A stretch of 36,195 nt of DNA from Alphaproteobacteria bacterium (GCA_023700945.1 JAMPXY010000010.1:1-36195); one strand, 5' to 3'; counted from the stretch's first letter, positions 1 to 36,195 are shown. Translations and numbers: made by a program. Notes: a model not told the origin generated them from the sequence alone.

Positions 1-626
1 ACCCATGCTCTGACCTGCAATGGTGCTTTGGCAGGTGCTGGTGGTGCGGGCAATGTCCAGTCAAAGGCTTGTTTAATCTGCTCAAGATGGGGGCCAGATG
101 ATGTGGCTGCGCTGATCGCCATGGTCAGGGCTATGAAGAAGCGCAAATGATAGGGGTCGCGGGCAGCCATGCCGGGTTTGGGCGTTCCGGCCTCAAACTT
201 ATCGCCCCAGCGCGCCCATAAATTAGACATCTGCAGATTCCACAATTCCTTTTCCTGTACGCTGCTGCCAGAGCTAGGGCGGTCACCCAGCTTTTGCGCC
301 GGATTAACAGGGTCACCTAAATTATGATCAAGCCGCTTCAAGGCCTCATCTCGGCTGACAGCTAGCGATCCGGTTTTAAAGCGCCATGGTGAGGCCGCCA
401 GCGCCAGCGTAAAGGCCAGCACCCCAGCCATCCGGCCATAAGGATGAGCCATCCCCCAGACCCCTGCCCAGGAGGCGGATAAAAACAGGGCGGTGACTGA
501 CAGCGGGGGTACCACGCGCGGCCATAAACGCTCCCAGAACAAGGCTGTTCGGGCCCGACCCACAGCGCGTGTAAAAGCGGCGGGAAGGCGATCGGGTGAA
601 ATCTCGCTGGGTGTGAGGTCAGACAA
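1..626 (-). CDS. DUF4175 / TIGR02302-like membrane protein, N-terminal part (runs off left edge)
   Basis: The minus-strand frame is open from 626 to the left edge, giving 208 residues with the 3' end missing. The only plausible start is TTG at 626, with an AGGT-like ribosome site about 7 bases upstream. A stop in the same frame at 645-647 leaves no other start. Residues 25-40 carry the amphipathic RTALFWERLWP stretch typical of the N-terminus of alphaproteobacterial TIGR02302/DUF4175 proteins. Two membrane segments follow (about 40-58 and 65-78), then a soluble loop with a basic-acidic helix (RDEALKRLDHNLGD). A third segment lies after the MAARDPYHLR motif (about 161-175), and then the start of an extracytoplasmic region. 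The function of this family is unknown. The glutamine-rich gene at 3375-5564 resembles the C-terminal part of the same family, so this gene may encode only the N-terminal half; the window edge prevents a decision. Confidence 0.75.
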   Translation of the reverse strand, partial: MSDLTPSEISPDRLPAAFTRAVGRARTALFWERLWPRVVPPLSVTALFLSASWAGVWGMAHPYGRMAGVLAFTLALAASPWRFKTGSLAVSRDEALKRLDHNLGDPVNPAQKLGDRPSSGSSVQEKELWNLQMSNLWARWGDKFEAGTPKPGMAARDPYHLRFFIALTMAISAATSSGPHLEQIKQAFDWTLPAPPAPAKAPLQVRAW

Positions 627-688
627 CGTGAAACTACCTGTGTTCTATTTTTATTTATTGTATCTCCCAGCCTTAACATAAAGTGAGA

Positions 689-715
689 CCGGGTGCAAAC
701 CCCCCGCACAGCCGG
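689..715. other. Hairpin in the divergent intergenic region
   Basis: The 241-base gap 627-867 separates two divergent genes. Within it CCGGGTGC (689-696) pairs with GCAC (706-709) and CCGG (712-715), giving an 8-pair stem with an AG bulge and the loop AAACCCCCC. No T-run follows on either strand, so it does not look like a terminator. It would lie in the 5' leader of the DUF4175 gene if transcription starts upstream of it. I do not recognise a known riboswitch class. Confidence 0.4.
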
Positions 716-806
716 GTGAAAGTAGCTGATTTCTTAAGTTTTTAGGGGGAAAGGGATATTGTCCCCGGCTGATTGAGGAGACGCAAAAAAACTTTCTTGC
801 AAGTTC

Positions 807-835
807 TGGAAACACCCGCTAACCATTAACATAAT
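807..835 (+). promoter_or_regulatory. Candidate promoter of the tandem AAA+ gene
   Basis: TGGAAA (807-812) and CATAAT (830-835) are separated by 17 bases and lie just upstream of the gene starting at 868. The -35 match is only moderate. A short palindrome, CTTGCAAG (796-803), abuts it. This is a motif-based guess. Confidence 0.3.
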
Positions 836-867
836 CATAAATTTCATGAACAGAGTGAGGTTGCGTA

Positions 868-3345
868 ATGTCTCCTGAAGATACTTCGCCTTTGGAAAAA
901 TTGGGCCAGTTAGTTGAGTCCGGGGGGCCGCTACAGATGTTCCCGGATGATGAACAGGATGAGAAAATCCTGCAGCAGATGAATATCCGTTTTCTCCACC
1001 GTCTGGTCGAGAATACACCGATGACCTCGAAGCTGGCCTACAAAATTTGTTCAGCGGTGGAGCAGGATCAACTGAGCCTGTCTGGCTTGATTGACGTCTT
1101 TCCGGCGCGCAGCGCTGAAGACAAGGCGCGCCAGAAACGCGTCAATAAAAAACTCAAAGACATTCGTGCCGAAATCAAACTGCACCAGAACGAAATGGAT
1201 CAGTTGCGGGAAACCCGCAAGGCCATGCCGGGCGGGACTCCTGACGCCCTTGATGATGCCATTGATGATCATAAGGACGAGATTGATGAGCTTGAAGAAA
1301 AGCTTGAGAAGCTCGAAAAATCCAAAGAACATAAACCTATTTACCCGGCGATTACCAAGCCTGCCGATCAGCGCGCCGTACGGCCACAGGATTGGGATGT
1401 GATGAAAAAATGGCTCGCGGCTGAAATTAAACGTGAGCCGCTGATTGATGATGAGGGCCTGTTTAGCAACCTTGAAAAATTAAGTGGTTATCTCGACCTC
1501 AAGGAAGATGAAAAAAGTCTTCTGACTTTGGCGATTTGCGCCGATGAGGATATTGGCTTGTCGCTATTTATTGATTCACTAGCATCACGCAAGGCTCGTG
1601 AAACTTGCGATGTTATGGGGCGGATGCTGGGTTTACCGCGGGCGCGCATTTCAGACATGCTGGAATTAACGGCACCCCTGCCAATGAAAGGGTTGGTTTT
1701 TCCAGAGATCGGTTTTGACGAGCATCACGAAGGTGAAGATTCGTATGTGCCGAGTGTTGATCAGATGCTGGTCAAATTATTGCGCCAGCCCGACATGACG
1801 ATTGAAAAGCTGACATCACGCCTAATTGGTGATCCGGTTACAACCGCCCTTGATTGGGACAAGGATTTTGCTCATCTGGGTGAGCGCGGCGCGCATATGC
1901 TCTCTGTTCTCATTGGCGGGATTGCCGCCCGCGATAAAGGTGTCAATATTCTGCTCTGGGGCCTTCCTGATACAGGAAAAACGGAAGCTGTCAAAGCTCT
2001 GGCAAAAAAGGCGGGTTTGCAGCTTTATCTAGTCGGGGAACGGGAAGATAGCGGTGATGAACCCTCCCGGCAAACCCGTATTCGGGCGGCTTTATTGGCG
2101 CAAGCCCTGTTGGCTGACAAGCAGGATGCCGTGATCTTGTTTGATGAGATGGAGGATTTGCTGCCTTCGGCCAATAACAGCATTTTTGCCCAGCCGGGCG
2201 ACGATAATAAACCCAGTGGTGCCAGCAAAGTGTTCTTAAACCGCTTGCTGGAAAACAATCTGACCCCGACTCTGTGGACAGCGAATGATCCGGAGCGCTT
2301 TCATGCAGCTGTGCGTCGCCGCTTCCGCTATTCGGTCGAGTTTGGCATTCCGCCTGTGGCTGTGCGTCAATCCTTGTGGACGTCGATTGCCGAGCGTCAC
2401 CAGCTCGACATGAGTGCGGAAGAAGCATTGAAACTTGCCAAAACATATAAAGCGCCACCAGGGATGATCAACACTGCTGTTCGCAATGCGGTGATTTCCG
2501 GTGATAAAAAATCTCTGGCTTTGAGTCTGACGGCATCAGCCGAACTGGTTTTTGGTGATCGCCAGACTATTGTCGTCAAAGATCGTGTCCCTGACCATTA
2601 CGATTTACGGTTGTTGAATGCCCAGATCGAAAAGGCCAGCATGAATATTCAGGACCTAAGCGGCAAGATTAAAGAACTGGGGCATCTTGATTTCAAGATG
2701 ATCCTGTATGGCCCTTCTGGCACAGGGAAATCAGGATATGCGGCTTATCTTGCACAGGCGCTGGATCTTGAGCCGATGCTGAGGAACGCCTCGGAATTTC
2801 TTGACAAGTATCAGGGAGAAACCGAGAAAAAAATTGCCGCCGCCTTTAAAGAGGCTGAGGAAGGACGTAAGCTCTTCATTCTCGATGAGGGTGATATCTA
2901 TGTACAGGATCGTACCCAGCTCGAGCACCAGTGGCAGATTTCTCAGGTCAATGAGATGCTGACAAGGATTGAGGAGCACCCTTATCCGGTGTTGTTGACG
3001 ACCAACTTGTATGACAATATCGATCCGGCTGCAAAACGTCGGTTCACTTTTAAAATCCATTGTCAGAACATGACGACCGATCAGGCGCGCCTAGCCTTCC
3101 AGATATTTTTTGACAAAGAGGCGCCGTCATCAATCAGCGGTGTGACCCATCTGGCACCGGCTGATTTCTCGGCGGTTAAAAACCAGATGCGTTTCATGGG
3201 TGATAATTTGCCTGCTGAACAGATACTCGATTTGCTCAAGACCGAAGCCAAGGAACGTCAGGTGAAAAAACCTTCGGGCTATAGCGGCTCTGAAAACGGT
3301 TTTGGGTTCAATCGGCGTGAGCCGGTTAAACCCACGGTGGGCTAA
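868..3345 (+). CDS. Tandem AAA+ ATPase with N-terminal coiled coil
   Basis: This 825-residue protein has two AAA+ modules. Residues about 85-155 are highly charged and probably form a coiled coil. AAA domain 1 has Walker A GLPDTGKT (365-372), Walker B VILFDE (422-427), a sensor asparagine in TAND (N473) and an RRRFR arginine-finger motif (483-487). AAA domain 2 has GPSGTGKS (615-622), LFILDE (669-674), TTN (N713) and RRF (724-726). Domain 2, with its WQISQVNEML stretch, resembles SpoVK/COG0464-type proteobacterial ATPases of unknown substrate. Both sites look catalytically intact. No signal peptide or membrane segment is visible, so it is probably cytosolic. The ATG at 868 has a GAGTGAGG ribosome site. 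It is the only plus-strand gene between two DUF4175-like genes, which hints at a role with that envelope cluster, but a direct link is inference. Confidence 0.85.
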   Translation: MSPEDTSPLEKLGQLVESGGPLQMFPDDEQDEKILQQMNIRFLHRLVENTPMTSKLAYKICSAVEQDQLSLSGLIDVFPARSAEDKARQKRVNKKLKDIRAEIKLHQNEMDQLRETRKAMPGGTPDALDDAIDDHKDEIDELEEKLEKLEKSKEHKPIYPAITKPADQRAVRPQDWDVMKKWLAAEIKREPLIDDEGLFSNLEKLSGYLDLKEDEKSLLTLAICADEDIGLSLFIDSLASRKARETCDVMGRMLGLPRARISDMLELTAPLPMKGLVFPEIGFDEHHEGEDSYVPSVDQMLVKLLRQPDMTIEKLTSRLIGDPVTTALDWDKDFAHLGERGAHMLSVLIGGIAARDKGVNILLWGLPDTGKTEAVKALAKKAGLQLYLVGEREDSGDEPSRQTRIRAALLAQALLADKQDAVILFDEMEDLLPSANNSIFAQPGDDNKPSGASKVFLNRLLENNLTPTLWTANDPERFHAAVRRRFRYSVEFGIPPVAVRQSLWTSIAERHQLDMSAEEALKLAKTYKAPPGMINTAVRNAVISGDKKSLALSLTASAELVFGDRQTIVVKDRVPDHYDLRLLNAQIEKASMNIQDLSGKIKELGHLDFKMILYGPSGTGKSGYAAYLAQALDLEPMLRNASEFLDKYQGETEKKIAAAFKEAEEGRKLFILDEGDIYVQDRTQLEHQWQISQVNEMLTRIEEHPYPVLLTTNLYDNIDPAAKRRFTFKIHCQNMTTDQARLAFQIFFDKEAPSSISGVTHLAPADFSAVKNQMRFMGDNLPAEQILDLLKTEAKERQVKKPSGYSGSENGFGFNRREPVKPTVG

Positions 3346-3360
3346 GCTGCCCTAGAAAGT

Positions 3361-3401
3361 GTTTTCAGGTTGCCTTATTGTGGCTTGAAAACGGGTTTTT
3401 T
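3361..3401 (+). terminator. Putative terminator after the tandem AAA+ gene
   Basis: GTTTTCA (3361-3367) pairs with TGAAAAC (3386-3392). The stem is extended by GCC/GGC (3372-3374 / 3382-3384), and GGGTTTTTT follows. The structure overlaps the stop codon of the convergent glutamine-rich gene. The internal mismatches make it imperfect. Confidence 0.5.
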
Positions 3402-5564
3402 CTTGCCGCCCTCAAGCAGGCGCTGCAGGTAATCACGCTCGGTCTGTGAGCGGTTGGGGTCTTTCAGGAGCTCAAGAATGGCCTCACGACGCTCCCGGCT
3501 GAGGTTTTCTGCATCGAGTGGCCCCAAATCCTTGGCGTTTTGTGGCATGCGTCGGCCCAAGGGGTCAGTCATCGGGCCCATATTTTCTCCCTCGCCTTCC
3601 CCTTGTCCCGGGCCTTGCCCCTGACCGGGCTGCATCATTTTTTGCATTTGCTGTTGCATCTGCTGGGCGCCTTCGCGCAGAGAGTTGAGGGCATCATTCT
3701 GGCTGGGGACGGCTTCCTGCGGGCTGTCATTCTGCAATTGCTGTCCTGCATCGTTCATCGATTTATTGGCATCGTTGAGTTTGCCGGGATCCATACCCTT
3801 CTGCTGCATTTTCTTCATCAATTCGTCCAGCTGCTTCTGCAGGTCTTGTTGCTGCTGCCCTTGCTGCTGGGTTTTTTGACGGTCGGCGTTCTGGCGGGCC
3901 TGCTCCATCATTTTCTTGATGCGTTCCATCAAATCCTGCTGCTGTTGTTGGCGCTGCTGGTTTTGTTGATCCTGTGACTGGCTATCCTTTTTTTGTGCTT
4001 CTTGCTGTTGCTGCTGTCGCTTCATTTCTTCTTCAGCGCGGCGTAGTTCCTGCTGGACGCGCTGCAAACGGCCAAAAATATCCTCGGCCTCTTTCTCTTT
4101 CAGAATTTCCTGCTTTTCACGCTTGTCTTTGAGAGTTTTGCCGGTTTCATCAACTTCTGTACCAAGTTGATCCAGACGCTCCACTCGCTTTTTGCTGTCA
4201 TCCAGCGCCTTCTGCTTTTCTGGGGGCAGGGCTGTTTCGGCCTGTGCCATCAATGGGTATTCAGGGGCCCCCGGCCATCTCAGGCCCGGCTGTGGCCGAT
4301 AATGCGAATCGTAGCCGGGATAGTAAGTGGGGGGTGATATTTCCCTTTGTTTATCATACTCCTTGCTTCGTTCTTCTCGAATCTGTTCGTTGAGCATTTT
4401 TGTCAGTTTTTCAAGCTGCTCAAGAATCTGGGCCATATCCTGGCGGCGTTTTTCGCGTTCTTGCTCGGTTTCGCCCATCAGTTTTTCCTGATCCTTGATC
4501 AGCTTGTTTAAATCCTGCTGCATCTGTTGCATTTGCTGCATCTGCTGCATCTGCTGTTGCATCTGCTGCATCTGCTGTTGCAGTTTTTGCCTCATTTGCT
4601 GTTGTTGCTGCTGACTCTGCTGATTCTGTTGTTGGTTCTGCTGGGCGTTCTGTGGATTCTGGTCCTGCGATGGATCTTGCTGCTGATTTTTTTGTTGGTC
4701 CTGTTTTTGCTGACGCATCATTTCTTGCATCTGCTTCATCATTTCCTGCATTTTTTTGGCAGCTTGTGGGTCGAGCTGCGAGAGCTCTTCCATCATTTTG
4801 CGCATCTCTTCCATGCGCTTTTGCATGTCATCGAGATCACGTTTGGCTTGTTCATCTTGTCCTGATTTTGTGGCCTGCTCTTTCATGGCGTCTTTCATTG
4901 CCTTGGCAGACTCATCTAGAAGCTTACGCATTTGTTCTTCGGGCGTATTGCGCTGCATGGCTTCGCGCAGGGCGCGTTCCATATCGCGCAGGCGACGTTC
5001 GGCCTCCGAGAGGTTATCTTCCTCAAGCCGTAACATGATATCCCACATCATGGCGATGGATTGATCAAGTACGGATTCATCCTTACTAGTGGCCAGAGTT
5101 TTCTGAACAGTTTCAAGAGCAGCGCGTGTGGCAGGGTTAACGATCAGGTGACTGTGTTTGTTAACGCCCTCTGACAGATGGCGTGCAATCTCCGGGGCCT
5201 TGCGGCCATCGCTGGCCAGAGTTCGGCGCATCTCTACCATGGCGGCTGCCAAAGGATGACGAAACTCCAGTTTGGGCAGGGTGACCTTGCATTTCTCACT
5301 CGAAGCTGCTTGCCCCAAAGCATCACGAACATTAATGGAAATTTCTACGGTGCTGCCCGCTAAAACCGGATGGGCGGTCAAGTCGGAAATAGTGAACTTA
5401 CCCAAACCTTCCTTCAGAACGGTTTGCTGAGCCTTGTGGCAGGCGGCTGTTGCGGGTGTAGCATTGGCAGGGGCGGCATGCAGTGGGGCAGCGCTGAAGA
5501 AGGCGGCTGCCACCAGAGAGCTTTGGCCGGCCAGATGCTTTAATTTACGGGTGGTCACACTCAT
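3375..5564 (-). CDS. Glutamine-rich secreted coiled-coil protein, DUF4175/TIGR02302 C-terminal-like
   Basis: I place the start at ATG 5564 because AGGA lies 8 bases upstream and the product then begins with a clean signal peptide (cleavage near PLHAA, about residue 30). The frame could extend to TTG 5585, which overlaps the DUF58 stop but lacks a ribosome site. The 729-residue product begins with a beta-rich segment (DLTAHPVLAGSTVEI, DALGQ, then TLPKLEFRHPLA) that matches the part of alphaproteobacterial TIGR02302 proteins just before their long helical region. The EDNLSEAERRLRDMERAL stretch and the C-terminal DPLGRRMPQ element are also typical of that family. The rest is low-complexity Gln/Met/Lys coiled coil with long Gln runs. 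No membrane segment remains after signal cleavage, so a periplasmic filamentous protein is likely. It is last in the operon with the DUF58, BatA-type and amidotransferase-like genes. Function unknown. Confidence 0.8.
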   Translation of the reverse strand: MSVTTRKLKHLAGQSSLVAAAFFSAAPLHAAPANATPATAACHKAQQTVLKEGLGKFTISDLTAHPVLAGSTVEISINVRDALGQAASSEKCKVTLPKLEFRHPLAAAMVEMRRTLASDGRKAPEIARHLSEGVNKHSHLIVNPATRAALETVQKTLATSKDESVLDQSIAMMWDIMLRLEEDNLSEAERRLRDMERALREAMQRNTPEEQMRKLLDESAKAMKDAMKEQATKSGQDEQAKRDLDDMQKRMEEMRKMMEELSQLDPQAAKKMQEMMKQMQEMMRQQKQDQQKNQQQDPSQDQNPQNAQQNQQQNQQSQQQQQQMRQKLQQQMQQMQQQMQQMQQMQQMQQDLNKLIKDQEKLMGETEQEREKRRQDMAQILEQLEKLTKMLNEQIREERSKEYDKQREISPPTYYPGYDSHYRPQPGLRWPGAPEYPLMAQAETALPPEKQKALDDSKKRVERLDQLGTEVDETGKTLKDKREKQEILKEKEAEDIFGRLQRVQQELRRAEEEMKRQQQQQEAQKKDSQSQDQQNQQRQQQQQDLMERIKKMMEQARQNADRQKTQQQGQQQQDLQKQLDELMKKMQQKGMDPGKLNDANKSMNDAGQQLQNDSPQEAVPSQNDALNSLREGAQQMQQQMQKMMQPGQGQGPGQGEGEGENMGPMTDPLGRRMPQNAKDLGPLDAENLSRERREAILELLKDPNRSQTERDYLQRLLEGGKKKPVFKPQ
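4515..4581 (-). repeat. Tandem 9/12-base repeat encoding Met-Gln-Gln units
   Basis: On the plus strand the units CTGCTGCAT and CTGCTGTTGCAT alternate about seven times. They encode (Q)QQM repeats inside the glutamine-rich protein. Near-identical units suggest slippage-driven length change that stays in frame. Confidence 0.7.
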
Positions 5565-5581
5565 CTTGTTGTCCTGATCTG

Positions 5582-6511
5582 TCAAAGTCCGAGCTTCATA
5601 ACCGCAGCTGGAACTTTAGGTTCGAGATTGTAGAGGGCGCGCAGACCCTTGAATAATTCTTCATCAGTGCGTTGCAGAATAAAGTCAAATCCCTTGCGTC
5701 GCGCCAGCGTATCTATGGTCTCGATATGGTTTTTGAACTCTTTCTGATAGTGCCGGCGCAGCTGGGGGCTTTCTGCTTTTTCGAAATTTTTCTCACCTTC
5801 ATTGTTCAGGCCATAAAACAGCGTATCGCCTTTAAAATTGAAATCAATCAGCTGTGGATCGGCGACCATCACCAGCCAGCCGCTAATACCGCTCTGGCGT
5901 AAGCGATCAAGTGTCTGCTCAAGTTGGGTCACAGGCATCATGAAATCGCTGAACAATACGGCACAGCTATTATGGACCAGATGGGCGCGAATATGGGGGG
6001 TGCCGCTGTTATTATCCGGGATTTCCGCCATTTGGGTGGCTACCCACTCGGCGGCACGGCCTCCTTGAGTTAACCGAGTGCCTTCAAGCAGGCCCACACG
6101 TTCGTCATTGCGGGCGATGTGCTTGGCCAGTGCTAGCAGCATAATATCGGCGGCCTGACGCGGGGTATAAGGGGCCTTGCCGGATTCAAAATCCATCGAA
6201 GGGCGGCTGTCGCGCCAGAGGTAGAAATGCTGGCGAATTTCGGCTTCCTTTTCAACCACAATCGGTTCATCGCGGCGGGCGGAGAGGCGGGCGTGGATGC
6301 GGCGCGGATCATCACCATGGGCAAAGGCACGGGCTTCAAAAAATTCTGTGCCGGGGCCTTTGCGCTTCATCAGGCGCGGTCCATGTAGCGGCAGACCGCG
6401 GCTAATACGTTCGATATCGGGATGCTGGTGCAAGGGCAGCTTGCGGGCGGTTTCTTCGGCTTTGCCGAGTAGCCCGAACAAGGATGCCAGTTTTTGTCCA
6501 AAGACGCTCAT
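5582..6511 (-). CDS. DUF58 domain protein (vWA-like), MoxR cluster
   Basis: This 309-residue cytosolic protein belongs to the DUF58 family that accompanies MoxR ATPases. It shows the family signature GTEFFEARAFAHGDDPRRIHARLSARR (about residues 54-80), then a vWA-like fold. The expected metal-site motif DxSxS reads D101-S-R-P-S105, so the middle serine is replaced by arginine and the site is imperfect. No membrane segment is visible. The ATG overlaps the stop of the BatA-type gene as ATGA (6508-6511), and its own stop abuts the glutamine-rich gene, so it is translationally coupled. In other bacteria DUF58 proteins are proposed partners of MoxR in assembling or activating client complexes. The client here is unknown. 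Confidence 0.85.
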   Translation of the reverse strand: MSVFGQKLASLFGLLGKAEETARKLPLHQHPDIERISRGLPLHGPRLMKRKGPGTEFFEARAFAHGDDPRRIHARLSARRDEPIVVEKEAEIRQHFYLWRDSRPSMDFESGKAPYTPRQAADIMLLALAKHIARNDERVGLLEGTRLTQGGRAAEWVATQMAEIPDNNSGTPHIRAHLVHNSCAVLFSDFMMPVTQLEQTLDRLRQSGISGWLVMVADPQLIDFNFKGDTLFYGLNNEGEKNFEKAESPQLRRHYQKEFKNHIETIDTLARRKGFDFILQRTDEELFKGLRALYNLEPKVPAAVMKLGL

Positions 6512-8601
6512 GATCCATTCTCCAGCTTCATCGCCGGGCGAGGGGGGCGTTTATCCGGACCGCGATGACCACGCCGTTGGTAGAGTACAATTAATAAATC
6601 CAACAGCAGGAAGCCCAACGCTCCGCCGAGCAAAGGTCCGGTTAGATCGCGCTCCTTCTGGCCGATTTCGTAGGTTTTTCTTAAAACTCCATCGGGCATA
6701 GCGGGTAAGGGTTGTAGTGCTGTGATGGTGGGTGAAAGATTATGGGCTTGGCGCTGGCTTTCGTTGCCGTAGTAGCCGGGTGGGTGTTGCGGTCCCACCC
6801 GATTTTGTGCCATGGCTTCGGTCGTTAACGGACGGGTGGCCGCACCGGGGCTGCTGAAGCGGCCATAGCCATCAAGAATTTTGAGCGCGGGTAGAGACAC
6901 ATCATTATTTTCAAGTTTGCTCGCAACACCCTGACTACTCGCGACAACAGCGCGCATCATCTCTACAAAAGTGCCGGAGAGGGCAAGGTTGGACCATGAC
7001 GGATCGGCCGTCGTGTGAAAGAGAATGATCTGCCCTTTTCCGTGTTTTTTGGCTGTGACCAGAGGCGTGCCGTCCTGCAAGCGCGCCCACGTGTTATCAT
7101 CGTGATCGGCACCGGGCTGGGGTAATACTTCCTGTTTGATAGTGATGTGATCGGCCAGTGTAATTCCGGCGAATGGGGAGGTTGAGGCAAACGGCGCAAG
7201 TTTGCCTTCCTTGCCGCCTGAAACACTGCCGCCCAGTGTACGGCTGCCTTGTCGCAATTTCAGGGGCAGCAAGCTGCTATCGAGAATCTCCTGAGCGGCG
7301 AGGCGCGGGCCAGCAAAACGCAACAGAGTACCCCCCTCTTGTACCCACTGATCTATTTTTTGTGCCTGAGTTTTACCAACGGCCGCAGCATCAGTCATGA
7401 CCAGCACAGCCAATTTCCGTTTGAGCAATTCGTCAATCGGTCCTTGATGCAGGTCAACATAAGGGTTGAGGGCTTGATCAATATAATCAGATTCATTCAA
7501 GAGTGGTTGTGCCGCATTGCTCTGGGCGTTGGCAATCACCCCGACCGGGCGACGGCGCCAGCGTTCATCCAGTAAGACGGTGGCACCGGCGGTCTGTTCA
7601 TCCGCAATCGTAAGACGTGCCATTTCATTACTGATTTCTGGTGGCAGGTTAAACGTGGCTTGCGTCTCTTGGCTGCCGGGCTTAAAGGTGGCGGCGACTT
7701 GATCAATCGGTTTGCCGCTTTCATCAACGGCGGTTATCTGCACAATTTCTTCTGTCTGACTGTGACTGCGTTTGACGGTCACCGTCATTTTATCGGCGCT
7801 GGTCTCAGGCGGCAGCAACAGGCGAGCAGCTTCCGTCGGGGTGTCTTCCAAGACGGTTAGTTGACCCAGGTCCTTTAGTTTTTGTGACAAGGGCAATGCG
7901 GCCTGGTCGCTGAGGCCGTTACTAAGCCAGATAATAGCACTGGGCTTTTGCTCATGTATCTCATTCAAGCTTTCCAGCGCACTCTGACGATCAGCGGCCC
8001 ATGGCAAAGGCTTCATTTGCAAGGTGATCTGACGGGCTTCCTGCGCTGTCACTGGGCCGAGCACCTTGATCGGACTGCCATCGTCGGGGGCCGCCGTTGG
8101 CAGAATCATCAGGGAACGGCCTTCACGTTCGGCACGATTGATTAATTGCTGCATCTGCTCGCTGCGACTTTGCCAATGACGGGCCGCTGCCCAGCCATTA
8201 TCGATAACCAGCATGACGGGCCCTTGTCCGGGCAGGGGAGGCTGCGGGTTCCATTCGGGTTTGGTCAGGGCGCCGACCAACGCGGCCGAAGCCAGCGTAA
8301 TTGGGATGTATTGCCACCACGGAATACGCTTTGGGGTTTTTTCTTCGGATTCCAGCTTGAAGAGCAGACTTATACCGGGAAAAGCCTGCCGCAGCGGTTT
8401 GAGTGGAATGCTTTTCATGAGCCACCACAGGCCCACTACGGCCGGTACCGCCAGTAACATCCACGGTGCGAACGTTCCGGCGATGGGGCCTAGCGTATAA
8501 GCCTGCGCAGCCGTGGAAGTGGCGGCCGCTGCGGTGCCTGCCGCCAGTGTAAAGGCAGGGCGCAGTCTACTAGGGGCTGGGTGTGTAAGGGGCGTGCTCA
8601 T
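6508..8601 (-). CDS. BatA-type membrane protein lacking its usual DUF4159 domain
   Basis: The 697-residue product begins with an Ala-rich hydrophobic segment, then the BatA N-terminal region: APWMLLAVPAVVGLWWLMK (about 46-64), a basic loop, and a second membrane helix ending at TKPEWNP. A vWA-like domain starts at MLVIDNGWAAA; its metal-binding DxSxS motif is absent, as I recall for alphaproteobacterial relatives. A type-1 amidotransferase-like segment follows (LAVLVMTDAAAV, then WVQEGGTLLRFAGPRLA). The last membrane helix lies near LLGGALGFLLLDLLIVL, and the chain ends about 25 residues later. In the alphaproteobacterial relatives I recall, the chain continues into a DUF4159 domain. Here that domain is a separate gene at 11107-11889. 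Its start overlaps the upstream stop as TGATG at 8601. Confidence 0.85.
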   Translation of the reverse strand: MSTPLTHPAPSRLRPAFTLAAGTAAAATSTAAQAYTLGPIAGTFAPWMLLAVPAVVGLWWLMKSIPLKPLRQAFPGISLLFKLESEEKTPKRIPWWQYIPITLASAALVGALTKPEWNPQPPLPGQGPVMLVIDNGWAAARHWQSRSEQMQQLINRAEREGRSLMILPTAAPDDGSPIKVLGPVTAQEARQITLQMKPLPWAADRQSALESLNEIHEQKPSAIIWLSNGLSDQAALPLSQKLKDLGQLTVLEDTPTEAARLLLPPETSADKMTVTVKRSHSQTEEIVQITAVDESGKPIDQVAATFKPGSQETQATFNLPPEISNEMARLTIADEQTAGATVLLDERWRRRPVGVIANAQSNAAQPLLNESDYIDQALNPYVDLHQGPIDELLKRKLAVLVMTDAAAVGKTQAQKIDQWVQEGGTLLRFAGPRLAAQEILDSSLLPLKLRQGSRTLGGSVSGGKEGKLAPFASTSPFAGITLADHITIKQEVLPQPGADHDDNTWARLQDGTPLVTAKKHGKGQIILFHTTADPSWSNLALSGTFVEMMRAVVASSQGVASKLENNDVSLPALKILDGYGRFSSPGAATRPLTTEAMAQNRVGPQHPPGYYGNESQRQAHNLSPTITALQPLPAMPDGVLRKTYEIGQKERDLTGPLLGGALGFLLLDLLIVLYQRRGHRGPDKRPPRPAMKLENGS

Positions 8602-10904
8602 CAGTTTGGCCCTTCTGGCTTGATCACAGGGTCTTTGCGTCCAAAAAACGGCTTTTCGGATTGTCGCCGATAGGCAGAGGCCATTGCACTAAAGAAAGCC
8701 AGCATTAATGCCCAGTTAGGCACGAAGGGTTTTTTATCAATACCGCGCAGTACACTTTCGTTGGTCATGCGTATGCCCACCCACTCGGGCCCGGAGGCCG
8801 CCTGATTTGTTTCGCCCGGTTTAAGAGCTTGAAGTCGGGGCAGGACCAGAACTCCTGCAGGATCTGTCATGCGGGCAGTCAAACCGCCGCTACGGTCTGT
8901 GAGAGGTTTTAAAATATCAATTGTTGAAACTGTATTGACGAATTCACGCGGATTGGCCGGGCCAACATTGATATAAGTAATTTTGGCATTTTTGCCAGCT
9001 TGCTCGGCGCTGTACAGCCCCATTTCATTCGCTGGAATTTGCGTCTGCCAGATGCCGGGCTCACGAGCTGTGGGTGTCATAGTCATTGTCTTGCCCGAAG
9101 GGGTGCGCACGGTAACCGGGGTACTCTGATCGGCCATGGTTTGCTGGCTGATGATCAGATTCTTTTGCTGATGGGCTATGCGTAGGGCTTCTTCATCCAG
9201 CGCCGGGTTTTTCATGAGCCAGTGCGATGTTTGCAACAGCAGGCTGGCATAAGGCCCCGGCTTGTCAAAATCGCGCTGCCAGCGCCACAGACTATCCGAT
9301 TGCAGCATCGCCACACGGCCTTGTTCATGATGACTTAATATTAGCAGGGGTTTTTTATCGGCCCCCTCCATGACGATTTCTCCTTGGGCGCTTGTGACAT
9401 CCACGGAACGATACCAAGGCCCCCAGGTAGGCCCTTTTTTGTCTTGACCGGGCGAGTTTGCCCCCTCAAGACCACGCACGACCGGGTGACGGTGGCCGCG
9501 TGTACTGATTTGGGGTGTAAAAGTCTTTTCACTGATGTGGCCACTGGGAGCGGCAGGGAGAAGGGGCCCTAGTGCTGTATTATAAAGGCTGTGGTTGCCG
9601 GCGTATTCGGGGCCGGACATCACCAGCAGGGCGCCCCCTTCTTTGACGTAGCGCGCAATATTTTCAAGGTAGACGCTGGGGAGCAGGCTGCGGTTTTCGT
9701 AGCTGTCGAATATAACGAGATTAAATTTTTTCAAATTCTCGGCAAAGACCTCGTTCATCGGAAATGGTACCAGCGAGAATTCCTCACGCGGAATGTCATC
9801 CAGTTGATCGGGCAGCCGCTGAACCATAAAATGAACCGGATCAACATCCGGATCTGATTTCAGCAGTCCGCGCCACATCCGGGTATTCTGTGTAGGTGAG
9901 CCTGAAATGATCAGCACGCTTAACTTTTCGTGAATGCCTTCGACTGAAGCCGCGGCGCGGTTATTTACTGGCGTTGTTTCACCTTCAACCGGGGCCGTTT
10001 TGATCTCGATAATATTGGGACCGGCATGGGGAATATTCAGGCTGGCGCTGATAGTTTCCCCGGCCTTAACTTGACGGGTTTCAACCAACTTGCCATCGTG
10101 ATGAAGAGTGATGGTGATGGGTTCCCCGCGTGCGGGAACGGTCCCATCATCAACGATTTTGAATTTGATATCCTGCTTTTTATTAACGATACCAAAGCGT
10201 GACACTTCCTCGATTACGACGCGGCGATCATATTCGCCGCTGTGGCCAGAGATCAGGGCATGAACCGGAACCCCGTCGCCCGCGCTAAAGCTGCCGGTGA
10301 TGGTATCATGAACCTGTCCATCGGAAAGAATGAAGACACCCCCAACCCGGCTGCGTGGCACATCACTTAAATGATCGTCTATCGTGGAAAGCAGGCGTGT
10401 ACCGTCTGGTGCCATCCCGTCTTTTTCCCCGCCAGCGCGTACACTGCGGACATTGACGCCGGGCAGTGTTTTGATCTGGGCAACCAGCGCGTCATGAGCG
10501 GTTTGTGTTGTGCGGGTTCGGTCATTTAAAGACTGGCTCGGACTTTCGTCAGTGATCACTAGGACTTCTGTTGGTAGGACTTCACGCTCTTCTTTGACTT
10601 TCTGGTGATTGGCCAAGCCATAAAGCAGTACAGCGCCAGCGAAGGCACGCGGCAAGGCGCCCTTGGGTCCGCGTCTCCAAGCATAAAGACAAAAGAGCAG
10701 GTACAGTGCGCCCATACCACCGATGACACCGGGATGAAGGTGCGGATCAAATTCCGAAAACGATCGTTCGGTAACGATAGCTTTGGTTGTGGTTACGTTG
10801 GGGGCGGGGGGTGGGGTCTCTGTTTGCGCGAGGGCGCCTTGTGCTACACCGAATGCTAGTGTAGCAGCCGCGAAATTCGAGGCGAGTGATCGGCGCAAAG
10901 ACAT
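8601..10904 (-). CDS. Large membrane protein with vWA and amidotransferase-like domains (MoxR cluster)
   Basis: This 767-residue protein starts with a signal-like segment (cleavage near GALAQ, residue 26) and a Pro/Thr-rich linker. Two membrane helices follow (about 59-76 and 86-99). A vWA-like domain has an intact metal-site motif D119-E-S-P-S123 and a further aspartate in FILSDGQVHD. A beta-sandwich linker leads to a class-I amidotransferase-like fold (FNLVIFDSYENR, then YVKEGGALLVMSGPEYAG). I see no convincing Cys-His-Glu triad, so enzymatic activity is doubtful. A last helix lies near NWALMLAFFSAMA. It corresponds to the amidotransferase-like membrane protein usually found with alphaproteobacterial moxR-DUF58-DUF4159 genes. 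It is the first gene of a coupled four-gene unit. Confidence 0.82.
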   Translation of the reverse strand: MSLRRSLASNFAAATLAFGVAQGALAQTETPPPAPNVTTTKAIVTERSFSEFDPHLHPGVIGGMGALYLLFCLYAWRRGPKGALPRAFAGAVLLYGLANHQKVKEEREVLPTEVLVITDESPSQSLNDRTRTTQTAHDALVAQIKTLPGVNVRSVRAGGEKDGMAPDGTRLLSTIDDHLSDVPRSRVGGVFILSDGQVHDTITGSFSAGDGVPVHALISGHSGEYDRRVVIEEVSRFGIVNKKQDIKFKIVDDGTVPARGEPITITLHHDGKLVETRQVKAGETISASLNIPHAGPNIIEIKTAPVEGETTPVNNRAAASVEGIHEKLSVLIISGSPTQNTRMWRGLLKSDPDVDPVHFMVQRLPDQLDDIPREEFSLVPFPMNEVFAENLKKFNLVIFDSYENRSLLPSVYLENIARYVKEGGALLVMSGPEYAGNHSLYNTALGPLLPAAPSGHISEKTFTPQISTRGHRHPVVRGLEGANSPGQDKKGPTWGPWYRSVDVTSAQGEIVMEGADKKPLLILSHHEQGRVAMLQSDSLWRWQRDFDKPGPYASLLLQTSHWLMKNPALDEEALRIAHQQKNLIISQQTMADQSTPVTVRTPSGKTMTMTPTAREPGIWQTQIPANEMGLYSAEQAGKNAKITYINVGPANPREFVNTVSTIDILKPLTDRSGGLTARMTDPAGVLVLPRLQALKPGETNQAASGPEWVGIRMTNESVLRGIDKKPFVPNWALMLAFFSAMASAYRRQSEKPFFGRKDPVIKPEGPN

Positions 10905-11106
10905 ACCTGACCCTGTACATTATTATTATGATTTATATTATGGCTAACAATCTTGACCCCGACTGTCAACCTCTTTCCCGGTAAGTAATAATATTGCGGG
11001 GCATAACAGCCTTTGCACGGGAGTTGCTTATTTTAACATTTGTCCTTCCGGACATTATGCAATATAAACAGGCTATAACTTAGAAAATAAGAACAGGAAT
11101 CTGACC
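10905..11106. promoter_or_regulatory. Divergent promoter region between the two arms of the MoxR cluster
   Basis: This 202-base gap lies between the divergent starts at 10904 and 11107. On the minus strand a perfect TTGACA (complement of 10964-10969) is present, but the best -10-like TAATAT lies 23 bases away, so that promoter is uncertain. The plus-strand promoter is listed separately. Confidence 0.5.
11040..11068 (+). promoter_or_regulatory. Promoter of the DUF4159 gene with overlapping dyad
   Basis: TTGTCC (11040-11045) and TATAAA (11063-11068) are spaced by exactly 17 bases. TGTCC-TTCC-GGACA (11041-11054) is an inverted repeat overlapping the -35, a position suited to an operator. Confidence 0.5.
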
Positions 11107-11889
11107 GTGACCACCAGGCTTTCAGCTTTCAGGACGATGGTTCTGCCTGCGCTTTTGGCGCTCTCCCCCCTCTTTGCACAGGCGCAAGGTGCAGAGCCTG
11201 AGTCTGCTCCCAGCCAGACCGCGCAAGCGGTGCAACAGGCGAATAAAATTCATCTAGGGTACGTCAGAACAAGCTCGAGTGCGGTCAATAGCGATACGCA
11301 GCGCGGGCTGGAGGCTTTAGCGACTGAACTGACCAAGCGCACGGCGATCAAACCTAAAGGCGTAGTGGCGCTTGATGTCGAACGCGATGATCTGTCGTTC
11401 CATCAGTTTATCTATTGGCCGGTGACCCCGGATGCGCGACCTTTGTCTGAAGCGGCGCAGAAACGTGTCCAAAACTATATTGATAATGGCGGCGTGATTT
11501 TGTTTGATCTGCGCGATGCGGGGGGGGTAATGCGCGATCAGCGCGCGTTGCAACGGTTACTCTCGGATATGAATATCAAGCCACTGGTCACGATGGCTAA
11601 GGATCACACCTTGACCAAAACTTTTTATTTACTCTCCGGTTTGCCGGGTTCAAGCGCTCATGGGGCTCTGTGGGTCGAAGCCGCCGGGGCCAAGGGTACT
11701 GAATCTGTATCTACTGTAATCGTCGGTGACAATAACTGGGCGGACGCGTGGGCAGGTAAAACGGTGCTGCAAAATTCACGAGAGCGGGAAATGGCGCTGC
11801 GCGCAGGGATCAATATGGTGGTCTATGCCTACACAGGTAATTTCAAGGCTGACCCGATCCACGATGTGCTGGAACGGCTGAAACGCTGA
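11107..11889 (+). CDS. Stand-alone secreted DUF4159 domain protein
   Basis: GTG at 11107 is preceded by AGGA at 8 bases, and the 260-residue product begins with a signal peptide (cleavage near FAQAQ, about residue 26). The mature protein is a single DUF4159 domain. It shows IHLGYVRTSS, the ALDVERDDLSFHQFIYWPV block, YIDNGGVILFDLRDA, and the C-terminal REMALRAGINMVVYAYTGNFKADPIH signature. In the Alphaproteobacteria I recall, this domain is fused to the end of the BatA-type protein. Here it is detached, reads in the opposite direction and is predicted periplasmic. A bidirectional terminator follows. The function of DUF4159 is unknown. Confidence 0.85.
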   Translation: MTTRLSAFRTMVLPALLALSPLFAQAQGAEPESAPSQTAQAVQQANKIHLGYVRTSSSAVNSDTQRGLEALATELTKRTAIKPKGVVALDVERDDLSFHQFIYWPVTPDARPLSEAAQKRVQNYIDNGGVILFDLRDAGGVMRDQRALQRLLSDMNIKPLVTMAKDHTLTKTFYLLSGLPGSSAHGALWVEAAGAKGTESVSTVIVGDNNWADAWAGKTVLQNSREREMALRAGINMVVYAYTGNFKADPIHDVLERLKR

Positions 11890-11925
11890 TTTTATTTACA
11901 AGACCTTATTCGCAAGGGCGAATAT

Positions 11926-11952
11926 AAAAAGCCCCGCATTGGCGGGGCTTTT
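11926..11952. terminator. Bidirectional rho-independent terminator
   Basis: GCCCCGC (11931-11937), loop ATTG, GCGGGGC (11942-11948), with flanking A- and T-runs. It lies between the 3' ends of the convergent DUF4159 and secreted cysteine-protein genes and can serve both strands. Confidence 0.9.
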
Positions 11953-11977
11953 GTCATGGTTATAGTTGTATTCGGCC

Positions 11978-12466
11978 TTACATGATTTGCGGACGTGGGA
12001 AATAGCAATAAATATGCCCACTGTCGTTATACCAGATCACATTGAAGGGGGGCATCTTGCAGGTGCTGGCAGGGTCAGCCTCGCGGCGTGGCTTGCAAAC
12101 CTCTTCAGCGAGCTTGGTTGTCAGAATGGCTTGCTCGGGGACTTCAACCCATTTGCCGCCGCCGGGAAGGGCATTGCCGGCCAGATCGTGGGTGATTTTG
12201 ACCTCGAGTTTGCCTGCTTTGGTGGTGCGCTCTTCGAGTTCACCACGACCATCTTGCTTGTTACAGCAGGAGCCACCTGATTTGTTCTTCATATGAACAA
12301 TAAATTCTTCGTAGGGCTTCAGCAGCAAGTTCTGCGGTGAGCCGTCTGCCGGCACGTGGGCCTGTGCGTTAAAGGCTGCGCTCAGGGCGAAGGCCCCGGC
12401 GATTGTTGCCAATGTTTTCTTCAGTGGTGACCATGAGCCGGACTCGGCTCTTGCGCTTTGTGACAT
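11978..12466 (-). CDS. Small secreted cysteine-containing protein of unknown function
   Basis: I choose ATG 12466 (162 residues) because GGGAG lies just upstream and the product then starts with a signal peptide cleaved near AQA-HV (residue 37). A longer frame to 12562 has no such support. The mature protein has an adjacent pair C67-C68 in SGGSCCNKQDGRGE, then C124, C136 and C154, and ends with a HIYCYFPRP motif. The CC-N/D pattern, the KWVEVPEQAIL strand and a terminal YC-F-P block resemble small periplasmic hypothetical proteins I recall from other Alphaproteobacteria; no function is known to me. Its start is 100 bases from the moxR stop, so co-transcription with moxR is plausible. Confidence 0.8.
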   Translation of the reverse strand: MSQSARAESGSWSPLKKTLATIAGAFALSAAFNAQAHVPADGSPQNLLLKPYEEFIVHMKNKSGGSCCNKQDGRGELEERTTKAGKLEVKITHDLAGNALPGGGKWVEVPEQAILTTKLAEEVCKPRREADPASTCKMPPFNVIWYNDSGHIYCYFPRPQIM

Positions 12467-12566
12467 TTTATTCTCCCTGTTAGCGACTTTTATAATTTTT
12501 ATCTTCTTCGGGTTTAACATTCTGGCAGAGGCCGTCAAGGGGCTTTCTCGCCAGTATGCCAAATGA

Positions 12567-13697
12567 TTACCCGAGTTTTTGTGTCAGGTGTTTCAAGACC
12601 TGATCAAAACTGGTGCCTTCGTTATATCCACGAATACCCATGCGATGCTCCAGCACCGGCTTGGCAATATCCAGAATGATTGATTCATCGGGGGCAAGGA
12701 CGCCATTTTTGAGGCTGTGTCCGTCCATCAGTGCCTTAGCTTTGGCGACCAGACCAAACGCAATCAGAGCCCGTGGCCCCGGACCCCAGCTGACATTTTC
12801 TGTGACCATTTTATCGCTGCTGCCTTGCGGGCGGGCACTGCGCACCAGCGAAACAGCTTTGTTGACTACTTTTTCTGACAGGGGCAATTTACGCGCAATC
12901 GCCTGTATAATCATCAAATCCATAGCGGTCAGAACTTTTTCGGCCTTGCAGGCGCGGTCTTTATCGATGCTGTTGGTGAAGTCGTAGCGAGCTTCGCCGG
13001 TTTGTTCGAATTTTTCTTTGAGGCTGAACAATTCTTCGACATCGGCGCTGGTGCCGGTGGCAGACGTCATAATCTTCTTTTCGGCATCAACGCCGGGATA
13101 GTCAACGCTGAGTTTGGTCAGGAAGCGGTCAGATTGGGCTTCGGGTAGTGGTGAGGTGCCCCCCTGATCAATCGGGTTTTGTGTTGCCATCACCAAAAAC
13201 GGGCGTCTTAGAGTATGGGTTTTGCCGGCAGCAGTGATCTGTTTTTCTTCCATTGCCTCAAGCATGGCTGATTGGGTCTTTGGCCCGGCACGATTGATTT
13301 CATCGGCCAGAATGAGCTGCCCGAAGAGGGGGCCCTGAATAAATTTGAATTCGTTGGTGGCGTTATCCCGCATCTCAATGCCGGTAAGGTCAGCGGGCAT
13401 TAGGTCAGGGGTAAACTGGATACGCTTAAAATCAAGTCCGGTCGCCTGCGCGATACTTTTGATCATCAGGGTTTTGGCCAAGCCCGGTAAGCCTTCGGAG
13501 AGAATATGTCCGCCCGCGACCATAGTGGTTAGCGCCATGGAAACAATGTAATCCTGATCCCAGACATCCTTGCTGACTTCCTCCTTGACGCGGCGCAATC
13601 GCTCGGAGGCCCATTCGATCCTCTCGGCCATTTTACGGGCATCATCTTTGCTGAGTGGCTGTCCGGCTATGCTGCCGGTGGATGGATCGTGAGTCAC
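12567..13697 (-). CDS. MoxR-family AAA+ ATPase
   Basis: GTG 13697 is preceded by AGGGAGAG, giving 376 residues. MoxR hallmarks are Walker A GLPGLAKT (69-76), Walker B LILADE (128-133) followed by INRAGPKTQSAMLEAMEE, sensor-1 asparagine in ATQNP (N174) and the arginine finger in EAQSDRF (R191). The lid domain follows, with RPQGSSD and a WGPGPRA motif near residue 310. The protein is soluble and cytosolic. MoxR ATPases act as chaperone-like partners of DUF58/vWA proteins. The DUF58 and vWA genes lie downstream on the same strand but are separated by the oppositely oriented DUF4159 gene and a terminator, so they probably form a second transcription unit. Confidence 0.93.
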   Translation of the reverse strand: MTHDPSTGSIAGQPLSKDDARKMAERIEWASERLRRVKEEVSKDVWDQDYIVSMALTTMVAGGHILSEGLPGLAKTLMIKSIAQATGLDFKRIQFTPDLMPADLTGIEMRDNATNEFKFIQGPLFGQLILADEINRAGPKTQSAMLEAMEEKQITAAGKTHTLRRPFLVMATQNPIDQGGTSPLPEAQSDRFLTKLSVDYPGVDAEKKIMTSATGTSADVEELFSLKEKFEQTGEARYDFTNSIDKDRACKAEKVLTAMDLMIIQAIARKLPLSEKVVNKAVSLVRSARPQGSSDKMVTENVSWGPGPRALIAFGLVAKAKALMDGHSLKNGVLAPDESIILDIAKPVLEHRMGIRGYNEGTSFDQVLKHLTQKLG

Positions 13698-13822
13698 GAC
13701 TGGTCTCTCCCTGTGAATTTTTTATTTATTATGGGATGACCTTAGCGAAAATTGCGGCTTATGCAAACATTACTTTCGGAAAAGAATCAGACGCGAACAT
13801 AAATTTACGTAATCATGAAATC

Positions 13823-14704
13823 TTATGTCCGGCTAGTGTAACAAGCTGCCAGCGCCACCATGACGCCGCCCGTGACGGCAATCATTCCGGCGGCGCTGAG
13901 GGCGGCCGGGATCCCCAGCCATAAAGGCGCGGTGGCGGCGAGACCATAACCGATCACGGCCATCAAAATGGCACAGGACGCACTGCAGCAGAGATACCCT
14001 GCTAAAGACGAAGTCAGCAGACGGGCACAAGCCGCCGGGCAGATAAACAAGGCGATAACCAAAATCGAACCCACCGCCTGGAAGGCGGCCACACAACCAA
14101 CAGCGCTTAGCGCGAGCAGCCCGGCACTGACCCATGCGGGCCGTAAGCCTTGACCTTGCGCCAGTAGCGGATCGAATGTGGCTAGTTTCAGTTCTTTGTA
14201 AAACACCAGCACCAGCATTGTGACGGCCAGCATGACAAAGAAAAGTAGCGGCATGTCTGCTGGCATGGTCTGCCACATATCTGGGGTGAAGATGCCCGGC
14301 CAGTAGGTGAGCTCAAGGGCGCCATAAAGCGCATGGTGGGCGTCCAAATGCACCCGGCCTCCGACTTTTTGTTCTAGCAGCAAGACACCCAAGGCGAATA
14401 AGGTGGTAAAGACAATGCCCATGATGGCCCCGGATTCAATGATGCGAACGCGCCGAATTAATGCCATCAGTGACACCGCCAGCAGGCAAGCTCCCAACGC
14501 ACCCAGCAACATCGGCAGCGCCGCAATCGTACCCGATACCAGATAGCCCGTAACAATCCCTGGCAGGACAACGTGGCTTAGGGCATCACTCATTAGAGCC
14601 TGTCGCCGCAGCACCAGAAAGGCGCCGCATAGGCTGCATATGATGGCGGCCATTGTGGCGATCAGCAGGGCGGGCAAATCAATTTGCAGGATCATATCGT
14701 TCAT
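13823..14704 (-). CDS. Mn/Zn ABC transporter permease (TroD/SitD-like)
   Basis: This 293-residue membrane protein has about eight hydrophobic helices and belongs to the ABC-3 metal permease family. Family marks are FLVLRRQALMSDALSHVVLPGI near the N-terminus and GSILVIALFICPAACARL around residues 210-230. It is the last gene of the importer operon, and its ATG overlaps the upstream permease stop as ATGA (14701-14704). The two permeases differ enough to form a heterodimer, as in TroCD or SitCD. No terminator is visible between this gene and moxR. Confidence 0.9.
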   Translation of the reverse strand: MNDMILQIDLPALLIATMAAIICSLCGAFLVLRRQALMSDALSHVVLPGIVTGYLVSGTIAALPMLLGALGACLLAVSLMALIRRVRIIESGAIMGIVFTTLFALGVLLLEQKVGGRVHLDAHHALYGALELTYWPGIFTPDMWQTMPADMPLLFFVMLAVTMLVLVFYKELKLATFDPLLAQGQGLRPAWVSAGLLALSAVGCVAAFQAVGSILVIALFICPAACARLLTSSLAGYLCCSASCAILMAVIGYGLAATAPLWLGIPAALSAAGMIAVTGGVMVALAACYTSRT

Positions 14705-15564
14705 GGGCGTCTCCGCCAGTGGATCAGGCCATGAGCGGGGGCGATGATAAAGCTTATGGCCAGAAACAAGGCGGCGATCAGCACAATCATGGCTCCGGCG
14801 GGCATATGGGCGATATAGGCCGAGATCAAGGCACCACTAGCGGCACTGATTCCGCCCGTCAAGGGGGCCAAAATCAGCATCAGCGACAATCTGTCGGTCC
14901 ACAACCGGGCTGTCGCCGCCGGGATGATCAGCAAAGCGATCACCAGAATAAGACCTACGGTTTTTAAACCAGTGCAAACCACCGCGAGCATCAAGGCCAT
15001 CAGCAACATATCTAGCCAGCGCAGAGACAGACCGCGGGCTGCAGTAAAAATAGGATCAAAGCACAATAGTGTTAGCTCTTTGCGCAGTATCAGGATTGCC
15101 GCTATCACTGTCAGGGCCATGACCGCTGTGACACTGATTTCCTCGCGCGTGAGCGCTGCGGTTTGCCCGAGCAAGAAACTGTCCAGTCCAGCGCGGCTGC
15201 CTGTGCCCAAGGTTTGTATATAGCTGAGCAATACGATTCCCAAGCCGAAAAAAGAACTCAAGATCACGCCAATGGCGGTGTCCTCGCTCAGGCGACTATG
15301 GTCTTTCAGCCACTGTACGGCACCGGCCCCGATAATTCCGCTACAGGCGGCACCGATCAGCAGGGTCGGTAGGTGGCGGCCATCGTCAAGGCCCAGCGCC
15401 AGCGCTGCCAGAAAACCGAGGGCGATTCCGGGCAAGGTGGCGTGGCTGACAGCATCACTGAGCAGGGAACGCTTGCGTAATAACAAGAAAACACCGGTTA
15501 ACCCAGCGGCTATCCCCAGCACACCGGTACCAAGAAGAACAATCAGGGTGTTGTAGGAAATCAC
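14701..15564 (-). CDS. Mn/Zn ABC transporter permease (TroC/SitC-like)
   Basis: This 287-residue ABC-3 permease has FLLLRKRSLLSDAVSHATLPGI near residues 26-47 and VGLILVIALLIIPAATARL near 203-221. Those are the same two family signatures as in the following gene, and about eight helices are visible. The start is GTG 15564, overlapping the ATPase stop as GTGA. It should form the inner-membrane channel with the neighbouring permease. Confidence 0.9.
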   Translation of the reverse strand: MISYNTLIVLLGTGVLGIAAGLTGVFLLLRKRSLLSDAVSHATLPGIALGFLAALALGLDDGRHLPTLLIGAACSGIIGAGAVQWLKDHSRLSEDTAIGVILSSFFGLGIVLLSYIQTLGTGSRAGLDSFLLGQTAALTREEISVTAVMALTVIAAILILRKELTLLCFDPIFTAARGLSLRWLDMLLMALMLAVVCTGLKTVGLILVIALLIIPAATARLWTDRLSLMLILAPLTGGISAASGALISAYIAHMPAGAMIVLIAALFLAISFIIAPAHGLIHWRRRP

Positions 15565-16292
15565 GATGCCACCATCAGCAGTCGCCCGCCATAAGCGCGC
15601 TGCAGATGTTCGGGTGTCATTACCTCTTTGACGGGTCCGCTGGCGATGGTGCGGATGTTGAAGGCAATCGCATCATCAAAATAATCAGTAACGGTTTGCA
15701 AGTCGTGATGGACGCAGATTACTGTGCGGCCCGTAGCTTTCATGCCTTTAAGTATATCAAGAATAGAAGCTTCGGTCGCGGCATCGACCCCGGCAAAAGG
15801 TTCATCCATCAAATAAAGGTCGGCTTTTTGCGCCAGTGCCCGCGCCAGAAAAACCCGCTGTTGTTGTCCGCCTGATAACTGTCCGATGGGCCGTTTAGCC
15901 AGATCGGCGAGGCCTACCTTTTCGAGGTAAGTCAGTGCTTCCGTGAGGTGGCGGCGGCGTACCGGACGGCCCCAGCCGATATCGGCATAAAGTCCCATGG
16001 CCACGACATCAAGCGCGCTGGCTGGAAAATCCCAGTCAACGGCGGTGCGTTGCGGCATGTAAGCAACTTGTTTACGGCTGCGGCGGTCAGCCTTGTGTCC
16101 GAGCAGTTGAATATCGCCGCTACTGATCGGGACTAGCCCCATCACCGCCTTGATCAGGGTTGATTTACCTGCGCCGTTGGGGCCGATGATGGCAGTGATG
16201 CGACCACTGGCGGCTTCAAGACTGGCATTATCCAAAACTCGTTTGGTTCCGTAATCAACACACAAATTCGTTACACAAAGGGCGGGGGTCAC
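15561..16292 (-). CDS. Mn/Zn ABC transporter ATP-binding protein (TroB/ZnuC-like)
   Basis: This 243-residue ABC ATPase has Walker A GPNGAGKST (37-45), a Q-loop in YMPQRTAVDWDFP, the signature LSGGQQQRV, Walker B LYLMDEPFAGVD and the switch histidine in CVHHD. The VDWDFP segment after the Q-loop is characteristic of the Mn/Zn importer subfamily. The GTG start lies 7 bases after the binding-protein stop. Confidence 0.93.
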   Translation of the reverse strand: MTPALCVTNLCVDYGTKRVLDNASLEAASGRITAIIGPNGAGKSTLIKAVMGLVPISSGDIQLLGHKADRRSRKQVAYMPQRTAVDWDFPASALDVVAMGLYADIGWGRPVRRRHLTEALTYLEKVGLADLAKRPIGQLSGGQQQRVFLARALAQKADLYLMDEPFAGVDAATEASILDILKGMKATGRTVICVHHDLQTVTDYFDDAIAFNIRTIASGPVKEVMTPEHLQRAYGGRLLMVAS

Positions 16293-16299
16293 AATGATG

Positions 16300-17277
16300 T
16301 CACTCCATGGCTAACGAAAGTTTGCCTTGTAAGCCCTGTGGCGGGGTGGATGAACCGAGAGCGCGACTGATGATAGTGGCGTTGTGATCCATCATGCCGA
16401 TATAGGTGCCTTCATAACTACCAGCCTTACCCATGGCATCAGAATATAAAGTGCCACCGATCTTGACATGATGGCCACGGGCTGCAGCCCCTTCGATCAG
16501 GGCGCGGACATTACGGTCAGAGACTGAACTTTCAATAAAGACTGCCGGGATTTTGCGTGTGACCAACAATGTTACCAGAGTCTCGATTTGCTTGAGTCCG
16601 GCTTCACTCTCGGTTGAAATACCTTGTATCCCTAGAACCTCTATACCGTAGGCCTCACCGAGATAGGCAAACGCGTCATGGGCTGTCACCAGTATGCGCT
16701 CCTGTTTGGGTATCTTTTGAAATGACTCGCGAATATAGATATCCAGTCTTTCAAGGTCGGCATCATAGCGATAGGCGTTGTTAATATAGGTATCGCGATG
16801 TTCGGGATGTAACCCACCTAAGGCTCTGGCGATTCCATCACTGGCAGAAATCCAGTTTTGTACGTTCATCCAGATGTGCGGATCGTGGCCGTTGGGGCCG
16901 TCTTGCAGACGGTGAGGTGGCAGCATGGCCGCAATGGCAAAAACCGGTTTTTCCCGCGCCAGTGTTTCCAGCAATTCGACCATCTGTCCTTCAAGATGCA
17001 GACCATTGTAAAAGATAATATCGGCCTGCTTCAGTTTTAGGATATCGCTGCGGGTGGGGCGGTATAAGTGCGGATCGACCCCTTCCCCCATCAATGATTC
17101 AACCCGTGCCAAGTCGCCGCTGACCGCTCGCACAGCATCCGCTATTTGCGCTGTGGTGGTCACGATCTGCGGGCGCTTATCGGCGTCACCTGCGGCGGCC
17201 CAGGAGTGAACATTAAGGCGCAGCCCGAATCCGGCTAAAAGGGCGCAACAAAATAATGGGATCAGAATTTTCTTCAT
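16300..17277 (-). CDS. Periplasmic Mn/Zn-binding protein (TroA-like)
   Basis: I start at ATG 17277 (325 residues) because the product then opens with a normal signal peptide (MKKILIPLF, cleavage near WAAA-G, residue 30). A longer frame to 17313 would bury it. Metal ligands line up with TroA: H70 in DPHLYRP, H134 in DPHIWM, H200 in TAHDAFAY and D280 in YSDAMG. That His-His-His-Asp set is the TroA type, reported for both zinc and manganese. It differs from the His-His-Glu-Asp of the manganese proteins PsaA and MntC. The long histidine-rich loop of zinc-specific ZnuA is absent. Gene order (binding protein, ATPase, two permeases) equals troABCD. No regulator gene is nearby. Confidence 0.9.
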   Translation of the reverse strand: MKKILIPLFCCALLAGFGLRLNVHSWAAAGDADKRPQIVTTTAQIADAVRAVSGDLARVESLMGEGVDPHLYRPTRSDILKLKQADIIFYNGLHLEGQMVELLETLAREKPVFAIAAMLPPHRLQDGPNGHDPHIWMNVQNWISASDGIARALGGLHPEHRDTYINNAYRYDADLERLDIYIRESFQKIPKQERILVTAHDAFAYLGEAYGIEVLGIQGISTESEAGLKQIETLVTLLVTRKIPAVFIESSVSDRNVRALIEGAAARGHHVKIGGTLYSDAMGKAGSYEGTYIGMMDHNATIISRALGSSTPPQGLQGKLSLAME

Positions 17278-17495
17278 ATATGTAATTATAGCTACTAAGT
17301 TTAGCCATGGCAATACTTCTGTCGTGGGGATAAAGTTTGCTGGGGTTGTTAATATATAAACTATTGATATTTAATATGAATTTTGTCATTCAAGAAGTTT
17401 TGACAAGGTTGGGGCTATTTTCCAGATGTTCACACTTTATTAAACATACCTGCGTAAAGTGGGGACAGAATAATAGGGAAAAGCGGAGTTAAAAT
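17278..17495. promoter_or_regulatory. Divergent AT-rich control region with dyad (metal importer / small gene)
   Basis: This 218-base divergent gap holds an AT-rich block (about 17349-17392). It contains the perfect inverted repeat TGAAT-N6-ATTCA (17377-17392), a candidate operator for a metal-responsive regulator. On the plus strand TTGACA (17400-17405) is present, with no good -10 at the usual distance. Assignments are tentative. Confidence 0.4.
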
Positions 17496-17819
17496 ATGCC
17501 GGATATCACAGAGGTTAGCGGGGATCGCGTTGAAGTCAGTCAGAAAAAGGCTCGAACCTTCGCGTTTGGCGCGGATGGCCGTCTGGCCGGGGTCGAGGTC
17601 ACACCACGCACCCGCAGCCTGAGCGGCGCTGACGTTGCCCGCCTAGGTGACGTGCGCGAGGCACATAATCCGGGAAGTCATGAATTTTTTGCTGAAGCCG
17701 GTGCTGCTATGCGCACGGCACAATTGCATGCGGCGGGTCAATCCCTGACCGGAGCGCCGCGTCCGGCAGCACCTGCGGCACCTAAGGCCGGTTTCAAACC
17801 GGAGAAACCAGGCAGCTAA
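17496..17819 (+). CDS. Small hypothetical protein, Pro/Ala-rich C-terminus
   Basis: This 107-residue frame has ATG at 17496 with GCGGAG about 8 bases upstream. It has no signal peptide, membrane helix or recognised domain. The first 50 residues are predicted beta-rich and charged (VSGDRVEVSQKKARTF, GRLAGVEVTPRTR). The last 30 are Pro/Ala/Gly/Lys-rich and look disordered. Its stop overlaps the convergent tlpA-like stop. It has a ribosome site and a bacterial-looking protein composition, so I keep it as real. Confidence 0.6.
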   Translation: MPDITEVSGDRVEVSQKKARTFAFGADGRLAGVEVTPRTRSLSGADVARLGDVREAHNPGSHEFFAEAGAAMRTAQLHAAGQSLTGAPRPAAPAAPKAGFKPEKPGS

Positions 17820-18403
17820 TCTTTTTTCAGTGCAGAGAGATAAGCAATTGTCTCTTGGCTATCCCAGGTGAAACTCAGACCCGCTATTTTGCGGGTCATT
17901 TTCATTTGCGGGTTTATGATCACGGTTTCGGGGACGCGCACAGTTTGGAATATATCCTGTGAGAGCTTTTGTTCGGCATCATGAAAAATAAGCAGATTGG
18001 GCGTGTTATCTAGCTTCGGCAGATAACGCCGAAGAAACGGGGAGAGGGCGCTGGGTTGCTCGTCAACCGAGACCGCCAGAATGATCAGGTCCTCAGGAAG
18101 CGCTTCTGCCAGCCTTTGAAATTGAGCAAATTCGGCAATGCAGGGCGTGCACCATGTTGCCCAAAAATTCAGCAATACAATTTTGCCCTTGTAATCATAC
18201 AACCGGGTCGCAGAGCCATCCAGCGCGGTGAGCGCGATATCCGGGGCGATTAAGTCCGTATCAATATCTGCGCTCTGGGAACGGGGCGGGGAGATGGGGT
18301 GGTCGATGGTACTGATGCGGGCACGACCATCAATATACCATGTCGCCAGTAAGGTCAGGCTGATGACGATCAGAATGAGACCGCTATTGAGGCCTTTATG
18401 CAT
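17816..18403 (-). CDS. Membrane-anchored TlpA/ResA-like thioredoxin
   Basis: The 195-residue product has an N-terminal membrane anchor (about 7-23), a linker, and a periplasmic thioredoxin fold. The redox motif is NFWATWCTPC (C85, C88), and the cis-proline region is VPETVIINP. The start overlaps the ccsBA stop by 8 bases, so the two are co-translated. The pairing indicates a ResA/CcsX-type role: keeping the CXXCH cysteines of apocytochrome c reduced for heme attachment. No CcdA/DsbD electron donor is in the window. Confidence 0.88.
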   Translation of the reverse strand: MHKGLNSGLILIVISLTLLATWYIDGRARISTIDHPISPPRSQSADIDTDLIAPDIALTALDGSATRLYDYKGKIVLLNFWATWCTPCIAEFAQFQRLAEALPEDLIILAVSVDEQPSALSPFLRRYLPKLDNTPNLLIFHDAEQKLSQDIFQTVRVPETVIINPQMKMTRKIAGLSFTWDSQETIAYLSALKKD

Positions 18404-21332
18404 GATGCCTTCTCCTGCGCCACAGCCACAACAGAAACGCTGTTTCCACCAGACAAAAACCAGCCAGACCGGCGGCTATACCAGAGATAAAACCGTAGGA
18501 ATGCAGGCCAACGCTCAATAAATTGACGCCGAACCATGCTAGGGCCACTACCATATTAAGACAGGATATACCGAGGGCATATAAAACGGGTGATAATTTT
18601 CCGGCCATGCGGCCATGGAGCAACCAGATGATCCACAGCACAATCAGCAAAGCGCCGTTCTCTTTGGGGTCCCAGCCCCAGAAGCGCCCCCATGACTGAT
18701 CCGCCCATATTCCACCTAGAATGGTGCCGATTGCGGTAAACAGCAGTGCGGCCAGTGCCATGCGGTGCATCAGTAGGAAGAGGCCCGAGCGATCATTTTT
18801 AGCGTATAGCCATCCATGAGCCAGCATCGCCGCCAGTATCGCGAGGCCGTAACCGGCTGTTACTATCAATACGTGGGTGGCGAGCCAGAAATTGGTATTG
18901 AGTACTGCCACCAGCATCGAAAAGGAATCCCCGCTTTGCGCACCGAAATAAAGTGAGATCAGCAATACCAGTAACCCCGCGAGGGCGGTCGCTAGACCGC
19001 TGAGAGCATCTTGCCGTTTGATAAATAAGACGGTACCCGCCAGCGTACAAATCAGTGAGACGAACAGCAGTGATTCATATAAAGTTCCCACAGGCGGCCG
19101 CCCGAGAATATAAATTCGCAAGGCAATTCCGCCCAAATGAATGAAGGCACCGCCCGCCAGACACAAGGCCGACAGGCGATACCAGAGTGTTTGGGCCTGT
19201 GTGTTAAAAATGAGCAGGCAAATTATGGCGAGTGCATAAAATAGTAAAGCTGCCTGAAATGGTTGTAGAGCGTGGTAGATCGATTCAGCTTGCAGATGCT
19301 TGATATCAGTCGATCCTAGCCGGGTGCGCAATAACCGCGCGTTGTCTTGCCAAGCGGCGGTGTCCTGCACCAGCCATGCCAGTGCCAAAGCTTTCCATGA
19401 TTGTAACAGGGTGGCACTCATCGGGGAGCCTTGACCTTCCTGCACGATTGCCCACGGAGAGAGACGTTCTTCCTCATTGCCGATGACGGGCATGACTCGG
19501 AACAGATGGTTATCGCGGCTGCTTTCGGCCAGCAGGTTCAGTTGCCAGGAGAAAGCAGCGATTGCCTTTTCCTCGTCATTATAATTTTTAGGATTGTCGC
19601 CCTTTTTCTTGATGATCTTCTGAAGACGCCTTGAAGTGCGTTCTTCGAATTTACGTAGTGTCAAGTAATCAGGGGTTTGTGTGGCCAAGGCTTCTTTTTC
19701 AGGTGGCAATAGCAGGCTGTTTGGGGGGGTGATGGCAAGCGGCAGCACTAGTGAAAAAGACCGCATCAACTGCATATAGGCACTGAGGTTGTGATGTAAT
19801 TCCACCAGCGCCTTTTGGCGGCTTTCCAGTTGGGCCGGGGGTATCTGCAGCAGGGTCTGCAATCGTTCGGCTTGCGGTGCCATCGCTTGTGTCAGGGTGC
19901 TGAAGGGGTAAAGATCTCCTGTGGTTTTGGTGAGGAGCAGCAACTCGCGTAACTCACGCTGACGGATGATAAAGACCGGACGTTCTGCTGCTTGTGCGGG
20001 ATCAAACAGGACTTCAGCTAGCCAGTGGCTGGCATCCATATCACCAAGACGGGTACGGCCGGAAAATTTATGCAATTCAATGCGGGCAAAACTCTCGAGC
20101 GGTTTAAGGCGGCCTTCATGCAACACTGGGATCATCCGAAAATCACTCATGTGCAGGGACGTATCTTGTGCCTGCGCTGATGAGTCCGACAGAATTATGA
20201 AACCCAGTGCGATCATGATCAGTTTGCGTGAGCGCAAAGAGAGTAACAAATGTAAGATCAGGCCCACCGAGATCACAGCACTGGCGATGTAGGGGAATAA
20301 TCGTCCGCTATTCCAGACCACACTCAGGATGGTGGCCTCACCCGTGGGGGTTTGCATGTAGGAGGATTGATAGAAGGTATAGCCTCTGTAGCGTAGGGGG
20401 TTGTTCATGCTAATCTCTGCCGGCCAAGTACTTCCCTGATCTTTGATCAACAGGCGCGAACGGTAAGAACGGGCCATGTCAGCACCAGGATGATTTTCTT
20501 TTTCGACATCAGTAAGAGCGAGCGTGAACGGCAGGGTGCTGCTGGCTTTGACGAACCGTAGCTCGTAAATATGGTCTTTGATCTCAAATTGCGGGTAGAC
20601 TGGCATAATTTCAGTTAAGAGGTAGAGGCCGTCATTCTCTGTATCTATGCCGCGGACGCGCAGCGACACAGCCCCATGATTATTTTCATTCTGCAGGTCG
20701 GGTTGGATCGGGATCATGCTGACCTTGGTCGCAGCTCCACGCAGGGGGAGACCGTCTGCGCTCAGACTCTCGTTCTGTGCCTGCGGCGTACCATTGATCA
20801 TATGTTGCCTGATCTCGATGGTAAATGGCAGACCTTGGTCGATGCCCAGAGTCCGTCCCGCTCGTAAGTCGCTGGCAACTAGCGTTGCAATTGGTGCGCC
20901 ATCTTTGAGGATGGTGAGGATACGCGCGTGATAATCTTCGATCAGGGATGATTCCGATTGTTCTTCAATCATAATATAGCCTTCGCGTGCGGTCATGGCG
21001 GTGAGCAGGCCACCTGCCAGCAGCAGTAGCACGCCAAAATGACTGAGGATGATACCGGCGCGTGGCCAGCTCCAACGGCTCTCTGTAATGAATTTGCACA
21101 GCAGGCTTAGAAAAATAAGGCCGATCAGGGCATAGGCGCCGGGCAGAGGCGCCGGGCCGAGCCAAAGAATGAAAGAAGAGAAGAATTTTTCCTGTGCGGC
21201 GTACAACCCGATATATTTTTGTGCCACCGTCCCGGCGATTAGCAGCAGCATGAGCCACGGCAAGGTCCAATATACGATCACCGGGCGGCTTAAGACCTGT
21301 GTCAGACGGTTTACCAGAGATACGATTTTCAT
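18396..21332 (-). CDS. ccsBA: Fused ResB-CcsA cytochrome c synthetase (System II CcsBA)
   Basis: This 978-residue protein joins ResB (N-terminal) to CcsA (C-terminal), which are separate genes in most System II bacteria. The ResB half has helices at about 20-36, 66-82 and 93-112 with a conserved histidine in ILSHFG (H98), a large periplasmic domain, and a fourth helix. The CcsA half has multiple helices and the heme-handling WWD motif WGRFWGWDPKE (about residue 880). Flanking histidines occur in ATHVLIV and in GLHSYGF. It exports heme and attaches it to apocytochrome c at the periplasmic face. The fused form is best known from epsilonproteobacteria and Bacteroidetes; Alphaproteobacteria normally use the Ccm system. 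Confidence 0.92.
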   Translation of the reverse strand: MKIVSLVNRLTQVLSRPVIVYWTLPWLMLLLIAGTVAQKYIGLYAAQEKFFSSFILWLGPAPLPGAYALIGLIFLSLLCKFITESRWSWPRAGIILSHFGVLLLLAGGLLTAMTAREGYIMIEEQSESSLIEDYHARILTILKDGAPIATLVASDLRAGRTLGIDQGLPFTIEIRQHMINGTPQAQNESLSADGLPLRGAATKVSMIPIQPDLQNENNHGAVSLRVRGIDTENDGLYLLTEIMPVYPQFEIKDHIYELRFVKASSTLPFTLALTDVEKENHPGADMARSYRSRLLIKDQGSTWPAEISMNNPLRYRGYTFYQSSYMQTPTGEATILSVVWNSGRLFPYIASAVISVGLILHLLLSLRSRKLIMIALGFIILSDSSAQAQDTSLHMSDFRMIPVLHEGRLKPLESFARIELHKFSGRTRLGDMDASHWLAEVLFDPAQAAERPVFIIRQRELRELLLLTKTTGDLYPFSTLTQAMAPQAERLQTLLQIPPAQLESRQKALVELHHNLSAYMQLMRSFSLVLPLAITPPNSLLLPPEKEALATQTPDYLTLRKFEERTSRRLQKIIKKKGDNPKNYNDEEKAIAAFSWQLNLLAESSRDNHLFRVMPVIGNEEERLSPWAIVQEGQGSPMSATLLQSWKALALAWLVQDTAAWQDNARLLRTRLGSTDIKHLQAESIYHALQPFQAALLFYALAIICLLIFNTQAQTLWYRLSALCLAGGAFIHLGGIALRIYILGRPPVGTLYESLLFVSLICTLAGTVLFIKRQDALSGLATALAGLLVLLISLYFGAQSGDSFSMLVAVLNTNFWLATHVLIVTAGYGLAILAAMLAHGWLYAKNDRSGLFLLMHRMALAALLFTAIGTILGGIWADQSWGRFWGWDPKENGALLIVLWIIWLLHGRMAGKLSPVLYALGISCLNMVVALAWFGVNLLSVGLHSYGFISGIAAGLAGFCLVETAFLLWLWRRRRHHA

Positions 21333-21371
21333 GGCGCTAGAGATAATGCGCCGCTACCCGTTCGTACAGGG

Positions 21372-21401
21372 AAAAGATCAAGTCTCGTGAGAGGCTTGAT
21401 C
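21372..21401 (-). terminator. Terminator after lon
   Basis: GATCAAG (21376-21382) pairs with CTTGATC (21395-21401), and TCTC/GAGA extends the stem inside. On the minus strand a TTTT run follows. It separates lon from ccsBA. Confidence 0.65.
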
Positions 21402-21423
21402 ATGATTTGCTATGTTATGGCAA

Positions 21424-23688
21424 TTATGGAGCTGCGGGGGATGGTTTATCTCGTGCCGCAGCCTTGGGTGCTGGTAGCGCTTTAAGCGGGGCAGCCAGTG
21501 CCTTGGTTGTGTCATTGAAGGCGATCTTGACGACTTCATCAATATGACTGACCGGGATAATTTCGAGCTGGCTCTTGATTTCGGCTGAAACGCGAGAGAG
21601 ATCATCGACATTTTCCTGCGGGATAATGACGGTTTTAATCCCGGCTTGCAGGGCACCTTCCAGTTTTTCGCGGACCCCGCCGATGGCCTGAATATTGCCA
21701 CGCAGGGAAATCTTGCCGGTCATCGCCAGGTCCCCGCGAATGGGTCTGTCGGTAAGGGCCGAGAGGGCTACGGTGAAGAAGGCTGCGCCCGCCGAAGGGC
21801 CTGTTTTGGGGCCGTCATCGGCCGCATTAATGTGCAGACGGCTTTTTTCTATATCCTTGATCTCATATTGTTGGACCTTGGCCTCGAGCAGTGTTTTAAC
21901 CACCTTGATCGACTCGGCCATGGTCTGACCCATTTCCCCGGTGGTTTCAATCGCAAAGTCTTTGCCGGGAACTTTCAAGGCTTCCATGGTCAGCATACAG
22001 CCGCTGCTTCCCTGTACCGCCAGACCGCGTACGACTCCGACTTCATCTTTCAACTGGGGTTTATGTTGTGGTTTGAGATCTACATAGCTAGAGACATTGT
22101 CGGCGGTGATGCTGACAAAATCTTTTTTCCCGGCTTGCAGTTCATGCACAGCTTTACGACATATTTTTTCGATCAATCTCTCAAGGTTCCGGACTCCGGC
22201 ATCTTGTACAAAATCTGTGACCAGTGTGCGTAGCGCACCATCGCTGATATCAATATCTTTATCGCCAAGGGCTGCGGCCTTGGTTTGTTTGGGTACCAGA
22301 TACCTCTTTGCAATGTTGAATTTTTCTTCCTGAGTATAGCCGGGAAGATTAATGACCTCCATCCGATTGCGCAGTGCAGGCATAATCTGGCGAGCATCAT
22401 TTGATGTGCAAACGAACAGCACATTAGAAAGATCAACATCTTCGGCGATAAAGGTATCGCGGAAAGCTTTGTTCTGTTCAGGGTCCAGCACTTCGAGCAG
22501 TGCCGCTTCGATTCCGCTATCTTTGCTACCACCTTGCCCGACCTTGTCAATTTCATCGAGCAGAATTAAGGGGTTGCTGGTACCAGATTCAATGAGTGCC
22601 TTGACGAAGCGTCCGGGCTGGGCGTTGACATAGGTGCTGCGGTGGCCACGTATTTCGGTTTCATCACGTACCCCGCCCAGCGAGATACGCGCAAACTCAC
22701 GGCCCGTGGCTTCGGCGATAGCATGCCCGATGGAGGTTTTGCCAACGCCGGGGTCACCGTTGAGGCACAAAATCCGGCCTTTGTTGGATCGGGTGCGCTG
22801 TTGCACGGCGACATGTTCTATAATCACATTCTTGATTTTATCCATGCCATAATGTCCCTCATTCAGGGTGTCCTCGGCGCGGGTGATGGATTGCTCGAGT
22901 GGGCTCATCTCGTCCCATGGCAGGTCAAGCAGGGTATAAAGTGGTTCGATAATGCTGTCGTAGGTACTGTTGCTTTCTTTCATTTTGTCGAGACGTGTAA
23001 GGTCGCGTTCAAAACGGCTCATCACTTTCGGGGGTAAATTACGGCCTTCGGCCTCGTTCATCAGAAAATTGAGATCGTCAGATTCGTAAGGTCCGCGTGT
23101 GGCGCCCTTCTTCAGTGCCATTTCGCCTTCAATTTTACCGACGGTATTGAGTTCGTAATTTTTTTCGAACAGGGCGGTGAAGCGGGCTTTAAGCTTTTGG
23201 GCGCGGTTTTGCACTTGCTGGCCGCGATCTGACATCAGGCAGGTTCCCATGGCCTCAACGGCCTTGGCCCAGGTTTCCATGACACGTTTGACTTCAAAAC
23301 GGGGGTTGTCGCCAAAGATGGTAACAAATTCGGGGGCATAGCCCAGACTCAGATTTTCAACATGCTCGGCTCGTTTATAGACAAGGTGGCGGCGGGCATC
23401 TTTAAAGGTGGCGCTTCGCTTGTCGCGGGCCTCGAGCATTTGACGGTAGGGCTCCAGTGGCACTTGGTCGGTTTTCAGGCCAAAGGTTACCTGAATATAG
23501 CTATCAATGAGTGTATCTAATGCGACTTCGTGGAAATCGCGGCCATTGCGGCGTTGTTCAGCCTGCAGGATAAACGCGGTACGAAAATCCTCGCTATGTT
23601 CGGCGACGCGGATCGCGGAGACAAAGCTGCGTAATGCAGCCTGAAAATCCTGTTCGAAGCGATTCTTGGGTTTGTTCTGTGAGGTCAT
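21424..23688 (-). CDS. lon: ATP-dependent Lon protease with divergent N-terminal domain
   Basis: This 754-residue protein has the Lon AAA+ module with Walker A GDPGVGKT (311-318) and Walker B LILLDEIDKVG. The protease domain has catalytic S632 in GPSAG and K675 in GGVREKL, with the same 43-residue spacing as E. coli Lon S679/K722. The helical bundle before the ATPase (LPPKVMSRFERDLTRLDKM onward) is normal. The first about 200 residues do not resemble the usual Lon substrate-binding domain, and Walker A lies about 45 residues earlier than in E. coli Lon. The C-terminus has an Ala/Pro-rich tail. It should be an active cytosolic protease with altered substrate choice. Confidence 0.93.
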   Translation of the reverse strand: MTSQNKPKNRFEQDFQAALRSFVSAIRVAEHSEDFRTAFILQAEQRRNGRDFHEVALDTLIDSYIQVTFGLKTDQVPLEPYRQMLEARDKRSATFKDARRHLVYKRAEHVENLSLGYAPEFVTIFGDNPRFEVKRVMETWAKAVEAMGTCLMSDRGQQVQNRAQKLKARFTALFEKNYELNTVGKIEGEMALKKGATRGPYESDDLNFLMNEAEGRNLPPKVMSRFERDLTRLDKMKESNSTYDSIIEPLYTLLDLPWDEMSPLEQSITRAEDTLNEGHYGMDKIKNVIIEHVAVQQRTRSNKGRILCLNGDPGVGKTSIGHAIAEATGREFARISLGGVRDETEIRGHRSTYVNAQPGRFVKALIESGTSNPLILLDEIDKVGQGGSKDSGIEAALLEVLDPEQNKAFRDTFIAEDVDLSNVLFVCTSNDARQIMPALRNRMEVINLPGYTQEEKFNIAKRYLVPKQTKAAALGDKDIDISDGALRTLVTDFVQDAGVRNLERLIEKICRKAVHELQAGKKDFVSITADNVSSYVDLKPQHKPQLKDEVGVVRGLAVQGSSGCMLTMEALKVPGKDFAIETTGEMGQTMAESIKVVKTLLEAKVQQYEIKDIEKSRLHINAADDGPKTGPSAGAAFFTVALSALTDRPIRGDLAMTGKISLRGNIQAIGGVREKLEGALQAGIKTVIIPQENVDDLSRVSAEIKSQLEIIPVSHIDEVVKIAFNDTTKALAAPLKALPAPKAAARDKPSPAAP

Positions 23689-23807
23689 TACGCGGTTAGT
23701 CCCTGTATAAGCTGTTTTCTGTTTATTTCATGGGACTTTACGGCAAAATACCCTCCGAGGGCAATTATTATTTTTCAGAATACTGGGCGCTTTGGGGATA
23801 GATTAAG

Positions 23808-23835
23808 AAAAAAAGGCGCTGAAAAGCGCCTTTTT
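23808..23835 (-). terminator. Terminator after rpmG
   Basis: GGCGCT (23815-23820), loop GAAA, AGCGCC (23825-23830), flanked by a 7-A run and a 5-T run. It sits downstream of rpmG and upstream of the lon start. Confidence 0.88.
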
Positions 23836-23856
23836 GTAAACTAGAGTGCCAGCCGC

Positions 23857-24063
23857 CTATTTTTTGTGCGGGGGCATTTTCTTTTCTTCGAACACGACAT
23901 GCATGCCGCGCTTGCCGGTTTCCGGGTTGGTTGCCCACGGATCGTACTTATTAATTTTCATTTTTTCCGTTTTGGTACGGGGGTTTTTCGTCGTGTAGTA
24001 GCGGTAGCCGGTGCCAGCCGAGCTCTCCAGACGAATTTTCATGGCCACGCTTTTCTTCGCCAT
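23857..24063 (-). CDS. rpmG: 50S ribosomal protein L33
   Basis: The 68-residue basic product contains the L33 pattern: [20 protein letters not shown], then [14 protein letters not shown]. It includes the loop common in Alphaproteobacteria after the first strand. It lacks the zinc-binding cysteine pairs of the C+ type, so it is the C-minus form. It has its own promoter and terminator downstream of rnr. Confidence 0.95.
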
Positions 24064-24134
24064 AATACTAAATCCTTGTAAATATTGGGTATTTCAAAAG
24101 GGAAACAGCCCGAAAACCTGTGGAACAGGGGCGT

Positions 24135-24162
24135 AATTTACGGATTTCCGCAGGAATGTCAA
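24135..24162 (-). promoter_or_regulatory. Promoter of rpmG
   Basis: On the minus strand a perfect TTGACA (24157-24162) and TAAATT (24135-24140) are 16 bases apart. They lie between the rnr stop and the rpmG start at 24063. Confidence 0.55.
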
Positions 24163-24182
24163 GGAAATCTGCGCTCCTATTT

Positions 24183-26483
24183 CTATCGATTGGTTGAGCG
24201 GTGCTTTTTGCCGCCTTTACCCGGGCGCGGGCCGCCTGACCCGCCGCGGTCTGGTCGTTCATCCCGCTTCTGCCGATTCCAGCTGCGCTTGCTGTTCTGG
24301 GGTTTACCGTGGAAGGCGGCGGGTGCAGCCATCATCAGGCCTGGTATATCGGCGCCATCGGTATTGGTGACGGCAAACACCATGCCGCCCGTCACCGGGT
24401 CGCATTCTTTGAGGCGGACTCGCAAGGCGGCACCTAAACGATAGAGCCTGCGGCTGCGGCGGCCGATCAAGGCATGCTGGCGTTCATCATGTTCGTAAAA
24501 ATCATCGGGCAGGCTGCGCATTGGCACAATACCATCGGCGCCGATACCGTCGAGTGTAACAAACAGGCCAAAGCGAGTGACGCCTGTAATGCGGCTTTCA
24601 AACTCCCCGCCGGTACGCTCTGCCAGCCAAGTGGCGGTAAAGCGGTCAACTGAGGCGCGTTCAGCCTCCATGCTCTTGCGCTCAGTGTCAGAGATATGCT
24701 GGGCCATCTCCTCAAGCCGTGCCATCTCTTCATCATGCAGACCGCCTCCGCCCAAGCCATAGGCACGGATCAGGGCGCGATGGATCAGCAGGTCGGCATA
24801 ACGACGGATAGGTGATGTGAAATGAGCGTATCGCTGCAACGCCAGACCAAAGTGCCCAAGATTTTCCGGGTCGTAACGAGCTTGCGCCTGACAGCGTAAC
24901 ACGACTTGAGAGATGACGTGGCTATAGGGCAGGGTGGCGGCTTTGTGCAGTAGTTGGTTAATTTGTGCAGGCCTTAAGACCTGCCCCTTGGGGAGCGACA
25001 GACCAAAACCCTCGATAAATTCACGCACCGTATCAAGCTTATCGGGCGAGGGACGTTCATGCACGCGATAGACGCAAGGTGTATTCCGTGCCTCGAGCGC
25101 CTGCGCGGCGGCAACATTGGCTAGGATCATGAATTCTTCGATCAGTTTGTGCGCATCAAGGCGTACCCGCAGGGTCACGCCGCTCATCTCGTTTTTATCA
25201 TTGATGACGATCCGGCGCTCGGGCAGATCGAGATCGAGCGCGCCGCGTTCTTCGCGGGCCTTCCACAGGACGGCATAGGCGCGGTAGAGCGGGGATATGA
25301 CGCGTTCCATCAGCGGGCCGGTGATATCATCGGGCATGCCGTCTTGAGCCGCTTGCACCTGTTCATAGGTCAGGCGGGCTTCAGAACGCATCAGGCCGCG
25401 GACGAATTTATATTTTTGCAGCTTGCCATTTTTATCGATCCACATGTGAACGGCCAATGTGGCACGGTTTTCACGCGGTACCAGCGAGCAGAGATCGTTC
25501 GAAAGTTTCTCGGGTAGCATCGGGACAACCCGGTCAGGGAAGTAAGTCGAATTGCCCCGGCGCAGGGCTTCGCGGTTTAAGGCGCTGCCGAAGGTGACGT
25601 AATGGGCGACATCGGCAATCGCCACAATCAGGTGAAATCCGGTTCCTGTTTCCTCGGCGAAAACCGCATCATCAAAATCACGTGCATCGGCTCCGTCAAT
25701 TGTCACCAGCGGAATGGCGCGCAGATCTTCCCGGCCTTTGAGGTCCGGAACGGTCATTGCTTGGGTTTCATGAATGACATCGCCTGCGAAGTCAGGCTTA
25801 ATCCCGACTTCATGCATGGCCACGACTGAGATGGTGCGCGGATCATTCTGCTGTCCCACAACTTCGAGAATGCGTACCCTTTTATTACGCAGGCCCCGGG
25901 CGGGTTGCACTTCGGCAATGCACAGATCACCGGGCGCGGCCCCATTCAGGTCAGCTTGATGCAGATCGAATTCGTATTTGGCTTTGCGGTCAGTAGGTTT
26001 AAGGATAAAGCCGCGGCTGATCTTAACGACCATACCCAATACCCGGTTTTGTGGGGAATCGAGGCGGCGGATGATCTCGGCTTCATAAAGCTTGTCGCTA
26101 ATACGCTTCAGACGGGCCAGCGCCCTGTCACCGGGAGCAAGGTCGGTGTGGCCTTTGTTGGCGGGCATAACTTCGACCCGTGGCAACGGGCCTTGCGTCA
26201 TCTCATCCCATTCGCCGGGCTTGGCCAAAAGATCGCCATCGGTATCAATATCGGTAATTTCAATGACGCCGACCGTGGGTAATGCTTTGGGAACAGCATA
26301 GGCTTGCCCCGGCTGCTTGACGATGGCGCCGCTGTCTTCGAGTTCGCGCAGCAGTTCCTTTAAGATAATGCGGCCATCACCTGTTATGTCGAAGGCCCGG
26401 GCGATCTCGCGTTTCGTCAGCGGTGTGGGGCTTTCGGCGAGGAAGCGAAGAATAGCGTCGGCAGACAGAGGTAAATCATTCAT
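24183..26483 (-). CDS. rnr: Ribonuclease R
   Basis: This 766-residue member of the RNase II/R family degrades structured RNA 3' to 5'. In order: an N-terminal winged helix (residues about 5-60), cold-shock RNA-binding segments, the RNB catalytic domain with the aspartate cluster IDGADARDFDDA, the SPIRRYADL motif, an S1 domain, and a basic Gly/Arg/Lys tail. All catalytic aspartates appear present. The ATG overlaps the topA stop as ATGA (26480-26483), so expression is coupled to topA. Confidence 0.95.
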   Translation of the reverse strand: MNDLPLSADAILRFLAESPTPLTKREIARAFDITGDGRIILKELLRELEDSGAIVKQPGQAYAVPKALPTVGVIEITDIDTDGDLLAKPGEWDEMTQGPLPRVEVMPANKGHTDLAPGDRALARLKRISDKLYEAEIIRRLDSPQNRVLGMVVKISRGFILKPTDRKAKYEFDLHQADLNGAAPGDLCIAEVQPARGLRNKRVRILEVVGQQNDPRTISVVAMHEVGIKPDFAGDVIHETQAMTVPDLKGREDLRAIPLVTIDGADARDFDDAVFAEETGTGFHLIVAIADVAHYVTFGSALNREALRRGNSTYFPDRVVPMLPEKLSNDLCSLVPRENRATLAVHMWIDKNGKLQKYKFVRGLMRSEARLTYEQVQAAQDGMPDDITGPLMERVISPLYRAYAVLWKAREERGALDLDLPERRIVINDKNEMSGVTLRVRLDAHKLIEEFMILANVAAAQALEARNTPCVYRVHERPSPDKLDTVREFIEGFGLSLPKGQVLRPAQINQLLHKAATLPYSHVISQVVLRCQAQARYDPENLGHFGLALQRYAHFTSPIRRYADLLIHRALIRAYGLGGGGLHDEEMARLEEMAQHISDTERKSMEAERASVDRFTATWLAERTGGEFESRITGVTRFGLFVTLDGIGADGIVPMRSLPDDFYEHDERQHALIGRRSRRLYRLGAALRVRLKECDPVTGGMVFAVTNTDGADIPGLMMAAPAAFHGKPQNSKRSWNRQKRDERPDRGGSGGPRPGKGGKKHRSTNR

Positions 26484-29134
26484 CCGGAGGATTTCTTTTT
26501 AGCGACCGATTTTTTGGCAGCGGCTTTTTTCTTGGCGGGGGCTTTTTTGGCAGCCGTTTTTTTCACGACAGATTTTTTCGTGGTGGCTTTGGTGGTGCCT
26601 TCTGTTTTGTCTGATGCCGTTTCATCTTTCTTTTTCTTGCCCCAGCGGCCTTTGCCGCCGCCTGCCGCAATACGTTCAGCTTTGGCTGCGATCAAATCAA
26701 CCGCACGGTTAATTCCAATCATCATCAGATCATCGGATTTGGGGATCGAGGTATAAACCCCTTGATGCAGCAGGAAGGGGCCAAAGCGGCCAATCCCGGC
26801 CTTGATCATATCACCGGTCTGGGGGTGGGCCCCGACTTCACGGGGCAAGGCCAGTAACTCTAGGGCTGATTCCAGCGTGACATCCTCGACTTTGGTGCCT
26901 TTATTCAATCCCTGACGCTTGGGTTTTTCCTTGGGAGGGGCTTTGACTTTTTTCTTTTTAACCTTGCCCGTTTTGGCATCGACCACCTCTTCAAAAGCGG
27001 GGGCAGGGGGCGGGGCACCTTCCAGTTCAGGTGGCAGATCAATCTGCACATACGGGCCGTAAGGGCCCATGCGCATAGACACTGTGCGTCCGGTGGCGGG
27101 ATCCGTTCCGAGGATTTTTGGTTGGTTGCTTAAGGCGGCCGCGGCATCGTCGCCGCCTCCTTCTTCACCGTCCTCGGGGACAACCAGCGGTCGGGTGAAG
27201 CGGCACTCCGGGTAGAGCGAGCAGCCAACGAAGGCCCCGAATTTACCCAGCTTCAAGGACAACCGCCCTTGCTTGCAGGCCGGGCAGGCCCGTGGATCAT
27301 GGCCGTCGCCGCGTAACGGGAAGAAGTGTGGTCCCAGCTCGGCATCAAGGTTGTCAATCACTTCGGTGATGGTTAGGTCTTTGGTCCCGGCAACAGCCTT
27401 GGAAAATTCATCCCAGAATTCGCGCAGGGCCTTTTTCCATTTCAGATCACCGGAGGCAATCGCATCCAGCTCTTCTTCGAGATTGGCAGTAAAATCATAA
27501 TCAACATAGCGGTTGAAAAATTTAACCAGAAAGGTCGTGACCAAGCGGCCACGGTCTTCGGGAATAAAACGGCGCTTGTCGATTTTGACATAGTTGCGGT
27601 CTTGTAGAACCTGAATGATCGAGGCATAGGTTGAGGGGCGGCCAATCCCCAGTTCCTCAAGTTTCTTGACCAATGTCGCTTCGGAATAGCGCGGCGGCGG
27701 CTGGGTGAAATGCTGATTGGGTGTGACGTCAATCAGTTTGGTTTTATCACCCTCTTTCAGGGGAGGCAGGCGGCGCTCATCATCGTTTTCAACTGTTTCC
27801 TGATCTTCCTCTTCTTCCTTATAGAGGGTGAGGAATCCATCAAACGCGATAGTGGATCCGGTAGCGCGCAGTACGACATCATCGGTGCCATCGGATAAAT
27901 CGGCGCTGACCTGATCAAGAATGGCGTTCTCCATCTGCGAGGCCATGGTACGCTTCCAGATCAGATCATAGAGGGCGGCCATGTCGCTATCGACATAGCG
28001 GCGTATCTGATCGGGGGTGAGTGACAGGTTGGTCGGGCGGATGGCTTCGTGGGCCTCTTGGGCGTTCTTGGCCTTGGATTTATAGAGGCGCGGCGCGTCA
28101 GGCAGATATTTATCGCCATAATTTTTCTTGATCAGGTCGCGGCTTTGTTGGACCGCATCCTCCGAGAGCGTTGTCCCATCCGTACGCATATAGGTGATCA
28201 GACCTACGGTTTCGCCGTCAATATCAACCCCTTCATAGAGTTTTTGTGCCAGGCGCATGGTTTGCGAAGCTGATATACGCAGCTTGCGTGAGGCCTCGAT
28301 TTGTAAAGTTGAGGTGATAAAGGGTGCATAAGGGTTGCGGCGTACCTGCTTCTTCTCGACTTTCTGGACAACGAGGGCCTTGTTTTTGATCCGGGTCACG
28401 GCGCTTTCTGCCGCATCGGCGGATTTAATATCCATTTTATCGAGTTTATTGCCTGCGAGATGCGTCAGACGGGCCATGAATGGCACGCCATCGGCATTAT
28501 GCAGTTTAGCCTCGATGCTCCAGTATTCCTCGGCATTGAAAGCTTCAATTTCAGCTTCACGCTCGCAGATCAGGCGCAATGCCACAGATTGCACACGCCC
28601 TGCCGAACGTGAGCCCGGCAGTTTACGCCACAATACTGGCGACAAGTTAAAGCCCACCAGATAGTCAAGTGCGCGGCGGGCCAGATAGGCGTCGACCATG
28701 GGCATATCCAGATCACGGGCATGATCAAAGGCCTCCTGCACGGCCTTCTTGGTGATTTCGTTAAAAGTTACGCGGCGGACATGACGGCCCTCGATCAGAC
28801 CTTCTTCTTTGAGCATCTCCTGCACGTGCCATGAAATGGCTTCCCCTTCGCGGTCAGGGTCGGTTGCGAGGTAGAGTGTTTTGGCTTTCTTGAGGGCCCG
28901 CTTGATTTCGTTCACCGGCTTGGCCGAGCGCTCACCCAGTTGCCAGCTCATGGCGAAATCTTCATCCGGCAGCACTGAACCGTCTTTGGGCGGCAGATCA
29001 CGGATATGACCATACGAAGCCAAGACCTCATAGTCGGGACCTAGGTATTTGTTGATGGTCTTGGCTTTGGCCGGAGACTCAACGATAACGAGATTGCTCG
29101 GGGGCACGGATGACATAATCCTGCTGTCGTTCAC
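26480..29134 (-). CDS. topA: DNA topoisomerase I
   Basis: The 884-residue product has the Toprim domain (VIVESPAKAKTI, then ATDPDREGEAISWH), the type IA core with active tyrosine Y315 in LITYMRTDG, one C4 zinc ribbon (CPAC ... CSLYPEC), further topoisomerase C-terminal repeats and a Lys/Ala-rich tail of about 45 residues. It relaxes negative supercoils. The start is uncertain: GTG 29134 or ATG 29116 (MSSVPPSNLV). The latter has AGGA only 2 bases upstream; the former has no clear ribosome site. Confidence 0.95.
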   Translation of the reverse strand: MNDSRIMSSVPPSNLVIVESPAKAKTINKYLGPDYEVLASYGHIRDLPPKDGSVLPDEDFAMSWQLGERSAKPVNEIKRALKKAKTLYLATDPDREGEAISWHVQEMLKEEGLIEGRHVRRVTFNEITKKAVQEAFDHARDLDMPMVDAYLARRALDYLVGFNLSPVLWRKLPGSRSAGRVQSVALRLICEREAEIEAFNAEEYWSIEAKLHNADGVPFMARLTHLAGNKLDKMDIKSADAAESAVTRIKNKALVVQKVEKKQVRRNPYAPFITSTLQIEASRKLRISASQTMRLAQKLYEGVDIDGETVGLITYMRTDGTTLSEDAVQQSRDLIKKNYGDKYLPDAPRLYKSKAKNAQEAHEAIRPTNLSLTPDQIRRYVDSDMAALYDLIWKRTMASQMENAILDQVSADLSDGTDDVVLRATGSTIAFDGFLTLYKEEEEDQETVENDDERRLPPLKEGDKTKLIDVTPNQHFTQPPPRYSEATLVKKLEELGIGRPSTYASIIQVLQDRNYVKIDKRRFIPEDRGRLVTTFLVKFFNRYVDYDFTANLEEELDAIASGDLKWKKALREFWDEFSKAVAGTKDLTITEVIDNLDAELGPHFFPLRGDGHDPRACPACKQGRLSLKLGKFGAFVGCSLYPECRFTRPLVVPEDGEEGGGDDAAAALSNQPKILGTDPATGRTVSMRMGPYGPYVQIDLPPELEGAPPPAPAFEEVVDAKTGKVKKKKVKAPPKEKPKRQGLNKGTKVEDVTLESALELLALPREVGAHPQTGDMIKAGIGRFGPFLLHQGVYTSIPKSDDLMMIGINRAVDLIAAKAERIAAGGGKGRWGKKKKDETASDKTEGTTKATTKKSVVKKTAAKKAPAKKKAAAKKSVAKKKSSG

Positions 29135-29151
29135 ACATATATAATGTGTCC

Positions 29152-29179
29152 ATTCTCACGGCGCGGGGGGGTGCGTCAA
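29152..29179 (-). promoter_or_regulatory. Candidate topA promoter
   Basis: On the minus strand TTGACG (29174-29179) and GAGAAT (29152-29157) are 16 bases apart in the gap between dprA and topA. The inverted repeat ACACAT-N5-ATGTGT (29133-29149) lies just downstream, around the expected transcription start. Confidence 0.4.
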
Positions 29180-29210
29180 GTCTGATGGCAAAAACATAAA
29201 ATTATGAAAA

Positions 29211-30353
29211 TTAACTGAGCAGGGCGATACGCTGCCCCGGTAACCGCTGTGCCCGACCGGCGAGTTCCAGTTCCAGAATGACAATTTGCACCGCCGCTGC
29301 TGGTAATCCGGTGCTGCGGATGACTTCATCAATCGATACGGGCGTTAATGACAGGCAGGCGAGAACCTCTGCGCGGGTGCGGTCGAGGGTCTGGTCGTCG
29401 ATGTGGGTTACAGGAGGCAGTGGTTGGTATTTCTGGCCGGCACTATCTTGCAGGTTGCCCGTCTGGAAGGTGCTTAAGGATTCAAGGATATCGGCAGCGT
29501 TGCGGATCAATACGGCACCATCGCGGATCAGGGCGTTGGGGCCTTCGGCGCGTGGGTCGAGCGGATGACCGGGTACAGCGAAGACGTCGCGGCCCTGTTC
29601 GCCTGCCATGCGGGCAGTGATCAGTGATCCTGATTTGAACGTCGCCTCGACAATCACCACCCCTTGTGACAGGCCGGAGATAATGCGGTTACGGCGCGGG
29701 AAACTTTGCGCGAAAGGTTGCTGGCCAAAGGGGCTTTCTGCAATCAATAAGCCCCGTTCGCGAATTTTTGCGTACAAGTCTTTGTTCTCGGGTGGATAGA
29801 TGATATCCAGTCCACCGCCCAGCACGGCAACGGTGCCTGATTCCAAAGATCCAGCATGTGCGGCTGTATCAATGCCACGCGCCAACCCTGACACGACACT
29901 GGCGCCTGCGATTCCGAGGTCATGGGCCAGCTTTTCGGTGAATTTGCGGCCATTGAGCGAGGCATTGCGTGAGCCGACAATTCCCACGCAAGTCTTTTTT
30001 AGCAGTGTGATATCTCCGGCGTAGGTCAGTACCGGCGGGGCATCGTCGATTGCGGCTAGTGAAGTGGGATAGTCGGTTTCACCTGCGCACAGGATATCGC
30101 CCCCAAACTTCTGTAAGGCTTGATATTCTTTTTCAATCTGTGAAAGTGCTACCGTCGTCAGTGGTTTGGCGCGGCCTCCGCGTTTGGCCAGCGTCGGTAA
30201 GGCTTCAATCGCCTTGCTGGCGCTGCCATAGGCCTCGATCAGACGATAGAAGGTGACGGGGCCGACATTCTCGGTACGAATCAGGCGTAGCCACGCCATT
30301 TTTTCTCTGAGGTCGATGTTTGAAACTTCTTTGGTAACGCGTAATAATTTCAT
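29211..30353 (-). CDS. dprA: DNA-processing protein DprA (Smf)
   Basis: This 380-residue protein loads RecA onto incoming single-stranded DNA in natural transformation. An N-terminal helical (SAM-like) segment carries WLRLIRTENVGPVTFYRL, as I recall in alphaproteobacterial DprA. The Rossmann-like core has GIVGSRNAS, SGLARGIDTAAH, VLGGGLDIIYP and SLITARMAGEQGRDVFAVPG. A C-terminal winged helix ends the chain (about 315-380). ATG 30353 lacks a clear ribosome site; M19 at 30299 is possible, but the conserved region argues for the longer form. Confidence 0.94.
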   Translation of the reverse strand: MKLLRVTKEVSNIDLREKMAWLRLIRTENVGPVTFYRLIEAYGSASKAIEALPTLAKRGGRAKPLTTVALSQIEKEYQALQKFGGDILCAGETDYPTSLAAIDDAPPVLTYAGDITLLKKTCVGIVGSRNASLNGRKFTEKLAHDLGIAGASVVSGLARGIDTAAHAGSLESGTVAVLGGGLDIIYPPENKDLYAKIRERGLLIAESPFGQQPFAQSFPRRNRIISGLSQGVVIVEATFKSGSLITARMAGEQGRDVFAVPGHPLDPRAEGPNALIRDGAVLIRNAADILESLSTFQTGNLQDSAGQKYQPLPPVTHIDDQTLDRTRAEVLACLSLTPVSIDEVIRSTGLPAAAVQIVILELELAGRAQRLPGQRIALLS

Positions 30354-30380
30354 TAAAATAGCTCATAAAAAGAGGGCTGA

Positions 30381-31052
30381 CTAAAGGTTTGTTTGTTCCT
30401 TCTTTTTGCCGATTCTGGGTTCCTCGCCTTTTAGCAGGCGTTGAATATTGGTTTTGTGGCGATACCAGACCAGTGCCGCGACCAGCAGCGACATCAGCGT
30501 CAAGAGCGGGTCTTGATAAATGATATAGGCGGATAGGGGGGTTGAAAGCATAGCCATCAGCGCTGCCAGCGACGAGATGCGGAAGAAGGTCGCCATCAAC
30601 ATCCAGGTCACACAAGCGGCAATCCCGGTCAGGGGTGCCAAAACCAGAAACATCCCGAGCGTGGTCGCAACACCTTTGCCGCCCTTGAATTTCAGCCACA
30701 CTGGAAAGCAATGACCGAGAATACTGAACAATCCGGCGGCGTAGAGCGCATATTCAGAAATACCGCCGACGATACAATGACATCCCTCAGGGCAGTAGCC
30801 CATGGTGCTGCAATCGGGATTAAGGCGTATAATCCAGTACATCAATCCCACAGCTAAGGCACCTTTGCCGCCATCAAGCAGCAACGTCGCGAGCGCCAAT
30901 GGTTTGTTGCCGGTACGCAAGACATTGGTTGCACCAATATTACCAGATCCGATCTTGCGGATATCGCCATATCCGGCCAGACGTGCCAGTACCAGCCCGA
31001 ACGGGATTGATCCCAGCAGATAAGAGGTAATGGCAACAAGAATAATGATCAT
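30381..31052 (-). CDS. plsY: Glycerol-3-phosphate acyltransferase PlsY with Cys-rich periplasmic loop
   Basis: This integral membrane enzyme transfers acyl groups from acyl-phosphate to glycerol-3-phosphate, the first step of phospholipid synthesis. Motif 1 is GSGNIGATN (35-43) and motif 2 is KFKGGKGVATTLG (121-133). Five helices are visible. At 223 residues it is longer than the usual about 200. The excess lies between helices 2 and 3 (about 77-100) and contains four cysteines (C81, C87, C91, C93). By the known PlsY topology that loop faces the periplasm. It lies between dprA and pyrB with gaps of 27 and 15 bases. Confidence 0.94.
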   Translation of the reverse strand: MIIILVAITSYLLGSIPFGLVLARLAGYGDIRKIGSGNIGATNVLRTGNKPLALATLLLDGGKGALAVGLMYWIIRLNPDCSTMGYCPEGCHCIVGGISEYALYAAGLFSILGHCFPVWLKFKGGKGVATTLGMFLVLAPLTGIAACVTWMLMATFFRISSLAALMAMLSTPLSAYIIYQDPLLTLMSLLVAALVWYRHKTNIQRLLKGEEPRIGKKKEQTNL

Positions 31053-31067
31053 GGTTCTCTTGTATCC

Positions 31068-31979
31068 CTAATCCAGCAGCAAATCCAGCACCGCCATGCG
31101 GGCGGGAACGCCGTTTTGCATTTGGGTAAAAATCAGGCTGCGGGTTGGGTCGTCGGCCACTTCATCAGCGATTTCGACGCCGCGGTTCATTGGAGCAGGG
31201 TGCATGACCACAGCATTTTTCTTGGCCAGCGCCATGCGTTCCACGCTTAGACCATACTGGCGGTGGAAAGCGGCATCGTTTGGTATGAGATTTTCATTCA
31301 TCCGCTCTTTTTGATTGCGCAGCATCATCACGACATCGCAGCCGGGCAGGCCATCTTCAAGTGTGGTGAAGGTTTCAAGGCCGGTGACCGGAAATTTATT
31401 GGGCATCAGAAAGGGGGGGGCTATCACGCGTACCTTCGCGCCAAGGCGTGAGAATATTTGCATGTCCGATCCGGCAACGCGGCTATGTGAGACATCACCG
31501 CAGATGGCGATCGTCAGGCCGGAGAGACCCTTGGTTTTGAAATGGCGCTCGAGCGTCATTGCGTCAAGGAGCGCTTGTGAAGGGTGCTCGCGCCAGCTGT
31601 CGCCGGCATTGATTACCGGGCAATCGATCATCTGCGACACCATATGCGGGGCATTATATTCGGCTGAGCGAATGATGAGAGCATCGGGGTGCATCGCACC
31701 CAGTGTGCGGATCGTGTCGCTGAAGCTTTCGCCCTTCTTCAGGGAGCTGGTTTCTGCGTCCCAGTTGATCAGTGAGGCCCCCAGACGCAACGCTGCCATC
31801 TCGAATGAGGTACGTGTGCGGGTGGAATTCTCAAGGAACATGTTGACGATCACCCGGCCCCTGAGACGCTCGGATCTAAAATCGCCGCGATCCAATGCGT
31901 CGGCATAGTCATGCCCCTGATCAAGCAAGGCGCGGATATCGCTGTCGGAGAGATCGGAAATGCCAGTGAGGTGCTTCAT
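31068..31979 (-). CDS. pyrB: Aspartate carbamoyltransferase catalytic subunit
   Basis: This 303-residue enzyme condenses carbamoyl phosphate with aspartate in pyrimidine synthesis. The carbamoyl-phosphate loop is STRTRTSF (52-59), the SSLKKGES loop supplies K82, the HPSQALLD motif follows, and HPAPMNRG lies near 265. All substrate-binding residues I can check are intact. No pyrI regulatory subunit and no pyrC lies next to it. Confidence 0.96.
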   Translation of the reverse strand: MKHLTGISDLSDSDIRALLDQGHDYADALDRGDFRSERLRGRVIVNMFLENSTRTRTSFEMAALRLGASLINWDAETSSLKKGESFSDTIRTLGAMHPDALIIRSAEYNAPHMVSQMIDCPVINAGDSWREHPSQALLDAMTLERHFKTKGLSGLTIAICGDVSHSRVAGSDMQIFSRLGAKVRVIAPPFLMPNKFPVTGLETFTTLEDGLPGCDVVMMLRNQKERMNENLIPNDAAFHRQYGLSVERMALAKKNAVVMHPAPMNRGVEIADEVADDPTRSLIFTQMQNGVPARMAVLDLLLD

Positions 31980-32019
31980 GATTTTAACATAATTTAAGAA
32001 TTTTAATCTATGATGCAGT

Positions 32020-32724
32020 ATGCTTAAAAAACTCTGGCAGGCAAGGACAACCGAATTTTTCTCTGAAACTAGCCGTTTTGAGGATGTAACAGGTGTTCAG
32101 AATGTGGGGCACACCTATCGTATGCCCGCTGATTTGCACCCTCTTCAACTGGCGGAATATGTGCCTTCTGTGAAGGGCGCCGCTGAAAATTTGACCGATC
32201 AGGTGGCCTTCAAGGTTCATATGACCCGGCTGGGGGTTGGTCGCCTAGATACCTGCGATCCCTTCAAGCTCTTTGCAGATCTGGCCGATAAAATTATAGA
32301 GCTTAATCCGGAGTTGTCCTCTCTTGATTACGACAGGGATAGAGATTCAGCAGCCATTTGCTTTGGGGCGATGAGCGGCTATAACCCTCAAGATATCCAG
32401 CATTTTATTCACACCAGAGATCCCAAGACTTGTCCCGATTGTTTCGGGCCAGATGTTCGCTCGACAGGGTATATTGGTGAGCTGTCCTATCGATGCAATC
32501 GGTTATTTGGCGATCAAGCGCGGATTGAGTGGAACCCTTCACCTGCTACGGTAGCGCATATTCACCGCGAACTGAATCGGCTTTATGGCCCCTCCCCGTT
32601 GGCAGGGTTGGCGGATGATCAAAAGACAGAAATTCTGGCGGATGCACATAAGCATATAAAATTTGTTGAGCCAGCGCCGGTAGTCAGGAATTTGGCGGCT
32701 AATCTCCTATCCCTGTTTCGTTAG
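32020..32724 (+). CDS. Hypothetical cytosolic protein with CPDC motif
   Basis: This 234-residue protein starts at ATG 32020, only 40 bases from the divergent pyrB start. No good ribosome site precedes it, so it may be leaderless or weakly translated. There is no signal peptide or membrane segment. It has five cysteines (C79, C114, C138, C141, C159), of which the CPDC pair and C159 could bind a metal or form a disulfide. The central part is helical (FKLFADLADKIIEL; ATVAHIHRELNRLYG). I do not recognise a family. Length and open frame support a real gene. Confidence 0.75.
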   Translation: MLKKLWQARTTEFFSETSRFEDVTGVQNVGHTYRMPADLHPLQLAEYVPSVKGAAENLTDQVAFKVHMTRLGVGRLDTCDPFKLFADLADKIIELNPELSSLDYDRDRDSAAICFGAMSGYNPQDIQHFIHTRDPKTCPDCFGPDVRSTGYIGELSYRCNRLFGDQARIEWNPSPATVAHIHRELNRLYGPSPLAGLADDQKTEILADAHKHIKFVEPAPVVRNLAANLLSLFR

Positions 32725-32734
32725 ATTTAAATGT

Positions 32735-33955
32735 TCATATTGAAACAACGTTATTCTTTATAAGTTCCGCGAGGTCTTCGCTGCTTTTATTCAGAAGCTC
32801 GTTGAGAATCTGCTGGGTATGCTCGCCGCAGCGCGGCGGGGGTAAACGGTAATCAACCGGGTTTTCGCTGAGTTTGAGCGGACTGCCCACCAGATGAATT
32901 GGCAGGGGTGATGTTGGGTGGTTCATTTCAATCTCCATCCCGCGCGCCTGTATTTGTTCCATCGCGAAGACTTGATCCATACGGTTGACAGGGCCTGCCG
33001 GGACATCAATCTCTTGCAAGGCTGTAACCCAGTCTGCGACCGGGCGCGTCGGTGTAATCGTGCTGATCAGGTTAACGATGATGTCGCGATGGGCAACGCG
33101 GGCACGGTTGGTGATAAAACGGTCGTCTTTGAGCCATTCATCATGGCCGAGCAAGGTGGCTAATCTTGCAAACTGGGCATCATTGCCTACGGCAATGATG
33201 ATATGACCGTCGGCGGCAGGAAAAGCCTGATAGGGGACAATGGTCGAATGGGCATTGCCCCAGCGTTTGGCCGGGGTGCCGCTGGTAAGATAGAACTGGG
33301 CCAGATTGGTCAGGCTAGCGAGTGTACAATCAAGCAGAGCGACATCAACCAGATCGCCGCGCCCGGTTTCTTTGCGCTTGTGCAAGGCAGCGAGTACGCC
33401 AATCGCGGCATAAAGCCCGGTCATGACATCGGTCAACGCTACGCCGACTTTCATCGGCATACCCTCCGGTTCTCCCGTGACGGCCATCAGGCCGCCCATG
33501 GCTTGTGCCATCAAGTCGTAACCGGGCTCGCTTGCCAGCGGGCCGGTCTGGCCAAAGCCGGTAATCGAGGCGTAGATGATATGGGGATGGCGTTGTTTGA
33601 TGTGCTCGTAACCTAGTCCGTATTTTTCCAAGCCTCCGACCTTGAAATTTTCGATCAGGATATCGCACTTTGTCAGCAAGTCATGGATGATTTGTTGGCC
33701 TTCGGGACGGGTGATATCAATTGCGATAGACCGCTTGTTGCGATTGCAGGAAAGATAATAGGCGCTTTCTTCGGTGTCGTGACCGGCGGCGTCCTTGAGA
33801 AAGGGGGGGCCCCATTTGCGTGTGTCATCTCCTTCACCGGGACGTTCAACTTTGATGATGTCTGCACCGAGATCACCTAAAATCTGGGTACAGGATGGGC
33901 CCGCTAGCACGCGGGAGAGGTCAAGAACACGAATGCCTGAAAGCGGGCCGCTCAT
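32735..33955 (-). CDS. CoA-transferase family III (CaiB/BaiF)
   Basis: This 406-residue enzyme of the formyl-CoA transferase type moves CoA between carboxylic acids through an aspartyl intermediate. Family marks are the N-terminal GIRVLDLSRVLAGPSCTQILGDLGADIIKVE pattern, NRNKRSIAID, catalytic D147 in EPGYDLMAQAMGG, and VDVALLDCTLASL. The HIIIAVGNDAQFARL segment is also typical. It most resembles the succinyl-CoA:dicarboxylate group, but the substrate cannot be read from sequence. Its stop lies 10 bases from the convergent hypothetical gene. Confidence 0.92.
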   Translation of the reverse strand: MSGPLSGIRVLDLSRVLAGPSCTQILGDLGADIIKVERPGEGDDTRKWGPPFLKDAAGHDTEESAYYLSCNRNKRSIAIDITRPEGQQIIHDLLTKCDILIENFKVGGLEKYGLGYEHIKQRHPHIIYASITGFGQTGPLASEPGYDLMAQAMGGLMAVTGEPEGMPMKVGVALTDVMTGLYAAIGVLAALHKRKETGRGDLVDVALLDCTLASLTNLAQFYLTSGTPAKRWGNAHSTIVPYQAFPAADGHIIIAVGNDAQFARLATLLGHDEWLKDDRFITNRARVAHRDIIVNLISTITPTRPVADWVTALQEIDVPAGPVNRMDQVFAMEQIQARGMEIEMNHPTSPLPIHLVGSPLKLSENPVDYRLPPPRCGEHTQQILNELLNKSSEDLAELIKNNVVSI

Positions 33956-33979
33956 TTTTAAGTCACCTCGATACTGTTT

Positions 33980-34576
33980 TTACTGCCAGGGTCTGAAATC
34001 TTGAAACAAGTAGATTGCCGTCACTACGATCCCGATGGCGAAGCCGGGTCCGGCGGGAATTTTCAGGCCGTTGAAGCGTGGCCGGGTCTTTTCCTGTCGG
34101 GCGATATGCAAGGCGACGCCGGTGCCGTGGATCAATCCGGCCAACGCCCCGAGCGAGAGGGCCATCATCACCATCTCTGGGCCGAGCCATAACCCTGCCG
34201 CCCCCAGCAGTTTGACATCGCCCAGTCCTAGCGCATCTTGTTTGTAGACATAATTAGCCAACGCACGAATGGTAAAAAGAGTGCCATAACCTGTAACCCC
34301 CCCCAGCAACATGATCGTAGGATTGAGATAGTGCCATTGCGTTATGATATGAAAAATCACAGCAAGCAAAGCAAGGGGAAGTACTAAAACATTTGGTAGG
34401 AGGCGGGTGCGCAGGTCGATTATGGACAGTGCGAACAGCAGGGCTGTCGCAGCGATCAGGCACAGCAGGGCGATCCATTCCAACATAGGCGGAAAGGTGG
34501 CATGCGGGGCCGGAGAGGTCAATTGAGGAGTGTCCAGTTTGTCGTGGATAGAGAAAAAAAGCTTTCTGTGGATCAT
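33980..34576 (-). CDS. Short A24 prepilin peptidase
   Basis: This inner-membrane aspartic peptidase cleaves prepilin leader peptides. The two catalytic aspartates are visible in SIIDLRTRLLPN and LGLGDVKLLGAAG, and about five or six helices are predicted. It lacks the N-terminal cysteine-rich methyltransferase domain of PilD, so it is the CpaA/TadV-like short form. The start is uncertain: ATG 34576 gives 198 residues, and ATG 34486 (MLEWIALLCL) gives 168 with a better membrane start. Neither has a clear ribosome site. The nearby secretin gene supports a pilus role. Confidence 0.88.
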   Translation of the reverse strand: MIHRKLFFSIHDKLDTPQLTSPAPHATFPPMLEWIALLCLIAATALLFALSIIDLRTRLLPNVLVLPLALLAVIFHIITQWHYLNPTIMLLGGVTGYGTLFTIRALANYVYKQDALGLGDVKLLGAAGLWLGPEMVMMALSLGALAGLIHGTGVALHIARQEKTRPRFNGLKIPAGPGFAIGIVVTAIYLFQDFRPWQ

Positions 34577-34697
34577 TGCAGAATTGTTAACAATTTGCTC
34601 TATTTAGAGATAGCAGTAAATGATTCGGCCTGTGGGGGCGTGCAGAATCAAATGCTCCTGCCCTTGGTTCGAATGATTTTGGATTCAGAAATTTTTC

Positions 34698-35093
34698 ATG
34701 CCTGAAAGCCGTAAAGTGCTCGTTGTCGAAGATAATGATTTCGTGCGTATGCAAATTGTCAGTCACCTGAAGGGGGCGGGCTATGAAACGCATGAGGCGG
34801 CGGATGGCGATCAGGCTTTGTCTTGCATCGAGTCTGATTCAGCGATTGGGATCGCTGTGGTGGATGTGCGAATGGACCCCATGGGTGGGTTTGAGTTTAT
34901 CAAGATCTTGCGTGATAACGAAAGCCGACTGCCGGTTATTCTGGTAACGGCGGATGACACGGCTGATTTGCTCGAGCAGGCGGGGAAATATGGAGTAGCG
35001 GCAGTGTTGATGAAGCCTGTGCAAAAAGAGCGTTTACTCCATACGGTAGAGCGCTCTTTGGCTGCCTCCCGTAAAAGCGGGAGAATTCATTAA
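34698..35093 (+). CDS. Single-domain response regulator (CheY-like receiver)
   Basis: The 131-residue product is a receiver domain with no output domain. Conserved residues are the acidic pair E11-D12, phospho-acceptor D56 in VVDVRM, T84 in VTADD, and K106 in LMKPV. No ribosome site is evident near ATG 34698. Its stop touches the next gene's start (TAAATG), so it is probably transcribed with the secretin and may tune pilus activity. No histidine kinase is in the window. Confidence 0.92.
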   Translation: MPESRKVLVVEDNDFVRMQIVSHLKGAGYETHEAADGDQALSCIESDSAIGIAVVDVRMDPMGGFEFIKILRDNESRLPVILVTADDTADLLEQAGKYGVAAVLMKPVQKERLLHTVERSLAASRKSGRIH

Positions 35094-36195
35094 ATGAATG
35101 CAGATGGAAAAATTTCTGGGCTGCGAAATGTGATGGCGGCAACGGCTTTGTCGGTTTGGCTGCTGGGTTGCGCTGATGCAAGTGTTCCCGGAGGACGAAT
35201 TCTGAATATCCCGGCGCCCAATCAGGCCGAGCAGCGTAAGGAAGCGGTGAATGAGCGTCCTGACAGTGTGATGTATTTGCCGCTGGGTAAGGATGTTTTG
35301 GTCCCGGAGGTTAGTGTTGATGATCCTCTGCCCCAAGATCATGTGGGTCCGTTCGAGTTGCGCTCGGAAACCTTGGCGGGCGCCTTGCAGTTGATTTTGG
35401 CTGATTATGAGGTGCCGCTGGCGTTTGAAAGTGAAGAGGGGCTTAATCGGCGTATTACAGTGGCTAATTTAAGTGGCCCGGTAGATCAGGTTATTCATAA
35501 CGTCTGTGGTCTGGCGGATCTTTATTGCAGTTTTGAAAACGGTTTGCTGGTGGTCAAGGATAGTCAGACCTTTACGGTCAAGGTGCCGCCGATCAGTCAG
35601 GATGCGGCGTTTATGCAGAATGTCGCCACAGGTTTGCAGGCGGTTCTGGGTGAAGGTGCAACTGTTACTGTTGATCCATCGACTCGCACCTTGATCTACA
35701 GGGCTTCGCAACGCAGTGCTGAGGTCGCGGCGCGTTATTTTCAGCGTATGCGATCCAGCACAGCATTGATTGTTTTTGAAACCTATATCTGGGAAGTGGC
35801 CCTTGATTCCGGTAACTCTGCAGGAATTCGTTGGGATATGATTGATAGTTTCGGCAAGTTTGCTGCCAGTATTGATCTTTCCGGAACAGTAGGGGCTGAC
35901 TTTACCAATCCGATCAGCATTGGGCTGCCGACAACGCAGGGGGCGGATGGCGGCGTTTTTTCACCGACCAAATTATTTGATTTTCTTTCCACCTTTGGTG
36001 CGGTGAAGACTATTTCCCAGCCGCAAATTACTGTTCTCTCTGGTTCCAAGGCTAAATTGCGGGCGGCTGATACTGAAAATTATGTTGCCGAAGTTTCGGA
36101 GACGATTGATAACGGTTTAAGCCGGACGTCGGTCAATACCAGTTCGATTGATACGGGTTTTACGCTCACGATTGCCAGTGCCTGGGATAATGCTA
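35094..36195 (+). CDS. PilN/BfpB-like secretin lipoprotein (runs off right edge)
   Basis: The frame from ATG 35094 is open to the right edge (367 residues, 3' end missing), with GGGAGA about 8 bases upstream. The N-terminus is a lipoprotein signal with lipobox LLGC (C26). An N-domain follows that resembles the secretin STN region (LAGALQLILADYEVPLAFE, GLNRRITVANLSGPVDQVI). A second domain ends in VDPSTRTLIYRA. Secretin-like strands then begin (FETYIWEVALDSGNSAGIRWDM; VKTISQPQITVLSGSKAKLRA). This order fits the outer-membrane PilN/BfpB/TcpC type of type IVb pilus secretins. It would form the channel for the pilus. Confidence 0.85.
   Translation, partial: MNADGKISGLRNVMAATALSVWLLGCADASVPGGRILNIPAPNQAEQRKEAVNERPDSVMYLPLGKDVLVPEVSVDDPLPQDHVGPFELRSETLAGALQLILADYEVPLAFESEEGLNRRITVANLSGPVDQVIHNVCGLADLYCSFENGLLVVKDSQTFTVKVPPISQDAAFMQNVATGLQAVLGEGATVTVDPSTRTLIYRASQRSAEVAARYFQRMRSSTALIVFETYIWEVALDSGNSAGIRWDMIDSFGKFAASIDLSGTVGADFTNPISIGLPTTQGADGGVFSPTKLFDFLSTFGAVKTISQPQITVLSGSKAKLRAADTENYVAEVSETIDNGLSRTSVNTSSIDTGFTLTIASAWDNA

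What the first reader, a model, noticed from the sequence alone, without database searches (positions are those of the whole stretch)
6508..11889. BatA and DUF4159 domains split into two genes on opposite strands
Seen: the BatA-type protein (6508-8601) ends about 25 residues after its last membrane helix with no DUF4159 domain. A DUF4159-only gene with a signal peptide sits at 11107-11889 on the other strand. Known: in the alphaproteobacterial relatives I recall, one chain of about 900 residues carries both. Inference: the membrane segment preceding DUF4159 in the fused form became a cleavable signal peptide after fission, freeing the domain into the periplasm.
Basis: partly seen in the sequence, partly recalled or inferred. 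Interest (0 to 1): 0.6.

Follow-up and report, generated by a model that had tools for sequence, protein, structure and literature searches.

The report
Split, inverted second BatA/DUF4159 envelope operon
A Micavibrio-like bacterium carries, besides the usual alphaproteobacterial operon in which two envelope proteins (BatA and DUF4159) are made as one chain, an old second operon in which they are separate genes facing opposite ways, and comparing the two suggests that the usual single chain is itself normally cut in two by signal peptidase.

Summary
BatA (6508-8601, minus strand, 697 aa) ends about 19 residues after its last membrane helix. DUF4159 (11107-11889, plus strand, 260 aa) has its own signal peptide.

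The fission idea is partly right. The same genome also holds a fused 907-aa BatA-DUF4159 gene on another contig, and a same-genus closed genome carries both on one chromosome, so the split pair is a paralogue beside the fused gene. The split form is old: the same divergent layout (DUF4159 back-to-back with GAT-BatA) recurs in eight genera of two families, and all 11 genomes with split BatA have split DUF4159, two of them on different contigs.

The DUF4159 tree nests the split copies inside the order's fused ones (98-100% bootstrap), which favours fission over an ancestral separate gene. BatA does not contradict this, but the neighbouring GAT gene does, so the operon may be a mosaic.

The claim that a membrane segment "became" cleavable after fission is not supported. 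Fused proteins across Alphaproteobacteria already carry a signal-peptidase-like site just before DUF4159 (34/59 strict sites against 4 expected). Most likely both forms yield a membrane BatA plus a free periplasmic DUF4159. Cleavage is predicted, not shown.

The parts
6508..8601 (-). BatA-type membrane protein of the split operon, 697 aa: two N-terminal helices, degenerate vWA, beta and GATase-like regions, one C-terminal helix, basic tail; no DUF4159
11107..11889 (+). DUF4159-only gene, 260 aa, predicted periplasmic, on the opposite strand
11107..11184 (+). predicted signal peptide (residues 1-26, AQA|Q)
   Evidence: own rule, not SignalP
10905..11106 (.). 202-bp AT-rich divergent region between DUF4159 and GAT start codons, promoter-like hexamers both ways (6 found, 1.9 expected in the scanned region), largely conserved in the same-genus genome
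11931..11948 (.). hairpin GCCCCGC-ATTG-GCGGGGC flanked by A5 and T4, terminator-like in both directions, between the convergent DUF4159 and 194-aa genes; the second genome has a hairpin there with a changed but still paired stem
   Evidence: read by eye; not listed by the scan
8601..10904 (-). GAT gene, 767 aa, membrane protein with GATase1/vWA-like regions; partner of BatA in both operon types
5582..6511 (-). DUF58 protein, 309 aa
3375..5585 (-). DUF4175/TIGR02302-type protein, 736 aa, Gln-rich; linked to the split operon type
12567..13697 (-). MoxR-type AAA+ ATPase of the split operon, 376 aa
11978..12562 (-). 194-aa exported-looking protein between MoxR and DUF4159; found clearly only in this genus

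Best explanation
The window holds a second (paralogous) MoxR/DUF58/BatA/GAT/DUF4159 envelope operon in which BatA and DUF4159 are separate genes. The ancestral state in Alphaproteobacteria is one chain: BatA with its helices and large periplasmic part, a last helix back to the cytoplasm, a short basic loop, a signal-peptide-like segment, then DUF4159 in the periplasm. I propose that signal peptidase I cuts the fused chain after that segment (AxA|Q/E/D), so the working products are a membrane-anchored BatA and a free periplasmic DUF4159. In the split operon the break lies in the cytoplasmic loop, so the two genes give the same two products without needing that internal cut. DUF4159 now stands back-to-back with GAT-BatA over a shared divergent region of about 200 bp, which would keep the two in step while letting their amounts be set separately. 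DUF4159 and BatA probably act together with GAT as the periplasmic and membrane part of a MoxR AAA+ chaperone-like system for envelope integrity, as reported for the fused operon RL3499-RL3502 of Rhizobium leguminosarum. Shown by computation: paralogy, conserved layout, co-occurrence, tree position of DUF4159, site statistics. Inferred: cleavage, partnership, function.
For: Fused copy in the same genome and both copies on one chromosome of a same-genus genome, so not a binning artefact. Same divergent layout in window, G001, G022, G035 (another family), G010, G021, G574, G570, G575, G613. Split BatA and split DUF4159 co-occur in 11 of 11 genomes, including G624 and G626 where they are on different contigs. 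DUF4159 split clade nested in the order's fused clade, 100/97 and 98/93; alternatives rejected. Break point maps to fused residue about 650, between the last BatA helix and the segment before DUF4159. Strict AxA|[QED] site before DUF4159 in 34 of 59 representative fused proteins, 4.0 expected (max 10 in 500 shuffles), against 0, 0 and 2 of 59 after the other three helices of the same proteins. MoxR of the Rhizobium operon is important for membrane integrity and cell shape (PMC3893208, PMC5118466 citing Vanderlinde 2011).
Against: No peptide evidence of cleavage in any fused protein, and the site rule is mine, not a trained predictor; the wider rule ([AVST]xA) leaves 12 of 59 without a site, and some Rhizobium sequences have only ..LHA|. 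The BatA tree as drawn puts the split clade with other alphas (98/96), although the order placement is not rejected (p 0.31). GAT strongly rejects the order placement (p 3e-5) and favours Hyphomicrobiales, while BatA rejects Hyphomicrobiales (p 0.01): the operon may be a mosaic or the deep trees may be misled. The window genome is an 83%-complete draft.
Confidence: 0.62

Rival explanations
1. Mosaic assembly: the GAT-BatA-DUF58 backbone came from another alphaproteobacterium (old transfer), and a DUF4159 gene derived from the resident fused gene was added on the opposite strand. This BatA and this DUF4159 were never one chain.
For: GAT tree joins Hyphomicrobiales and rejects the order; BatA tree leans to other alphas (98/96) and the identity pattern agrees (split-alpha 36.8% above split-order 32.3%; for DUF4159 the reverse, 37.4 against 41.1). 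DUF4159 lies inverted and upstream, not downstream of BatA, so in-place fission alone does not give this layout.
Against: BatA does not reject the order placement (p 0.31 and 0.26) and rejects the donor that GAT suggests (p 0.01); DUF58 undecided (p 0.26). All parts of the split operon form single clades, as expected of one old unit.
Confidence: 0.25
2. The split state is ancestral and the fused gene arose later; the second operon is a relic of the separate state.
For: Standalone DUF4159 genes exist in other Pseudomonadota classes and a few alphas, next to MoxR and DUF58.
Against: Those standalone domains are a far subfamily (branch about 4 substitutions per site to all BatA-linked ones), and the split clade sits inside the fused clade, so this would need several fusions at the same point.
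Confidence: 0.06
3. The internal AxA motif of fused proteins is not cut; the segment is a true fourth helix and DUF4159 stays tethered, so fission freed the domain.
For: No experimental cleavage data; some fused proteins lack a strict site.
Against: Site statistics far above shuffles and above other helices of the same proteins; short hydrophobic core with a basic n-region, and Q as the commonest residue after the site, like the split signal peptides.
Confidence: 0.3
4. Assembly or binning artefact (contig from another organism, or frameshifted fused gene).
For: Draft genome of 143 contigs.
Against: Same layout in a closed same-genus chromosome, CP066681/G001, which also carries the fused gene; opposite strands cannot come from a frameshift.
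Confidence: 0.01

Closest known systems
RL3499-RL3502 operon of Rhizobium leguminosarum (MoxR of the MRP subfamily; envelope integrity, cell shape)
   Same: Gene set MoxR, DUF58, BatA, DUF4159, GAT; an R. leguminosarum chromosome (L113) shows the four-gene fused form, 937 aa for BatA-DUF4159. I equate it with RL3499-RL3502 by gene content and memory; the original paper was not held.
   Different: There BatA-DUF4159 is fused and the order is MoxR-DUF58-BatA::DUF4159-GAT; here split, DUF4159 inverted, order MoxR, GAT, BatA, DUF58, DUF4175, and it exists beside a fused operon.
Bacteroides aerotolerance (Bat) operons and other MoxR/vWA systems (RavA-ViaA, NorQ-NorD)
   Same: MoxR AAA+ next to DUF58 and BatA-type membrane proteins; chaperone-like roles are reported for several MoxR systems (PMC3893208 text and PMC9976466 abstract).
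   Different: No DUF4159 in those as far as I recall; BatA here has a DNGW-type degenerate MIDAS position.
Haliangium ochraceum Hoch_4089, PDB 4i66
   Same: Fold of the window DUF4159 model, E 8e-12, TM 0.80 on the target.
   Different: 21% identity; function not known.
Bradyrhizobium fbcH (cytochrome b/c1 precursor cut by signal peptidase; two genes in relatives), from memory
   Same: A membrane protein and a periplasmic domain joined by an internal cleavable signal peptide, with split counterparts.
   Different: Unrelated proteins; cleavage there is experimental, here predicted. Not found in the held library.

Membership tests
DUF4159 (PF13709) | Score above the Pfam gathering cut-off over the full domain | tested here: met
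   127.4 bits against 25.9, positions 1-201 of 202
BatA N-terminal family (PF07584/TIGR02226) | N-terminal double-transmembrane domain above cut-off | tested here: met
   29.5 against 25.9; TIGR02226 33.1 against 23.05
Alphaproteobacterial fused BatA-DUF4159 protein | Both domains on one chain | tested here: not met
   Separate genes on opposite strands in the window; met by the paralogue on C30
BatA-linked DUF4159 clade | DUF4159 groups with BatA-fused domains, not with the standalone MoxR-adjacent subfamily | tested here: met
Sec/SPase I exported protein | Basic n-region, hydrophobic core, AxA site, no lipobox Cys | tested here: met
   (own rule); SignalP not available
MoxR/BatA envelope operon (RL3499-RL3502 type) | MoxR, DUF58, BatA, DUF4159, GAT genes together | tested here: met
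MoxR/BatA envelope operon (RL3499-RL3502 type) | Loss causes envelope defects | not testable with these tools
   needs gene removal in a cultured relative
Catalytic class I glutamine amidotransferase | Conserved Cys nucleophile | tested here: not met
   No Cys among invariant or nearly invariant DUF4159 columns

The most novel reading that the evidence does not exclude
The fused BatA-DUF4159 proteins found across Alphaproteobacteria are polyproteins: signal peptidase cuts an internal signal peptide and releases DUF4159 into the periplasm, and the split operon of the window's order is the natural uncoupled version, with dosage set by a divergent promoter.
Probability: 0.5. Interest if true: 0.62.

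Novelty: new variant of a known kind. Interest (0 to 1): 0.47.

Why it matters
The operon is widespread in Alphaproteobacteria and, in Rhizobium, important for envelope integrity, yet how its parts work is unknown. If the large fused protein is normally cut in two, topology models, tagging experiments and complementation designs for it need to change, and the question is directly testable by a blot. The split operon gives a natural control in which the two parts are already separate and still inherited together.

Tried and rejected
Recent fission in this lineage: rejected by conservation in eight genera. Mis-binning: rejected by the same-genus closed genome. Ancestral standalone DUF4159: disfavoured by the tree. 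A first automatic AxA scan picked the last BatA helix instead of the following segment and was replaced; a shuffle test with a loose rule was weak (71 strict sites of 107 against 46 expected), so a stricter rule that includes residue +1 was used on 59 representatives. No paper mentions DUF4159 in the held library. The fold search of BatA gave only vWA and GATase-like regions of other proteins at low TM, no function. MoxR tree uninformative; DUF58 inconclusive.

Full report
Observation. Between and around them on the minus strand lie MoxR (12567-13697), a 194-aa exported-looking protein, GAT (8601-10904), DUF58 and a DUF4175/TIGR02302 protein.

A fused paralogue exists. Searching the window's own genome for DUF4159 gives two places: the window, and contig C30, a 907-aa fused BatA-DUF4159 gene inside the operon MoxR-DUF58-BatA::DUF4159-GAT.

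Distribution. In the class sample 136 of 241 genomes have DUF4159, nearly always in a frame of about 900-1000 aa, and named alphas show one gene order. Standalone genes of other Pseudomonadota and two alphas are a distant subfamily next to MoxR and DUF58. In the window's order, split copies occur in about a dozen of 142 genomes. Ten loci share one layout: DUF4159 back-to-back with GAT, followed where the contig reaches by BatA, DUF58 (absent in G010) and DUF4175, in genera g1, g22, g10, g21, g23, g14 and g388 of the window's family and g34 of another family. All 11 genomes with a full split BatA have a split DUF4159; in G624 and G626 the two are on different contigs, yet both are kept. The pattern is patchy (absent from complete g23 genomes G023 and G572), so losses or transfers have occurred.

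History. Careful DUF4159 tree: split copies one clade (100/99), inside the order (100/97), with the fused copies of families f1/f7 (98/93). Holding the split clade among other alphas costs 49-51 log units (p 0.0003; p 0.004). Keeping all fused order copies together without the split clade is borderline (p 0.059). BatA: split clade drawn with other alphas (98/96), but joining it to the order is not rejected (p 0.31; p 0.26), and joining it to Hyphomicrobiales is (p 0.01). GAT: split clade with Hyphomicrobiales, order placement rejected (p 3e-5). Several of these groupings were chosen after seeing trees, and deep alphaproteobacterial trees are prone to rate and composition bias, so the p-values are guides. 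Long-branch rows were left out of the careful trees. Fission of an order-type fused gene is the simplest reading for DUF4159; whether this BatA was its other half is not settled.

Junction. Alignment puts the end of the split BatA at fused residue about 650, in the cytoplasmic loop, and the mature start of DUF4159 near the end of the hydrophobic segment. That segment in fused proteins looks like a signal peptide: basic loop, short core, AxA, then usually Q (own fused: WASTVLLLVFLCNINTAYA|ETPED). The strict motif is found in 34 of 59 representatives against 4.0 expected and 0-2 of 59 at the other helices; the wider motif in 47 of 59 against 19.9.

Mechanism. AlphaFold2 gives DUF4159 a confident GATase1/flavodoxin-like fold close to Hoch_4089 (4i66) with no conserved Cys, so binding rather than amidotransferase chemistry is likely. 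BatA has a vWA-like region with DNGW in place of DxSxS. A MoxR ATPase with vWA partners suggests a chaperone-like machine; the Rhizobium operon is important for membrane integrity and morphology (PMC3893208, PMC5118466). I infer that DUF4159 is the periplasmic partner of BatA/GAT. The divergent 202-bp region and the two-way terminator-like hairpin make DUF4159 its own transcription unit next to the BatA operon; regulation is inferred.

Verdict. Real, old and functionally coherent; a new variant of a known operon, with a testable class-wide prediction about the fused protein. Cleavage itself has not been shown.

Noticed in passing
868-3345: Double-AAA ATPase of 825 aa, convergent with the DUF4175 gene and also present at the same place in the same-genus genome (L050); only weak likeness to IteA/CDC48-type models.
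   Followed up: partly
11978-12562: 194-aa exported-looking protein with several Cys between MoxR and DUF4159, clear only in this genus; the start in the relative (162 aa) suggests the true start lies about 32 codons downstream.
   Followed up: partly
L225, L226 (G624, G626): Split DUF4159 genes that lie away from their GAT-BatA pair (L263, L264), with no other operon gene near.
   Followed up: partly
L266:3-1933: In G567 the split-type BatA is broken into two frames at a contig start and no split DUF4159 was found; decay or assembly error.
   Followed up: no
8601-10904: GAT of the split operon groups with Hyphomicrobiales, in conflict with DUF4159 and BatA of the same operon.
   Followed up: partly
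13823-17313: ABC metal-type transporter genes (two permeases, ATPase, binding protein) directly upstream of MoxR; judged from the translations only.
   Followed up: no
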